Part shown: one piece after another, positions 1 to 64,000 of the stretch
How the letters are laid out: every line of letters begins with the position of its first letter
How positions within the stretch are numbered: the stretch's first letter is position 1
Source: Nonlabens ulvanivorans
GTDB taxonomy: Bacteria; Bacteroidota; Bacteroidia; Flavobacteriales; Flavobacteriaceae
DNA length: 64,000 nt
Direction of reading: 5' to 3'
NCBI RefSeq assembly: GCF_000755285.1
Contig: NZ_BBMK01000003.1
Location: forward strand, 62,001-126,000
Notes under the pieces: generated by a model
What the model saw: the letters and a program-made list of their open reading frames with translations, nothing else
Database searches by the model: none
What the model was told of the DNA's origin: nothing
Translations under genes and position numbers: made by a program

Positions 1-1705
1 TACTAAAGAATTTTATGTTGCCGGTGGTGGAGTGTCGCCACTTGCAAATGGTATGGCTACTGCTGCAGACTGGATGAGTGCAGCGTCGTTTATATCAATG
101 GCAGGTATCATCGCCTTTGCTGGATATGATGGGTCAGTTTACCTTATGGGATGGACTGGTGGTTATGTATTGCTTGCGTTATTGCTAGCACCATATCTTA
201 GAAAATTTGGGAAATTTACAGTGCCAGATTTTATAGGTGATCGATATTACTCCAAAACAGCAAGGCTTGTAGCAGTGTTTTGTGCGTTGCTTGTATCATT
301 TACTTATGTCGCTGGACAGATGCGTGGTGTAGGACTGGTTTTCTCTCGATTTCTTGAAGTAGAGATTAATACAGGTGTTATCATAGGAATGATTATCGTT
401 TTATTCTATGCTGTGTTAGGAGGAATGAAAGGGATCACATATACCCAAGTGGCACAATATTGTGTTTTAATATTTGCCTTTACGGTTCCTGCAATCTTCA
501 TATCAATTCAAATGACAGGAAACCCTATTCCACAATTAGGTATGGGAAGTACACTGGCTGATGGTTCTGGAACTTACTTACTTGATAAACTTGATGGATT
601 GAGCACTGAACTAGGATTTGCAGCTTATACTGATGGATCTAAATCTATGATAGATGTGCTTGCTATTACACTTGCTTTGATGGTAGGGACTGCTGGATTA
701 CCACATGTTATTGTAAGGTTTTTCACAGTTAAAAGAGTTAAAGATGCTCGTAAAAGTGCTGGATGGGCATTATTATTAATAGCTATTCTTTATACTATGG
801 CACCTGCCGTTGCAGTATTTGCCAAAACCAACATGATCGATAGTGTAGTAGGTAAATCTTATGCAGAACAGCCAGATTGGTTAAAGAATTATGAAGATTT
901 AGGTCTGATCGCATGGACTGATAAAAATGGAGATGGAATTGTTCAATACAGTCCAGGAAATGCATTTGAAGGTAATAAATCAAAACCTATGTTCAATGAA
1001 AAAGTGCGTACAGCATTAGGTAATCGTGCGACTACTAATGCCAGTGTAACCTCGGCAAATGAATTGTATGTGGACAGAGACATTATGGTATTGGCAAATC
1101 CCGAAATTGCAAATCTTCCAGGATGGGTTATCGCGTTGGTTGCTGCTGGAGCATTAGCAGCGGCGCTTTCTACTGCTGCTGGATTATTACTGGTGATTTC
1201 ATCATCTGTTTCTCATGATTTAATTAAGAAAGTAGTAAATCCTAATATCTCAGAAAAAGGAGAATTAGTTGCTGCGCGTTTAAGTGCTGTAGGTGCAGTA
1301 TGTGTGGCTGGTTACTTTGGGATTAATCCGCCTGGATTTGTTGCAGCAGTAGTTGCATTGGCCTTTGGTCTTGCGGCAGCATCCTTTTTCCCAGCAATAA
1401 TATTAGGGATTTTTTATAAGCGTATGAATAAAGAAGGAGCAATTGCCGGAATGGTGATAGGTATTCTGACCATGTTAATTTATATGATGAAATATAAGTT
1501 GGGTTGGTTTGATGAAGTACTGCCAGGTAAAGATGAGTGGTGGTTTGGTATCTCACCAGAAGGTTTCGGTAGTGTAGCGATGTTAATCAATTTTGTAGTG
1601 AGTCTGGTGGTTTGTCATTTTACATCACCACCACCACAAGATGTGCAAGATATTGTTGAAAACATACGTATACCTAGTGGAGCAGGAGAAGCAACTGGAC
1701 ATTAA
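1..1705 (+). CDS. actP: Cation/acetate symporter, ActP-like (5' end outside window)
   Basis: Sodium:solute symporter (SSS) of the inner membrane, probably importing acetate or another short-chain acid with Na+. The reading frame is open from base 2, so the true start and first membrane segment lie left of the window; the GTG at 32 is only the first start-like codon. The early stretch FYVAGGGVSPLANGMATAAD and the later SSS signature around GALAAALSTAAGLLLVIS fit the ActP branch. An extra-membrane insert before that signature contains DKNGDGIVQY, an EF-hand-like loop lacking the usual final acidic residue. Downstream lie a transporter-coupled sensor kinase and two acyl-CoA synthetases, so uptake, sensing and activation of short-chain acids are grouped. 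Substrate is inferred from family and context. Confidence 0.85.
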   Translation, partial: TKEFYVAGGGVSPLANGMATAADWMSAASFISMAGIIAFAGYDGSVYLMGWTGGYVLLALLLAPYLRKFGKFTVPDFIGDRYYSKTARLVAVFCALLVSFTYVAGQMRGVGLVFSRFLEVEINTGVIIGMIIVLFYAVLGGMKGITYTQVAQYCVLIFAFTVPAIFISIQMTGNPIPQLGMGSTLADGSGTYLLDKLDGLSTELGFAAYTDGSKSMIDVLAITLALMVGTAGLPHVIVRFFTVKRVKDARKSAGWALLLIAILYTMAPAVAVFAKTNMIDSVVGKSYAEQPDWLKNYEDLGLIAWTDKNGDGIVQYSPGNAFEGNKSKPMFNEKVRTALGNRATTNASVTSANELYVDRDIMVLANPEIANLPGWVIALVAAGALAAALSTAAGLLLVISSSVSHDLIKKVVNPNISEKGELVAARLSAVGAVCVAGYFGINPPGFVAAVVALAFGLAAASFFPAIILGIFYKRMNKEGAIAGMVIGILTMLIYMMKYKLGWFDEVLPGKDEWWFGISPEGFGSVAMLINFVVSLVVCHFTSPPPQDVQDIVENIRIPSGAGEATGH

Positions 1706-1711
1706 ATTAAA

Positions 1712-1748
1712 ATATCAGGCAGTGCTATCCCTATGCACTGCCTGATAT
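1712..1748 (+). terminator. Hairpin terminator after the symporter gene
   Basis: A perfect 14-bp inverted repeat (1712-1725 and 1735-1748) with a 9-nt loop sits 7 bp after the symporter stop codon. No clear T-run follows, so it may be an imperfect terminator or an mRNA-stabilising hairpin. Confidence 0.55.
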
Positions 1749-1810
1749 ACTTTAGAATTAGTAATAGAAAAAGTTCAACACATTTTAACCTAAAAAATAT
1801 TACCTTAAGA

Positions 1811-1824
1811 GTTTACTAGTAAAC
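1811..1824. promoter_or_regulatory. Perfect 14-bp palindrome before the small membrane gene
   Basis: GTTTACTAGTAAAC is fully self-complementary and ends 6 bp before the ATG at 1831. Its position suits an operator or a hairpin masking the ribosome entry region of the sensor operon. No second copy was noticed in the window; function is not shown. Confidence 0.35.
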
Positions 1825-1830
1825 GATACT

Positions 1831-2022
1831 ATGAAAAAACGCCATCAACAAAAACTTGTTATTCTATCGATAGGATTGGTTATTTTCTTAAACCTACCTA
1901 TCATTTTCATTTTTAATAATGATATTGATATTCTAGGGATCCCTTTGTTGTATGCTTACATTTTTTTTGTGTGGTTATTGAGTGTAATAATAACATTTAC
2001 AGTACTTAAAAAGTATGGCTAG
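1831..2022 (+). CDS. Small two-helix membrane protein preceding sensor kinase
   Basis: A 63-residue protein I do not recognise by family. It has a basic N-terminus (MKKRHQQK) and two hydrophobic segments (about residues 9-28 and 34-56), so an inner-membrane hairpin is likely. Its end overlaps the kinase start at 2015 by 8 bp, suggesting translational coupling and a role as a small partner of the transporter-like sensor. Small membrane subunits commonly accompany SSS-type proteins, but the analogy is inference. Confidence 0.6.
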   Translation: MKKRHQQKLVILSIGLVIFLNLPIIFIFNNDIDILGIPLLYAYIFFVWLLSVIITFTVLKKYG

Positions 2023-4690
2023 TTATGTGATAATATTAGTTATTGTTGGGTATTTATCACTTCTATTTGCGATAGGTATCTGGCAGATCGCAGGTCAAAA
2101 TCTAAATGGGTACATAATCCATGGGTTTATGCCTTGTCTCTTGCCGTGTATTGTAGTGCATGGACTTATTATGGCAGTGTAGGTATCGCAGCGACTAGTG
2201 GTGTTAGTTTCTTGACTACTTATCTAGGACCTATTATAGCTCTGCCTTTATGGATACTCGTTTTGAAAAGAATCGTTGTTATTTCAAAGCAGTACCAGGT
2301 AGCAAGTATTGCAGACTTTATTTCATTACGATATGGTAATAACAGATCTATTGGTGCGCTAGTAACTATTATATGCGTCATTGCTGTATTGCCATATATA
2401 GCATTGCAACTTAAGGCTGTTTCTGAAACTTTTGATATTCTTTCAGGCAGTTCAAAGAGTGTTTCTGTATTTACAGATAGTACGTTCTATATCGCCTTGT
2501 TACTAGCGGTTTTTGTGGCTCTTTTTGGTACACAAACAACAGATGCCTCTCGCAGACGCAGCGGATTGATTTTTACAGTAGCTGTAGAAAGTGTTTTAAA
2601 ACTAGTATTCTTTTTAATTATAGGTGTTTATGTTACATTCTACTTGTTTAATGGGACTACAGATATTTATAATCAAATATCAGCATTGGATGGGTTTGAG
2701 AAGTTAGCGACTTTTTCAAACATAGAAGCTAGTATTAATTGGTACTTTATGATAGCGCTATCATTTTTGCTATTTTCTTATTACCACGTCAATTTCAGGT
2801 TAGTGTTGTAGAGAATACATCTGTCAGTCATTTAAAAAAAGCCAGTTGGGTGTTTCCGCTTTATTTATTATTGTTTAATGTCTTTGTAATTTTTATAGCA
2901 TGGGCAGGAAAACTATTATTATCTGGTGAATTAAATCCAGATTATTACACCCTTTATTTACCACTAGCACATGGTCATAAGTTCTTAGGTCTTATGGTTT
3001 TTTTAGGCGGTCTTTCTTCGGTCATCTCAATGGTTGTCGTTAGTGCATTAGCGTTAAGTACAATGATTAGTAATAATCTAATCATTCCTTATGGCTTTAT
3101 AAAAGCACTTAATGATAGTAATCCTAAACGTAATGCACAGCGAATAAAAATGTACGTAGAGCTTCCATTTTTATACTAATCATAGGCGCCTATTTCTTTT
3201 ATATAAATTTCAATATTGAATTATCATTGTTTAGTATAGGCTTGATAGCTTTTGTCATCATTGCGCAATTAGCACCTGCCTTTTTTATAGGATTGTTTTG
3301 GAATAGAGGTAGTGCTGTTGCTGCAAAGACAGGTATAATTGTAGGTTCTTTAGTTACTTTTTACACATTAGTGTTGCCGTTTATAACAGAGGTCTTTGTA
3401 GAAGGTAGTTCTCTTATAACAAATGGTCCAGCAGGTATTGCTCTTTTAAAACCGTATGAACTATTTGGGATAGACTTTATGCCACCAGTAACTCATGCTT
3501 TTTTCTGGTCTATGGTTTTTAACATCATGTTTTATTTGGTTTTTTCTGTGTTGCAAAAAGGTGATTATAGGGAGCGCAACTATGCAGAACTTGTTGTTAA
3601 TGCATCAAGTTATGGAGAATTACAAGAAAATGCTTTTGTCTGGAGAGGTGAAGCTTATGTGTCTGAAATCAGAAAAGCATTGATTAGATTTCTAGGAGAA
3701 AAACGTACCGCTAGAGCCTTAAATTTATTCTATCGCAAATATGATATTGATCCAGAAGAAGAAAAGGCTGATGCTAGACTGGTTAATTTTTCTGAAAAAT
3801 TACTTACCGGTTCTATTGGAGCTGCAAGTGCAAAATTAATGATCAGTAGTGTTGTTAAAGAGCAGCCAGTTTCACTACCAGAAGTGCTTAAAATTTTAGA
3901 AGAAAATAAGGAAACTATCACTATTAATAAGCAATTGCAACAGCAATCACATGATTTAAAACGTTTAAGCGATAGACTTAAAAATGCAAATCAAGCACTT
4001 GTTGAAAAAGATAGACAGAAAGACGAGTTTTTAGATACTGTTGCCCATGAATTAAAAACACCTACAGCGTCCATTAGAGCAGCTAGCGAAATTTTATTTG
4101 AAGATGATGATATGCCTATCGAATTAAAGAAAAAATTTCTTGATAATATCGTTAATGATTCTGATCGTCTGGCAGCATTAATTACAAATATATTAGACCT
4201 AGAAAAACTATCTAATGGTCGAGAAGTAATGGATAAAAAGCAATATTCATTAAAAGAAACTCTCCGTAAAGCAGTAGATGGTGTTTATCAATTAGCCCTC
4301 AAAAAACAGGTCAGGATTGATGTTAAGGAAACTGACGATATAAACCTTTTTTATGATGAGGATCGCATTCTTCAAGTGTTCACTAATCTGCTTTCTAATA
4401 GTATAAAGTTTGTTTCAATTAATGATGGATTTATAAAAGTGAAGACGCAAATTACAGATGAATCCGTTTTGATGATTTTTGAAGATAATGGAAAAGGTGT
4501 GCCTCAAGAAGATATGGGATTCATATTTGATAAATTTTATCAATCTAATAATCAAAATGTGAAAAAGCCCATGGGCAGTGGTATGGGACTTGCTATAAGT
4601 CGTCACATTATAGAAAGCCATAATGGTAGTATTGTGATAGATCCCAATTTTAAAGAAGGCGCCCGTTTTATAGTAGAATTTAAAAAGTAG
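2015..4690 (+). CDS. Sensor histidine kinase with N-terminal SSS transporter domain (CbrA-like), three frame breaks
   Basis: Membrane sensor whose N-terminal half is a sodium:solute symporter-like domain and whose C-terminal half is a histidine kinase, like CbrA of Pseudomonas. Translation from the ATG at 2015 continues only if one base is restored at each of three sites: a G near 2082 (giving GIWADRRSKSKW), a T in the run at 2764-2768 and an A in the run at 3146-3150. The repaired protein is 892 residues. The kinase shows the H-box AHELKTP (His about residue 678), N-box NLLSNSIKFV, G1 box DNGKGVP and G2 box GSGMGLAIS. It overlaps the small membrane gene upstream and is followed 4 bp later by a receiver-only regulator. 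The three one-base losses all fall in short runs, so sequencing error is more likely than a decayed gene. Confidence 0.8.
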
Positions 4691-4694
4691 GTAA

Positions 4695-5060
4695 ATGAAG
4701 AAGATTTTAATTGTTGATGATGAACCTAATATCGTAATGTCGTTGGAATATGCCTTTAAGAAACAAGGATATTCAGTTTTCATCGCTCGTGATGGAAGCG
4801 AGGCGCTGGTTATTATGGAAAGAGAGTTTCCTGATTTAGTTATTCTAGACGTGATGATGCCACAGGTAGATGGTTATGAAACTATTGAGATAATAAAAAA
4901 TAATCCCGCTTTCGCGAAAGCGAAAGTCATTTTCTTATCTGCAAAAAGTAAAGCCGCAGATATTGAAAAAGGTCTTAAGCTAGGTGCTGATGAGTATTTT
5001 ACAAAACCTTTTTCTGTGAAAAAATTAATTACAGCGGTCGATAATTTAATACGTAAATAG
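4695..5060 (+). CDS. Single-domain response regulator (receiver only)
   Basis: A 121-residue CheY-like receiver with acidic residues D8/D9, phospho-acceptor D52 in LVILDVMMP and conserved K104 in FTKPF. There is no output domain, so it must act through a protein partner or a phosphorelay. It starts 4 bp after the SSS-type kinase, which is its probable phosphodonor, and stops 2 bp before the propionyl-CoA synthetase gene. Residues 72-76 (AFAKA) are encoded by a copy of the palindrome CGCTTTCGCGAAAGCG at 4907-4922, placed in the segment before the strand that carries the conserved Ser/Thr position. Confidence 0.9.
   Translation: MKKILIVDDEPNIVMSLEYAFKKQGYSVFIARDGSEALVIMEREFPDLVILDVMMPQVDGYETIEIIKNNPAFAKAKVIFLSAKSKAADIEKGLKLGADEYFTKPFSVKKLITAVDNLIRK
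4907..4922. repeat. Iterated palindrome, copy 1 (inside response regulator)
   Basis: Exact CGCTTTCGCGAAAGCG, read in frame as AFAKA, residues 72-76 of the receiver. Confidence 0.95.
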
Positions 5061-5062
5061 TT

Positions 5063-6960
5063 ATGGATTACAATAATTTCTATAAGCAAAGTATAAAATC
5101 GCCTGAGTTATTCTGGAAAAGCCAGAGCCAAGAAATTGAGTGGTTCAAGAAGCCTCAGATTATTTTATCTAAAGACTCAAATGATTATTACCAGTGGTTT
5201 AAGGATGGTACTACAAATTTAAGTTACTTATGTATAGATAAGCATATCAATGATGGTTATGGCGAGCAACTCGCTGTTATATATGATAGTCCAGTAACTC
5301 AAAAAAAAGAATCATATACATTCTATCAATTACATGATGAGGTGTCTAGACTTGCAGGTGGATTAAAATCACTAGGTCTTGAAAAAGGAGATACTTGCTT
5401 ACTCTACATGCCTATGATACCGCAAGCTGTGTTTGCAATGTTAGCTTGTGCTAGATTGGGTATTATTCATTCTGTTGTTTTTGGCGGTTTTGCGCCTCAC
5501 GAGTTAGCGATACGTATAAATGATTGCAAGCCTAAAGCTATTATTACAGCCTCACATGGTATAGAAATAAATCGCGTCATTCCATATAAACCATTTGTAG
5601 ATATCGCGATTGAAAAAGCTGATTTTAAACCAGAGACAGTTGTTCTGTTCAAAAGAGAAGAGGCGCCAGTAATGGAACAAAAACATTATGATGTGGATTA
5701 TCAGCAATTAGTTGCAGATTCTAAGATAACGGCAGCTGTTGAATTGCCATCGACACATCCTTCATACATTTTATACACGTCTGGTACAACAGGCACGCCT
5801 AAAGGAATTATAAGAGATACAGGTGGATATGCAACTGCGCTCAAATTTTCTATGAAAAAAGTATATGGAGTAGATGAAGGTGAAACTTATTGGGCAGCAA
5901 GTGATGTAGGTTGGGTAGTAGGTCATAGTTACATTGTTTATGGACCGCTTATCAATCGCAACACCACAATATTATTTGAAGGTAAACCTATAAAGACGCC
6001 AGATGCGAGTACGTTTTGGCGTGTGATTAGTGAACACAATGTCAGTGTAATGTTTACTGCGCCTACTGCAATAAGAGCGATTAAAAAAGAAGATCCTGAT
6101 GGAGAATATATTAAAAAGTATGATCTCTCATCTTTAAAATATCAATTTCTAGCTGGTGAACGTTGTGATGCTGCAACGCTATTATGGACTAAAAAACACC
6201 TTGATGTACCAGTTATAGACCACTGGTGGCAAACTGAAAGTGGCTGGCCTATGCTAGCAAATATGGTAGGTGTAGAGTTGTTAGATAGTAAAACAGGTAG
6301 TGCAGGGAAACCAGTTTGTGGATATGATATCCAGATTTTAAATGAAAACGGCCTTGAAACAAAACCTGATGAAGAAGGTTATATCGCTATAAAACTACCA
6401 TTGCCACCTGGTACATTAATGAATATCTGGGGGGGCAATACAGAACGATTTAAAAAAGGATATCTAGAAAGATTTCAGGGCTATTATTTTTCTGGTGATG
6501 GTGGCTATAAAGATTCAGATGGTTATGTATTTGTAACAGGTCGTGTAGATGACATTATCAACGTCGCAGGTCATCGACTTTCTACTGCGAGATGGAAGAA
6601 GTGGTCTCCAGTCATAACGACGTTGCAGAGTGTGCAGTTTTTGGTATCCATTGTGACTTAAAAGGACAGCAACCGCTAGGTTTGATTGTATTGAAGAGTG
6701 AAACTTCAAATCAATTAGATCAAATTCAAAACCAAATTGTTTTAAACGTGCGTGAAGAGATTGGCGCGGTGGCTTCTCTTAGAAATGTATTAATAGTCAA
6801 CAGATTGCCTAAAACACGTAGCGGTAAGATAATGCGCAAGCTATTGCGCAACATAGCAGACGTAGATGATTTTAAAGTGCCATCTACCCTAGATGATATT
6901 CAAATCATAAGCGAGATTCAAGATGTTTATCAAGTGCATAGAATCGGAAAATTTCAATAA
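5063..6960 (+). CDS. prpE: Propionyl-CoA synthetase (PrpE/ACSS3-type), one frame break
   Basis: AMP-forming acyl-CoA synthetase activating propionate, and probably other short-chain acids, to the CoA thioester. It shows the P-loop YTSGTTGTPKG, the HWWQTESGWPM motif typical of the PrpE branch rather than Acs, GDGGYKD, and near the C-terminus PKTRSGKIMRK with the acetylatable lysine. The frame is lost near 6592 where GAGATGG should read GAGAATGG; with that A restored the protein is 632 residues, normal for the family. NIWGGNTERF is encoded across a G7 tract at about 6430, where relatives carry a single Gly. It starts 2 bp after the response regulator and precedes the Acs gene by 25 bp, so all appear co-transcribed. 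Confidence 0.85.
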
Positions 6961-6985
6961 AAAACGAACCCATTAATTTATAATT

Positions 6986-8895
6986 ATGAGTAATTATCAC
7001 ATAAAACACCTCGAAGAATACTGGCAAGTCTATAGAAAATCAGTGCGCAATCCAGAAAGTTTCTGGGAAGAAATAGCCGAAGAACATTTCCTATGGCGCA
7101 AGAAATGGGATAAAGTATTAAGCTGGGATTTTTCAAAACCTGAAGTGAAGTGGTTTGAAGGAGCAAAACTCAATATTACAGAGAACTGTCTCGATAGACA
7201 TCTTGCTACTAGAGCAGATAAGACAGCTATTCTATTTGAACCGAATAATCCAGATGAGGAAGCTCAACACATTACTTACCGAGAATTGCATGAACGTGTT
7301 TCTAGATTTGCTAATGTTTTAAAATCGCAAGGAATAGAAAAAGGAGATCGTGTCTGTATTTATTTACCTATGATACCAGAGCTTGCTGTATCTATACTGG
7401 CCTGTGCAAGGATAGGTGCCGTACACTCAGTAGTATTTGCAGGATTTAGTTCAACGGCACTAGCGACACGTATTAATGATTGTGATTGTGAAACTATTAT
7501 ATGTAGTGATGGTAGTTATAGAAGTAAAAAAACAATAGACCTTAAAAGTATTGTAGATGAAGCTTTAGAAACCTGTCCAGGTATCAAAAAATCATTTGTT
7601 GTTAATCGAATCAATAGTGATGTAGTGATGAAAGAAGGACGTGACATATGGTTACAACCTTTATTAGATGAAGCAAGTCCTACCTGCAAGGCCACCGTTA
7701 TGGATGCAGAAGACCCTTTATTTATTTTATATACATCTGGATCAACGGGAAAGCCTAAGGGAATGGTGCACACCACGGCAGGTTACATGGTTTATACAGC
7801 ATACACCTTTAAAAATGTATTTCAATATCGAGAAAATGACGTCTACTGGTGTACTGCAGATATAGGTTGGATCACTGGCCATAGTTATATTGTGTACGGA
7901 CCGCTAGCAATGGTGCCACATCTGTCATGTTTGAAGGCGTGCCGTCATATCCTGACTATGGTAGATTCTGGGAAATAGTAGAAAAACACAAAGTCACACA
8001 GTTTTATACAGCGCCTACCGCAATTAGAGCGCTCGCTAAAGAAAATATAAGCTTTGTAGAAAATCATGATTTGAGCTCTTTAAAAGTTCTAGGTACCGTG
8101 GGCGAACCTATTAATGAAGAAGCGTGGCACTGGTATAACGACCATGTAGGCAAGAAAAATAGCCCTATAGCAGACACGTGGTTTCAAACAGAGACTGGTG
8201 GAATCATGATCTCGCCTATACCATACTCTACACCTACCATACCTACTTATGCAACTTTACCGTTACCAGGTATTCAACTAGCATTAATGGATGAAAAAGG
8301 TAAAGAATTAAGAGGTAATCAAGTTGAAGGAAGATTGACTATTAAGTATCCATGGCCATCCATGGCGCGTTCTATTTATGGTGATCATGAAAGATATAAA
8401 AACACCTATTTCAATAGTTTTGAAAACATGTACTTTACAGGTGATGGCGCTTTAAGAGATGCCGTAGGCTATTATAGAATTACAGGTCGTGTTGATGACG
8501 TGATCATCATTAGCGGTCATAATTTAGGAACAGCGCCTATAGAAGATGCGATAAATGAACATCCAGCTGTTGCAGAAAGTGCTATAGTTGGTTTCCCACA
8601 TGATATTAAAGGAAACGCTTTGTATGGTTACATCACATTAAAAGAAACCGGTGAAGGTAGAGATCATGATAACTTGCGTAAAGAAATCAACCAACTCATT
8701 GCAGATCGTATTGGTGCCATCGCAAAGCTGGATAAAATTCAATTTACAAATGGGTTGCCTAAAACTCGTAGTGGTAAAATTATGCGTCGCATTTTGAGAA
8801 AAATTGCCTGTAAAGACACCTCTAATTTAGGCGATATAAGCACACTTCTTAATCCAGAAGTCGTTGAGGATATTATGGAGGAAGCTATTGTGTAA
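6986..8895 (+). CDS. acs: Acetyl-CoA synthetase, one frame break
   Basis: Converts acetate, ATP and CoA to acetyl-CoA. Visible hallmarks are the N-terminal ACAS domain, LYTSGSTGKPKG (residues about 250-262), DTWFQTETGG, TGDGALRD, the VDDVIIISGHNLGTA hinge and PKTRSGKIMRR carrying the regulatory lysine. Frame is lost near 7910 where GCAATGG should be GCAAATGG (reading YGPLANGATSVMFEG); the repaired protein is 636 residues, close to the usual Acs length. With the upstream symporter it forms a complete acetate uptake and activation route, and the linked SSS-type kinase and regulator are candidate controllers. A hairpin after the stop closes the operon. Confidence 0.9.
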
Positions 8896-8916
8896 ATACT
8901 AAAATCTATTAAATAT

Positions 8917-8932
8917 CGCTTTCGCGAAAGCG
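8917..8932. repeat. Iterated palindrome, copy 2 (after acs)
   Basis: Exact copy 21 bp downstream of the acs stop codon, directly before the terminator hairpin. Confidence 0.95.
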
Positions 8933-8946
8933 TATCTAAATATATC

Positions 8947-8986
8947 ACCGCATAAAAACAGAAATGTTATTTATGCGGTTATTTAT
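8947..8986 (+). terminator. Terminator of the acid-utilisation operon
   Basis: A 10-bp inverted repeat ACCGCATAAA / TTTATGCGGT (8947-8956 and 8970-8979) followed by the T-rich TATTTATT. Confidence 0.65.
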
Positions 8987-9045
8987 TGGGAATAATCTAT
9001 CATTTTAGGTGAAAGATGTTCACATGTTTTACTATCTATAGGTTT

Positions 9046-9053
9046 TAAATTTG
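9046..9053 (+). promoter_or_regulatory. -7 promoter element for the 9083 gene
   Basis: TAAATTTG matches the Bacteroidota -7 consensus TAnnTTTG and lies 29 bp before the ATG. I see no good -33 TTG at the usual distance, so this is tentative. Confidence 0.35.
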
Positions 9054-9082
9054 CACTATAATAATAAGTAAAATTCATAATC

Positions 9083-9532
9083 ATGAAAACATATATAAAT
9101 ATAACAGCAGCCCTAGTTTTTCTTTTATCAATTCAAAGTAATGCACAAGTTTTTCAAGATCAGTTAGATGAAATTTATTTAGGGTCAGCAAAAGTAGAGT
9201 TGAATGATTTTATACTGCTAAATAGTGAAATAAGTAACAGTGATCGATTTAAGTTTAGTAAAGCACTGCGTGCCGCTAGAAATGGACAAGATAGCTTGGT
9301 ATTTACGAGTGATAAATATCGTCTAGCACTAACAGAAGTAGAGTACTTAAAACTGATTAGAAGAACGGCAAATCAAAGTAGTGATTCAACAGAATTTGTA
9401 ACTAAGCTCAGTGCTCAAATGCCATCATTAAAAGATATTATTGAATCTGATGCCTCTTATACTAATCTTTATGAAGCTGTAAGGCCTGCCACATTTTATG
9501 GTAGAATAGAGGCTTTACCAGATGTACTGTAA
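9083..9532 (+). CDS. Secreted protein of unknown function
   Basis: 149 residues with a clear signal peptide (ITAALVFLLSIQSNAQ, cleavage probably after NAQ) followed by a polar, mostly helical chain with no cysteines and no motif I recognise. It stands alone between two terminators, so it is probably transcribed by itself. Periplasmic or extracellular location is inferred from the signal peptide. Confidence 0.7.
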   Translation: MKTYINITAALVFLLSIQSNAQVFQDQLDEIYLGSAKVELNDFILLNSEISNSDRFKFSKALRAARNGQDSLVFTSDKYRLALTEVEYLKLIRRTANQSSDSTEFVTKLSAQMPSLKDIIESDASYTNLYEAVRPATFYGRIEALPDVL

Positions 9533-9552
9533 TTAAATCAATATAAACATGA

Positions 9553-9590
9553 AAAACACCTAGCAAATTCACCACGTTGTTAGGTGTTTT
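9553..9590. terminator. Terminator between convergent genes
   Basis: A 14-bp stem AAAACACCTAGCAA / TTGTTAGGTGTTTT (one G-U pair) with A-rich left and T-rich right flanks; it can act for the + strand gene ending at 9532 and the - strand gene ending at 9632. Confidence 0.75.
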
Positions 9591-9631
9591 AGTGTTAGTT
9601 TTTTTAAGGGAAAGTCTCTAGTTAACTTAAA

Positions 9632-10606
9632 TTAAGAACTACACGTCCTTTCTTTCCAAGCTTGTCCAAAGGGTGATAAATACAGAATTTTATCAGTTTT
9701 ACGAGATTGTGCATACCATTTCTTTTGTTGTGGACTTAAATATTGTTGTGCATCATTTCTATTTCCTAAAGCACTATTTATCAATGTGCGCTGTAGAGGA
9801 GATAAAGGTAAATACTGGTAGTTACTATGTTTTAAATAATAATCTTCATCTTTAGAACTGATTCTGTAAGATTGATCCTTTTTAATAGGACGCATTTCTT
9901 GACTATTTGCATAACTATTTAAATCATTAATGTTTAATGCAGTGCTGTCATAGGTTACTTTTACTACCTCATAACCATTCATAAATCCTGCCTCGGTATT
10001 CAATATACCAGGTTGAGTGCCTAATAGCTTCTCGCCACTCCAGAAACAGTACATGCTGTAGTAGGTTTCTTTATTTCTGGAATCTATATGGCCATAAAGC
10101 TCCTTTGCTAAAATCATCATGTACTGCGGGATCTCTTTTTTGCTAACTTTTAAAGCATTTTCCATTGCGCGATATAATCCTTGGGCACTGTAATCATGTC
10201 CCACGCGATCTACGATATCTACACCATCATAATCTACAATACGTACCACGGGATTATTCCATGCAGGTTCTTTATATATCTTTAATACATCTTTATCCTT
10301 ACCGCCTTTATTATTAAAAATAGCTAAGGGAATAAATTCATTTTGAATAGCCTCAGTCATCAATGGGTTACTCAATACATTGTGACCATAGTTACGACAG
10401 GTAGCGCATCCAGGTACTTCTTGAAATAAAATAAGAACTGGTTTATTGTATTCTTTAGATAATTGTAACGCGGTTGAATAATCTCTATACCAGCTTACAG
10501 CACCTAATTCCTTATCTTGATTTTTTGGGTCTGTTCTTTGTGCGCTTGTAGCTATTGAGTATAGTGCTAAGCTTATAGCTATAATAGTGTTTACAGTATT
10601 TTTCAT
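9632..10606 (-). CDS. Secreted thioredoxin-fold protein with C-terminal MsrA-like domain
   Basis: Periplasmic redox protein of two parts. After a signal peptide (IIAISLALYSIATSAQ) comes a thioredoxin-like domain with VPGCATCRNYG, both cysteines being ordinary TGC/TGT codons; this resembles the family named for its VPGU motif, in which some members carry selenocysteine. The second half contains YCFWSGEKLLG, an NTEAGFMNGYEVVKVTYDS stretch and a short C-terminal tail, closely matching the GCFWG...GY.GG...V.YDP pattern of peptide methionine sulfoxide reductase A. A reductant fused to an oxidised-methionine repair domain is the simplest reading. I chose the start at 10606 (MKNTVN) because it directly precedes the signal peptide; an upstream ATG at 10639 adds 11 residues. 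Single gene with its own terminator. Confidence 0.65.
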   Translation of the reverse strand: MKNTVNTIIAISLALYSIATSAQRTDPKNQDKELGAVSWYRDYSTALQLSKEYNKPVLILFQEVPGCATCRNYGHNVLSNPLMTEAIQNEFIPLAIFNNKGGKDKDVLKIYKEPAWNNPVVRIVDYDGVDIVDRVGHDYSAQGLYRAMENALKVSKKEIPQYMMILAKELYGHIDSRNKETYYSMYCFWSGEKLLGTQPGILNTEAGFMNGYEVVKVTYDSTALNINDLNSYANSQEMRPIKKDQSYRISSKDEDYYLKHSNYQYLPLSPLQRTLINSALGNRNDAQQYLSPQQKKWYAQSRKTDKILYLSPFGQAWKERTCSS

Positions 10607-10706
10607 AACCTTTTTATTTGGATTAAAAATAGAGTTCATTTATATTAAAGGTGTCACGTTTATATAACAATATTGTGATTGTTAAACACTTGTGTTATTT
10701 TGTTTA

Positions 10707-10722
10707 CGCTTCCGCAAAAGCG
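10707..10722. repeat. Iterated palindrome, variant copy 3
   Basis: CGCTTCCGCAAAAGCG, two differences from the consensus, in the leader of the lipoprotein gene at 10751. Confidence 0.75.
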
Positions 10723-10750
10723 TGTTAACTTTAACTCAAAATCTATACTT

Positions 10751-11230
10751 ATGAAATTTATTAAACTACTAACACTGTTCGCCTTAACATTACTCGTGTA
10801 TTCTTGCTCGACCGCAACCGCCGAGAAATTTCAAGAAACTGATGAAGAAGCGACAATAGCTGTAGAGAAAGTGGTTCAAGGCTTATTTGATGAGGTCTGG
10901 TCAGGTCATGATGAGACAGCAATAACTAAGTATCAAACAGATGATTTTTTGCTATTAGAACATGGTGAAGTATGGAATAATGACACCATTGCAAATTGGT
11001 GTGAAAATGCTAAGAAAAGAGAACTCCAATTTGAACGCATCAACAATTTTGAAAGAATTGCGGCAAAACGTAACGGTGATAAATTATGGCTAGCATATCA
11101 CAATTACGGTACGTTCAAATTAGATACCGTTAGTTTTAAAAGTAGCTGGTTAGAAAGTGTAGTAGCCGTTAAAAAAGATTCTGTTTGGAAATTAGAGTTA
11201 ATGCATTCAACTAGACAATCAAACGATTGA
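10751..11230 (+). CDS. Lipoprotein with NTF2/DUF4440-like domain
   Basis: 159 residues beginning at MKFIKLLTLF; upstream in-frame ATG at 10679 would put a polar extension before the signal peptide and is rejected. The lipobox LLVYSC predicts lipid attachment at the cysteine. The mature part, with VEKVVQGLFDEVWSGHDETAI, a VWNNDTIANW loop and the late VAVKKDSVWKLELMHSTR strand, has the layout of a SnoaL/DUF4440 cone-fold domain. No catalytic role can be assigned. The iterated palindrome lies in its leader. Confidence 0.65.
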   Translation: MKFIKLLTLFALTLLVYSCSTATAEKFQETDEEATIAVEKVVQGLFDEVWSGHDETAITKYQTDDFLLLEHGEVWNNDTIANWCENAKKRELQFERINNFERIAAKRNGDKLWLAYHNYGTFKLDTVSFKSSWLESVVAVKKDSVWKLELMHSTRQSND

Positions 11231-11356
11231 TTTACCGGTTTTATAGGCTAATCAAGGCTTTGCCGTGTAAATGTCGGGTTTAAGTTGCTTAAAAAATTTT
11301 GACCTAGCCCATTGTCTCCAGTATTATTGCGGCAAGAATTTTAAAAACTATTTGTT

Positions 11357-12167
11357 ATGAACCAGCCAGAATTAGGAAACTACATTGCACAATTAAGAAA
11401 AGAAAAAGGACTTACTCAAGAAGAGCTTGTTGAGCTGTGCAATATAAATGTGCGCACTATACAACGCATTGAGAATGGAGATGTGACTCCTAGAAGTTAC
11501 ACGGTTAAGAATATTTTTGAAGCATTAGGAAAGTCCATTGATGAGGTTTTTAAAAAATCAGAAAAACAACCTGATGTTTTACCTGCCATTAATTATAATA
11601 AGTCTTTACTAGGTTGGGGGAATTATCGCTGGTATCATCTATCTTATTTTAGGATCTATAAACGTATTTGTAAGCATGTATGAAATGTTTGATACCGGTT
11701 TGCTGTCTAATAGTGTTTATGGAGCAAATGTGATCGCAGAATACGTAGCTATGTCAATATTACTTATAGCCATTGCACACTATGGTCTATTAAATGAAAG
11801 CTCATTAATTAAAAATGCTTCTTATGGAGCTATAGCATTCCTTTTCTTTTTCTATATTTTAGATTATTCTTTCTATTCGAATTTGCTGGATGAGAATGGT
11901 GGAATAGGATTGGTGCTATCATTTTCTTCATTCTTCCTTTATGGATTGATATATCTATTTTTGGCAATAGGATTCTTTACTCACCGAGAACAGCTAGGTG
12001 AACTTGCAAAATGGGCAGGAATTACAGGTATTATTGGTGGTGTGTCTTTCTGTTTAATCATTCTATTTCCGCTAGGGATTCTAGCAACCTTAGCTTTTGA
12101 GGTTATGCTAATTATCCTTTTATATAGAGCATGGGATATAACCAATAAAAAATCCCTAAAACATTAA
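11357..12167 (+). CDS. XRE-type regulator with C-terminal membrane domain, one frame break
   Basis: N-terminal helix-turn-helix domain (residues about 5-62: IAQLRKEKGLTQEEL, NVRTIQRIENGDVTPR) joined to four or five hydrophobic segments. The two halves are in different frames because of a G5 run at 11616-11620; with G4 the linker reads SLLGWGIIAGIIYLILGSINVF, a transmembrane helix, and the protein is 269 residues. It would be a membrane-tethered DNA-binding protein, perhaps sensing membrane state. The targets are unknown. Its end contains half of a shared bidirectional terminator. Confidence 0.75.
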
Positions 12168-12180
12168 TGTTTTAGGGATT
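12151..12180. terminator. Bidirectional terminator (30-bp perfect palindrome)
   Basis: AATCCCTAAAACATT followed directly by its exact reverse complement. It overlaps the end of the XRE gene and faces the convergent mscS gene. Confidence 0.8.
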
Positions 12181-12204
12181 CTCAATCTATAAATCTAAAC
12201 TACT

Positions 12205-13158
12205 CTAATTTTGTTGTTCTGGTACATTTTGCATTTGTAATTGGTTATCAAACTGTAAAGTTCTTATTGGGAATGGAATGTTAATTCCTTCTTTGTCAAA
12301 TGCTTTCTTTATAACGATGATTGCCTCACTAGTGTTAACTAACTTCTGTAAGCCATTTTCAATATCATAATAGAACCTCAACATAAAATTGATACTACTA
12401 TCACCAAATTCTCTATAATAGAACTCTACGTCGTCTTTAGATTTGATTTGGTCAAAATTGTCAAGAATCGCTTGTTTAGCCACTTCCCTTACGTGATCTA
12501 GATCACTTTCATAGCCTACACCACAGTGCACAATGACTCTCATGGTTTTAGTTAGACCGTAGTTTTTCATAGGGTTTTCCATGATTAATTTGTTAGGTAT
12601 AATCACAGTATTATTATCTGCTTCACGCATAATGAACTTATTTAAATCTATAGAAATAATTTCACCTTCATAGCCATTGGTTTCTACCCAATCGCCAACG
12701 CTTACCATTTTTCTAAAACTTAAGTGTACACCACTCAAGGTATTAGATAAAGTACCTTGTAAAGCAAGACCTATGACAAGACCTGATACACCAGCACCAG
12801 CAATGATAGCTTGAACCGTTTCATTTAAATCAAGAACATTTAACGCTATGAAAAGTCCACCTATAATAACAATTGCGGCAGCTACCTTTCCTATAAGCTT
12901 GCGTACAGATACTTGATTAACTTTATGTTGTATTAGTTTTTGTACACCTCGACTAACCCATTTTGATATAAAATAAGTTACTATTAATACGATAATTGCA
13001 ACTGCAATACTAGGCAAGTTGGTGATAAGGGTTTCATACCATGATTCTAATTGATCTAAAATCAATTCAGTTGTAGTCATGTTAGATCTCGCTTCCGCTT
13101 CTGCAGCCTTTGCGGCGGCAGCTGCTATTTCTTCTGTGTTTTCCTGTTGGAATATCAT
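12205..13158 (-). CDS. mscS: Small-conductance mechanosensitive channel (MscS family)
   Basis: 317-residue inner-membrane channel that releases solutes on osmotic downshock. After an acidic/alanine-rich N-terminus come membrane helices, the pore helix with the Gly/Ala-rich GAGVSGLVIGLALQGTLSN pattern (residues about 120-140) and the beta domain beginning MVSVGDWVETNGYEG. Size is close to the 286-residue E. coli MscS. ATG at 13158 is used; an internal ATG 26 codons in (MTTTELI) would remove the odd poly-Ala leader and is possible. It is a single gene with a shared terminator. Confidence 0.9.
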   Translation of the reverse strand: MIFQQENTEEIAAAAAKAAEAEARSNMTTTELILDQLESWYETLITNLPSIAVAIIVLIVTYFISKWVSRGVQKLIQHKVNQVSVRKLIGKVAAAIVIIGGLFIALNVLDLNETVQAIIAGAGVSGLVIGLALQGTLSNTLSGVHLSFRKMVSVGDWVETNGYEGEIISIDLNKFIMREADNNTVIIPNKLIMENPMKNYGLTKTMRVIVHCGVGYESDLDHVREVAKQAILDNFDQIKSKDDVEFYYREFGDSSINFMLRFYYDIENGLQKLVNTSEAIIVIKKAFDKEGINIPFPIRTLQFDNQLQMQNVPEQQN

Positions 13159-13355
13159 AAATTATTAATTGGGTTGATTTTAATTATTTATAAAAATAGA
13201 GCTCTTTAACAGTGTTAATTGAATATTTAACATGGTTTAACTAGGTATCCTTAATAAAAACAAAATTTATTTTCAATATCCTTAAAATTTAACATTTAAA
13301 TTAAGATGAATCTACTGATAAGAGATAATCATTTATAAAATAGTACTTTAGAGTT

Positions 13356-14891
13356 ATGAAAAAAATATGGTTTTCAATTCTGTTGACATTGGTAAGTTTG
13401 AGTAGTTCAATGGCTCAAAATATTTCTATTGATCTAACTTATGGTGTTAACGGCTATGCAAATGGTGCAACTAATGGAACATTTTTAAACGTGTCTACTA
13501 TGCTGCCAGGTAATAAAGTTCTCGTGGCGGGAAATCCAGGTTCTAACACCAGTTATTATGTAGAGAAATATTTGGATACAGGATTGAGAGATACTACGTT
13601 TGGGACTAATGGTTTAGTCTTAGTGAATATTAATACAAATTCTAAGGATAATGCAAACTCAATGCGAGTGCAGTCTGACGGCAAAATTATTATAGCAGGA
13701 ACATCAGATAGTGATGCTTCACTCTTTGGAACTTATTGGGATGTTTTTGTATCACGATTGATGCCTGATGGTTCTGTGGACACAACTTTTGGTACAAATG
13801 GTCATGTAAAAACTAATCTAGGAACAAATGATGATGAGGTATGGGAAGTAGCTGTTACCAGTACTGGAGAAATATTTGTGCTAGCAGCCACTCAAAATGC
13901 TGCTGTAGTTAATAAGTTGCTTAAATATGATAATACTGGAGTGTTAGATAATAGCTTTGGTACTAACGGAGTTTTTGATCTAGCAGTTCCCACAGATTCT
14001 CGTTTCTATGAATTGATAATTAATGACCAAGATGAACTTTTTTTAAGCGGTACCATTCTTAACACTGCTACAAATGAGTATGATGCCACGGTTATGAAAT
14101 TAGATCTTCAAGGAACATTTATAACTTCTTATGGTAATAATGGCGTAGTAACCATAACTGATACTCTAGAGAACTACACAACTAGAGACATGATTTTTAC
14201 TACTGATGGTGGATTATTAATTACCGGAGCAGCAGGTAATAACTCCATAGACACGCAACTTGCACTTTATAAAATCACTGCAAATGGTCTTTTAGATACC
14301 ACATTTAACACTACTGGGGGGGTAGCGTTTTTTAACCATGGTTCTAGTAACTATGGAGTCACGTTTGCCTACAGTGTCGTTGAGCTACCAGACGGCTCGT
14401 TTATCGCTCAGGCAGACATTATAGGTAACAATAATTATGATTTATTACTACTTAATGTAGGAGTTGATGGTGCTTTAGTTAATGGCTTCGGTAATAGTGG
14501 GAGATACATTCTGCCACGTAGTACGCATCAAGATTATAATAGACAAGTTTTATTACAGGATGATGGAAAAGTGATTGTAGTAGGTATGGCTACTGACGCG
14601 ACTACTAGAAGGACAATGCTCGTGCGATTTAAAGATGCTTTTACTTTATCTAATCCAGTAAATTATAATATTGCACCATCTGTATTTCCTAATCCGTTTC
14701 AAGATCAAGTTAAAGTTGAAGGAAAGGTCGAAATTGGTCAATTAATCTTATATAATGCTTTAGGTCAGCCAGTAAGTTCTATTTTAAACAGCAACGTTAT
14801 CAATACTTCAAAACTTCCTTCAGGGATTTACTTTCTAACCATTATCGATGTGCAAGGTTCAAAAATGGTAAGACAATTAATTAAGGAATAA
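13356..14891 (+). CDS. Delta-60 repeat protein with type IX secretion C-terminal domain
   Basis: 511-residue exported protein. A signal peptide (ILLTLVSLSSSMAQ) is followed by repeated blades with motifs such as DTTFGTNG, DGKIIIAGTS and DNSFGTNG, the delta-60/beta-propeller-like repeat. The last ~75 residues (VFPNPFQDQVKVEG ... LPSGIYFLTII ... RQLIKE) are a Por secretion tail recognised by the type IX system, predicting surface attachment or release. One repeat reads FNTTGGVAFF over a G7 tract near 14315, where neighbouring repeats have one Gly, consistent with a three-base G expansion. Ligand unknown. Confidence 0.85.
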   Translation: MKKIWFSILLTLVSLSSSMAQNISIDLTYGVNGYANGATNGTFLNVSTMLPGNKVLVAGNPGSNTSYYVEKYLDTGLRDTTFGTNGLVLVNINTNSKDNANSMRVQSDGKIIIAGTSDSDASLFGTYWDVFVSRLMPDGSVDTTFGTNGHVKTNLGTNDDEVWEVAVTSTGEIFVLAATQNAAVVNKLLKYDNTGVLDNSFGTNGVFDLAVPTDSRFYELIINDQDELFLSGTILNTATNEYDATVMKLDLQGTFITSYGNNGVVTITDTLENYTTRDMIFTTDGGLLITGAAGNNSIDTQLALYKITANGLLDTTFNTTGGVAFFNHGSSNYGVTFAYSVVELPDGSFIAQADIIGNNNYDLLLLNVGVDGALVNGFGNSGRYILPRSTHQDYNRQVLLQDDGKVIVVGMATDATTRRTMLVRFKDAFTLSNPVNYNIAPSVFPNPFQDQVKVEGKVEIGQLILYNALGQPVSSILNSNVINTSKLPSGIYFLTIIDVQGSKMVRQLIKE

Positions 14892-14902
14892 TAGTATAAT
14901 TT

Positions 14903-14918
14903 CGCTTTCGCGAAAGCG
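14903..14918. repeat. Iterated palindrome, copy 4
   Basis: Exact copy in the 47-bp gap between the delta-60 gene and the lipoprotein at 14939. Confidence 0.95.
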
Positions 14919-14938
14919 GAATAAACAATCAAATCACC

Positions 14939-15583
14939 ATGAAAAAACACTTATACATCCTATTTTCAATAGCATTACTGTTTACCATAACGGCTTGTAA
15001 TTTTTTCAATAAGCAGACTACGGAGGCATTTGATGCCATAGAGCTTAATGTGGAAGCAGCTTCACTTGATAAGTCAGAGAAAATCGAGTCGTTAATGAAA
15101 ACGATAACAGATAGTGCCATGGCAAACCCAGCGGTATATGCAAGTGCATATAACCATATGAACGAGTTTCATACCAAGTCAGAACGATTGCTGACTGAAT
15201 TACAACATGTAAGAGGTTTAATTAATGATCAAGTAGGTGAATCAGGTGATTTTGAAAAGATGGATGAAGACACAGATCAATTATTGTTTAATGGTGATCA
15301 ACCATCAGAAAATGGAGCACGTTTTATAAAAGCGATTAAAGATTATAACCTTACTGCGAGTGACCAGCTTTTCTTTTTTCCAGATGCCGAAAAGATGGCT
15401 CAAAAAGCCTTCACTATTGAAGATGTTACAAATCGTGATGGTGAGAATGTAGAGTGGTTAACATATAATTTTAAGGGATTTCCGGCAATCGCTTCAAAGA
15501 CTAAAATTGCGATGATGGAAAATGATGTCAAAAACGTCGAATCGACATTTTTAAAAGCCTTAATTGAAAAGCCACAATTTTAA
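14939..15583 (+). CDS. Lipoprotein resembling the GldM N-terminal domain
   Basis: 214 residues with lipobox FTITAC. The middle (residues about 40-110) is helical; the end, WLTYNFKGFPAIASKTKIA followed by NDVKNVESTFLKAL, recalls the GldM N-terminal region (a W/F...P..A..T.....DV.N.E pattern). GldM itself is longer, spans the inner membrane and energises T9SS/gliding; here only a lipid-anchored soluble domain is present, so a paralogue or accessory part is suggested. The gene ends 18 bp before era. Function not demonstrable from sequence. Confidence 0.5.
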   Translation: MKKHLYILFSIALLFTITACNFFNKQTTEAFDAIELNVEAASLDKSEKIESLMKTITDSAMANPAVYASAYNHMNEFHTKSERLLTELQHVRGLINDQVGESGDFEKMDEDTDQLLFNGDQPSENGARFIKAIKDYNLTASDQLFFFPDAEKMAQKAFTIEDVTNRDGENVEWLTYNFKGFPAIASKTKIAMMENDVKNVESTFLKALIEKPQF

Positions 15584-15601
15584 AACGGCTACCTTTGTCG
15601 C

Positions 15602-16504
15602 ATGGAAGAGAAAGTAGAACATAAAGCAGGTTTTGTTAACATAGTAGGGAATCCTAATGTTGGAAAATCTACATTGATGAATGCTCTAGTAGGTGAGCGT
15701 TTATCTATTATCACTTCAAAAGCACAAACGACACGCCACCGTATACTAGGTATTGTAAATGGTGAGGATTTTCAAATGGTATTGAGTGATACACCTGGTA
15801 TTATCAAACCAGCATACAAGCTTCAAGAAAGTATGATGGAGTTTGTAAAAAATGCTTTTGAAGATGCAGATTGTATTCTGTATATGGTAGAACTAGGTGA
15901 AAAGGAACTTAAAAATGAAGCGTTTGAAAAACGATTAACCTTTGCAGAGGTTCCTGTTATTGTATTAATTAATAAGATTGATAAAGGAGAAGCTTCTCAA
16001 TTAGAAGAGGCCGTTGCGCACTGGAAAGAAAGATTGCCTAATGCAGAGATTTTTGCGATTAGTGCTTTAGAGAATTTTGGTATTCCACAATTAATGGCAC
16101 GTATTGTAGAGATATTACCAGCATCACCAGCCTTTTATCCTAAAGATGCTTTAACGGATAAGCCAGAACGATTTTTTGTAAATGAGAGCATACGCGAGAA
16201 AATCTTAATTCATTATAAAAAAGAAATCCCATACTCTGTAGAGATTGATACAGAAGAGTTTTTTGAAGATGAAGATATCATAAGAATACGATCAGTGATT
16301 ATGGTAGAGCGCGAGACTCAAAAAGGAATTATAATAGGTCACAAAGGTGCTGCTATTAAACGTGTAGGAACTGAGGCGCGTAAGGATTTACAGAAATTTT
16401 TTGGTAAGCAAGTTCATATAGAGTTGTATGTAAAAGTGAACAAAAACTGGCGTAGTAATGAGAAACAGCTGCGACGTTTTGGTTATAAAGGCGAGAATAA
16501 ATAA
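15602..16504 (+). CDS. era: GTPase Era
   Basis: 300-residue ribosome-assembly GTPase binding the 3' end of 16S rRNA. G1 GNPNVGKST (residues 16-24), G2 TTRHR, G3 DTPGI, G4 NKID, and a C-terminal KH domain with the GHKGAAIKRVG loop are all present; length is typical. It lies 18 bp after a lipoprotein gene and is closed by a strong terminator. Confidence 0.97.
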   Translation: MEEKVEHKAGFVNIVGNPNVGKSTLMNALVGERLSIITSKAQTTRHRILGIVNGEDFQMVLSDTPGIIKPAYKLQESMMEFVKNAFEDADCILYMVELGEKELKNEAFEKRLTFAEVPVIVLINKIDKGEASQLEEAVAHWKERLPNAEIFAISALENFGIPQLMARIVEILPASPAFYPKDALTDKPERFFVNESIREKILIHYKKEIPYSVEIDTEEFFEDEDIIRIRSVIMVERETQKGIIIGHKGAAIKRVGTEARKDLQKFFGKQVHIELYVKVNKNWRSNEKQLRRFGYKGENK

Positions 16505-16528
16505 ATCCTTTCAATCATATAAAATCAT

Positions 16529-16560
16529 AAAGCCGATGCTGTTCAATCAACATCGGCTTT
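16529..16560. terminator. Terminator between era and the anti-sigma gene
   Basis: 10-bp stem AAAGCCGATG / CATCGGCTTT (16529-16538, 16551-16560) with A/T flanks, usable in both directions between convergent genes. Confidence 0.8.
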
Positions 16561-16595
16561 ACTTTTGAAAAGAGTATTTTAAAATCTATAGTAGA

Positions 16596-17393
16596 TTATG
16601 GTATCGTATTTAGTGGTATCGATGATACAAGGTTTTCAACACTTGCGTGCTTGCTTCCTCCAGCTTTTTCAATGGTGATATTTAAATCTGATGCTTTTTT
16701 TAAAATTTCAGCACTTATCGTTTTAGGTTTCAAATCGTTTAACACAGCAAGGGAAACCATCTCGCCGTCTACATCTGCCCATAATTGATAGTCCAGTCCT
16801 TTTTCTAGTTCAGGTAATGCAGCAATTTCAATTTGAGCTTTACCAGCTGGTTGATTATAATATGCAATAACACGTAACGGTTCTTCTTCTATATAACCTC
16901 GCATTAAATATTTCTCAGTATCACCAGCTTCTATAAACGCAAGGCGCATTTCTAATATTCTTTTTTGAGTGTCATTAAGTTCATAATCACGCTCTAGGTT
17001 TTCAAATTGAGTAGTTGTTTCTACAATTTCTTGTTTAAGACCTGTGTTTTGTTGATATAGATAACCTAGCCCAGATAATGCTAGCAGAGCAACGATAACA
17101 GCTGCAATACTTAACCAGTTTTCATGTCTACTATATTCTGGTTCTAATTCTTTTCTAGGTGTTACTTTATTTAAAATCTGTTCTTTTAAGTAATCTGGTG
17201 GTGTAATCGCATTTGTATTTGCATATAAGAAAAGCTCTTCTTGTAACTTATCATAAGCTAGTTGAACCTCACTATGCTGGTTGATCATATCCTCAACCAT
17301 AGTATTCTCAGTATCAGATGTGTCACCAATGACATAGCGGTCTAGTAATCCAGATTGTAAAAACTCTTCGATATGTTGATTCTCTAATTTCAT
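16596..17393 (-). CDS. Anti-sigma factor, RskA-like
   Basis: 265-residue membrane anti-sigma protein from MKLENQHIEEF. A cytoplasmic sigma-binding part (to about residue 95) precedes one transmembrane helix (WLSIAAVIVALLALSGLGYL), a coiled stretch, and an extracytoplasmic RskA-type C-terminal domain (residues about 155-265). Its ATG at 17393 overlaps the sigma gene's TGA in an ATGA junction, so the two are translationally coupled; the longer open frame to 17411 is not needed. It should hold the adjacent ECF sigma factor inactive until an envelope signal releases it. Confidence 0.8.
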   Translation of the reverse strand: MKLENQHIEEFLQSGLLDRYVIGDTSDTENTMVEDMINQHSEVQLAYDKLQEELFLYANTNAITPPDYLKEQILNKVTPRKELEPEYSRHENWLSIAAVIVALLALSGLGYLYQQNTGLKQEIVETTTQFENLERDYELNDTQKRILEMRLAFIEAGDTEKYLMRGYIEEEPLRVIAYYNQPAGKAQIEIAALPELEKGLDYQLWADVDGEMVSLAVLNDLKPKTISAEILKKASDLNITIEKAGGSKHASVENLVSSIPLNTIP

Positions 17394-17953
17394 GATAGTA
17401 ATAAAATCCATAATAGGATGGTGATTCCTTTATTAATCGAGCGCAACTCAATTAAAGCGGCACGCATCCTAGTTTTAAAAGTTCCTAGAGGAATGTCTAA
17501 ATAGTCTGCAGCCTCCATATGTGTCATTCCTTTATAAAAAACCGCATCTAATACCGAGATGTATTTTGTGTCTAAGGTACTAATTTGCCTTTTAAGACTT
17601 TCTTTATCATCTTGATTAATAGTGTCCTCTATAGGATATACGTCTCGATTCTTTAATTGGATTTCTTTAGACTGTTTTTTTTGAACTTTTCTTAAATAAT
17701 CAATAGTCGTATTGCGAGTGATACCATAACACCAGGTAAAAAACTTTGCTTTGTCTGGATTATAGCTGCTGCTATTGTTCCATATTTTGATAAGTGCATC
17801 CTGTAAAATGTCGCTTGAAGCATCTTTATCCTTAGTTAGTTTCAAAGCGCATCCATATAAAGCAGGTCCATAATTGTCATAGAGTAAACTCATGCCACGC
17901 TGGTCGCCTTGCTTTATTAATTCAACGATATGTTGTTCTAAAATAGGAGTCAA
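17390..17953 (-). CDS. ECF RNA polymerase sigma factor
   Basis: 187 residues with sigma region 2 (ALYGCALKLTKDKDASSDILQDALIKIW ... FFTWCYGITRNTTIDYLRK split by a short linker) and region 4 (VFYKGMTHMEAADYLDIPLGTFKTRMRAA), the HTH for -35 recognition. It overlaps the RskA-like anti-sigma gene by four bases. The divergent fasciclin gene is a plausible target, since sigma/anti-sigma pairs often sit beside fasciclin genes. Confidence 0.9.
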   Translation of the reverse strand: MTPILEQHIVELIKQGDQRGMSLLYDNYGPALYGCALKLTKDKDASSDILQDALIKIWNNSSSYNPDKAKFFTWCYGITRNTTIDYLRKVQKKQSKEIQLKNRDVYPIEDTINQDDKESLKRQISTLDTKYISVLDAVFYKGMTHMEAADYLDIPLGTFKTRMRAALIELRSINKGITILLWILLLS

Positions 17954-17995
17954 TGTTGTTTTAACTTTTTTTTAGTACTTGTTAAAAATCCATTT

Positions 17996-18003
17996 CAAAG
18001 TTA
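17996..18003 (-). promoter_or_regulatory. -7 promoter element for the ECF sigma operon
   Basis: On the minus strand TAACTTTG matches TAnnTTTG, 42 bp upstream of the sigma start. The nearest upstream TTG is 24 nt away, longer than usual. Confidence 0.4.
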
Positions 18004-18063
18004 CGGGCGTATTACCCTTAGATGCATCAAACTTTCAAATAATTAACAAAATAAAACTTGAAA

Positions 18064-18651
18064 ATGAAATTAACAAACCTCTTTACCGCACTAGTATTCT
18101 TAGGATTAGCATTAAGTGTAAATGCACAATCAGACCAGCAACTAGCCTCAGCTAGCCTTACACAGACAGCTGTTCTTCAACCATCAACATCACAAGTCAT
18201 GTCTGACGATATTATAGGTGTTGCAGCATCAGATAAACGTTTTGCTACATTAGTAGCTGCTGTAAAAGCTGCAGATTTAGTAGAGACCTTACAAGGTGAT
18301 GGGCCTTTTACCGTTTTTGCTCCTACAAATAGTGCTTTTGATAAACTACCAAAGGGAACAATTGCTACATTGTTAAAAGAAGAAAATAAAGATAAAATTG
18401 CAAGTATCCTTGCATATCATGTCATCCCTGGCGAATGGACAGCGGCAAAAATCATTGAAAATATAGAAAATAATGGTGGTGGTTTTATGGCTACTACCGT
18501 ACAAGGTCAGCCTATTTATGCAAGCCTAATAGATGGAAAAGTAGTTCTGCAAGATGCAAATGGCGGAAGTTCTACAATAACCGTAACAGATATTGAAGCT
18601 ACTAATGGTGTGATTCACGCTATTGATACAGTAGTGCTTCCAAAAGAGTAA
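18064..18651 (+). CDS. Secreted fasciclin (FAS1) domain protein
   Basis: 195 residues starting at the ATG at 18064 (an upstream TTG in frame is weaker). Signal peptide ALVFLGLALSVNAQ, then one FAS1 domain with the H1 motif FTVFAPTNSAFDKLP, the central YHVIPGEW box and the H2-like GVIHAIDTVVLPK end. FAS1 proteins mediate adhesion or are envelope-stress targets. It is transcribed away from the ECF sigma/anti-sigma pair. Confidence 0.9.
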   Translation: MKLTNLFTALVFLGLALSVNAQSDQQLASASLTQTAVLQPSTSQVMSDDIIGVAASDKRFATLVAAVKAADLVETLQGDGPFTVFAPTNSAFDKLPKGTIATLLKEENKDKIASILAYHVIPGEWTAAKIIENIENNGGGFMATTVQGQPIYASLIDGKVVLQDANGGSSTITVTDIEATNGVIHAIDTVVLPKE

Positions 18652-18674
18652 TTTCCCTAAAAATTGCTCTAAGA

Positions 18675-18709
18675 CCTCTTTTAATCATGTTGATTAAGAG
18701 AGGTTTTTT
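18675..18709 (+). terminator. Rho-independent terminator after the fasciclin gene
   Basis: 12-bp stem CCTCTTTTAATC / GATTAAGAGAGG (one G-U) followed by six T. Confidence 0.85.
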
Positions 18710-18712
18710 ATA

Positions 18713-18728
18713 CGCTTCCGCGAAAGCG
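18713..18728. repeat. Iterated palindrome, variant copy 5
   Basis: CGCTTCCGCGAAAGCG (one difference), three bases after the T-run of the fasciclin terminator. Confidence 0.9.
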
Positions 18729-18809
18729 AAATAAAAATCAAATATTTTTTATAATCTAGACAACCTTTTTAAAAACATCTCGTCTATGTTAATAGAAAGT
18801 CTGTAAATT

Positions 18810-19376
18810 GTGAAAGTGATACAACTCTATACTAACGAAAAAAAGCTTATTGAAAAAGCTGCTGCCGGCGATAGGAAAGCCCAGAAGCATCTTTATGAAA
18901 AGCATGCATCTAGAATGCTGAGCGTTTGTAGACAATATGTATCACCTGTGGAACTGGCAGAAGAATTGATGCTTAACGGTTTTTTCAAAGTATTTACAAA
19001 ATTAGATAGTTTTTCACACCAGGGAAGTTTTGAAGGATGGGTAAGACGTATAATGGTCAGAGAGTGTATTGACTATTTACGCAAGAAAGACCCTTTTAAA
19101 TATTCTTCTAGTATTGATGAAGAAAAAGAACCTGCCTGTATAGATGAAGATACAGATGAAGATATTGATATGAATGTTCTGCAACAGGCCATTGATGGAT
19201 TGCCTATAGGATATAAAACTGTTTTTGTAATGTTTGCAATAGATGGTTTTAAACATGGTGAGATTGCTCAAGTACTTCAAATAAGTGAGAGCACCTCAAA
19301 AACACAGTTCCGTAAAGCACGATTGATGTTGCAGGAAGAATTAAAAATGATGAAAAAGAAGCATTATGAAGCTTAA
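18810..19376 (+). CDS. ECF RNA polymerase sigma factor (second)
   Basis: 188 residues, GTG start. Region 2 is seen in EKHASRMLSVCRQYV ... GSFEGWVRRIMVRECIDYLRKK (split), region 4 in GFKHGEIAQVLQISESTSKTQFRKAR. An acidic linker (IDEDTDEDIDM) separates them. It overlaps the next gene by 11 bp, so that membrane protein is probably its anti-sigma partner. It shares little visible identity with the sigma factor at 17390. Confidence 0.9.
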   Translation: MKVIQLYTNEKKLIEKAAAGDRKAQKHLYEKHASRMLSVCRQYVSPVELAEELMLNGFFKVFTKLDSFSHQGSFEGWVRRIMVRECIDYLRKKDPFKYSSSIDEEKEPACIDEDTDEDIDMNVLQQAIDGLPIGYKTVFVMFAIDGFKHGEIAQVLQISESTSKTQFRKARLMLQEELKMMKKKHYEA

Positions 19377-20127
19377 TAATATAAAAAACACTTTTGAAAA
19401 GAGAGAAATAAGGCCTAGTGCTGGTTCTTGGGACGTGCTGTCTGCTCGATTAGATGAAGATGATAAGAAGAGTAAAAAGCCAGTGGTCATTTATTGGTTA
19501 AGTGCCATTGCTGCCATTTTTATTGCTGCTCTATTAATATATCCTTCATTAACTAATGATGCCTTAATTAATAGTGATAATAACGAGGTAGTCAATACTT
19601 TACCGGTAGATGTAGATATCACTAACGAGGACATGATAATTGTTGAGCCTAAGCTAGAAAATACTGATGTAGCTAGCACGGTTAATACTGAGGTTCAAAA
19701 TAATGATGAATCTGGTAATAATGCTATAAAAAATCAGTCGATTGCTCAAAATAACAAGCAACCTAAGACTGTAAACTCTAAAGTAAAAGATCAAGTAATC
19801 AATGTTCAAAATCCCGCATCATCTTTTAATATAGATGAGCCATTATCAAAGGGTAATGAGGATACAGCAATGGCTAGTGTACCTGATCAGCACATTATAA
19901 AAAAACAACTTACTGCCGAAGAAGAAATGGAACTTTTACTGAATAAAGCGATGGGTAAAGTTGAGGTTACTGAAGTAGCCGTTAAGACCATTAATCCCGA
20001 TAAGTTATTGAGAGAAACAGAATGGGATATCAAATCTGATAATAGAAGTAAATTGCAAAACAGCATACAAGGCGGACTTAATTTCCTAAGAGCAGAAGCT
20101 GTTGCAATCGTAGATCGTAATAAATAA
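19366..20127 (+). CDS. Single-pass membrane protein, probable anti-sigma partner
   Basis: 253 residues: a short cytoplasmic N-terminus (RPSAGSWDVLSARLD resembles the Bacteroidota sigma-binding start), one transmembrane helix (YWLSAIAAIFIAALLIYP), then a long Asn/Asp-rich, low-complexity periplasmic part. Overlap with the sigma gene supports the anti-sigma assignment. No zinc-binding HxxxCxxC motif is present. Confidence 0.6.
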   Translation: MKLNNIKNTFEKREIRPSAGSWDVLSARLDEDDKKSKKPVVIYWLSAIAAIFIAALLIYPSLTNDALINSDNNEVVNTLPVDVDITNEDMIIVEPKLENTDVASTVNTEVQNNDESGNNAIKNQSIAQNNKQPKTVNSKVKDQVINVQNPASSFNIDEPLSKGNEDTAMASVPDQHIIKKQLTAEEEMELLLNKAMGKVEVTEVAVKTINPDKLLRETEWDIKSDNRSKLQNSIQGGLNFLRAEAVAIVDRNK

Positions 20128-20206
20128 ATAAAACCAATTTAATAACCTTTAAAACAGCTGTTTATATAAAACGGACAGCCATACTTATATCTAAAAATTA
20201 AAAATT

Positions 20207-21391
20207 ATGAAAACACATGTACTTATTGCAAGCTTGATTTTATCTCTTTTTTTAGGACTATTTACTCAAGCTCAAGAAACTGAAAAAAAACCTACAAGAA
20301 GAGATTCTATTAGAGCTGCAAAAATGCGAGAAAAATATCCTGTTCAAATAGATACAGTAGATGGTAAAGTGATAAAATATGTTGATGGAACTCCTGGCGC
20401 TCATGAGAGAAAAATAATGAGTAGTGAGTCAGCAATAGCCGCGTTAGAAGAAAGTCATAGCCTTTACGTTTCAGATAAAAAGACTCAATTTAAAACGATG
20501 ATTGAACGAGTTAATAAATCGTTAGAGGATAATAAAATTAGTGAAGAACAAGCAGATGAATCCAAAGCAAAGTTTGCCGAAGATCTTGCAGAGATCATCA
20601 CTCAACATAGATTAAAAACAGATGCCGAAATCAACTTAATTAAAGTTAACCGTACCTCTGCATTTTATGATTATAGATTAGAGGACCATGCCTCATCAAC
20701 ACTTGAGATTTCTACTAAAAAAGGAATCAGTATTAATATTGAGAATAATAGACAAAATCAAAAGTATATCAAGACTACTTCTGGATTTACAATAGGTTTT
20801 GGATACAATTATATGAATGGTGAGGATTTGGGTATTAACGACTTTAGTTATCCTAATAATAACTATTTCTCTCTAGGATACCAGTGGAAAACTACCTTAG
20901 ATAAAAACAATAATTTTAGATTATTATATGGTGTAGAATACCAGACTCAAGGTACAGAGCTTAATGGTAATCGATTCTTTTCACAAGGTGATGAGACACA
21001 AATAACAGATATAGGTTTCAGTACCAAAAAAGCAAAATTCCGTCAGGATCAGTTGGTGTTTCCTCTTCACTTAGAGTTTGGTGGTAGTGAACGCAAAGAA
21101 TATGAAGATGGTCGTGTTAGATTTCAAGAATACGACAAGTGGAAATTTGGAATAGGTGGATTTGCAGGTTTTAATATGAGTTCAAGATTAAAATTAAAAT
21201 ATGATCTAGATGGACGCGATATTAAAGAAACTCGTATTAATAATTTTGATAATGAGGTATTGCTTTATGGTCTAGATGCCTATGTGGGTAAAGACAGTTT
21301 TACATTTTTTGGACGTATGAATTTCAATAATGTATTTAAAAGTGATTCTGTAGACGCACAATATGTAACATTCGGTATTAGAATTCAATAA
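20207..21391 (+). CDS. Outer-membrane barrel-like protein A (sigma operon target?)
   Basis: 394 residues. Signal peptide (LILSLFLGLFTQAQ), then a charged helical region (residues about 70-150, rich in E/K, likely coiled coil) and a C-terminal domain with alternating aromatic strands ending in the typical outer-membrane YVTFGIRIQ. The final ~180 residues align with the next gene: both share LEFG, a K(E/D)YEDG...RF/RYG turn, an LKYDLDGRDI/IKYEREGRDV segment and a Q-YVT(F/L)G-RI/RF end. Probably part of the ECF sigma locus. Function unknown. Confidence 0.6.
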   Translation: MKTHVLIASLILSLFLGLFTQAQETEKKPTRRDSIRAAKMREKYPVQIDTVDGKVIKYVDGTPGAHERKIMSSESAIAALEESHSLYVSDKKTQFKTMIERVNKSLEDNKISEEQADESKAKFAEDLAEIITQHRLKTDAEINLIKVNRTSAFYDYRLEDHASSTLEISTKKGISINIENNRQNQKYIKTTSGFTIGFGYNYMNGEDLGINDFSYPNNNYFSLGYQWKTTLDKNNNFRLLYGVEYQTQGTELNGNRFFSQGDETQITDIGFSTKKAKFRQDQLVFPLHLEFGGSERKEYEDGRVRFQEYDKWKFGIGGFAGFNMSSRLKLKYDLDGRDIKETRINNFDNEVLLYGLDAYVGKDSFTFFGRMNFNNVFKSDSVDAQYVTFGIRIQ

Positions 21392-21413
21392 AGTCAGATT
21401 TAAATTAGCCAGT

Positions 21414-21446
21414 GAAACAGCTCTTGTATAATGCAAGGGCTGTTTC
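21414..21446 (+). terminator. Hairpin between the two barrel genes
   Basis: 13-bp stem GAAACAGCTCTTG / CAAGGGCTGTTTC with one G-U pair, no strong T-run; terminator or attenuator. Confidence 0.6.
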
Positions 21447-21517
21447 TATGGTTAAAAATTAGTTAACAGTTAAATGCTCTACTCTTAACTATAACTAACT
21501 TTAAATAAAAATCAATC

Positions 21518-22294
21518 ATGAAAAATAAATTACTATTTGTATTTGCGTTAGTTGCTACGTTTAATTTTGGTTTTTCTCAAGAAGAAGAAAATGACCTTCA
21601 CGAAGTCCCTTATGATTTTCTAGACTTGTTTGATGAATCTAGAAGAGATCAAGAAATGGTCATGACTAATACAAAGTTATACATCGGTTTTGGGTTTAAT
21701 CAGGCCTTAGGAGATGGGAATGGTATAGGAGATGATTATCGTTTTTGGGGGGGATCAGGTGTATTTGATGTAGGATTAGAGTTCTCAACAAGACTTAAAA
21801 AAGAAGATGATTTTATGAGGTTCAACTATGGACTTACTATGCGCATTCAAAGTTTAAGGATTAATGATGATAAGGTTTTTAGTACATTTAATAATGTCAC
21901 GAGACTAGAAGATGCAGGATTTGATTTAGATGGCTCACGATTCACTCAAGTAAGTATATTAGCACCAGTACATCTTGAATTTGGGAGACGTGATTTAAAA
22001 GATTATGAAGACGGTATCAAGCGCTATGGTGGTACTAAACCATTTGTAGTAGGTGTAGGTGGATATCTAGGACTGGTTTCAACTTCTTCTCAAGAAATTA
22101 AATATGAGCGTGAAGGTCGTGACGTGACTAACACACTAACTAATGACTTTGAAGTAAATAATTTTCAATATGGTTTGAGTGTTTATGCAGGATGGAACGA
22201 TGCCCAATTATTTGCTACATATGGTTTAAACGATATTTTTAAAGATTCACCAGTGCAACAACAGTATGTTACTTTAGGTGTTCGATTCAGATAG
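21518..22294 (+). CDS. Outer-membrane barrel-like protein B (paralogue of A)
   Basis: 258 residues with signal peptide (FVFALVATFNFGFSQ) and a beta-rich domain ending YVTLGVRFR. It lacks the coiled region of its upstream neighbour but shares its barrel half, so the pair looks like an old tandem duplication. YRFWGGSGVFD spans a G7 tract near 21746. Outer-membrane location is inferred. Confidence 0.6.
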   Translation: MKNKLLFVFALVATFNFGFSQEEENDLHEVPYDFLDLFDESRRDQEMVMTNTKLYIGFGFNQALGDGNGIGDDYRFWGGSGVFDVGLEFSTRLKKEDDFMRFNYGLTMRIQSLRINDDKVFSTFNNVTRLEDAGFDLDGSRFTQVSILAPVHLEFGRRDLKDYEDGIKRYGGTKPFVVGVGGYLGLVSTSSQEIKYEREGRDVTNTLTNDFEVNNFQYGLSVYAGWNDAQLFATYGLNDIFKDSPVQQQYVTLGVRFR

Positions 22295-22317
22295 AAATCA
22301 ATAATTATATTGAAGTA

Positions 22318-22345
22318 AGCTCTTATGATAATAAGGGCTTTTTTT
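22318..22345 (+). terminator. Rho-independent terminator after barrel gene B
   Basis: 9-bp stem AGCTCTTAT / ATAAGGGCT followed by seven T. Confidence 0.8.
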
Positions 22346-22348
22346 ATA

Positions 22349-22364
22349 CGCTTTCGCGAAAGCG
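22349..22364. repeat. Iterated palindrome, copy 6
   Basis: Exact copy three bases after the T-run of the barrel-B terminator, the same arrangement as at 18713. Confidence 0.95.
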
Positions 22365-22521
22365 AGACTAATATCGAGTTCGTAGAAATTACTGTCAGTT
22401 TGATGTATTTACTTATGCCGCTTAATCCTTATTTTTACATTCTATTCGCAAGCATGGTAAATAGCAACGAGCTATTTTTATTGTGGAATTAAAAGTTACT
22501 ATAAATTAGAATTTCCATAAA

Positions 22522-24482
22522 TTGATTTCACGTACTACTGTAGATAATGTTTTTGAGACCGCTCGAGTAGAAGAGGTCATCGGTGACTTTGTGCAGCTCA
22601 AAAATCGGGTTCAAACTTTAAAGGGTTGAGTCCATTCTCTGATGAGCGTTCACCTAGTTTTATGGTATCGCCAGTAAAACAAATTTGGAAAGATTTCAGT
22701 TCTGGTAAAGGAGGAAATGCGGTAACATTTTTAATGGAGCATGAGCATTTTACATTTCCCGAGGCTATTAAATGGCTAGCCAACAAATACGGGATTGAGA
22801 TTATAGAAACTCAACAAACAGACGAAGAAAAGCAAACACAAGATCAGAAAGAATCTATGTTTCTAGTTTCTAAGTTTGCAGCAGATTGGATGGAGTCACA
22901 GCTCAAAACCGAAATGGGTAAAGCCATAGGCTACAGCTATTTTAAAGAGCGTGGCTTTACTGATGAAACGATTAAGTACTTTCAATTAGGATATTCTCCA
23001 GATCAGTGGAGTGCCTTTACCGATGCCGCTATTAAAGCAGGATATCAACTAGAATTTCTTGATAAAACTGGTTTGACCATCGTTAAGGAAGAAAAACAAT
23101 TTGACCGATTTAAAGGTCGGGTTATGTTTCCCATACGTAGTTTATCAGGTAGAGTATTAGGTTTTGGAGGTAGAATCCTTACTAATGATAAGAAAGCTGC
23201 AAAATATCTTAACTCACCGCAAAGTGATATCTATGATAAGTCAAAAGTGCTTTATGGTATTTATGAAGCAAAGCAATCAATAGCTAAAGAAGATTTGTGT
23301 TACCTAGTGGAAGGTTATACAGATGTGATACAGCTGCATCAAGCAGGAGTTAAAAATGTGGTATCTAGTTCTGGTACCGCGTTAACTAAAGAACAAATAC
23401 GATTAATACAACGACTTACTAAAAATATAACGGTTCTCTATGACGGTGATGCGGCTGGAATGCGTGCTGCCATACGTGGAATTGATTTAATCCTAGAAGC
23501 AGGAATGAATGTCCGTATCTGTACTTTTCCAGAAGGTGAAGATCCAGATAGCTTTGCAAAAGCACACACACAGACAGAAATTGAAGACTTCTTAAAAGCA
23601 AATTCAGTAGATTTTATAAGTTTTAAATCAAATTTACTTAAGAAAGAAGCCGCAGGAGATCCTATCAAAAAGGCAGAGATGATTAGAGATATCGTCCAGA
23701 GTATTGCAAAGGTGCCAGATGATATTTCCAGAGAAATTTATGTGAGAGAAAGTGCCGCTATACTGGATATAGGAGAAGATGTTCTTTTCTCTTCTCTTGC
23801 TCAAAATCGCAATGCTGGTATCAACGAGCAACGCAAGAAAGATCGCCGTGATCAACAATCTCAACCATTAAAAAAAGTCGAAAGTGCAGAGGCTGCGGTT
23901 AAAGTAGATAGACGATCTGTACTAGAACATGCGATTATTAAAATCTTATTGCTGTATGGAGATAAGACCGAAGATTTTAAAGAAGAATTTCTACAAGAGT
24001 CAGAAGATGGAGCGCTAGTCGTTGAACCTGTAAAGGTTACAATGCCTGTTTATGAGAAAGTTTATCTCGATCTTCAAAATGATGAGATAGAGTTTTCTAA
24101 TTCTATTTTTAAAACCTTGTACCCTAAAATAGTAGATTTATTACTTATGCAAGGTAAGGTGGATTTAAATCAGGTCATGTCTACCCTTAATGAACATGAA
24201 GCGAGACTGGTGGCAGATCTTGTGATGCAAGAAGATAAATATCAACTGCATAAATGGGATGGTAAAATGATTTTTGTAAAGTCTAAGGATGAAACCGTTT
24301 CCACTTATACTATGGACGCGATTCTTAATTTCCGTAGGTTAATGATTGAAGAGAAGATAAAAGCTCTATATGAGAGCATATCTAAAGATCCCGCAGTAGA
24401 TAATACTGATGTATTATCTACTGTAAGGGACTATAATAAATTGAGTAGATATCTGGGGAGACGCCTAAATCGTGTAGTCTAG
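22522..24482 (+). CDS. dnaG: DNA primase DnaG, one frame break
   Basis: Synthesises RNA primers at the replication fork. Reconstructed from the TTG at 22522 (reading ISRTTVDNVFETARVEEVIGD after the start) with one A restored in the run at 22600-22604, giving 653 residues. The N-terminal domain keeps the primase layout (GLSPFSDERSPSF, KDFSSGKGGNAVTF) but all expected zinc-ligand cysteines are replaced. The TOPRIM core shows YLVEGYTD and LYDGDAAG with the metal-binding acids. The C-terminal helicase-binding domain ends at RRLNRVV. The gene is convergent with the NarL regulator, whose stop overlaps by four bases. Confidence 0.9.
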
Positions 24483-25111
24483 GAGGTGATTTGTAGAAGA
24501 CGCGATTGATGAATCAGATCTGCGATGTTATCTACATTAAGTTTTTTAAGTAAACGAGTTTTGTAAGTACTTACAGTTTTCTCGTTGATACTTAAGATTT
24601 GCGATATTTCCTTATTTCTTTTTCCTCGAGAAAGTAAGTTAAGAACTTCAATTTCTCTGGCAGATAATTTTTTGTAACGTAAAGTTACAGATTTGCCAGT
24701 TTTACTTTTTGAGTTCATTACTTCTTTGATAGAATCAGATAAGAATGTTTCTCCACTGATAACAGTTTCAATCGCTTTCTTAATCTCTTTAGAAGATTTA
24801 GTTTTTGCGATATATCCATTTGCGCCAGCTTTAATGGCACTTATGGCATATATCTCTTCTGGGTGACAACTTACGATAAGTACTTTCAGGTCTGGGAAGT
24901 GAGATCGTATGTCTCTCAATGCGCCAGCACCGTTAGAATTAGGTAAATCAATTTCTAGGATTAATAAGTCTGGTTTATGCTCCTTGATGCCTGATAAGAG
25001 CATCTCTCCATCTTCTACCTTGCCATTGAAGCGTAAACGCTTACTGTCCTTCATCAGGCTTTTGATTCCTCTTCGGAATACAGGATGATGGTCTGCTAAT
25101 AAAACGTTCAT
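24479..25111 (-). CDS. NarL/LuxR response regulator with atypical receiver
   Basis: 210 residues from MNVLLADHHPVF. The receiver's phospho-acceptor position is Glu (E53 in LLILEIDLP) instead of Asp, and the acidic pair is D7-H8, so normal phosphorylation is doubtful; the LuxR-type HTH (LSAREIEVLNLLSRGKRNKEI ... KTVSTYKTRLLKKL, split by a short loop) is intact. An open frame continues upstream to 25138, but a promoter -7 element overlaps that ATG, so 25111 is the better start. No kinase is adjacent; it stands convergent to dnaG. Confidence 0.85.
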   Translation of the reverse strand: MNVLLADHHPVFRRGIKSLMKDSKRLRFNGKVEDGEMLLSGIKEHKPDLLILEIDLPNSNGAGALRDIRSHFPDLKVLIVSCHPEEIYAISAIKAGANGYIAKTKSSKEIKKAIETVISGETFLSDSIKEVMNSKSKTGKSVTLRYKKLSAREIEVLNLLSRGKRNKEISQILSINEKTVSTYKTRLLKKLNVDNIADLIHQSRLLQITS

Positions 25112-25135
25112 TTTTAGGGGGGGTATTTGTAAGTA

Positions 25136-25166
25136 CAAATATACAACGATTAATTAGGCTTTACAA
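25136..25166 (-). promoter_or_regulatory. Promoter of the NarL-type regulator
   Basis: Minus strand TTG (25164-25166), 20 nt, then TATATTTG (25136-25143), matching the Bacteroidota TTG-N(17-23)-TAnnTTTG pattern. The leader contains a C7 tract (G7 on the + strand, 25117-25123). Confidence 0.6.
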
Positions 25167-25211
25167 TCAATAATAATGTAAGTATTTCCTTGCTTATTAG
25201 GCTGTTATACC

Positions 25212-26002
25212 CTAAAGGCTAAGGTTTTTAGGAATAATACAGACCGGAATAGGATTCATTTTGTGTTGATTCTTTTTATTTAAATCGGAATAAAGGTTAA
25301 ACACTTCTAGTTTTCTTCCAGTAAAATCACTCGCTGTTTTTCCATTACTAATCTCGTTCATGATGTACTCTAACTCATCATAACTCGCACCTATTTGATC
25401 CTCATCAGTACGTTCGGCACCATATAATCCATCACTAGGCGCTGCGTCATAATACTGTCTGGGACTAATATGTGTTGCCCTATTTTATACACTTCACTTT
25501 TCATTAAATCTGCAATAGGACTTACATCTACACCACCATCTCCATATTTAGTGTAAAACCCAACGCCAAAATCCTCGACCTTATTTCCAGTTCCAGCTAC
25601 CAGTAGTCCGTTAACGCCACCATGATAATATAAGGTAGTCATTCTCAATCTCGCACGTGTATTACCACGTGTTAACTCTACAAGTGCGTTATCTTCTGTA
25701 TCTGGCATGTTATTAATAAAACTATCAAAAACGGGTGTAAGATCACTACGCACATCGTTAACATTATCAAACCTAGACTTTAATTGTTTAATATGTTCTT
25801 GAGCTCGAGTTACGTGATCTTGATGTTGGTGAATAGGCATCTCAACACACAAGACCTCTAGACCTGTCATGGCGCATAATGTTGAGGTAACAGCGCTATC
25901 TATTCCACCACTTACACCTACAACATATCCTTTAACTCTCGCTTTGGTGGCATAGTCTTTAAGCCATGTTACAATATGATCTGTTACTTTATCTACTTTC
26001 AT
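25212..26002 (-). CDS. nadE: NH3-dependent NAD+ synthetase, one frame break
   Basis: Final step of NAD synthesis: amidates deamido-NAD using ATP and ammonia. GVSGGIDSAVTSTL is the PP-loop; GTGNKVEDFGVGFYTKYGDGG and, after repair, PSDGLYGAERTDEDQIGASY are signature segments. One G is missing near 25445 (ACGCAGCG should be ACGGCAGCG), after which the frame runs to the stop at 25212, giving 263 residues, normal for the stand-alone enzyme without a glutaminase domain. It is divergent from gldB; nadE beside gldBC is a familiar flavobacterial arrangement. Confidence 0.9.
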
Positions 26003-26076
26003 AGTCTTTAATTGATATAGATTAGCTGTATTTTTACAGCCTTAAAATTAATTAAAAAAAGCGTCGTTATAGGACT

Positions 26077-27063
26077 ATGAAGTATAAGATTTACAGAGGT
26101 TTTAAATATCTCGCTTTCGCGAAAGCGTTATTCATACTCTCGTCATGTAACGATTCATCGAGGTTAGAGCAGGAAATAGCAGCTATACCGATACAGTCTG
26201 AGATCAAATTGTTTCACGAAGAGTTTGCCCTAGCTACTCCTGATGATTTGAATGGCTTGAAGCAGAAGTACTCGATGCTATTTCCTCAACGTTTTGCAGA
26301 TAGTGTTTGGATTGCAAAATTAACGGGAACAGATACCATTCAAACCGTTCTAGAGAACGCCGTGAATGAGCGCAAATTTGACTATCAAAAAATACATGAA
26401 GAAGTAGATGATGTGTTCAGACACGTAGAATTCTATTTTCCAGAATTTGAAACTCCAGATATAGTTACGGTTATTTCTCAAGTAGATTACAGACGCAAGG
26501 TAACGCCTACTGAAGAACAGTTATTGATTGCAATCGATACCTATTTAGGTAATGATCACGAGCTTTATGCAGGAATCAGTGCTTATCAAAAAGAAGGTTT
26601 GCAAATTGAACATTTACCAGCAGATGTAGGTCTGGCTTACGCATATTTATTTGTGCAACCATCGATGGATAGATCATTGTTGGGATCTATGGTTTATCAC
26701 GGTAAGCTGCATTATTTGCAGGAGTTGTTTGCACCGCAATCAACAGGTGCTCAAATATTTAATTATGCTCCCGAGAAATTTGATTTTGTGGTAAATAACG
26801 AATCTCAAATGTGGAGTTTCTTTGTGGATGAAAACCTGTTGTATAATACTAATCCAAAATTGCAATCGCGTTTTATTTTACCAGCTCCATTCTCAAAATT
26901 TTACTTAGAAGTAGATCAAGACACTCCTGGTGGAGTAGGTCAGTATATAGGCTATCGTATGGTTAAAGCTTATATGGAGAATAACGATACTCCATTAGAT
27001 GCAATGCTTACTTTACCAGCAGATGTTATTTTTAATAAATCAGGATATAAACCAAAACAATAA
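26077..27063 (+). CDS. gldB: Gliding motility lipoprotein GldB
   Basis: 328-residue lipoprotein needed for gliding motility in flavobacteria. Lipobox FILSSC; the rest matches GldB in size and in blocks such as FRHVEFYFPEF, LLIAIDTYLGNDHELY, and GQYIGYRMVKAYMENN. The gene stop overlaps gldC by one base. Remarkably, the hydrophobic core of the signal peptide (YLAFAKALFIL) is encoded by the iterated palindrome at 26112-26127, which puts a lysine inside the membrane segment. Confidence 0.93.
   Translation: MKYKIYRGFKYLAFAKALFILSSCNDSSRLEQEIAAIPIQSEIKLFHEEFALATPDDLNGLKQKYSMLFPQRFADSVWIAKLTGTDTIQTVLENAVNERKFDYQKIHEEVDDVFRHVEFYFPEFETPDIVTVISQVDYRRKVTPTEEQLLIAIDTYLGNDHELYAGISAYQKEGLQIEHLPADVGLAYAYLFVQPSMDRSLLGSMVYHGKLHYLQELFAPQSTGAQIFNYAPEKFDFVVNNESQMWSFFVDENLLYNTNPKLQSRFILPAPFSKFYLEVDQDTPGGVGQYIGYRMVKAYMENNDTPLDAMLTLPADVIFNKSGYKPKQ
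26112..26127. repeat. Iterated palindrome, copy 7 (inside gldB signal peptide)
   Basis: Exact copy, encoding AFAKA within the lipoprotein signal sequence. Confidence 0.95.
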
Positions 27064-27401
27064 TGGCTCAAAATCATAGATCAGAGATAAAAATAGGAAT
27101 TGAACTTGATGAAAATCGTGTTCCAGAACATATTAGATGGAGTGCGCCAGATGGTGGTGTTACAGGTGCCGAAGCAAAGGCAATGATGGTGTCCATGTGG
27201 GATTCTATAGAGAAAGAGAGTTTCCGTATTGATTTATGGACTAAAGATATGCCGGTCGATGAAATGAGAGTATTCTTTCATCAGACATTAGTTTCAATGG
27301 CAGACTCTTATCACCGAGCGACTAACGATGATAAAATGAGAGATACCATGATTGATTTTTGTGACTATTTTGCAGAGAAGTTAGAGTTGAAAAAGAAGTA
27401 A
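27063..27401 (+). CDS. gldC: Gliding motility protein GldC
   Basis: 112-residue cytoplasmic protein that accompanies GldB; it stimulates gliding efficiency in the model species. SEIKIGIELDENRVPEHIRW and MRDTMIDFCDYFAEKLELKKK (ends) are characteristic. The start codon overlaps the gldB stop. Confidence 0.93.
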   Translation: MAQNHRSEIKIGIELDENRVPEHIRWSAPDGGVTGAEAKAMMVSMWDSIEKESFRIDLWTKDMPVDEMRVFFHQTLVSMADSYHRATNDDKMRDTMIDFCDYFAEKLELKKK

Positions 27402-27441
27402 AATAGTTTTCCTTTTACCATTGTAACCTTCATAGGTTGGA

Positions 27442-27492
27442 TTAAATAATAATGATTAATACTTACTTACTGTCTTAGTCATTATTATTTAA
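27442..27492. repeat. AT-rich inverted repeat after gldC
   Basis: Perfect 14-bp arms TTAAATAATAATGA (27442-27455) and TCATTATTATTTAA (27479-27492) with a 23-nt loop. No T-run follows; weak terminator or operator. Confidence 0.45.
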
Positions 27493-27525
27493 GACAATTG
27501 TACCTCTAATACGTAAAACCTTAAT

Positions 27526-27777
27526 TTGGAGCCTTTTTTTGACCATAAACAATTGATAGAGCTGGCGTGGTATAAAATGCCATTTGGCCAGCACAAGGGG
27601 GGGCGATTCTTAAGTGAACTGCCAGAGTCTTATTATATTTGGTTCCGTAGAAAAGGTTTTCCAGATGGTAAGTTAGGTCGTTACATGACCACCGTTTATG
27701 ATATGAAAGTCAACGGGATTGAGGATATGTTAAGAGAAATACGTCGCAAGACCGTTAATGATAGACCAGTCTTTTAA
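27526..27777 (+). CDS. DUF3820 family protein
   Basis: 83 residues, TTG start. Contains YKMPFGQHKGGRFLSELPES, matching the short DUF3820 family (MPFGKYKG..L.DLPE.Y..W) linked to putative quorum/host-colonisation phenotypes elsewhere but of unproven function. The double Gly lies on a G7 tract at about 27597; relatives have one Gly there. The gene ends next to the convergent engB stop. Confidence 0.75.
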   Translation: MEPFFDHKQLIELAWYKMPFGQHKGGRFLSELPESYYIWFRRKGFPDGKLGRYMTTVYDMKVNGIEDMLREIRRKTVNDRPVF

Positions 27778-28284
27778 TTAATCTAGGTTATCGTTTATCT
27801 CACCTATATAATTGAGTAATTCTTCCTGACCAATTCCATTACTAGAGCTAGTGACAAAATATGGTGGGACTTCTTCCCAAACACCATCCAATAATTGCTT
27901 CTTATAAGCTTCAACATTGCGTTCTAGGGCATTAGGTTTAAGCTTATCTGCTTTAGTAAAAACAATTCCAAAAGGAATACCGTTCTCACCTAGCCATTCC
28001 ATGAATTCTGTGTCAATAGGTTGTGGATCGTGGCGCACATCAACTAGGACAAACGCACAAACTAACTGGCGTCTTTGTTGGAAATAGTTAGTAATAAATT
28101 TTTGAAACTTTGCTTTACTAGTTTTAGAAACACGAGCATAACCATAACCAGGTAAATCTACTAGGTGCCAACTTTTGTTACCTACGTTAGAACGTCCTAT
28201 AAAAGCATATTCTGCTAGTTTACTGTCTGGACATCTTTTTACGTCTTGATTTGAAATTACAAATTCTGAACTAGTTATTTTCAT
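27778..28284 (-). CDS. engB: Ribosome-assembly GTPase EngB, internally deleted
   Basis: EngB/YihA/YsxC acts in 50S subunit assembly and is usually essential. Start (MKITSSEFVISNQDVKRCPDS) and the second half (HLVDLPGYGYARVSK, IVFTKADKL, YFVTSSSNGIGQEELL) are normal, but IGRSNVG is joined directly to NKSWHLVDLPG. About 33 residues are missing in frame: the lysine and serine of the P-loop (GKSS), and switch I with its PGKTQ motif. The product is 168 residues instead of about 200 and could not bind GTP normally. Deletion in the organism and assembly collapse are both possible. Confidence 0.85.
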   Translation of the reverse strand: MKITSSEFVISNQDVKRCPDSKLAEYAFIGRSNVGNKSWHLVDLPGYGYARVSKTSKAKFQKFITNYFQQRRQLVCAFVLVDVRHDPQPIDTEFMEWLGENGIPFGIVFTKADKLKPNALERNVEAYKKQLLDGVWEEVPPYFVTSSSNGIGQEELLNYIGEINDNLD

Positions 28285-28390
28285 ATGACAAAGATAGGTT
28301 AGTCCTCAGTTTTTTAGACTACCAGAGTTGGTAAATGAAGAGTATAAGAATTAATGAGTAGAAATGCGACCAGCAATACGCTATTCAGTT

Positions 28391-29157
28391 TTACAAGTCA
28401 CGTTTTTTTAACCAGGCTTCTAGTATTTCATTAAATTGATCTGGATGCTCCATCATGGCAGCATGACCGCATTTATCAATCCAGAAAAGGTTACTATCAG
28501 GTAATTTTTCATGAAATTCAGTAGCCACCTCTGGAGGCGTAACACTGTCTTGTTTTCCCCCCCATATAATACAAACCGGTGTTGGCATTTTAGGAAGATC
28601 TTTTGCCATGTTGTGACGTATAGCACTTTTTGCGATGGCTAGCGTTTTAATCAGTTTATTGCGATCGTTTACTACGCCAAAAACTTCATCAACAATTTCT
28701 TTAGTCGCGACTGCTGGATCATAAAATACACCTTCGGCCTTTTTCTTAATGTATTCATAGTTACCACGTTTAGGGTAGCTTTCACCCATCGCGCTTTCAT
28801 ATAGGCCAGAGCTGCCAGTAATAATAAGTGCTTTTATTTTATCTGGAAATAACTTTGTGGTTACTAAGCCTATGTGGCCACCTAAAGAGTTGCCTAAGAG
28901 TATGACTTCTTTATAGCCCATATGGTCTATAAATTCATTGATATATTTAGCAAAAGTACCTACGCTAGTTTTGAGCAATGGCATGCTGTATAATGGCAGT
29001 GATGGCACTACTACTTGATATCCTAGTGATGGGAAGTGGTCAATTACGCTTGGAAATTACTTAGTCCACCCATTAAACCATGTAATATGATTATAGGTGT
29101 TCCTTCGCCAGTGGCATAGTATTCAAATTTTCCTTCGGTAATCAGCTCTTGCGTCAT
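28391..29157 (-). CDS. Alpha/beta hydrolase, one frame break
   Basis: 255-residue alpha/beta-fold hydrolase after restoring one A near 29050 (CCAAGCG to CCAAAGCG). It begins MTQELITEGKFEYYATGEG with the oxyanion HGLMGG turn, has the nucleophile elbow GNSLGGH (Ser), the acid in WGGKQDSV and the terminal CGHAAMMEHP histidine. WGGKQD is WGK.D in relatives; the G7 tract at 28555-28563 (C7 on +) explains the extra Gly. Substrate unknown; it probably acts on esters or C-C bonds in the cytoplasm. Confidence 0.85.
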
Positions 29158-29392
29158 ATACTGTATTTAGTACAGTAAGCAAATATAGCTTATTTGCGTT
29201 ATATAATGCATGCATTGTAAATGAGTATATGTGTAATTTTTAAGCTTACCACAATGTGACACTTTTTAGTTTTTAATCACGAGTATTTGTCAAAGTATAC
29301 TTTAAAACCGATTCAATTTATATGCTATAGTTATCATTTGAATTGTTCATAAGTCCCGTAGTTATTCAGAATAAGGTCGTTTTATTAACAAT

Positions 29393-29435
29393 GTGGTAAA
29401 AAGTGGTAATTTGTGGAGTAATAATTTTATATTTG
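29393..29435 (+). promoter_or_regulatory. dcw promoter with three MraZ boxes
   Basis: GTGG repeats at 29393, 29403 and 29413, spaced exactly 10 bp, one helical turn, match the known MraZ operator design (tandem TGGG/GTGG boxes of period 10). They precede a TATATTTG -7 element (29428-29435), 19 bp before the mraZ start. Autoregulation of the division cluster by MraZ is the inference. Confidence 0.7.
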
Positions 29436-29454
29436 AATTAATAACTCATTAAGC

Positions 29455-29922
29455 TTGATCAATTTCATAGGAACATACGAGTGTAAAATCGATGCAAAAG
29501 GGCGTTTTATGATGCCAGTTTCATTGAAAAAGCAATTAGCGCCAGTCTTACAGGAAGGCTTTGTGCTTAAGCGATCTGTGTTCCAACCTTGCCTTGAGTT
29601 GTATCCCATGAAAGAGTGGAATGAAATGATGGTGCGCATGAATAAGCTCAATCGATTTAAGAAGAAAAATAACGACTTCATACGTCGTTTTACTGCTGGT
29701 GTAAAAACAGTAGAAATAGATGCAAATGGTAGGTTGTTGATCCCTAAGGATTTGATACAGATCGCTAGCATCACTAAAGATCTCACCATATCGAGTGCGA
29801 TTAATATTATAGAAATATGGGATAAGCAGAGCTATGAGCAGGTTATTGATGAGGCTGCGTTAGACTTTGCTGATCTCGCAGAAGAAGTAATGGGAGATGA
29901 CACAACAGAATTCTTATCATAG
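29455..29922 (+). CDS. mraZ: Transcriptional regulator MraZ
   Basis: 155-residue AbrB-fold protein, the conserved first gene of the division/cell-wall cluster, which binds repeats in its own promoter. Two SpoVT-AbrB halves are seen: GTYECKIDAKGRFMMPV and VEIDANGRLLIPKDL. The start is the TTG at 29455, giving the usual INFIGTYE beginning; no ATG is available. It overlaps rsmH by 26 bp. Confidence 0.92.
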   Translation: MINFIGTYECKIDAKGRFMMPVSLKKQLAPVLQEGFVLKRSVFQPCLELYPMKEWNEMMVRMNKLNRFKKKNNDFIRRFTAGVKTVEIDANGRLLIPKDLIQIASITKDLTISSAINIIEIWDKQSYEQVIDEAALDFADLAEEVMGDDTTEFLS

Positions 29923-30815
29923 TCCAGTATTACTGGAAGAGTCCATTGATGGACTCGCAATCAATCCGTCAGGAGTTTACATCGATGTAACTTATGGTGG
30001 TGGTGGTCATTCACGCGAGATTCTTTCTAGGTTAGGTGAGAACGGTAAGCTGTTTGCTTTCGATCAGGATCTTGATGCATTAGAGAATGTGATAGATGAT
30101 CCTAGATTTACTCTGATCAATCAAAACTTCAGATTCATGAAGCGTTTTTTTACGCATGTATGGTGTAAAAGAGGTTGATGGGATTTTAGCTGATTTAGGT
30201 GTGAGTTCTCATCAATTTGATGAAGCTGAGCGTGGTTTTTCTACACGTTTTGACGCTAGGCTTGATATGCGTATGAATCAAGAAAGTGAGTTAGATGCCG
30301 TTGGAGTTGTTAACGATTATGATGAAGATGATCTCAATCGCATTTTTAAAGAATATGGGGGGGAATTGCGCATTGCTCCTAGATTAACTCGAGCAATAAT
30401 AGCAAAACGTGATGAAGGTCTTATTGAAACTGTAGGTCAATTAAAAGAAATATGTGCGCCATTTGTGCCAGAGCGTATCCAGCATAAAATGCTAGCACAG
30501 GTTTTTCAGGCTATACGTATTGAAGTTAATCAAGAGATGGATGTTTTAGAAGAATTTTTGACGCAGTCTAAAGAAATCCTGAAAATAGGAGGAAGGCTTA
30601 GTGTGATATCATATCACTCTCTAGAGGATCGTCCAGTAAAACGCTTTATGCGCAACGGCCTTTTTCATGGAGAACCAGAAAAGGATGTCTTTGGTAGGGT
30701 AAGTGTTCCGTTTAAGAAAGTAGGTAAATTAATAGTGCCTACAACAGCGCAGATTAAAGAAAATAATCGTGCGCGAAGTGCAAAATTACGCATCGCACAA
30801 CGCATTGAAGAGTAG
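29897..30815 (+). CDS. rsmH: 16S rRNA m4C1402 methyltransferase RsmH, one frame break
   Basis: SAM-dependent methyltransferase acting on C1402 of 16S rRNA. YHSPVLLEESIDGL and DVTYGGGGHSREIL form the SAM pocket, then DGILADLGVSSHQFD. The frame breaks in a T7 run at 30145-30151; T6 restores FMKRFLRMYGVKEVDG and a 305-residue protein. EYGGELR is encoded over a G7 tract near 30356 where the family has YGE, pointing to three extra G. Overlaps mraZ and is followed 2 bp later by the FtsL-like gene. Confidence 0.9.
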
Positions 30816-30817
30816 TT

Positions 30818-31150
30818 ATGGCATCTAAAGTTTATGACATATTAAAGGGTAGTTTCCTTACTAATGATGACGCGTTCAAAAATTGGCGCTTTATCATTTT
30901 TGCGGTATTTCTATCGATAGTCATGATCTACACTGGGCATAGTTTTGAGAAAAAAGTGCATTACATAGGGCAGCTCGCTGAGCAAGAAAATGAATTGCGC
31001 AGTCAGTATGTAGATGGTCAACGCGAGTTGATGTTTCTGCAAATGGAATCAACGATAGCAACTAAATTAAGAAAACGAGGAATTGCACCGGCAAAAAATC
31101 CACCACAAAAAATAATTATTAAATCTACAACACCAAATGGCAACAACTGA
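30818..31150 (+). CDS. ftsL: FtsL-like division protein
   Basis: 110-residue bitopic membrane protein: short cytoplasmic N-terminus, one helix (FIIFAVFLSIVMIYTGHSF), and a periplasmic coiled-coil segment (GQLAEQENELRSQYVDGQREL, shown in part). Position between rsmH and ftsI, size and topology identify it as the FtsL equivalent of the divisome; sequence identity is always weak in this family. Its end overlaps ftsI by 14 bp. Confidence 0.75.
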   Translation: MASKVYDILKGSFLTNDDAFKNWRFIIFAVFLSIVMIYTGHSFEKKVHYIGQLAEQENELRSQYVDGQRELMFLQMESTIATKLRKRGIAPAKNPPQKIIIKSTTPNGNN

Positions 31151-33128
31151 AAAAAGCATACTGAATAGAATCTACATTGTAGGTGCAGTGCTTTTGATCA
31201 TTGCCCTGGGAATTGTTGTGAAGATTATCGATATTCAATTTATTGATGGAGATAAATATCGAGCCAAGGCAGAGCAGCGTATTTTTAAAAATGATACGAT
31301 ACCGGCAAATCGCGGGAACCTTTATGATGCCAATGGGCAATTACTTGCGACCTCTATATCAAAATACGATATCAGATTTGATGCAGTAGCACCTAGTGAG
31401 GCAGATTTTAATGAATTTATAGGGGCTTTGAGTGACTCGCTTTCGCGAAAGCTGAACCGTCCAAAGTCTTATTTCTCTAAAAAATTACGTGCGGCTCGCA
31501 ATAACCGTAACCGTTATTTACTAATCACGAAAAATTTAAACTATGGTGATTACGTCCAGATTAAATCCTTTCCTCTTTTTAGAAAAGGTCCATATCGAGG
31601 TGGAATTATCGTAGAACAGCGTGTGGTAAGAGAGCATCCATTAGGTAAAATGGCAGAGCGTATAGTCGGTTATGACAGGCCTGGTAGTGCTCCAGTAGGA
31701 TTAGAAGGGGCTTTTGCTCAATACCTAAGAGGTAGTAATGGTGTGCGTCAAAAGCAAAAAATATCTCAAAATCAATGGAAGCCTATAAGTGGCGCAAATG
31801 AAATTGAACCACAAGATGGTTATGACGTTTACACTACTATAGATGTAAACATGCAAGACGTGGCTCATCACGCTTTATTGGAGCAGTTAGAGTATTTTCA
31901 AGCAGAACATGGTACTGCTGTGGTGATGGAAGTGGCAACTGGCGAGATTAAAGCGCTTTCTAATTTAGGTCGTGGTGAAAGCGGTAAATATTTTGAAAAA
32001 CGCAATTATGCCGTTTGGGAATCTCATGAGCCTGGTTCAACCTTCAAATTAATGAGTGTTGTTGCTGCGCTTGAAGATAAAGTTGTGGACACCAGTACTG
32101 TTTTTGATACTAAAGGTGGGAAAATATCATATTATGGGCGCAATGTGACTGATTCAAAATATGGTGGTTATGGAAAAATAAGTGTGGCTAGAGCATTTGA
32201 GGTTTCTTCAAATACCGCTCTAGTTCAAATGATTACAGATAATTATAAAGGTAAAGATGCCAGTGCTAGATATGTAGATCGTCTTTATAGTATGGGTTTA
32301 AATAAGAGATTGGACTTATCTATTTCTGGAGAAGGTATTCCCAGAATACCACATCCCGAAGATGAACATTGGAGTGGTATATCGTTGCCGTGGATGGCTT
32401 TTGGTTATGGTGTCCATATAACGCCTCTACAAACGTTGACATTTTATAACGCAATTGCTAACAATGGTGTGATGGTTAAGCCGCGTTTGATAAGAGAAGT
32501 TCGTTCTAAAGATCAGTTAATTGAAAAGTACGATCGCAGCATTTTAAATCCGTCTATTTGTTCTCAAGAAACCGTTAATAAGGTTAAAGTAATGATGGAA
32601 AACGTTGTGAAACGTGGAACCGCAGATAATCTTTATTCTGAAAGTTTTTCCATGGCTGGTAAAACAGGTACTTGTCAGACTGGATACGGTGATAAGACTA
32701 AAAAGTTAGAATATATCGCTTCATTTGCTGGTTATTTCCCAGCAGACGAGCCTAAGTATAGTTGTATAGTAGTAATACATAAGCCTAATACAGCCAAGGG
32801 TTACTATGGTAATATAGTCGCTGGTCCAGTGTTTAAAAAGATTGCTCAGAAAATATATGCAAATAATCCAATGCTGGATGAAGTGCCCATGCCTCAAACC
32901 GCACCAGAAGATATTATAAAGTCCCAAGAGGCTTTTTACACACAAGCTCAGTCTACTTCAAATAAGATACCTAACTTAAAAGGTATGGATGCTATGGATG
33001 CTCTTACATTACTTGAAAACTTAGGAGCAAAAGTAGTGCTTAAAGGAAAAGGTAAAGTTAAAGAGCAAAGTGCCGCGCCAGGAACTAGGGTAAAGACTAA
33101 TGATCAAATTACACTAACTCTATCATGA
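31137..33128 (+). CDS. ftsI: Peptidoglycan transpeptidase FtsI (PBP3) with PASTA domain
   Basis: 663-residue class B penicillin-binding protein that crosslinks septal peptidoglycan. One N-terminal helix, a dimerisation domain, then the catalytic triad motifs SxxK in EPGSTFKLM, SxN in SSNTALV and KTGT in AGKTGTCQTGY. A single PASTA domain ends the chain (KIPNLKGMDAMDALTLL...). The iterated palindrome at 31438 is read here in a different frame as LSRK in SDSLSRKLNRP. It overlaps murE by 4 bp (ATGA). Confidence 0.93.
   Translation: MATTEKSILNRIYIVGAVLLIIALGIVVKIIDIQFIDGDKYRAKAEQRIFKNDTIPANRGNLYDANGQLLATSISKYDIRFDAVAPSEADFNEFIGALSDSLSRKLNRPKSYFSKKLRAARNNRNRYLLITKNLNYGDYVQIKSFPLFRKGPYRGGIIVEQRVVREHPLGKMAERIVGYDRPGSAPVGLEGAFAQYLRGSNGVRQKQKISQNQWKPISGANEIEPQDGYDVYTTIDVNMQDVAHHALLEQLEYFQAEHGTAVVMEVATGEIKALSNLGRGESGKYFEKRNYAVWESHEPGSTFKLMSVVAALEDKVVDTSTVFDTKGGKISYYGRNVTDSKYGGYGKISVARAFEVSSNTALVQMITDNYKGKDASARYVDRLYSMGLNKRLDLSISGEGIPRIPHPEDEHWSGISLPWMAFGYGVHITPLQTLTFYNAIANNGVMVKPRLIREVRSKDQLIEKYDRSILNPSICSQETVNKVKVMMENVVKRGTADNLYSESFSMAGKTGTCQTGYGDKTKKLEYIASFAGYFPADEPKYSCIVVIHKPNTAKGYYGNIVAGPVFKKIAQKIYANNPMLDEVPMPQTAPEDIIKSQEAFYTQAQSTSNKIPNLKGMDAMDALTLLENLGAKVVLKGKGKVKEQSAAPGTRVKTNDQITLTLS
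31438..31453. repeat. Iterated palindrome, variant copy 8 (inside ftsI)
   Basis: CGCTTTCGCGAAAGCT, last base changed; read as (S)LSRKL, not AFAKA. Confidence 0.9.
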
Positions 33129-34594
33129 AAAATTTAAAAGATTTATTATATAAAGTGAGCCTCGAGTTGGTTATAGGCCCTACAGATATTTCTGTAGAAC
33201 AAGTGCATTTTGATTCTAGAGAGATAAATAACGGAGATGTTTTTATCGCTCTCAAAGGTACTGCTATAGATGGTCATCAATTTATTGAAAAGGCAGTGGC
33301 TAGTGGTGCTAGTGCTGTCATATTAGAGGACTTGCCAGATTATCAGTCTGATAGTGTTACTTATGTACAAGTAAATAATGCTCATAAAGCGCTAGCGCTT
33401 ATAAGTGCAAATTATTATGATAATCCTTCTAGAGATTTAAAATTAGTTGGTGTCACTGGTACTAACGGTAAGACTACTACAACTAGTTTATTGTATCAAT
33501 TGTTTAAAAATCTTGGCTTTAAGACAGGATTGATTTCTACTGTAGAGATATTAATTAATGGTAAAGTAATACCTACTAAACATACTACTCCAGATCCAAT
33601 GACTATCAATAGTCATCTTGCTACAATGCGAGATGCAGGTGTTGATTATTGTTTTATGGAAGTGAGTAGTCACGGCATTGATCAAGAACGTGTTACTGGT
33701 CTGCACTTTGTAGGTGGAATGTTTACAAATTTGACACATGATCATTTGGATTACCACAATACATTTGCAGAGTATAGAGATGTGAAGAAGCGTTTCTTTG
33801 ACATGTTGCCTTCTCAGGCATTTGCATTAACAAATCGCGATGACAAGAACGGTGAGTTCATGTTGCAAAATACTAAAGCGCGTAAGCTAGGTTATGCACT
33901 TAAAACATATACAGATTACCGCGCGCAGATTGTAGAAAATCAATTTGGTGGTTTACAATTAAAGGTAAATAATCAAGAACTATGGACTAAAATGATTGGT
34001 GAGTTTAATGCCTACAACGTGCTTGCTATTTATGGCTGTGCTATAGAATTAGGATTAGAATCTACTGAAGTTTTAGAAGTGATCTCTCAATTAGATGGTG
34101 TTTCTGGAAGATTTCAATATTTTACAACTGCTGCTCAACATATCACTGCTATTGTAGACTATGCACACACACCAGATGCTTTAAAGAATGTGCTAGAGAC
34201 GATTAATGCTATACGTACTCGCAATGAGAAATTAATAACTATTGTGGGGGGGTGTGGTGGCGATAGAGATAAAACTAAAAGACCTGTTATGGCAAATATA
34301 GCTGCATCACTTAGTGATCAGGTCATATTTACAAGTGATAATCCTCGTACAGAAGATCCCGATGCTATTCTAGAAGATATGGAAGCTGGTGTGGAGCCTA
34401 TAGATTTTAAGAAAACACTTACCATAACGGATCGTAAAAACGCGATAAAAACAGCGGTACAAATGGCTCAAGAGAATGACATCATTCTTATCGCTGGTAA
34501 AGGTCATGAAACATATCAAGAGATTAACGGTAAGCGATCAGATTTCAATGACCGCATGATTGTAGCAGACTTACTTAACCAACTTAATAAATAA
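33125..34594 (+). CDS. murE: UDP-MurNAc-L-Ala-D-Glu:meso-diaminopimelate ligase MurE
   Basis: Adds the third stem-peptide residue in the cytoplasm. GVTGTNGKTTTTSL is the ATP loop; SDNPRTEDP carries the DNPR motif diagnostic for meso-diaminopimelate. 489 residues, standard. IVGGCGGDRDKTKRP lies over a G7 tract at about 34245; the family consensus VGCGGDRD has one Gly less, suggesting a +3 G expansion. Confidence 0.95.
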   Translation: MKNLKDLLYKVSLELVIGPTDISVEQVHFDSREINNGDVFIALKGTAIDGHQFIEKAVASGASAVILEDLPDYQSDSVTYVQVNNAHKALALISANYYDNPSRDLKLVGVTGTNGKTTTTSLLYQLFKNLGFKTGLISTVEILINGKVIPTKHTTPDPMTINSHLATMRDAGVDYCFMEVSSHGIDQERVTGLHFVGGMFTNLTHDHLDYHNTFAEYRDVKKRFFDMLPSQAFALTNRDDKNGEFMLQNTKARKLGYALKTYTDYRAQIVENQFGGLQLKVNNQELWTKMIGEFNAYNVLAIYGCAIELGLESTEVLEVISQLDGVSGRFQYFTTAAQHITAIVDYAHTPDALKNVLETINAIRTRNEKLITIVGGCGGDRDKTKRPVMANIAASLSDQVIFTSDNPRTEDPDAILEDMEAGVEPIDFKKTLTITDRKNAIKTAVQMAQENDIILIAGKGHETYQEINGKRSDFNDRMIVADLLNQLNK

Positions 34595-34603
34595 CCACAA
34601 TAA

Positions 34604-35841
34604 ATGTTATACTACTTATTCAAATATCTAGAAGAGCAGTTCCAGTTTCCTGGAGCATCATTGTTTGGTTTCATTACGTTTAGAGCAGCCATTGCTTTTT
34701 TATTGTCACTAGGGATATCTACCGTTTATGGAAAACGTATCATTAAATTTTTACAACGTCAACAGGTTGGTGAAACAGTAAGAGATTTAGGTTTAGAAGG
34801 TCAGTCAGAAAAAGCTGGGACACCTACTATGGGTGGTGTCATCATAATAATGGCGACTTTAATACCAGTATTCTTATTATCACAATTAGATAATATATAT
34901 GTAGTTCTATTAATTGTTACCACCATATGGATGGGATTAATAGGTTTTACTGATGATTATATAAAAGTCTTTAAAAAAGATAAAGACGGATTAAAAGGTA
35001 AATTTAAGGTTTTAGGCCAGGTAGGCTTGGGTGCTATTGTAGGGGGGGCAACTATGTTTTTTCATCCTGGTATTACTATTAAAGAAGAAGTTACAGATCC
35101 TATTGTAGCTCAAGAAATAATGGAACGTACTGAATTGCCAGTGGCGTTTGGTGAAGCGATACAATCTACAAAAACGACTATTCCTTTTCTTAAAAATAAC
35201 GAATTTGAATACACATCATTAATTGACTGGATTGATCCTACCTTGCATCTTGGGCATGGTTAATATTTATTCCTATAGTGATAATAATAGTAACTGCTGT
35301 TTCAAATGGCGCAAACCTAACAGATGGTATCGACGGCCTAGCGGCAGGAACCAGTGCTATAGCAGTAATTACACTAGCTCTTTTTGCTTGGATATCGGGT
35401 AATATTATTTTCTCAGATTATTTGAACGTCATGTATATTCCTAATTCTGGTGAGATGGTAGTCTTTATTACCGCTTTTACGGGTGCTCTTGTCGGGTTTC
35501 TTTGGTATAACACTTATCCAGCACAAGTTTTTATGGGAGATACGGGTAGTTTAACCATAGGTGGGATAATAGCTGTTCTAGCCATTGCAACGCGCAAGGA
35601 GCTGTTAATTCCTATACTTTGTGGAGTCTTTCTAATGGAAAATTTGTCTGTAATGATGCAAGTGAGCTGGTTCAAATACACAAAGAAAAAATATGGTGAA
35701 GGAAGACGTATTTTCTTAATGTCACCGCTACATCATCACTATCAGAAAAAAGGAATACATGAGAGTAAAATCGTTGTAAGATTCTGGATTGTCGGGATTT
35801 TGCTAGCTATTATCAGTATTGTAACACTTAAAGTAAGGTAA
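34604..35841 (+). CDS. mraY: Phospho-MurNAc-pentapeptide transferase MraY, one frame break
   Basis: Integral membrane enzyme forming lipid I on undecaprenyl phosphate. Motifs: [20 protein letters not shown] with the catalytic aspartates, [19 protein letters not shown] and the HHHYQKKG loop. The frame is lost at about 35245, where TTGCATC should be TTGGCATC ([12 protein letters not shown]); the repaired enzyme is 412 residues. [10 protein letters not shown] sits on a G7 tract at 35041. Its stop overlaps the murD start. Confidence 0.93.
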
Positions 35842-37199
35842 TGAGCTGGCTTCAAACAAATAACAAAAAACGTATCGTCATATTAGGTGGCGGCATGAGT
35901 GGTGTAGGAGCCGCTATGCTAGCAACTCAACGTGGTCATGATGTCTTTTTAAGCGATGGTGGTGTTCTTAAAGACGCTTTCGCGAAAGCGTTACAAGATC
36001 AACATATCCCGCATGAAACAGGTGGACACGATATGGAACAAATCTTAAATGCAGATGTTGTAGTAAAAAGTCCTGGAATACCTGATAACGCTATTATAGT
36101 TCAAAAGATTCTAGATGCTCATATTCCAGTGATTTCTGAGATCGAATTTGCTTCAAGATTTACAGATGAAATAGAAATTGCAATAACAGGTAGTAATGGT
36201 AAAACTACAGTCACCAGTTTAATAGGACATATACTTCAAATAGCAGATTATGATGTCTCTATAGGTGGTAATATAGGGCAAAGTTATGCTGCACAAGTGG
36301 CAGAAGCTCCTGCTGGATATAGGGTTCTAGAGGTAAGTAGTTTTCAACTAGATGGTATAAAAACATTTAAACCGAAAATAGCTGTCTTGTTAAATATCAC
36401 TCCTGATCACCTGGATCGATATGATTACAAATTTGAAAATTATGTAGCCAGTAAATTGCGCATTGCCATGAATCAAGACAAGGATGATTTTCTTATCTAC
36501 AATGCAGATGATCCTGCTATAATAGAGGCACTTAATATTTATAAACCCAAATCAAAATTAGTTCCATTTTCAATGCAAAAACAGCTGGATTATGGAGCCT
36601 ATATTAAAGACGATAACATCAACATTAACCTAGATACAAACTTATTTACTATGCCTATTCAAAATCTATCAATTAAAGGACAACATAATACTGCAAATGC
36701 AATGGCTGCTGCGACTACAGCAAAATTGCTTCAAATACGTAAAGAAACGATCAGGCAAAGTCTAGCTTCTTTTCAAGGAGTTGAGCACCGTCTAGAACAA
36801 GTTTTAAAGATCAATAAGGTACAGTATATCAATGACTCTAAGGCTACTAATGTAAATGCTACTTACTATGCGCTGGATAGTATGGAAAAACCTACCGTAT
36901 GGATTGTTGGTGGTGTTGATAAAGGTAATAATTATAGTGAGTTGTATGCTTTGGTTAATAAAAATGTAAAAGCGATAGTTTGTTTAGGAACTGATAATGC
37001 AAAAATTGTTGAAGCTTTCGGTAGTTGTGTGGATAAAATGGTTGAAACATCTTCTATGGAAGATGCGGTGCGCGTCGCTTATAAACTTGCAGGTCCTGGA
37101 GATAATGTGCTGTTATCACCTGCTTGTGCAAGCTTTGATCTTTTTGAAAATTATGAAGATCGTGGAAGACAATTTAAAAATGCAGTTAGAGCATTATAA
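35841..37199 (+). CDS. murD: UDP-MurNAc-L-alanine:D-glutamate ligase MurD
   Basis: 452 residues. Nucleotide-binding Rossmann start (IVILGGGMSGVGAA), ATP loop ITGSNGKTTVTSL, NITPDHLDRY and NDSKATNVNATYYAL are present. The ligase adds D-Glu to UDP-MurNAc-L-Ala. Palindrome copy 9 at 35975 encodes AFAKA in the loop DAFAKALQDQH of domain 1. Start overlaps the mraY stop by one base, and ftsW starts immediately after. Confidence 0.95.
   Translation: MSWLQTNNKKRIVILGGGMSGVGAAMLATQRGHDVFLSDGGVLKDAFAKALQDQHIPHETGGHDMEQILNADVVVKSPGIPDNAIIVQKILDAHIPVISEIEFASRFTDEIEIAITGSNGKTTVTSLIGHILQIADYDVSIGGNIGQSYAAQVAEAPAGYRVLEVSSFQLDGIKTFKPKIAVLLNITPDHLDRYDYKFENYVASKLRIAMNQDKDDFLIYNADDPAIIEALNIYKPKSKLVPFSMQKQLDYGAYIKDDNININLDTNLFTMPIQNLSIKGQHNTANAMAAATTAKLLQIRKETIRQSLASFQGVEHRLEQVLKINKVQYINDSKATNVNATYYALDSMEKPTVWIVGGVDKGNNYSELYALVNKNVKAIVCLGTDNAKIVEAFGSCVDKMVETSSMEDAVRVAYKLAGPGDNVLLSPACASFDLFENYEDRGRQFKNAVRAL
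35975..35990. repeat. Iterated palindrome, copy 9 (inside murD)
   Basis: Exact copy; AFAKA in the N-terminal domain of MurD. Confidence 0.95.
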
Positions 37200-38405
37200 A
37201 TGAAAATTAAAGAATACATATCAGGTGATTTATTTCTGTGGGCATTAGTCCTAGCGCTTGCTATATTTTCTTTTTTACCAGTATATAGTGCTAGTAGTAA
37301 TCTTGCCTACTTAAATGGTGGAGAAGGAGATACAGCAAAGTATATCGTTAAACATTTTGTGCATCTAGTTTTAGGTTTAAGTATAGCATACGCAGTGCAC
37401 AAAATACCTTATAACTGGTTTAAAGGTTTGAGTGTTATGTTACTACCATTTGTTATTTTAATGCTTATTTATACAGCATTACAAGGGACTACGATGGATG
37501 GAGCAAATGCCAGTAGATGGATACGTATACCGGTAATTGGTGTAGGTTTTCAGACTAGTACTCTTGCGTCAGTAGTGTTGATGACATACGTTGCCAAATA
37601 TTTGAGTGGTATCAAAGATAAAATAGTCACATTTAAGCAATCACTTTGGCCTTTATGGTTTCCTGTTGCATTTACATTAATGTGGATTCTACCATCTAAC
37701 TTTTCTACTACGGCTCTCATATTTTTAATGGTGCTGATCCTTTGTTTTATAGGTGGTTATCCTTGGAAATATTTACTAGCTATTATAGGTGCAGGAATTG
37801 TGGGTTTAGGATTGTTTGTTTTAACGGCCAAAGCCTTTCCGGGCTTATTACCTAATCGTGTAGATACATGGGTATCACGTATTGCTAGTTTTGCTGGTGA
37901 TGGAGATAGTGATTCTGTATATCAAGTTGAAAAAGCAAAGACTGCTATTGCAAATGGTTATCCCTTTGGAGTAGGTCCAGGAAAAAGTTCTACTAAACAT
38001 TTTTTACCACAATCCTCAAGTGATTTTATATACGCAATAATCATAGAAGAATTTGGATTATTTGGTGGTCTAGTTGTGCTTGCTGTCTATCTATTTTTTC
38101 TATTTAGAGTAGTGGTCATTGCAAATAAAGCCGAAACCATTTTCGGTAGTCTACTCGTCATAGGGGTAGGGTTGCCTATAGTTATCCAGGCATTAATGAA
38201 TATGGGTGTTGCGGTTAATTTGTTTCCTGTAACAGGACAGACATTACCACTTATCAGTAGTGGTGGTACCTCAATATGGATGACATGCATGGCAGTAGGT
38301 ATCGTTTTGAGTGTAAGCTCAAAAAGACAGAAACTACGTAAACAAGAAGACGAATTAAATGAAGAAGAGTTGAACCCTTTAGATGTATTAAGTGAAGCCT
38401 TATAA
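37200..38405 (+). CDS. ftsW: Septal peptidoglycan polymerase FtsW
   Basis: 401-residue SEDS-family polytopic membrane protein that polymerises lipid II with FtsI. Around ten hydrophobic segments are visible; the conserved [31 protein letters not shown] and [19 protein letters not shown] (parts) segments are diagnostic. Directly adjacent to murD and overlapping murG by 14 bp. Confidence 0.93.
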
Positions 38406-39480
38406 ATTTATCATATCAGGTGGCGGCACAGGCGGTCATATATATCCAGCGATAGCTATTGCAAATGAATGCAAGCGTCGCTGGCCAGATTGCGAGATCC
38501 TATTTGTGGGCGCAAGCAATCGTATGGAAATGGAAAAAGTTCCTGCAGCTGGTTATGAAATAAAAGGTCTTTGGATTAGTGGTTTGCAACGCAAATTTAC
38601 CTTAGATAATTTTGCATTTCCATTAAAGGTCACAAAAAGTTTATGGGACGCTAGGCGCATTATCAATAAATTTAAACCAACAGCTGCAATTGGTACAGGA
38701 GGATATGCCAGTGGACCTTTACTACAAATGGCTAGTATGAAAGGTATTCCATCTTTAATACAAGAACAAAATTCCTATCCAGGAATTACAAATAAATTAC
38801 TATCTAAAAAAGTACAGAAAATTTGTGTTGCCAGTACAGGACTAGATCGATTCTTCCCTAAAGAAAAGATTGTTCTTACTGGTAATCCTGTACGTCAAGA
38901 TTTATTAGATATAGATTCAAAAAGAGAACAAGCTCTTCAACACTTTAACCTTGATGCTTCAAAGAAAACATTGTTGATTTTAGGAGGAAGTTTAGGAGCT
39001 CGCAGGATCAACCAACTCATTGATGCCCAGTTAGAAAATATTTCAAAAGATGTACAAGTCATCTGGCAGTGTGGTAAGTTTTATTATGACCAGTATAAGA
39101 ATAAAACAACTGCATCAGTACAGGTTCATGCTTTCATAAGTAAAATGGATCTAGCATACAGCGCTGCAGATTTTATAATCTCTAGAGCTGGTGCTGGAAC
39201 GATTTCAGAATTATGTATCGTAGGGAAGCCAGTAATTTTTATACCATCGCCTAATGTTTCAGAAGATCATCAGACTAAAAATGCCCTTGCTGTAGTAGAG
39301 AAAGGTGCTGGTTTGCTAGTTAAAGAAACAGATATTGATCAAAATTTTAATACTATATGGAAAGGTTTGATTACTGATGATGAGTTGCAAAACAATTTAT
39401 CATCTCAAATCAAGCAGCTTGCATTGCCTCATGCAACCATTGATATCGTTAATCAGTTAGAATCTATCATTAATGACTAG
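38392..39480 (+). CDS. murG: UDP-GlcNAc:lipid I transferase MurG
   Basis: 362 residues, GTG start inside the end of ftsW. Converts lipid I to lipid II at the inner face of the membrane. [40 protein letters not shown] and [12 protein letters not shown] are the nucleotide-sugar-binding motifs. Overlaps murC by 8 bp. Confidence 0.95.
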
Positions 39481-40840
39481 TCTACAACATATCACACATG
39501 TTTATTTCATCGGTATAGGTGGTATCGGGATGAGTGCACTTGCTCGTTATTTAAACGAACAAGGTAAAATAGTTGCTGGTTATGATAAGGTCATTACTTC
39601 ACTCACAAAGCAATTAGAGGAAGAAGGAATTGATATTCATTACAATGATGACTTCCATAGTATTCCGGCAGAATTTAAAAATCCTGAAACGGCACAAGTC
39701 ATATTTACGCCAGCCATCCCAGCCACGATGGATGAATTATTACGCTTTCGCGAAAGCGGAATACCTATCCTCAAACGTGCTCAGTTATTAGGTCAAATTT
39801 CTCAAACGATGACCTGTCTAGCTGTTGCTGGAACACATGGTAAAACAACGACTAGCGCGATTCTAGCGCATTTGCTTTATAAAAGTGATGTTAAGGTAAC
39901 GGCATTCTGTGGTGGTATTTTAGAAGAGTATAATACTAATTATTTATGTTCGGGCACCGATGTAATGGTTGTTGAGGCAGATGAGTTTGATAGGTCATTC
40001 ATGCAACTATCTCCAGATATTGCAGGTATAACTGCTATAGATGCAGATCATTTAGATATCTATGGAGACGCAGCCACCTTTGAAAAAACCTTTCATGACT
40101 TTGCTGCGTTATTAAAAGATAAGAAGCTTTTAGTAAATGAACAGGTTGCTATAGATGGTATAAAAGTAGGATTAACACATGGCAAGTATCAAGCGATTAA
40201 CATAGTAATTGCAGGCGGAGCTTATCATTTTGACTTACAAATTGAAGGAGATGTTAACAAAGGATTTTGTTTACAATTGCCAGGTAAGCATAATTTATCT
40301 AATGCACTTCTCGCCCTTGCTATGGCTATCGAGTATGGTGTGTCAATTGAAAAGTTAAAACTAGTCCTAGCAACTTTTAAAGGTGTGGAGCGCAGGTTTA
40401 CGTATAGAATAAATACAGAAGAAAGAGTGCTTATTGATGACTATGCACATCATCCTACAGAAATAAATGCCGTTTATCAAGCGGTAAGAGAGATGTATCC
40501 AGAAGAAAAAGTGTTAGCTATTTTCCAGCCACATTTATTCTCTCGCACAAAAGATTTTATGGATGATTTTGTAGCTAGTCTAGCTCAATTTGATAAAATA
40601 GCGTTGTTAGATATTTATCCGGCGAGAGAATTGCCTTTAGAAGGCATTACCTCTCAAGTGTTGTGTAGTAAGATTCAAAAATTAGATATAAAACCGACCG
40701 TTGTAACGGTATTAGAAAAAGATGATATAGCCGAGTTTATAGAAGAAATGAACACTCGTGTAGTGGTTATGATAGGTGCAGGAGACATAGGAATAGAGAT
40801 AAAAAAGCTGATAAATAAACCGTTAGATAATGAGCATTAA
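39473..40840 (+). CDS. murC: UDP-MurNAc:L-alanine ligase MurC
   Basis: 455 residues. [31 protein letters not shown] and [10 protein letters not shown] mark the family; it adds the first amino acid to UDP-MurNAc. Palindrome copy 10 at 39743 is read here in a third frame, giving RFRES in [10 protein letters not shown], a segment that is natural in MurC. Overlaps ftsQ by 11 bp. Confidence 0.95.
39743..39758. repeat. Iterated palindrome, copy 10 (inside murC)
   Basis: Exact copy read as RFRES. Confidence 0.95.
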
Positions 40841-41543
40841 AAGCATATTAAAATATGGTCTATGTATAGTGTTGATATTCAGCGCTTATGCTTTTGCGGG
40901 TAATCGATTTGAGAAAAGAACGATTAAAGATGTAACTATTTCTTTTACAGATAGTAAAGCATTATTCATCTCTGAAAAAAACGTTAATAAATTGTTGATA
41001 CAAAATATTGATAGTGTGGAATCTATAGCGTTAGAAAAATTAGATTTGAATGAAGGTGAATTGCGTTTAATTGATAACGCAATGATCAGAGGTGCAGAGG
41101 TTTCCGTTTCTTTAGAAGGTAAAGTTAATGTGCTTGTAGAGCAGCGCACGCCTATTGCAAGGTTAATGTTGTCATCTCAGGTGTATCTCGATGCAGATAA
41201 TAAAATAATGCCTTTATCACCAGAGCACACAGCATTTGTTCCGCTGGTGTATGGTTATAAAGAAGTATTTAATGAAAAGCTTTATGAACTGATCAATTTT
41301 ATAAATGAGGATCCGTTTTTAAAGCCTGCTATCACACAAATTTCTTTTGATAAAAAAGGAGAAGTTACTATGCAAATAAGAGCTCATGATCATGAAATCT
41401 TATTGGGTGAAATAGAAGATTTACAACACAAGGCGATGAACTATAAAGCGTTTATTGCAAAAATGAAAAAAGATAATCGCTTAAATCAAGTTAAAACGAT
41501 CGACTTGAGGTACAAAAATCAGGTCGTTAGTATTAAAAAGTAA
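40830..41543 (+). CDS. ftsQ: Cell division protein FtsQ
   Basis: 237 residues: one N-terminal membrane helix (YGLCIVLIFSAYAFAGN) and a periplasmic domain with a POTRA-like start (IKDVTISFTDSKALFISEKNV, in part) and FtsQ beta region. Position between murC and ftsA and the topology identify it, as sequence is poorly conserved. It bridges FtsL and other divisome proteins. The gap to ftsA is 4 bp. Confidence 0.85.
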   Translation: MSIKSILKYGLCIVLIFSAYAFAGNRFEKRTIKDVTISFTDSKALFISEKNVNKLLIQNIDSVESIALEKLDLNEGELRLIDNAMIRGAEVSVSLEGKVNVLVEQRTPIARLMLSSQVYLDADNKIMPLSPEHTAFVPLVYGYKEVFNEKLYELINFINEDPFLKPAITQISFDKKGEVTMQIRAHDHEILLGEIEDLQHKAMNYKAFIAKMKKDNRLNQVKTIDLRYKNQVVSIKK

Positions 41544-41547
41544 GGAA

Positions 41548-42879
41548 ATGGATTTACAAGAATATGCAGTAGGACTGGACATTGGGACCACAAAGATTGT
41601 GGCCATGATAGGTCGTAAGAATGAGTACGGCAAACTTGAAATTCTAGGTGTAGGAAGATCAAAAAGCCTTGGAGTACATAGAGGTGTTGTCAATAACATC
41701 ACACAGACCATACAGTCTATTCAACAAGCTGTTGATCAGGCAGAGGCTGTTAGTGGTATAAAAATAAAAGAAGTAACCGTAGGTATTGCAGGTCAACACA
41801 TACGCAGTTTGCAGCACAGTGATTATATCACCAGAGGTAATTCTGAAGAGGTTATTGATCAATCAGATATCGATACCTTATGTGGACAAGTACATAAACT
41901 GGTCATGTTGCCAGGTGAAGAAATTATACATGTTTTGCCACAAGAGTATAAAATCGATGGTCAGTCAGAGATTAAGGAACCTGTAGGAATGTATGGTGGT
42001 CGTCTAGAAGCAAATTTTCACGTGGTCGTTGGTCAGGTAGCTTCTATTAAAAATATCTATCGCTGTGTAAAGAGCGCAGATTTAGATCTTAAAAAAATCA
42101 CACTTGAACCACTAGCCAGTGCAGACGCTGTATTGAGTCAAGAAGAAAAAGAAGCTGGAGTTGCACTTATCGACATAGGTGGAGGAACGACAGATCTGGC
42201 CATTTTTAAGGATGGGATTATACGTCATACAGCAGTTATTCCTCAAGGAGGAAATATCATTACAGAAGACATTAAAGCAGGTTGTTCTATCATAGAAAAG
42301 CAAGCAGAATTGTTGAAGACAAAATTCGGTAGCGCATGGCCAGGAGAGAATAAGGAAAATGAAATTGTATCAATTCCTGGATTGCGTGGTCGTGAGCCTA
42401 AAGAGATCACACTTAAGAACTTGAGTAAAATCATCCATGCTCGAGTGATTGAGATTTTAGAAAACGTGTTTGTAGAAATTAAAAATTACGGACATGATGA
42501 TCCTAAAAAGCAACTTATTGCAGGTGTCGTACTTACCGGTGGTGGCAGCCAGTTAAAGCATATTAAGCAATTAGCAGAGTATGTTACCGGAATGCCTAGT
42601 CGTATTGGGTATCCTAATGAACACCTAGCTGGTGATAGCGATGCAGAAAGTACAAGTCCTGTTTTTGCAACTGCAGTAGGATTAGTAATGAAAGGATTAG
42701 AAGATGGTTACCTCAATTCAAAATTAGAAGAACAACCGGTAGAAGAAGTAGTAGAAGAACCAGTAGTAGAGGTTGATGAAATAGAGCAACCAGAACCAGA
42801 GGTTCAAGAAAGTAAAAAACGTGGGTTCTTTGAAAATTGGACCACAAAATTGAAAGATTTTCTAGATAATGCAGAGTAA
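41548..42879 (+). CDS. ftsA: Cell division protein FtsA
   Basis: 443-residue actin-like protein tethering FtsZ to the membrane. Phosphate loops GLDIGTTKIVAMIG and IDIGGGTTDLAIF, and the late VLTGGGSQLKHI adenosine motif. After a Glu/Val-rich linker the C-terminus KKRGFFENWTTKLKDFL is the expected amphipathic membrane-targeting helix. Confidence 0.95.
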   Translation: MDLQEYAVGLDIGTTKIVAMIGRKNEYGKLEILGVGRSKSLGVHRGVVNNITQTIQSIQQAVDQAEAVSGIKIKEVTVGIAGQHIRSLQHSDYITRGNSEEVIDQSDIDTLCGQVHKLVMLPGEEIIHVLPQEYKIDGQSEIKEPVGMYGGRLEANFHVVVGQVASIKNIYRCVKSADLDLKKITLEPLASADAVLSQEEKEAGVALIDIGGGTTDLAIFKDGIIRHTAVIPQGGNIITEDIKAGCSIIEKQAELLKTKFGSAWPGENKENEIVSIPGLRGREPKEITLKNLSKIIHARVIEILENVFVEIKNYGHDDPKKQLIAGVVLTGGGSQLKHIKQLAEYVTGMPSRIGYPNEHLAGDSDAESTSPVFATAVGLVMKGLEDGYLNSKLEEQPVEEVVEEPVVEVDEIEQPEPEVQESKKRGFFENWTTKLKDFLDNAE

Positions 42880-42945
42880 CTGTTCACTAGAAAAAAAGAT
42901 TAAGAAAAAGAATAAAGAGAGCTTAAACCATAAAGTAGCAGCGAT

Positions 42946-44949
42946 ATGAGTAATGAAGATTTTAACAGTATAGCGTTTGACTTACCTTTAAATAAGTCTA
43001 ATGTGATTAAAGTAATAGGTGTCGGTGGTGGCGGTAGTAATGCCATTAAACACATGTTCCAGCAAGGGATAAAAGGAGTTGATTTTGTAATCTGTAATAC
43101 TGATTCACAAGCACTAGATAATAGTCCAGTGCCTAATAAAATACAATTAGGTGTGACCTTAACAGAAGGTCTTGGAGCTGGAGCAAATCCCGAAGTAGGT
43201 GAACGCGCTGCGCAAGAAAGCATTGAAGAATTGCGTGGTATGTTAGATACCAATACTAAAATGGTATTTATCACTGCTGGTATGGGTGGTGGAACAGGAA
43301 CTGGTGCTGCGCCAGTGATTGCTCAAGTATCACGCGAGATGGGTATTCTTACCGTAGGAATCGTGACCACGCCATTTAATTTTGAAGGTAAAGTACGTAA
43401 TGAACAAGCACAACTGGGAATTGAAAAATTCCGTTCTCAGGTGGACTCCTTAATAATTATTAATAATAATAAGCTTAGAGAAGTTTATGGAAACTTAGGT
43501 TTTAAAGCAGGTTTCTCAAAAGCAGATGAGGTGCTTGCTACTGCCTCACGTGGTATTGCAGAGGTTATAACGCATCACTACACGCAAAACATTGACTTGC
43601 GTGATGCAAAAACCGTGCTTTCTAATTCTGGAACTGCCATCATGGGAAGTGCTCAGTCCACTGGTGCAAACCGTGCACAAGAAGGAATTATTAAAGCACT
43701 AGACTCACCACTTTTAAATGATAATAAGATTACAGGAGCAAAGAATGTATTGCTACTTATTGTTTCTGGATCTGAAGAAATTACCATTGATGAAATAGGA
43801 GAAATTAATGATTTAATCCAGACAGAAGCTGGTGGTGGTGCAAATATCATCATGGGTGTAGGAGAAGATGAATCTTTGGGAGACGCTATATCTGTGACAG
43901 TAATCGCTACGGGATTTAATAAAGAGCAGCAAAATGACATCTCAAATACTGAGGCAAAACGTATCATCCATACTCTAGAAGATGAGCAGCGCGCTAGTGC
44001 CGTTTTACAAGAGAAAACGACAGATGCAGCTCCAGGAAAAGTGATTATGGACCTAGATGATAATGTTGAAGATACAGGAGATATAGATAACGCTTTCGCG
44101 AAAGCGGAATCAACACAACCTGTTGTTGTACCACAATCAGTAGAGCCTGTAAAAATCATTCATACACTAGGAGAAGAAGAGCCTGAGCCAATAATGCCAG
44201 CGGTTAAAGAAGAGAATACTTTAATACCAACTACTGAATTTATTTCAAATTTAAACGTGGTCTATGAAGAAGTGCTGGATAAGGTAAAGCCTACAGAATT
44301 TGTAATAACAGAATTACAACCAGAGGTGCTTCATCTTGAAGAGGATATTGAAGAAGAAAAAGACCAATTCTTTTTAGACTTTGACATGCCTGTCTCTAAT
44401 AATGAAACTGTAGAGCCTGAAAAGCCTATCGTGCATAATCTAGAAGATATAGAGGTTAATGACCCTATAAATGTAATTCCAGTTACTGAAGTGTCTGCAA
44501 ATGGAATCACTAAGTATTCATTAGATGATTACATGGAGATTGAAGAAACCATGAATCAGGCAAAACCAGTAAGTAAGCAACCTAATCAAGTTGCAGAAGA
44601 GGAAATACAAATCATAACTAAAACTGTTCCTACAGAGCCTTTAAATAGCACTATAGTTAAAGACACAACAGTTGATGATGTAGATCTTACAGATTTACCT
44701 ATCAATGAAATGTTAGTGCTTAGAGCTGAAGAACGTAAGCGTAAAATGCATGCTTATAACTTCAAGTTTAAGAATTCACATAGACTTGAAGAAATAGAAA
44801 AAAAGCCTGCCTTTGAGCGACATGGAGTACAACTAGATGAATTGCCTAGTGAGGCTGATCGCTCTAGAACTACCCTTTCTACAGATGAAAATGATGATAT
44901 ACAGTTGAGAACAAATAACAACTCATTTTTACATGATAATGTAGATTAA
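42946..44949 (+). CDS. ftsZ: Cell division GTPase FtsZ with long C-terminal tail
   Basis: 667-residue tubulin homologue that forms the Z ring. The GTPase core (to about residue 325) has [13 protein letters not shown], the tubulin signature [11 protein letters not shown] and NxDxxD region. The remaining ~340 residues are an acidic low-complexity linker and a charged end, far longer than in E. coli (383 residues in total) but not rare in flavobacteria. AFAKA from palindrome copy 11 lies in the linker ([11 protein letters not shown]). A strong terminator follows, ending the dcw cluster. Confidence 0.96.
44091..44106. repeat. Iterated palindrome, copy 11 (inside ftsZ linker)
   Basis: Exact copy; AFAKA in the disordered C-terminal linker. 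Confidence 0.95.
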
Positions 44950-44974
44950 GAATTGCTTTCCCTAAAAGCGATAG

Positions 44975-45006
44975 GCCCGAATTCTTTAAATAGAATTCGG
45001 GCTCTT
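44975..45006 (+). terminator. Terminator of the dcw cluster
   Basis: 11-bp stem GCCCGAATTCT / AGAATTCGGGC then TCTTTT, 25 bp after the ftsZ stop. Confidence 0.85.
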
Positions 45007-45085
45007 TTATGAGTTGTTTTGAAATAGAGTTTGTTGTGTAAGGTCATTATAAGCCTTATTTTTATAGTCTTAAAGAATACATATT

Positions 45086-45532
45086 ATGAGTTTAGAAAAA
45101 GATATCATGACCGCTATGAAAGAGGCCATGAAAGCAAAAGATCAAACGGCTCTCGCAGCATTGCGTGCGGTAAAAAGTGAAATTTTACTTGCAAAAACAT
45201 CTGGTGATAGCAGCGACTTATCTGAAGAGGATGAAATTAAATTAGTTCAAAAGTTAGTCAAGCAACGTAAGGACAGTGCACGTATTTTTTCTGAACAAAA
45301 TAGAGAAGATCTTTCAGAGCCAGAACTAGCACAGGCAGCTGTTTTAGAACAGTTTTTACCAGAGCAGTTAAGTGAGGAAGAGATTGCAAAAGTGGTAGCA
45401 GATATTGTTGCTCAAACAGGTGCAGCAGGAATGAAAGATATGGGTAAAGTAATGGGTATGGCAAATCAGAAATTAGCTGGTAAGGCAGATGGTAGAACTA
45501 TTAGCACGATAGTAAAAGATCAGTTAACATAG
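45086..45532 (+). CDS. yqeY: GatB/YqeY domain protein
   Basis: 148 residues, the size of YqeY. The helical YqeY domain related to the C-terminal tail of GatB is seen in ALAALRAVKSEILLAK, LVQKLVKQRKDSARIF, VLEQFLPEQLSEEEI and the terminal GRTISTIVKDQL. A tRNA-related amidotransferase accessory role is inferred for the family. Located between ftsZ and tRNA-Arg. Confidence 0.93.
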   Translation: MSLEKDIMTAMKEAMKAKDQTALAALRAVKSEILLAKTSGDSSDLSEEDEIKLVQKLVKQRKDSARIFSEQNREDLSEPELAQAAVLEQFLPEQLSEEEIAKVVADIVAQTGAAGMKDMGKVMGMANQKLAGKADGRTISTIVKDQLT

Positions 45533-45541
45533 ATTTTAAAG

Positions 45542-45615
45542 GGCCACGTAGCTCAGCTGAATAGAGCACTGGATTTCGGCTCCAGCGGTCACAGGTTTGA
45601 ATCCTGTCGTGGTCA
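45542..45615 (+). tRNA. tRNA-Arg (anticodon TCG)
   Basis: 74 nt folding into a full cloverleaf: acceptor 45542-45548/45608-45614, D stem GCTC/GAGC, anticodon stem CTGGA/TCCAG with loop TTTCGGC (anticodon TCG at 45576-45578), T stem ACAGG/CCTGT. CCA is not encoded. D-loop reads G18-A19 and T-loop position 56 is T, so the usual G19-C56 tertiary pair becomes A-U. Confidence 0.97.
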
Positions 45616-45627
45616 CGAATAAATAGG

Positions 45628-45677
45628 AAAAGGTCAAAAGGAATCGAGTTTACTCAAAATTTCTTTTGACCTTTTTT
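45628..45677 (+). terminator. Terminator after tRNA-Arg
   Basis: 13-bp stem AAAAGGTCAAAAG / CTTTTGACCTTTT ending in a T-run. Confidence 0.85.
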
Positions 45678-45943
45678 ATATAAAGCTCAGTATTTTTAAT
45701 TTTGAAGTAAGTAATTATTACAAGGTATGGAATGTAAGTAGGATACCATTTTTTATTGTAATCTTTATATTTAGATATGGGTCAATATGTTATTATACAA
45801 AATTAGTTCGACTGAGATGATGTGCAGGATTACAATACTGTAATTAAGTAATGATTTTAGTCTGTAAAATTTGATCTAGTAAGTCAATACGTTATCTAAA
45901 TTAAATACATGTCCATAAATTAAATTTATACCTATGGTTATAA
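45678..45943. other. AT-rich intergenic region, nothing recognised
   Basis: 266 bp between the tRNA terminator and the His-rich gene. No open frame, hairpin or exact promoter element that I can support; it should hold the promoter of the metal-efflux operon. Confidence 0.5.
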
Positions 45944-46393
45944 ATGTTACACAACCATATAATTAAATTTTATACATTTACCATTGTGAGTAAATTAATT
46001 AGCATATCTATATCTATTATTATCCTGATGCAAAGCTTTGGGATACATGTTAGTGATATCTCACAAATTGATGAATTTGTAGAGCATGCTCAATATCATA
46101 ATGAGCAGTATGGTGATAATATTGTTGTCTTTATAGCAAAACACTACGGAGAATTAAAAGCAGAACATTCCAAAGATCATCAAGAAGAAAAGGATGAGCA
46201 TGAAGAATTACCCTTTCAACATCAATCTCATATAACTTCAATCCCAGCTTTTGTGGTTAATTCTCAAAAGGCAGAATTAAAATTATTAGAACCACTAGAG
46301 TTTAAAAAACATAACTTCTTTTATCAGGCACCTTCATCATCATTACATTGTGATGGATTGCTCCAGCCGCCTAAGTTTCATAAATATCTGTAA
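45944..46393 (+). CDS. His-rich secreted protein preceding metal efflux pump
   Basis: 149 residues: N-terminal signal/anchor helix (LISISISIIILMQSFGIHV), then a polar part with many His and acidic residues (HSKDHQEEKDEHEELPFQHQSH, shown in part) and a conserved-looking end LLQPPKFHKYL. The His cluster suggests divalent metal binding in the periplasm. It lies 66 bp before the CzcA-type pump and is probably its first operon gene and metal chaperone or sensor. Confidence 0.65.
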   Translation: MLHNHIIKFYTFTIVSKLISISISIIILMQSFGIHVSDISQIDEFVEHAQYHNEQYGDNIVVFIAKHYGELKAEHSKDHQEEKDEHEELPFQHQSHITSIPAFVVNSQKAELKLLEPLEFKKHNFFYQAPSSSLHCDGLLQPPKFHKYL

Positions 46394-46459
46394 TTAATCT
46401 TTTAAATTCTCTTGTACAACTGTGTCATAGAGGATAGTAACATTTATTATTTATGAAAA

Positions 46460-49400
46460 ATGCTATCATATATTATCAATTTCAGCATTAAGAATAAGCT
46501 CATTATTCTTCTATTTACTGTATTCATTATTGGATTCGGTTTATATTCTCTTACTCAAATTCCTATAGGTGCCGTACCAGATGTTACCAATAATCAGGTA
46601 CAGGTTATTACAACATCCCGCAACCTATCTACACAAGATATGGAGCAATTCATTACATATCCTGTAGAATTAGAAATGGCAAATTTACCTGGTGTACAGG
46701 AAATTCGCTCGGTTTCAAAATTTGGATTATCCGTGGTTACAATTGTCTTTGATGATGAAATGGGAACCTATCTTCCTAGACAGCTTATTGCCGAGAAGAT
46801 AAAATCTGCAACAGAGAAAATTCCAGAAGGTTTTGGAACACCTGAAATGGGACCTATTACCACAGGACTAGGAGAGATATATCAATATATACTTGATGTA
46901 GAGCCAGGTTATAAAGATCAGTATACTGCACAAGACTTGCGTACCATACAGGATTGGATAGTAAAAAGGCAACTATCTGGTATACCTGGCGTGGTAGAGG
47001 TCAATACTTGGGGGGTGGATTTTTAAAGCAATATGAAGTTGCTATTAATACAGAAAAATTAAACGCGATGGATATCACGTCGCAAGAAGTATTTACAGCC
47101 TTAGAAATGAACAATAGTATTTCTGGCGGTAGTTATATAGAAAAAGTAAATCAGGCCTTTTTTATTAGAGGAGAAGGATTAATATCCTCCATAGATGACA
47201 TTAATAATATAGTCGTTAAGAACAGTGACAATTTCCCCATCTACATAAAAGATGTAGCGACTGTAGATTATGGAAGTGCACCACGTTTTGGTGCAATTAC
47301 AGGTAATGGTGAAGGCGAGAAAGTTCTAGGACAGGTCATGATGCTTAAAGATGCAAACTCTAAAAAAGTCATCGATGCTGTTAAAGAACGAGTAGAGTTA
47401 ATATCTAAGTCATTGCCTGAAGGTGTTTATATAAACGCTTTCCTTGATCGCAGTGAATTAATCGCTAAGACTACATTTACCGTTTCAGAGAATTTAATAT
47501 TAGGATGTTTAATCGTCATTTTTATAGTTGTTTTATTACTAGGTAGCTGGCGATCAGGCCTTGTAGTAGCATCGGTAATACCGCTATGTTTATTATTTGC
47601 CTTATCCCTTATGTATATTTTTGGGGTGGACGCAAACCTTATGAGTTTAGGCGCAATTGACTTTGGTATTATCATCGACGGAGCAGTGATTATTGTAGAA
47701 TTTATTGCTTTTGAGATCACCAGAAAGAAAGATGAGATTCTCGCTTTCGCGAAAGCGAACCAACAAAACATTAAAGATAAAATAACCATTAATGGTGCAT
47801 CAAAAATGATGAATTCGGCAGTGTTTGGGCAGCTCATTATCCTAATTGTTTTTATACCTATCCTTTCCTTATCTGGTGTAGAAGGGAAGATGTTTAAGCC
47901 CATGGCACTGACCTTTAGTTTTGCATTGATAGGCGCGATGATTTTGTGTTTTACATATGTGCCAGTAGTGGCGTCTATCTTTCTGAAACCATCCACAGTA
48001 TCAGATAAAAATATATCTGTGCGATTAATGAAGTGGTTGCATAAAATTTATGAACCTGTTATTGAATGGGCATTAGTAAGTAAACGCGTCGTTCTATCTA
48101 TTGCAGTTCTATTACTATCCTTATCGATTTATTTATATGCGACCATGGGTGGAGAATTTGTACCTACACTCGATGAAGGAGATTTTGTCATACAACCGGT
48201 ACTCAAAACAGGAACTTCATTAAGTAATACGGTAGCAATTACAACACAAATAGAATCTATTTTACTAGATCAGTTCCCTGAGGTGAAACAAGTGGTAACT
48301 CGCATAGGTGCTGCAGAGGTTCCTACAGATCCTATGTCTATGGAAGAAAGCGATGTTATTATAGTTTTAGAGCCTAAAAGTGAATGGAAATCTGCAACTA
48401 CAAAAGATGAACTAGCAGACAAATTTAAAGAGGCGCTAGCATTATTCCTGGAATGGAAGTAGAATTTACGCAGCCTATCGAGATGCGCTTCAATGAGTTA
48501 ATCACTGGTGTAAGAGCAGATATTGCGATTAAAATATTTGGTGATGATCTAGATATATTAACTAAAAAAGGTAATGAAATAGGAGCCTTGATAGAAAACG
48601 TTCCTGGAGCTGCAGACGTGTCTGTAGAGAAGATAGCTGGATTGCCTGAAATGAATGTAAAATTCAACAGATTAAAAATAGCTCGATATGGTCTTAATAT
48701 TCAAGAAGTAAATGACATGATTGCAATGGGATTTGCCGGCCGTCAGGCTGGTAGCGTTTTTGAAGGTGAGAAACGATTTGATTTAGTCCTCAGGCTAGAT
48801 AAAAAAAATAGACAGGATATTGAAGATTTAAAAAATCTTTATATCGATGTGCCCAATGGTGGCAAGATTCCTTTAAGTGAACTTGCTGAAATTAACTATC
48901 AAAAAGGAGCTGCAAAAATTTCAAGAGATGATACCAGACGTCGAATTGTAGTAGGTGTCAATGTCCGTAACCGTGATTTACAATCTGTAGTTGATGATAT
49001 TCAAAAACTAATTGATGAGAATATAGAATTGCCTGTAGGTTATAATATCACATATGGTGGGCAGTTTGAAAATTTACAAAGCGCAAAGTCCAGACTACTG
49101 GTTGCAGTGCCTATTGCCTTAATTTTAATTTTTATACTACTCTATTTTGCCTTTAAATCTGTTAAAGAGGCGTTGATTATTTACTCTGCCATACCACTAG
49201 CCGCAGTAGGTGGCGTGTTTTTATTGTGGATAAGAGATTTGCCTTTTAGTATATCTGCTGGAGTAGGTTTTATAGCATTGTTTGGTATTGCAGTGTTAAA
49301 TGGGATCGTTTTAATAGAACATTTTAAAGAGTTGAAAAAAGAAGGTCAATTTAATAATATTAATGATCTTATAAAGCAGGGAACTAAAGATAGGTTACGT

Positions 49401-50792
49401 GCGGTATTGTTAACCGCTATGGCTGCTGCATTAGGATTTTTACCTATGGCTATATCTACCAATGCTGGTGCTGAGGTACAACGACCACTTGCAACCGTTG
49501 TTATAGGTGGTTTAATAACTGCTACATTACTTACTCTTGTAGTATTACCGGTGCTATATGCTTATTTTAATAAGCCTAAAGTTAAGTCAGCTACAAGCCG
49601 TAATGGAATAGTAGCGACTAGCTTAATGATTTTTTTAACCGTGGCAATAGGTCAAGCACAACAACAGCCTATAGATTTAGAAACCTTGATTCCTATGGCG
49701 TTAGAGAATAATGCCAGTGTGAAATCACAAGAATTACAAGTGGATCAGTCTAATGAGCTAGTTAATAGTGCATTTAGTTTTGATAAAACGCAGTTGTACT
49801 ATGAGTTTGATGAAAACAACCTCGCGATTAATAATAAGCCGTTGAGAGTTTTTGGTATTCAACAAGATTTTAAATTTCCGACGGTTTATTTTACTCAAAA
49901 GAAAGTGAATGAAGCAAATGCAGCATTGATAACCAGTGCAAGAGATATCAATATAAAGAATATTGAAAGAAAAGTAACAAGTGCATATTATCAGTATCAA
50001 ATCGCTAGAGAAAAAGAGGTGGCACTTAAAACTCTGGATAGTTTATATACTAACTTTTCAAGTATGGCGACCAGACGCTTTGAACTAGGTGAGACTAATT
50101 ATTTAGAAAAAATAACAGCTGCCTCAAAACAGAAACAGATCAATATTAAATATCTAGAGTCAAGGCTAGATGTTGCCTTAAGTTATAACGAGTTAAAGAA
50201 GCTAGTGCAGTCATCGGATACTCTTATATTGGTTGCAGAAAAAGATTTAAAAATCCCTCTAGAAAGGATCGATGTTGAGTCTAGTGTAGAATTGGACTAT
50301 TACCGCAACCGCATTTCTTTATTGGATGCTCAAAGGCAATTAGAGAAAAAACAACTTTTGCCAGACATCAGTCTTAATTATTTTCAAGGGACTAATTCTG
50401 AATTGAATAATAGCTTATACGGCTATCAGATAGGTTTAAAAATACCACTTCTATTTGGTGGACAGTCCTCACGTATTAAAGCATCTGGTATAGCACAGCA
50501 AGTGGCAACTCAAGACTATAAAGAATATGATATTCAATTAAAAGCTCGCTATGACGCACTTATGGTAAGAAGAAAGCAATTAAATAATGCACTGTCTTAT
50601 TATGAGCAAGAAGGAACAGCACTGTCTGATGAAATCCTCAAAACCGCTCAAGGAAGCTTTAAGAATGGCGAGATCGATTTTTATCAATTTATACAAAGCC
50701 TAGAAGGAGCCTATGAGATCAAACTTGATTATCTAGAGCAGTTAAATCAATACAATAATGTAGTAATAGAAATCAATTACTTAACCTTATAA
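46460..50792 (+). CDS. czcA: CzcA/CusA-type heavy-metal RND pump fused to a TolC-like domain, two frame breaks
   Basis: Proton-driven trimeric metal exporter. The first ~1,040 residues are an HME-RND permease: PDVTNNQVQVITTSR near the N-terminus and, in TM4, DFGIIIDGAVIIVE, the pattern typical of CzcA rather than CusA. After a signal-like segment (LMIFLTVAIGQAQQQ) a ~400-residue outer-membrane-factor (TolC/CusC) domain follows, a fusion common in Bacteroidota. Frames break at a G6 run (47010-47015; G4 restores NTWGGFLKQYEV) and near 48444 (TTATT for TTAATT). The repaired length is 1,443 residues. AFAKA from palindrome copy 12 sits in the loop after TM4. The adaptor gene follows 10 bp later. 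Confidence 0.88.
47742..47757. repeat. Iterated palindrome, copy 12 (inside czcA)
   Basis: Exact copy; ILAFAKANQQN in the cytoplasmic loop following transmembrane helix 4. Confidence 0.95.
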
Positions 50793-50802
50793 AATTAAAG
50801 AC

Positions 50803-51966
50803 ATGCAACGCATTATAAATAAATTCACTTTTTTAATTCTATTGCTGGTTCTTGCCAGTTGTGGTGAAAAGGAATCTACAAACTTAGATAACCAAACGTC
50901 AGACACTCATCGCAATGATGATAGGATATTTGTATCTACAGCACAGTTTGAAAATAGTAAAATGACACTGGGAAAACTGACCCAGCAACCTTTTCCCATA
51001 ACCGTTAAAACTACGGGAATGATAGATGTGCCACCAGAAAATAAAGCGGTTGTAAATGCAACTATGGGCGGTTATATAAAATCAACTCCATTATTAATAG
51101 GTGATAAGGTGCGTAAAGGACAGGTTTTAGTAACTATTGAGAATCCAGATTTTGTTAAGGTTCAACAAGAATATATGGAAGTCAAGGAACAAATGACATA
51201 TTTGAGAGTAGAATATGAGAGACATCAAACCATGATGGATGAAAATATTACCTCTCAAAAAAGCTTCCTCAAGGCACAAAGTTCCTATAAAACCATAGAA
51301 GCTAGATATAATGGATTGCGCAAGCAGTTACAAATGTTGAATATTTCTCCTTCTAATGTTGAAGCAGGCACGATAGTCTCTGTCGTTAATATTTATGCAC
51401 CTATATCTGGAAGTGTGACTAAGGTTAATGTAACTAGAGGTACATATGTATCACCTGCAACAGCCATTCTAGAAATAATTGATAATGATCACTTACATCT
51501 TGAATTATCGGTTTTTGAAAAAGATATTTTAAAATTACAAAAAGGACAAAAGATTAATTTTAAAATTCCAGAATCCTCATCAGATACTTTTCTTGCAGAC
51601 GTTCATCTTATCGGTACCACAATTGAAGATAATAGAACTATAAAGGTTCATGGACACATAAATAATGAAAAGGAAATACATTTTCTAACAGGTATGTTTG
51701 TTGAGGCAGGAATTGTGATTGATTCCGCTTTCGCGAAAGCGTTACCAGAAACAGCTGTTGCAAATATGGACAATGAAAATTATGTATTGATACTAGGTGA
51801 AACTACTAATGCAGGCTATTATTTTACACAAGTTGAAGTCGAAATAGGTCAACAATTAAATCAGTATATTGAAATAATAACCGGTTCTAAATTCAACGAT
51901 GAAACAACTTTTTTAATTAAAGGCGCTTTCAATCTCGTCGGAGAATCTGGTGGTCACGACCATTAA
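50803..51966 (+). CDS. czcB: RND periplasmic adaptor lipoprotein (CzcB/CusB-like)
   Basis: 387 residues. Lipobox LVLASC, then barrel-sandwich halves (GGYIKSTPLLIGDKVRKGQVL and INIYAPISGSVTKVNVTRG-type strand), a helical hairpin between them and a beta barrel. It links the CzcA-TolC fusion across the periplasm. Palindrome copy 13 encodes AFAKA in [12 protein letters not shown]. Ends at the VIT gene start. Confidence 0.9.
   Translation: MQRIINKFTFLILLLVLASCGEKESTNLDNQTSDTHRNDDRIFVSTAQFENSKMTLGKLTQQPFPITVKTTGMIDVPPENKAVVNATMGGYIKSTPLLIGDKVRKGQVLVTIENPDFVKVQQEYMEVKEQMTYLRVEYERHQTMMDENITSQKSFLKAQSSYKTIEARYNGLRKQLQMLNISPSNVEAGTIVSVVNIYAPISGSVTKVNVTRGTYVSPATAILEIIDNDHLHLELSVFEKDILKLQKGQKINFKIPESSSDTFLADVHLIGTTIEDNRTIKVHGHINNEKEIHFLTGMFVEAGIVIDSAFAKALPETAVANMDNENYVLILGETTNAGYYFTQVEVEIGQQLNQYIEIITGSKFNDETTFLIKGAFNLVGESGGHDH
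51726..51741. repeat. Iterated palindrome, copy 13 (inside the adaptor gene)
   Basis: Exact copy, AFAKA, in the membrane-proximal domain. Confidence 0.95.
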
Positions 51967-52663
51967 TGATTATGTACAATAAAGAAAAACACTATATCAA
52001 TCGTAGTGCGTGGTTGCGAGCAGCTGTATTAGGTGCTAATGATGGTATTTTATCCACGGCAAGTATTATTATAGGTGTTGCCGCAGCGAGTACTACTAGA
52101 GAGCCCGTTTTACTTGCTGGTGTCGCTGGTTTAGTGGCAGGAGCTTTATCTATGGCGGCAGGTGAATATGTTTCTGTTAGCTCTCAAACAGATATTGAGC
52201 AAGCTGATCTAGAACGCGAGAAACAAGAGCTGATAGATATGCCAGAGCAAGAGCTTATGGAGTTAGTTAAAATCTATGAAGAAAGAGGCTTAAATCCAAA
52301 AACCGCGTTAGAGGTAGCAAAGCAGTTAACAGCCCATGATGCGTTAGGAGCTCATGCAAGAGATGAGCTAGGTATATCAGAACAGACTGAAGCAAAACCC
52401 TTACAGGCTGCGCTATCTTCAGGTATCGCATTTACAGTCGGTGGTTTTCTACCGGTAGTGGTTGCATATATGGCACCTCTTAACTTCATGGAATATGTCC
52501 AATATGCATTTGCTATTATATTTCTAATTTTCTTAGGAATAGTAGCAGCTCGTGCAGGTGGTTCTAGTGTTTTAAAAGCAATATTTAGAGTGACTTTATG
52601 GGGGTACACTAGCCATGGGGGATTACGGCATTGATAGGTAATTTATTTGAAGTGAGTCTATAA
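51966..52663 (+). CDS. VIT1/CCC1-family Fe2+/Mn2+ transporter, two frame breaks at the end
   Basis: Membrane transporter, 231 residues once two G5 runs (52600-52604, 52617-52621) are read as G4; the end then becomes VTLWGTLAMGITALIGNLFEVSL, the normal last helix. Uncorrected, the frame stops at 52634 with a truncated, unrelated tail. Conserved blocks: RAAVLGANDGILSTASIIIGVAAA, GLVAGALSMAAGEYVSVSSQ (each in part) and a helical metal-binding domain (EQELMELVKIYEERGL). It follows the adaptor gene without a gap and may share its operon. Confidence 0.85.
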
Positions 52664-52700
52664 TTTCAACAATACCGTAGGACCTTTTAATTTTTATCGT

Positions 52701-52913
52701 TTATGGATTAACAGCACAACCTTTTCCCTCTTTCTTAACGCCTAATTTTACGAGAATCGTTTCTAATAAACACCATTTTGTAAATGCAGACTGTATAAGG
52801 TTAACACCTATAAATACCGTAAACCACATCCAGTTTGTGCTTACATAAACGGTTAGAACCACGCTTAATAGTACCATAGTACCAACTATTACTCTAAAAT
52901 ATGTATTTAACAT
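52701..52913 (-). CDS. DUF2892 membrane protein (YgaP transmembrane domain-like)
   Basis: 70 residues with two helices (VIVGTMVLLSVVLTVYV and WFTVFIGVNLIQSAF) and a C-terminal GKGCAVN cysteine. DUF2892 forms the membrane half of the rhodanese YgaP, so a link with sulfane-sulfur chemistry is plausible. It follows the RND permease by 12 bp and is the last gene of that operon. Confidence 0.8.
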   Translation of the reverse strand: MLNTYFRVIVGTMVLLSVVLTVYVSTNWMWFTVFIGVNLIQSAFTKWCLLETILVKLGVKKEGKGCAVNP

Positions 52914-52925
52914 CGTTTGAATTTA

Positions 52926-55900
52926 TTATTTATAACTTTTCTTTTCTATCATGTAATATACTAAGGGTACTACCAGTAAGGTCAAAACAGTAGACACAAT
53001 AGTTCCACCCATTAATGATATTGCCAACCCTTGAAAAATAGGGTCAAATAGTATGACAAATGCCCCCCCTATAACAACTGTACCTGCCGTAAGCAAGATA
53101 GGAGTGGTACGTACAGCGCCAGCTTCAATAGCAGCCTGTTTAAGAGGCACACCTTCGGCAGTTCTTAAGTTGATGAAGTCGATTAATAGTACTGAGTTCC
53201 TGACCATAATTCCGGCAAGGGCTATCATACCTATAAAAGATGTAGCGGTAAAGAAAGCACCCATAATCCAGTGACCTAAAATAATACCGATTAGGGATAA
53301 CGGTATGGCCACCATCATAACGATAGGTGCTTTAAAATTTTGGAACCAACCTACAATCAATATGTAGATTAATATAATGGCTCCTAGAAATGCAATTCCC
53401 AGGTCTCTAAATACTTCTAAAGTTATTTGCCATTCACCGTCCCACTTTACCGTGTAATCATCTTCAAAATCTGGTTGACCTAAATACATTTCGCTAATAC
53501 TGTAGCCTTCAGGCATAGGGATCGATTTTAATTTTTCTTCCATTCCTAAAATAGCATAAGCAGGACTTTCTAATACTCCAGCCATATCTGCCATGACATA
53601 AACGACTCTTTTTTGATTTTTACGATATATGCTTTTAGCACTTATGGTCTCACTGATATCTACTAAGTCTGCAATAGGTATCATGGTTCCTTGATTAGAA
53701 GCTACTTTAAGTTGTGAAATGTCTTGAATGGTTGACTTCTCTTTTTCATCTAGCGCTAGTACGATACCTATTTGTTGAACTGCATCTTCATCATATAAAT
53801 TAGTTACAGGTCTATCAGATAATGCTAGATGCATGGTATATGCTATTTGCTGTGGTGCAACACCATATAGCATCGCTTTTTCTTTGTTGATGGTGAATTG
53901 ATATTCAGTCTGGTCACTTTCTACCATCCAGTCTATGTCGACTACATCATCAGTATTCTTTAAAATATTTTGAACCTCATTTGCAACAATAATCTGTTGC
54001 TCATAATCAGGCCCATAGATTTCTGCAACTATTGTAGATAGCACTGGTGGTCCTGGCGGTACTTCAACCAGTTTAACGTTAGCATTATATTTAGCCGCGA
54101 TTTTTTGAATATCAGGACGCATCAAGCTAGCAATATCATGACTTTGTGCACTGCGTTTTTCCTTGTCAATCAAATTAACTTGAATGTCTGCCATATTACT
54201 TCCACCACGCAAATCATAATGACGTACTAATCCGTTAAAAGTGATAGGTGCAGAGGTTCCTATGTAATTTTGGTAATTGACTACTTCTGGTCTAGTAGAT
54301 AAATATTGAGATATTTCTTGAGCGACCACACCTGTGCGTTCTAGAGTAGTACCTTCGGGCATATCGATAACCACTTGAAACTCGTTTTTATTGTCAAAAG
54401 GCAACATTTTCACGGCGACAGAATTAGTGAAAAACAATCCCATTGTCGCTATTAAGACTATAAAGGTTACTCCTAGAAATAACCATCTTTTAGCTGTGCT
54501 TTCTATCAATGGACGCTCGAGCTTATTATAAAGTTGGTAAATGAAGGTTTGTTCTAGTGGTTTTTCTGTTTTTTCAACACTACCTTTTCTATCTTTTTCT
54601 CTTAAGAATATATAACCCAAATATGGAGTAATAGTCAAGGCTACAAATAAAGATAAAATCATGGCAATGGAAGCTCCTATAGGCATAGGTGCCATATATG
54701 GTCCCATCAAACCAGATACAAATGCCATTGGTAATACAGAGGCAATTACCGTAAAGGTTGCTAGAATAGTAGGGTTTCCTACTTCGTTAATAGCATATAA
54801 AGCAGCATCTTTAAAAGGCAATCGTTTCATTTTAAAGTGCCGGTGCATATTCTCTGCTATGATGATGGAATCATCTACTACAATACCAGTCACAAACACT
54901 AATGCAAATAAAGTGATCCTATTTAAGGTGTAGTCCAGCATATAGTAACTCAACAAAGTCAATGCAAACGTGATGGGCACAGAAAGAAAAACAACGAGCC
55001 CACCACGCCAGCCCATCGCTAGCATTACTACAAAAGTAACAGCTATGATAGAACCTATAAGGTGCAGTAATAATTCCGACACTTTATGAGATGCTGTCTC
55101 ACCATAATTACGTGTAATTTCTACTTGTACATCATCTGGTATTAAGGTCTTGCGCAGGTGTTCAACTTTGTCAATAATGACATCTGCAATTTTCATAGCA
55201 TCTGCACCTTTACGTTTTGCAACAGATATAGTTACCGCTGGATATTCAGATAGGAAATCGGTTTTTTTATCACTTCCTTGACCAAAGCCTAAACTCACAT
55301 AACTTTGAGGTACCTCTGGTCCATCAATTATTTGAGCGACTTGTTTTAAATATATAGGTTGATTTTGTTGCACACCAACTACAAGATTTTCAACATCAGT
55401 AGTACTGGCTAGAAAATTACCAGTGTTAACGATAAACTCGGTGTCGTTTTTATCAAATTTTCCGGCATTAAGTTGGGCATTATTAGCCTTGATCATTTGA
55501 GATACTTGCATAAAGTCTAGACCACTAGAGGCTAGTTTATCCTTATCTAAAACAACTCTTAGTTGACGTTCTCTACCACCTATTTTATGAGTAATAGCGA
55601 CATCGTTTATTTTCTTTATTTCGGCCTCTAATTCATGAGCCATCTGTCCTAGTTGATAATCACTGTAATTCTCACTCCATAAAGTAAGGCCTAGCATCGG
55701 GACATCATCTATGGCACGTGTTTTTACTAGTGGCATGGTCACACCTTCAGGCATTTGATCCATGTGTTTATTGATCTCGTTGTATAATTTTACAAAACTG
55801 CGTTCAATATCCTCGCCCACATAAAACTGCACAATTACCATTCCTTGTTCCTTCATAGAGGTAGAGTAGACGTACTCGACACCTTTGATATTAGAAATAA

Positions 55901-56123
55901 GTTGCTCGAGTGGTTTAATAACACGAGATTCCACCTCAGTAGGGCTAGCACCTGGATAACCTACAAAGATATCTGCCATAGGCACATCGATTTGCGGTTC
56001 TTCCTCACGTGGTATTAAAAATGAGCTGTATACTCCTACGACCATAAAGACGATCATTAAAAGCACAGTCAGCTTTGAATTCATAAAGACTTTGGCAACT
56101 TTACCAGCTAATCCTTCTTTCAT
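52926..56123 (-). CDS. RND efflux permease, hydrophobe/amphiphile type
   Basis: 1,065-residue proton-driven inner-membrane pump (AcrB-like). Signature pieces: REEEPQIDVP, YPGASPTEVE, TM4 VVDDSIIIAENMH with the proton-relay Asp pair, and FDPIFQGLAISL near the end. VVIGGAFVILFDP is coded over a G7 tract (C7 at 53062-53068) where relatives have VIGAFV or VVGAFV. I start it at ATG 56123 (MKEGLAGK), beside the usual first helix; the frame opens at 56219 with an Ala/Lys leader that includes a partial palindrome. The gap to the upstream adaptor gene is 120 bp. Confidence 0.87.
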   Translation of the reverse strand: MKEGLAGKVAKVFMNSKLTVLLMIVFMVVGVYSSFLIPREEEPQIDVPMADIFVGYPGASPTEVESRVIKPLEQLISNIKGVEYVYSTSMKEQGMVIVQFYVGEDIERSFVKLYNEINKHMDQMPEGVTMPLVKTRAIDDVPMLGLTLWSENYSDYQLGQMAHELEAEIKKINDVAITHKIGGRERQLRVVLDKDKLASSGLDFMQVSQMIKANNAQLNAGKFDKNDTEFIVNTGNFLASTTDVENLVVGVQQNQPIYLKQVAQIIDGPEVPQSYVSLGFGQGSDKKTDFLSEYPAVTISVAKRKGADAMKIADVIIDKVEHLRKTLIPDDVQVEITRNYGETASHKVSELLLHLIGSIIAVTFVVMLAMGWRGGLVVFLSVPITFALTLLSYYMLDYTLNRITLFALVFVTGIVVDDSIIIAENMHRHFKMKRLPFKDAALYAINEVGNPTILATFTVIASVLPMAFVSGLMGPYMAPMPIGASIAMILSLFVALTITPYLGYIFLREKDRKGSVEKTEKPLEQTFIYQLYNKLERPLIESTAKRWLFLGVTFIVLIATMGLFFTNSVAVKMLPFDNKNEFQVVIDMPEGTTLERTGVVAQEISQYLSTRPEVVNYQNYIGTSAPITFNGLVRHYDLRGGSNMADIQVNLIDKEKRSAQSHDIASLMRPDIQKIAAKYNANVKLVEVPPGPPVLSTIVAEIYGPDYEQQIIVANEVQNILKNTDDVVDIDWMVESDQTEYQFTINKEKAMLYGVAPQQIAYTMHLALSDRPVTNLYDEDAVQQIGIVLALDEKEKSTIQDISQLKVASNQGTMIPIADLVDISETISAKSIYRKNQKRVVYVMADMAGVLESPAYAILGMEEKLKSIPMPEGYSISEMYLGQPDFEDDYTVKWDGEWQITLEVFRDLGIAFLGAIILIYILIVGWFQNFKAPIVMMVAIPLSLIGIILGHWIMGAFFTATSFIGMIALAGIMVRNSVLLIDFINLRTAEGVPLKQAAIEAGAVRTTPILLTAGTVVIGGAFVILFDPIFQGLAISLMGGTIVSTVLTLLVVPLVYYMIEKKSYK

Positions 56124-56177
56124 TAGATATTTTTTTGGGCGTTTTAACAGGCTATCCGTTACAATCTTTTTGAAGGC

Positions 56178-56193
56178 AGTTTTCGCGAAAGCG
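56178..56193. repeat. Iterated palindrome, degenerate copy 14
   Basis: AGTTTTCGCGAAAGCG, two differences, between the adaptor and permease genes; in the longer permease frame it reads AFAK. Confidence 0.7.
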
Positions 56194-56243
56194 AAAAAAA
56201 CCACAAAAAGGATTTTCACTACTATCCTTAACGCAATATTGAA

Positions 56244-57320
56244 TTATTGTATAGTCACTTTTGCACCGTTAAATAGCTTACCATTTGATGAGGTAATGTA
56301 TTTTTCGTCTGCATTAAGTCCTGATAATATTTCTACTTGATCACCTAGAGTTCTACCTAATCGCAACCAGCGTAGCATGGCTGTATTATTCTCACTGATG
56401 GTGTACACACCAGTAAGTTGACCTTTGGTAACAAGTGCCGTGGTAGGTATTAAAACATTATGATTTGCAGCTTTTCTTTCAACAGGAAAAGCGATTGTAG
56501 CAAACATGCCAGATAATATTGGCACCTCTGTTTTATCTAGTGTTATTTTAACTAGATACTGTCCACCAGTTTGTTGTGCAGATGTGCTTACTTCTTTTAC
56601 TTTACCAGTTAATGTTTGTTGAATGGAAGATATCGTTACCTGTACTTCTGTTTCTTTTTTGATTTGAGAGATCTCAGTTTCAGGTACCATAGCCATTACC
56701 TCAAAATCGCCAGGCGCCTCTATAGAAAGTAACGGTTGTCCAGGATTTGCCATGTCACCTTTTTTAATGTTTTTGCTAGTAATAACACCATTAAAAGGCG
56801 CGGTTATATTAGAATAAGCAAACTGAGCATTAATTTCGTTTTTCATTTGCTGTGCACCTTCTAGACGAGCCTTGGCCATATTAAAATTTGCCGTAATGTC
56901 ATCTAGTTCTTTTTGTGACGCACTATTATCTGCAAAGAGATTTTTAAATCTGTTGTAATCTTTTTGAGCGTTATTAAATGCTGCAGTAGCTTCGGTAATA
57001 CTAGCGTTTACTTGTCCTTTTTTTGCCTGTAAATCGGCATTATTAATAGCCACTAATAACTGACCTTTTATAACTTGATCACCAACATTTACAGGAACGT
57101 CATTGACAAACCCCATCATGCGAGTACTTAATTGTGCGCTATTTGCTGCTTGAACTTTACCGCTTACCGCTAGAAAAGGACTACTATTATTATCAGTTAC
57201 AGCTTGTACCGTTACAGGAATTGCAGGAGTATTGTCTACCGCTGGTGGTGTTTCTTTATCACCACAACTTATTGTTAGTAAGGCTAGTAATGCAGTGAAT
57301 AGGATATATGATTTTTTCAT
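56244..57320 (-). CDS. RND periplasmic adaptor lipoprotein (second system)
   Basis: 358 residues. Lipobox LLTISC, barrel-sandwich halves separated by a hairpin, MMGFVNDVPVNVGDQVIKG and FNGVITSKNIKKGDMANPGQPLLS in part. It belongs to the operon TolC-adaptor-permease-DUF2892 read on the minus strand. Confidence 0.9.
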   Translation of the reverse strand: MKKSYILFTALLALLTISCGDKETPPAVDNTPAIPVTVQAVTDNNSSPFLAVSGKVQAANSAQLSTRMMGFVNDVPVNVGDQVIKGQLLVAINNADLQAKKGQVNASITEATAAFNNAQKDYNRFKNLFADNSASQKELDDITANFNMAKARLEGAQQMKNEINAQFAYSNITAPFNGVITSKNIKKGDMANPGQPLLSIEAPGDFEVMAMVPETEISQIKKETEVQVTISSIQQTLTGKVKEVSTSAQQTGGQYLVKITLDKTEVPILSGMFATIAFPVERKAANHNVLIPTTALVTKGQLTGVYTISENNTAMLRWLRLGRTLGDQVEILSGLNADEKYITSSNGKLFNGAKVTIQ

Positions 57321-57371
57321 TTTTTATATTTTATAAATAAAAAGCTTAGCCTCTTTTATTAAATGGGTTTA

Positions 57372-58682
57372 TTATTCTGACTTAGTTAAAAAGTTGATAT
57401 ACGCCTGAGCATAATTAAGTTCAAAAACCGTTTGATAATATTCTAGTTGTTTTTGAGCAAACTGTGTTTCGGCATTTAATAGATCTGATGTTTTTTCAAG
57501 ACCTTCTTTAAATCTATTAGTGCGGATGCGTAATGATTCTTTAGATTGATCTAGTGCTAGTTGTGCTAGTTTTAATCTGTTTTCTGCATCATTAAGCATG
57601 CGTTGTGCTTTATTAATTTCTAATTTTGATTTTGAAACATATTGCTCATATTCAAGTTTTGACTTTTCTAAAGTAGCTTTACTTTTATTTGCCTGACCGA
57701 TACGTTGAGAACCTTTAAAAAGATCCCAGCTCAATTGTGCACCTACCACATATCCATTTGCACTTGCTTGAAATAGATTTTCATCATACAATTCGTAAGA
57801 TCCAAATGCATTAAGTCTAGGTAGAAAAGCCATCTTGTCTGCCTTGTTTACTGCTTCATAAGCAGTAGTAGCAAGTTGCATGGCTTTAATATCTGATCTG
57901 TTTTCAGAAAAGTTATTGTCCTTTATAGTGATGTTTTTAATCGTTAAGCTATCACTAGGCTTATATAATGTATAACTATTATAATCCATTAAATACGAAA
58001 GATAATCCGATGCATTTTGCACATTGCTTTTTGCGGTCTGTAGTTGGTTTTGAACTTCAGTAAGTCTTACCTCTACATTAAGAACATCTGCACGTTGCAG
58101 GTATCCTTGCTTTAATCTGTTTTGTGCTAGTTTTAAATTTTCTTGAGCTGCTTTTTGAACTTTTTCTAGCACCGAAATTCCTTTGTATGCTAGCTGTAAT
58201 TGCATGTAAGCGTTTTCTACTTCAAAGGATAAATATTCTTCTGTGCGCTGTTTTTTAAGTAAAACAGCTTCCATTGAGGCTCTTGCAGCTTTACGTTGGT
58301 ACAAACCATCTATATTAATTAAGGGTTGTTGTACTTCAATTATAGTAGCAAAATTTTGAACCTGATCTGGATTATTGAGTAGATCTGGATTGAAGTCGTT
58401 TTGAGTTAAGATTCCTTGATTTAATTTAGAACCAAAGGCCATTAATGGATTAGTGGTAATAATACCGGTATGACTTGCGGTTATATTAGGCAAGAAAACA
58501 GCTTTAGTCTGATCAAAATCTGCTTTTGCTTCTAGAAATTCTTGCTCAGATATTTTTATAGAATTGTTGTTTTTAACCACTTTTTCAGCAACTTCTTCTT
58601 TTGAAATTAGAGTAGTTTGCTGTGCTGTCGCTTGCGTTAATATCGCAATGCTAAAGGTTATAAATAATAAGATTTTCTTCAT
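57372..58682 (-). CDS. tolC: TolC-family outer-membrane channel
   Basis: 436 residues with signal peptide (FITFSIAILTQATAQ) and the long paired helices of the OEP fold (ANYMQLQLAYKGI-type and LNFAQAYINF-type heptads). First gene of the second RND operon. It lies directly downstream of a Crp/Fnr-like operator and TAAATTTG element. Confidence 0.9.
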   Translation of the reverse strand: MKKILLFITFSIAILTQATAQQTTLISKEEVAEKVVKNNNSIKISEQEFLEAKADFDQTKAVFLPNITASHTGIITTNPLMAFGSKLNQGILTQNDFNPDLLNNPDQVQNFATIIEVQQPLINIDGLYQRKAARASMEAVLLKKQRTEEYLSFEVENAYMQLQLAYKGISVLEKVQKAAQENLKLAQNRLKQGYLQRADVLNVEVRLTEVQNQLQTAKSNVQNASDYLSYLMDYNSYTLYKPSDSLTIKNITIKDNNFSENRSDIKAMQLATTAYEAVNKADKMAFLPRLNAFGSYELYDENLFQASANGYVVGAQLSWDLFKGSQRIGQANKSKATLEKSKLEYEQYVSKSKLEINKAQRMLNDAENRLKLAQLALDQSKESLRIRTNRFKEGLEKTSDLLNAETQFAQKQLEYYQTVFELNYAQAYINFLTKSE

Positions 58683-58700
58683 TACAAGAGATTAGTAAAG

Positions 58701-58744
58701 CAAATTTAGTCCTCTATTTTCCTGAGTAGAGTAACCTATGTTAC
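58701..58744 (-). promoter_or_regulatory. Crp/Fnr-like operator and -7 element of the RND efflux operon
   Basis: Minus-strand order: palindrome at 58731-58744 (GTAAC-CTAT-GTTAC; arms extend to 7 bp, GAGTAAC/GTTACTC, 58729-58746), exactly 22 nt, then TAAATTTG (58701-58708). The tolC start is 18 bp further. Confidence 0.75.
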
Positions 58745-58763
58745 TCAACCTTATTTAATTTAA

Positions 58764-58789
58764 AAAGCCATCTATTAATAGATGGCTTT
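58764..58789. terminator. Bidirectional terminator
   Basis: Perfect 26-bp palindrome AAAGCCATCTATT / AATAGATGGCTTT; ends the SQR operon (minus strand) before the tolC promoter. Confidence 0.8.
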
Positions 58790-58808
58790 CAATAAATTGT
58801 TATGATTG

Positions 58809-58946
58809 TTATTTTACCTCACGTGTTCCTCCATGTCCGCCTGCTACTACAATCATAATTTTAATACTGAGATAGATAAATTTAAAAAACTGAATGATGG
58901 GATTCATCATCTTAAATCTTTGAGATTTTGATATTCTTTCTGTCAT
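58809..58946 (-). CDS. Small basic protein after the sulfide:quinone oxidoreductase gene
   Basis: 45 codons beginning MTERISKSQRFKMM, a central hydrophobic/aromatic stretch (IIQFFKFIYLSIKIMIVV) and a GGHGG end. Twelve bases downstream of the SQR stop and before a terminator, so it is co-transcribed. I do not recognise a family; it may be a short membrane peptide linked to SQR. Confidence 0.5.
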   Translation of the reverse strand: MTERISKSQRFKMMNPIIQFFKFIYLSIKIMIVVAGGHGGTREVK

Positions 58947-58958
58947 GAGTTCTATTTT

Positions 58959-60412
58959 TTATTCTGGAATTAACCACCAGAAAGGTTTCATTTTTGCCTT
59001 GTAAATAAATGCATAATGTAATGCTAGTTTGAGCCAGTGACCAGCAAGTCCTATTTCTCCAAAGGTTTTACCCAATTGTCGGCCTTGTGTTTTAGGATAT
59101 TTATGATAATCAGGTACAATAGTAGGTGGTAATACTTACACCACTACCTTGTGTTATACCATATCCTGCAGACGCTATACAAGCAGCACCCATATTTCCT
59201 AAACTACCTTTATGATCTAATGATTCTTTCCCATTTTTTATGGAATCAATAATATTATCTGCTACTAATTTTGCGGTGATACCAGATGGCATACCGGTAC
59301 GTGGTGGTGCTGGTGATATGTCTGTGCCATTTTTACTTTTACGCGGTTTTGAGATGGCATGTGGTGGAGCAAAAGCAATACCAGGTGCAAAATATTTTTA
59401 TAATAAGGATTTTGATAAGTCTCTGGCCAGTCCTGTACAGACCATTCTTCATAAGGTTTTGATGTATAGTCTGCATCAACAATCATAAAGCCTTTAAAAA
59501 GTTTATTTGTGATGTCCTGATTATCTTTATCAAATGCCTTAAAACCATGACCTGAAAAGGCTGGGATAAGCATCGCAAAATCATAAGATTCGGTTTTATA
59601 TTCACCATCCAGATTCTCATAATGTGCAACTCCATCTTCAATTTTATCTACACCAGCACCTAGAATCCATTTAATATCACGGTCCTCAAAAATCATTTCT
59701 ACCATCTCACTAGACTTCATCGTCATACCGCCATAGGATAGTAACATACCATCCATACCAAAATCACCTAGTTGATATTCGTTTGAAATCCAAGTAACTT
59801 CTGCCATGTCACGCACTTTATGCTTGCGCAATTCTTGTTCTACATTTAAAATGTATTCAAATGCAGCGCCTTGACAAGTGGCTTTAGCATGTCCAGTACC
59901 TATCAGGATCTTTGCTTTTTTACCCTTTTTCATGTCTTGAATCAGCTCATTTAATCCATGCCAGGCATGATCTGCATGACCATAGGTACAAACAGAATAA
60001 GTTTTATTTGATCCAGGAATTAATCCATCTGTAGCTTCAAAGTTAAGTTTAGGACCTGTGGCATTTATTAAATAATCATAAGTTACTTTTTCTTGAGTGC
60101 CTTTTTTTTCTCCTACCACATATTCAGATAATACATAGGGTTTAACTTCTTCAATATCTCCTTCCGGATGAAAGGAGACTGCTTTGGCTTGTAAAAAAGT
60201 GATGTTTTTTTGCGGTATAATGGTGCAAGCGGAAATAAGATTTCTTTGGATTTCATTCTTCCTATTCCTACCCATATATTAGATGGTATCCATTGATAAT
60301 TACTGTTAGGAGAGACCACGACTACTTCATGCTCTTTAGACAGTTTTCTACGTAAATGCGATGCCGCAACGTGTCCAGAAATCCCTGCTCCTAGTATGAC
60401 TATTTTTGACAT
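58959..60412 (-). CDS. Sulfide:quinone oxidoreductase-family flavoprotein, three frame breaks
   Basis: FAD-dependent membrane-associated oxidoreductase that passes electrons from sulfide to quinone. N-terminal FAD fold (VILGAGISGHVAASHLRRKL), NATGPKLNFEATDGL, and two cysteine regions ATCQGAAFEY and MGAACIASAG, fitting the redox-active Cys pair of SQR. The end (GEIGLAGHWLKLALHYAFIYK, WWLIPE) is typical. Frames break in a run at 60205-60211 (one A lost), at 59389-59392 (one T lost) and near 59123 (apparent 2-base loss); repaired length is 485 residues. Physiological substrate is inferred from family. It is preceded by the same regulatory cassette as cydAB. Confidence 0.8.
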
Positions 60413-60429
60413 TTTTTAAGGCTTTACAT

Positions 60430-60473
60430 CAAAGGTAATCGCCTTGTAATGTGAATACTGTAACCTGTGTTAC
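60430..60473 (-). promoter_or_regulatory. Crp/Fnr-like operator and -7 element of the SQR gene
   Basis: Minus strand: GTAAC-N4-GTTAC-type palindrome (60460-60473; + strand GTAAC-CTGT-GTTAC), exactly 22 nt, then TACCTTTG (60430-60437), 17 bp before the SQR start. Confidence 0.75.
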
Positions 60474-60491
60474 GCAACTGATCATTAATCA

Positions 60492-60520
60492 AAAAAGCCA
60501 CCTTTAATGGGTGGCTTTTT
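60492..60520 (-). terminator. Terminator of cydAB
   Basis: 11-bp stem AAAAAGCCACC / GGTGGCTTTTT, 47 bp beyond the cydB stop. Confidence 0.85.
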
Positions 60521-60532
60521 GATGGTTTACCT

Positions 60533-60547
60533 CGCTTCGCGAAAGCG
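60533..60547. repeat. Iterated palindrome, variant copy 15
   Basis: CGCTTCGCGAAAGCG, one T short of the consensus, between the cydB stop and its terminator. Confidence 0.85.
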
Positions 60548-60566
60548 TAATTATATTATTTTCTGA

Positions 60567-61603
60567 CTAGTAACTGGTATCGTCTAATTGAACTTTACCA
60601 TGAAAGGTTTTATATAAGAATAAAAAGTAACCAGCCAAAAGTGGTGCTCCTATGAGCACAATCGTGAGCATAATTCCCAATGATTTTTGAGAAGATGCTG
60701 CATTGTATATAGTTATACTATAATCTGGATCAATGGTAGATGGCAATAATACGGGATACAGTTGCACGGCAACTAGCATTAATAGAAAAGCCATGGTTAA
60801 TGAAGAAAAAATTAAGGCGACTCCATATTTTTTCTTGGACACTAATCTAGGTATGTTAGCCACTGCAAGAAAAGCAAGTACTGGTATGATAAAAGAAACA
60901 GGATATTCTTTAAACTTGTCAGTAACACCAGGTAAAAAAACTAAAGTGTATAAAGAGGTCCCAGCAAAACTTATGATAAAAAATATCATTCCTCTTTTTA
61001 ATAGAAAAGATAATCTATCAAATAGACGGCCTTCTGTTTTTAAAAGTAAAAAGATGGCACCTTGAGTTAAGAATAGAGATACAGTTGTTAGTCCTACTAA
61101 AATAGCATAAGGATTCAAAAAGGAAAGTAGTACATCACCTTTATAACTGTAATTTTCACCTAATTCAATTCCTTGTAAAATATTAGCTAATACTACACCT
61201 AGTAAAAAGGATATCAGTAAATTAGAAAGAAAATAAACATATCCCATGTTTTACGCCACCATCGCATCTCTTCTGCATTTCTAAACTTTATTGCCGAAGA
61301 TCTTAATATAAGGAGCATTAAGAACAGCATAAATGGAATATACATTGCAGATAACATGGTCGCATACATCACCGGGAAACCTGCAAATAGAGCACCTGCA
61401 CCTATGATAAACCATACCTGATTTGCATCCCATAATGGACCTATAGCATTGATGGCAATGCGCCTGCTTAAGTCTTTTCTAAAAAATAAATGCCACATAC
61501 CAGCACCATAATCAAATCCTTCTAAAATGGCATAACCTGAAAACAATAAGCCTACTACTAAAAACCAAAGTGTGGGATAATCGATCCCTAAAAAATATTC
61601 CAT
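60567..61603 (-). CDS. cydB: Cytochrome bd oxidase subunit II, one frame break
   Basis: 345 residues after adding one T to the run at 61226-61228 (A on the + strand), which reads MFIFFSNLLISFLLG. Polytopic, with the conserved start FLGIDYPTLWFLVVGLLFSGY (in part), EGFDYGAG and GPLWDANQVWFI. Partner of CydA; no haem ligands of its own in this family. Confidence 0.9.
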
Positions 61604-61612
61604 AGTATTCTT

Positions 61613-62970
61613 TTAAACGTATTTTAAAAATTCATTAGGATTTTGTGCCTCATCATAAGGACCGTGCTTGATCTTTTTATTTACAAAATAGATAAAGAGT
61701 AAAAATAAGATCGCGTACACTATTAGAAATAAGATGAGCGAAAACAGTATTTGATTAGAAGAAACCTCTTGAGAGAAACCTTCATCAGTTCTTAAGTGAC
61801 CATAGACAATCCATGGTTGCTACCCATCTCAGCCGCAAACCAGCCTACTTGATTTGCTATTTGTGGTAATAGCACAGAGAATGCAAATATTTTAAGCAAC
61901 CATTTTTTCTCAAATAAGGTTCCACGCCACCATAGAAAACTTGCATAGAGCGTGAGACCTATAAGAAACATGCCTATAGAAATCATGATATGATAAAACT
62001 GGAATACTGCATTTACCTGTCCAGGACGTTCATCTTTAGGAAAAGCGTTTAAACCAGTAATAGGCTCTTCAAAATCTTGATGTACTAGAAAGGATAATCC
62101 ACCAGGTAATTTGATACCAGTGACCTCTTGAGTCTCATCATCTACCCAACCGAAAAGATACAAATCTGCCGGAGCTGATTTTTCATAATGTCCTTCCATA
62201 GCAGCCAGTTTTGCTGGTTGATTAACGGCAACACCATCTGCAGAGCTGTGTCCAGAAATAAGTTGAGTGAGAGAAATAATTGTAGCTAGCCCTAGAGCGA
62301 TTTTAAAAGCTTTTTTTGAAATTTCTACGTATCGACCTTTTAATAAATAATAAGCGTGGACACTCAAAACTAAAAATGCTCCAGCAAGAAAGGCTCCTTG
62401 CCACACGTGAATGATTCTATCTACACTAGATGGATTAAAAACCATTGCCCAGAAGTCAGTCACCTCAGCTCTGGCATTAAATCCTTCACCTACGATATGG
62501 TATCCAGCAGGCGTTTGTTGCCAGCTATTTGCAACAACAATCCAGACTGCAGAAAACATAGATCCCAGAAATACACCTATGGTAGAAATGAAATGCACTC
62601 TAGGAGATACTCGATTCCAGCCAAAAAGAAGAATCCCTAAAAACGCACTTTCTAACCCAAAAGCAAACAAACCTTCAGCAGCTAGAGCACTTCCAAAAAT
62701 ATCTCCTACATATCTAGAATATACAGCCCAATTAGTCCCAAACTCAAATTCCATAATGATTCCAGTTGCCACACCTATCCCAAAGGTGATTGCAAAAATC
62801 TTTAACCAAAAACGAGTAAGAATCTCATATTGTTTATTTCCAGTTTTTAAATACATTCCTTCCATAAACACCATAATTAGACCTAATCCAATACTAAGTG
62901 GTGGATAGATGTAGTGAAAGGCAATGGTAAAGGCAAATTGTATACGGGCTAGAATTTCTGTATCCATCAT
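61613..62970 (-). CDS. cydA: Cytochrome bd oxidase subunit I, one frame break
   Basis: Quinol:O2 oxidoreductase subunit carrying the haems; bd-type oxidases have high O2 affinity and, from established work, resist sulfide and NO. His19 in [13 protein letters not shown] is the expected b595 ligand. The quinol loop is of the short type. Frame breaks near 61820 (GGTAGCAACC should be GGTAGGCAACC); repaired, the end reads [12 protein letters not shown] ... NKKIKHGP and the protein is 452 residues. cydB begins 9 bp later. Confidence 0.92.
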
Positions 62971-62987
62971 GATATAATTTTGTCTTA

Positions 62988-63031
62988 CAAAAATAGGTTC
63001 TAGGCTTATTTTGTTATGTTACAAAAGTCAC
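62988..63031 (-). promoter_or_regulatory. Crp/Fnr-like operator and -7 element of cydAB
   Basis: Minus strand: GTGAC-TTTT-GTAAC (63018-63031), exactly 22 nt, then TATTTTTG (62988-62995), 17 bp before the cydA ATG. Confidence 0.75.
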
Positions 63032-63057
63032 TTAAAAGCTTATAATTTTTAAAATTT

Positions 63058-63073
63058 CGCTTTCGCGAAAGCG
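63058..63073. repeat. Iterated palindrome, copy 16
   Basis: Exact copy between the two divergent Crp/Fnr-like operators of cydAB and the 63145 gene. Confidence 0.95.
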
Positions 63074-63096
63074 TCATCACAAAACCTTTGCTTTAT

Positions 63097-63140
63097 GTGA
63101 CATTTGTCACCTAACATTTAAGAACCTATGAATAATTTTG
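63097..63140 (+). promoter_or_regulatory. Crp/Fnr-like operator and -7 element of the Cys-rich protein/TonB receptor unit
   Basis: GTGAC-ATTT-GTCAC (63097-63110; flanking bases give TGTGA-N6-TCAC, close to the E. coli CRP site), exactly 22 nt, then TAATTTTG (63133-63140). The ATG follows only 4 bp later. Confidence 0.75.
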
Positions 63141-63144
63141 TTAA

Positions 63145-63513
63145 ATGAAGTTATGGGTTGCCACTTTATTATCGATTGTACTTTTAAGCAATAGCCTGCG
63201 TACAACTATTATGTATAGTTGGTACATGGTAGATCTGGATAGCTTTGTAGAAAGGTTGTGTGAGAATAAAGATAAGCCTACATTAAACTGTGATGGAAAA
63301 TGTTATTTAAGTAAGATGATGGCCGAAGGTTCTAGTGATGAAGACGCCTCATTACCTTTAATTAACTGGGAAGAGCAAATCTACTATCTTGAAGAATTGA
63401 GTTTTGCAATTTTAACTACAGTTGATCAGGAACACAATTGCTTTTTCTTTTATCAATACACTATAACAGATTCTAATATTGACGGAATATTTCATCCGCC
63501 ACGATTTTCATAA
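63145..63513 (+). CDS. Small cysteine-containing secreted protein
   Basis: 122 residues with N-terminal hydrophobic helix (VATLLSIVLLSNSL), then LNCDGKCYLSKMM with a CxGKC motif, and an end HPPRF. Small proteins with a CxGKC motif and a His-Pro-Pro end often stand before metal TonB receptors in flavobacteria, and the arrangement is the same here. The ATG at 63145 lies almost on the predicted transcription start, so a leaderless mRNA, or initiation at M23 (63211), is possible. Function unknown. Confidence 0.65.
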   Translation: MKLWVATLLSIVLLSNSLRTTIMYSWYMVDLDSFVERLCENKDKPTLNCDGKCYLSKMMAEGSSDEDASLPLINWEEQIYYLEELSFAILTTVDQEHNCFFFYQYTITDSNIDGIFHPPRFS

Positions 63514-63596
63514 TTCACTTCGAGATTAACTTATCGAACACTATTTTAAAATAGTCGTTCAACACCTTTATGGTGCGATTTTATGAAAATACTATT

Positions 63597-64000
63597 ATGA
63601 CAATGAAACAACTAGCGCTAATATGCGCATTAATACCTATGTCTTTATATGCACAAGAGACGACTGAAAAAGTGCAAGACACTACAGTTACTAAACCGGT
63701 AGCTTTAAATACTGTTATCGTCACTGGACAAGGAACTACAGATCCAGTACTCACAACGGTAAGAACAGATTTAGTTAAAAAAGTAGTACAGCCTAAAAAC
63801 GTTGCAGATCTGTTCAACGACTTTAATGGATTTTCACTCATAAAGCGTGGAAACTATGCCATCGATCCATCTTTTAGAGCCTCACAATATGAACAGTTGA
63901 ACATTCAATTTGATGGTGGAACTAAAGCGATGCACGCTTGCCCTAATCGTATGGATCCGATTACTACACATGTTGTCCCAGAAGATATTGAACGTATAGA
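63597..64000 (+). CDS. TonB-dependent receptor, putative copper type (3' end outside window)
   Basis: Open to the right edge. Signal peptide (LALICALIPMSLYAQ), then a plug domain: LNTVIVTGQGTTDP, VRTDLVKKVV, RASQYEQLNIQFDGG, and HACPNRMDP followed by VVPEDIER. CPNRM is a CxxxM motif, the copper-binding signature known from OprC/NosA receptors, so uptake of copper is inferred. ATG at 63597 is used; MKQLALI at 63603 is an alternative. It follows the Cys-rich gene by 83 bp. Confidence 0.8.
   Translation, partial: MTMKQLALICALIPMSLYAQETTEKVQDTTVTKPVALNTVIVTGQGTTDPVLTTVRTDLVKKVVQPKNVADLFNDFNGFSLIKRGNYAIDPSFRASQYEQLNIQFDGGTKAMHACPNRMDPITTHVVPEDIERI

Follow-up and report, generated by a model that had tools for sequence, protein, structure and literature searches.

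A minus-strand gene in the window, by which we mean the whole 64,000-nucleotide stretch of Nonlabens ulvanivorans DNA analyzed here, encodes a protein that joins a thioredoxin-fold domain to a C-terminal half that is truly methionine sulfoxide reductase A (MsrA)-like by homology and by predicted fold. From its sequence and modeled structure, we consider it reasonably probable that this is a two-domain exported thiol enzyme in which the trimmed MsrA-like half reduces a sulfoxide, the thioredoxin half resolves C187, and DsbD recharges the protein. It may thus be a one-piece, self-recycling repair enzyme, and its enzyme activity is a well-founded guess.

A thioredoxin-like and an MsrA-like domain in one reading frame

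The open reading frame (ORF) runs uninterrupted on the minus strand from an outer ATG at 10639 to 9632 (10639..9632; 335 aa), and residues are numbered here from the inner ATG at 10606 (the 324-aa form; Table 1). The putative signal peptide, MKNTVNTIIAISLALYSIATSA, was judged by eye, as was the hydrophobic N-terminal stretch also present in several relatives. VPGCATC and YCFWSGE...GYEVVKVTYDS lie in one frame, as an earlier note on this DNA had claimed. Almost the entire chain (residues 44 to 308 of 335) matched NCBIfam model NF041383 over profile positions 1 to 286 of 287, with 303.8 bits against a curated cut-off of 275 (E = 1.4e-90); the observation is real and the match far beyond chance, and by that cut-off the protein belongs to the family named "VPGUxxT family thioredoxin-like (seleno)protein, type 2."

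Table 1. Features of the gene and its product in window coordinates
Feature	Position	Strand	Residues and remarks
Whole gene	10606..9632 (stop codon included)	minus	324 aa from the inner ATG
Apparent Sec signal peptide	10541..10606	minus	Residues 1-22; no visible lipobox; judged by eye
Thioredoxin-fold domain	10133..10501	minus	Residues 36-158; Thioredoxin_7 and fold match to 3f9u
VPGCATC redox motif	10397..10417	minus	C67 (80/80 rows) and C70 (78/80 rows)
MsrA-like domain	9704..10087	minus	Residues 174-301; range from structural match of the full-length model
Cys-Phe-Trp motif	10040..10048	minus	C187-F188-W189; aligns with MsrA GCFW; within MYCFWSGE
E213	9968..9970	minus	Counterpart of the MsrA acid-catalyst Glu (GHAE); aligns with HAE
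Residues 238-240	9887..9895	minus	Segment bearing the third Cys of most aligned relatives is missing here
Tyr pair	9836..9841	minus	Y256-Y257; conserved, downstream of the trimmed region

The first half, called thioredoxin-like in the earlier note, proved to have a thioredoxin fold: Pfam Thioredoxin_7 matched it at 34.5 bits, over a cut-off of 27, and the model resembled 3f9u (Z = 14.3; 120 aligned residues; rmsd, 2.4). The full-length predicted model had a mean pLDDT of 93.5 and a pTM of 0.88, and its N-terminal half also matched DsbD-gamma entries, with Z scores of 11.3 to 12.2. This half shares its fold with DsbD-gamma and with 3f9u, the C-terminal domain of a Bacteroides DsbD-type protein, but in the window protein it is fused to an MsrA-like domain and, judging by sequence, stands outside any membrane protein.

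The standard MsrA models did not recognize the C-terminal half as a whole domain. Pfam PMSR (PF01625) scored 23.7 bits, exactly its cut-off, over profile positions 4 to 42 of 153, and fell below the cut-off in the genome search (21.9 bits); the NCBI MsrA model, TIGR00401, clearly failed (18.8 bits against a cut-off of 108.1). Searched against the PDB, a profile of 57 C-terminal halves hit MsrA structures with a best E of 1.7e-8; the match consisted of two stretches in the correct order, CFW...G and then EVV. In hhalign, the C-half profile matched 14 canonical MsrA sequences with a probability of 98.5% (E = 2.4e-15), and the global-mode profile-profile comparison gave 98.9% (E = 1.7e-16). Modeled alone, the C-terminal half (mean pLDDT, 95.9) had Clostridium oremlandii MsrA (CoMsrA) at the top of the Foldseek ranking (E = 1.8e-5) and reached Z = 12.3 in VIA-align against 4lwj (125 residues; rmsd, 2.6; C. 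oremlandii rows, 12.0 to 12.3). Other MsrA structures gave Z scores of 8.3 to 10.5 over 78 to 98 residues, and the low end of this block overlapped that of unrelated ferredoxin-like domains (V-ATPase subunit C, heavy-metal domains, and AcuB; Z = 7.6 to 8.5), a background well below the C. oremlandii rows. The earlier note had called the second half MsrA-like and had offered failure to match the MsrA profile or fold as the result that would overturn this; that test was run and the assignment survived it, since profile and predicted fold agree. A chance likeness to MsrA is ruled out by the profile-profile and fold results.

Active-site residues and cysteine pattern

Relatives were sought by scanning genome contigs with the patterns MYCFW[TS]G and [LF]ILFQEVP, which biases the set toward rows carrying these motifs; 302 were found and the best 80 were retained, giving 80 aligned rows (the window protein and 79 relatives). 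In one relative (L124), an apparent in-frame stop is simply the normal C-terminal end of the protein, past which the match had run. Among these best 80 of 302, 10 rows without the first pattern and 32 without the second still keep C67 and C187. C187, W189, and E213 were present in all of the best 80 and F188 in 79, the catalytic Cys-Phe-Trp and the acid Glu of MsrA both being in place. C187 and E213 correspond to Cys51 and Glu94, the catalytic cysteine and the acid of MsrA, roles that are described in passages of PMC6210582. Compared with canonical MsrA, the domain has a 17-residue gap over NPTY..TGHA, ahead of the Glu, and a 15-residue gap around HDPT..NRQG..D.G. The missing segments are those that we take to hold MsrA Tyr82 and Asp129 (E. 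coli numbering). The Tyr134 column is occupied by Cys in 59 of the best 80 rows and by Met in the window protein, which lacks Tyr82, Asp129, and Tyr134 alike.

The tyrosine pair Y256-Y257 (present in 78 and 80, respectively, of the best 80 of 302 rows) may stand in for the lost active-site residues. In CoMsrA, too, an active-site Tyr140 lies near the end of the catalytic domain (passages of PMC4479559), a possible parallel to the pair. Because two loops carrying further active-site residues of MsrA are gone, we rate methionine sulfoxide as a likely substrate of the C-terminal half, and no more firmly than that.

C67 and C187 were the only cysteines common to all of the best 80 of 302 rows, and their spacing was 116 to 120 residues throughout. 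C70 was present in 78 of these rows, with Ala in the other two (L093 and L118). A third domain cysteine (column 250) occurred in 59 of the best 80 and was absent from the window protein and 20 others; a quick tree, weak at many branches (of its 77 inner ones, 26 are starred and 25 drawn open), requires at least 14 changes in it. Past the first 40 alignment columns, C67, C70, and C187 were the sole cysteines in 15 of the best 80 rows, and C67 and C187 were the sole cysteines in 2, again L093 and L118. The C-terminal half of the window protein has C187 and, near the C terminus, one cysteine found in no other row. That C67 and C187 are kept in every row while the third cysteine changes at least 14 times is expected if the two act together, and we infer, as the simplest reading of the cysteine pattern, that C67 would directly resolve oxidized C187.

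The two ORFs with Ala in place of C70 (L093, 292 to 1413; L118, 5869 to 6969; both labeled Deltaproteobacteria) carry VPGCSTA and have two cysteines each, one in each domain.

Genomic context

An operon in the window was rejected: the flanking genes are convergent (9083 to 9532) and divergent (ATG at approximately 10751), and the gene stands alone. A promoter scan gave 5 promoter-like sites versus 6.9 in shuffles, i.e., the shuffle level, and a terminator scan gave one terminator-like site versus 0.5 expected, which played no part in the argument. Also in the window, two neighboring acyl/acetyl-CoA synthetase-like genes (by eye) each consist of two overlapping ORFs (5063 to 6661 and 6592 to 6960; 6986 to 7978 and 7927 to 8895); these split ORFs, in different frames, look like frameshifts arising from sequencing error or decay.

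A canonical MsrA gene directly adjoins the gene in four of the best 80 of 302 loci (L053, L058, L059, and L065), on the same strand and 28 to 90 bases away. The adjoining MsrA genes have a signal-like (lipoprotein-like) start, and the adjacency counts as three changes when placed on the tree. Of 621 flanking ORFs, 145 are immediate neighbors, and all four MsrA ORFs fall in that group. MsrA was sought by the pattern G[CU]FW, so that a divergent MsrA escapes, and some loci have short flanks. Since two of the four loci are closely related, the adjacency is modest evidence. No MsrA gene lies beside the window gene, and no general conserved partner was found across the 80 loci; among the first 25 neighbor clusters listed, the three largest held 9, 8, and 8 loci and were not redox-like by eye. 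At one further locus (L092), an ORF that is thioredoxin-like lies 107 bases upstream of the gene.

Elsewhere, the window genome carries two MsrB genes, one DsbD-type locus, and three further MsrA-type genes, of which one looks exported by eye. One of these three, a divergent 158-aa MsrA (L043, 1483 to 1959), has GGCHWCTE in place of GCFW and scores 72.4 bits to PF01625. The DsbD-type gene (L147) is present in the draft as two ORFs, 721 to 2073 and 2178 to 2762, which by eye correspond to the N-terminal part and the membrane-plus-gamma part.

Proposed mechanism and alternatives

In the route that we favor, the loop-trimmed MsrA-like domain would reduce a sulfoxide, most likely methionine-S-sulfoxide of envelope proteins. 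C187 would attack the sulfoxide, with E213 as the acid, and would itself become a sulfenic acid, which C67 of the thioredoxin-fold domain would then attack. C70 would resolve the resulting C67-C187 mixed disulfide to give a C67-C70 disulfide, and this would be reduced again by inner-membrane DsbD.

In favor of this explanation we count the nearest structural relative, CoMsrA, a 1-Cys enzyme for which attack by a glutaredoxin is proposed (passages of PMC4479559). We also count in its favor the fold and homology of both halves, the presence of C67, C187, W189, and E213 in all of the best 80 rows, the narrow range of the C67-C187 spacing together with the two-domain model (pTM, 0.88), the canonical MsrA adjoining in 4 of the 80 loci, and the single DsbD-type locus of the window genome. 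Against it, we know of no activity for any NF041383 member; the domain has lost the Tyr82/Asp129 segments and has Cys or another residue in place of Tyr134; TIGR00401 gave 18.8 of 108.1 bits; and MsrA adjacency is limited to 4 of 80 loci and absent in the window. With one exported-looking MsrA, two more MsrA-type genes, and two MsrB genes already present in the genome, the need for another is questionable. The search-pattern bias and the restriction to the best 80 of 302 also count against it, an objection tempered by the rows that lack the patterns yet keep both cysteines.

The cysteine at the Tyr134 position (CADxVY) suggests that the MsrA-like half could resolve itself as in 2-Cys MsrA, with the thioredoxin half reducing the internal disulfide later, in the manner of ordinary MsrA/Trx pairs. 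That cysteine is present in 59 of the best 80 of 302 rows, where it aligns with an MsrA active-site position, and it recurs in a stand-alone C-terminal half described below (L040); however, 21 of the rows, including the window protein, are without it, and it changes at least 14 times on the quick tree. Because the window protein lacks it, self-resolution is not its mechanism, though it is possible for most of the aligned relatives, and overall we consider this reading quite unlikely. A change of substrate, which we regard as unlikely, would fit the loss of both substrate-side MsrA segments: the MsrA-like half would act on another sulfoxide, a peroxide, or a protein sulfenic acid by the same CFW cysteine chemistry. 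The three other MsrA-type and two MsrB genes of the genome fit such a role, and a gene beside canonical MsrA in four loci could have its own task, but the catalytic Cys, the Phe/Trp, and the acid Glu are all retained, and the MsrA neighbors equally fit a methionine sulfoxide pathway.

The protein could also be a disulfide reductase or electron carrier whose MsrA-like half is a non-catalytic binding or docking domain, for example one feeding a separate canonical MsrA. Adjoining MsrA genes with signal-like starts (4 of the best 80 of 302 loci) and a family name that refers to the thioredoxin domain alone are compatible with this, but a CFW Cys and a Glu kept in 80 of 80 rows are unexpected for a mere docking domain, and two members retain C67 and C187 as their sole cysteines, which makes it very improbable. 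If sulfoxide reduction with resolution of C187 by C67 is true, it would provide a direct intramolecular recycling route for a 1-Cys MsrA, on a small MsrA-like scaffold that retains the Cys, Phe/Trp, and Glu without the two usual segments.

Comparison with known systems

The best structural match, the selenoprotein MsrA of C. oremlandii (4lwj), is a 1-Cys enzyme, and the window MsrA domain is likewise without a conserved resolving Cys, although 59 of the best 80 of 302 rows have the third Cys. CoMsrA differs in having only 13% identity to the window C-terminal half, from which two canonical segments are missing. It also stands alone, and a separate glutaredoxin is proposed to attack its sulfenic acid, according to passages of PMC4479559 in which the 1-Cys MsrA mechanism is called poorly understood beside the 2- and 3-Cys forms. 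By its overall range, the structural alignment reaches CoMsrA residue 204, a position inside the stretch (residues 145 to 209) that PMC4479559 assigns to an extra C-terminal helical domain of CoMsrA.

The combination of a thioredoxin-like domain with MsrA in a single exported chain is already known. The exported form of Neisseria PilB, as described in passages of PMC6210582, consists of a thioredoxin-like N-terminal domain, MsrA, and MsrB, and the N-terminal domain is reduced by nDsbD in vitro. Like PilB, the window protein has a thioredoxin-like and an MsrA domain in one chain, its export being putative, and the PilB MsrA domain matched the window C-terminal half with Z scores of 9.5 to 9.7 over 81 to 83 residues. 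PilB has a TlpA-fold N-terminal domain, a full MsrA, and an MsrB, whereas the window protein has a Thioredoxin_7/DsbD-gamma-like domain and a trimmed MsrA; MsrB (PF01641) had no match in the window chain, nor at the place of the gene in the genome search. The thioredoxin-like domain of PilB recycles the Msr domains of its own chain efficiently for MsrB alone and not for MsrA (passages of PMC6210582), which argues somewhat against the analogy. The novelty lies in the trimming of the MsrA domain, in a donor that resembles DsbD-gamma, and in the conservation of C67 and C187 as a pair.

Selenocysteine and distribution of family NF041383

A literature text search for the motif name returned a 2026 review (PMC13188914) as the relevant match, and its table of prokaryotic selenoproteins has a VPGUxxT thioredoxin-like protein as hypothetical protein OS_HP5, from a 2007 paper. 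The earlier note had held that some relatives of the N-terminal domain have selenocysteine, which fits both this table entry and the name of NF041383. A relation to MsrA is mentioned neither in that name nor in the table entry and accompanying passages of the review; the NF041383 model spans the MsrA-like half too, yet the family name refers to the thioredoxin motif alone. The window protein resembles the family in its VPG[C/U] site and its near full-length match above the cut-off, but has Cys in a CxxC motif where the name implies selenocysteine in UxxT. The VPG site is Cys in all of the best 80 of 302 loci, and that of the window protein is encoded by a Cys codon and hence is not selenocysteine; since "(seleno)" in the family name allows Cys forms, this is no bar to membership. 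A selenocysteine reading in the window genome was rejected, with no tRNA-Sec above the gathering score in this 86.9% complete assembly (best score, 40.3 of 47 bits; seven weaker rings).

For the family as a whole, we propose, tentatively and with some doubt, a single-chain sulfoxide reductase whose thioredoxin-fold Cys (selenocysteine in some members) resolves a 1-Cys, loop-trimmed MsrA. This gives a testable function to the selenoprotein family VPGUxxT type 2/OS_HP5, which is listed without a stated function. If true, selenium would reside in the built-in reductant, outside the MsrA active site, and the monothiol members (VPGCSTA, two cysteines in total) would turn over via a single C67-C187 bond.

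Among the best 80 of 302 relatives, 77 are labeled Saprospiraceae or other Bacteroidetes, the remaining labels being two Deltaproteobacteria (L093 and L118) and one Ignavibacteriales (L103). Family matches above the cut-off were found in 6 of 23 genomes of the window's genus, in just the window's own genome among 196 in the order sample, in 3 of 395 genomes in the phylum sample (the window's own included), and in 20 of 198 genomes in an order sample centered on the L038 genome, whose protein is identical to a Portibacter lacus protein. From these low and uneven counts, the family appears patchy. The surrounding 3.8 kb are retained in two genomes of the genus (L035 and L036; 89.9 and 92.7% DNA identity), and in three others (L033, L034, and L037) the match is confined to the gene itself.

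One Bacteroidota genome (L040) has a stand-alone C-terminal half without the thioredoxin domain, matching NF041383 positions 150 to 286 with 101.5 bits; a search of 98 genomes from the order of L040 at E = 1e-15 found such a form in one. This stand-alone relative of the C-terminal half (998 to 1941; 147 aa) has CIRW in place of CFW and keeps the CAD cysteine, and its start overlaps the end of another ORF that lies upstream.
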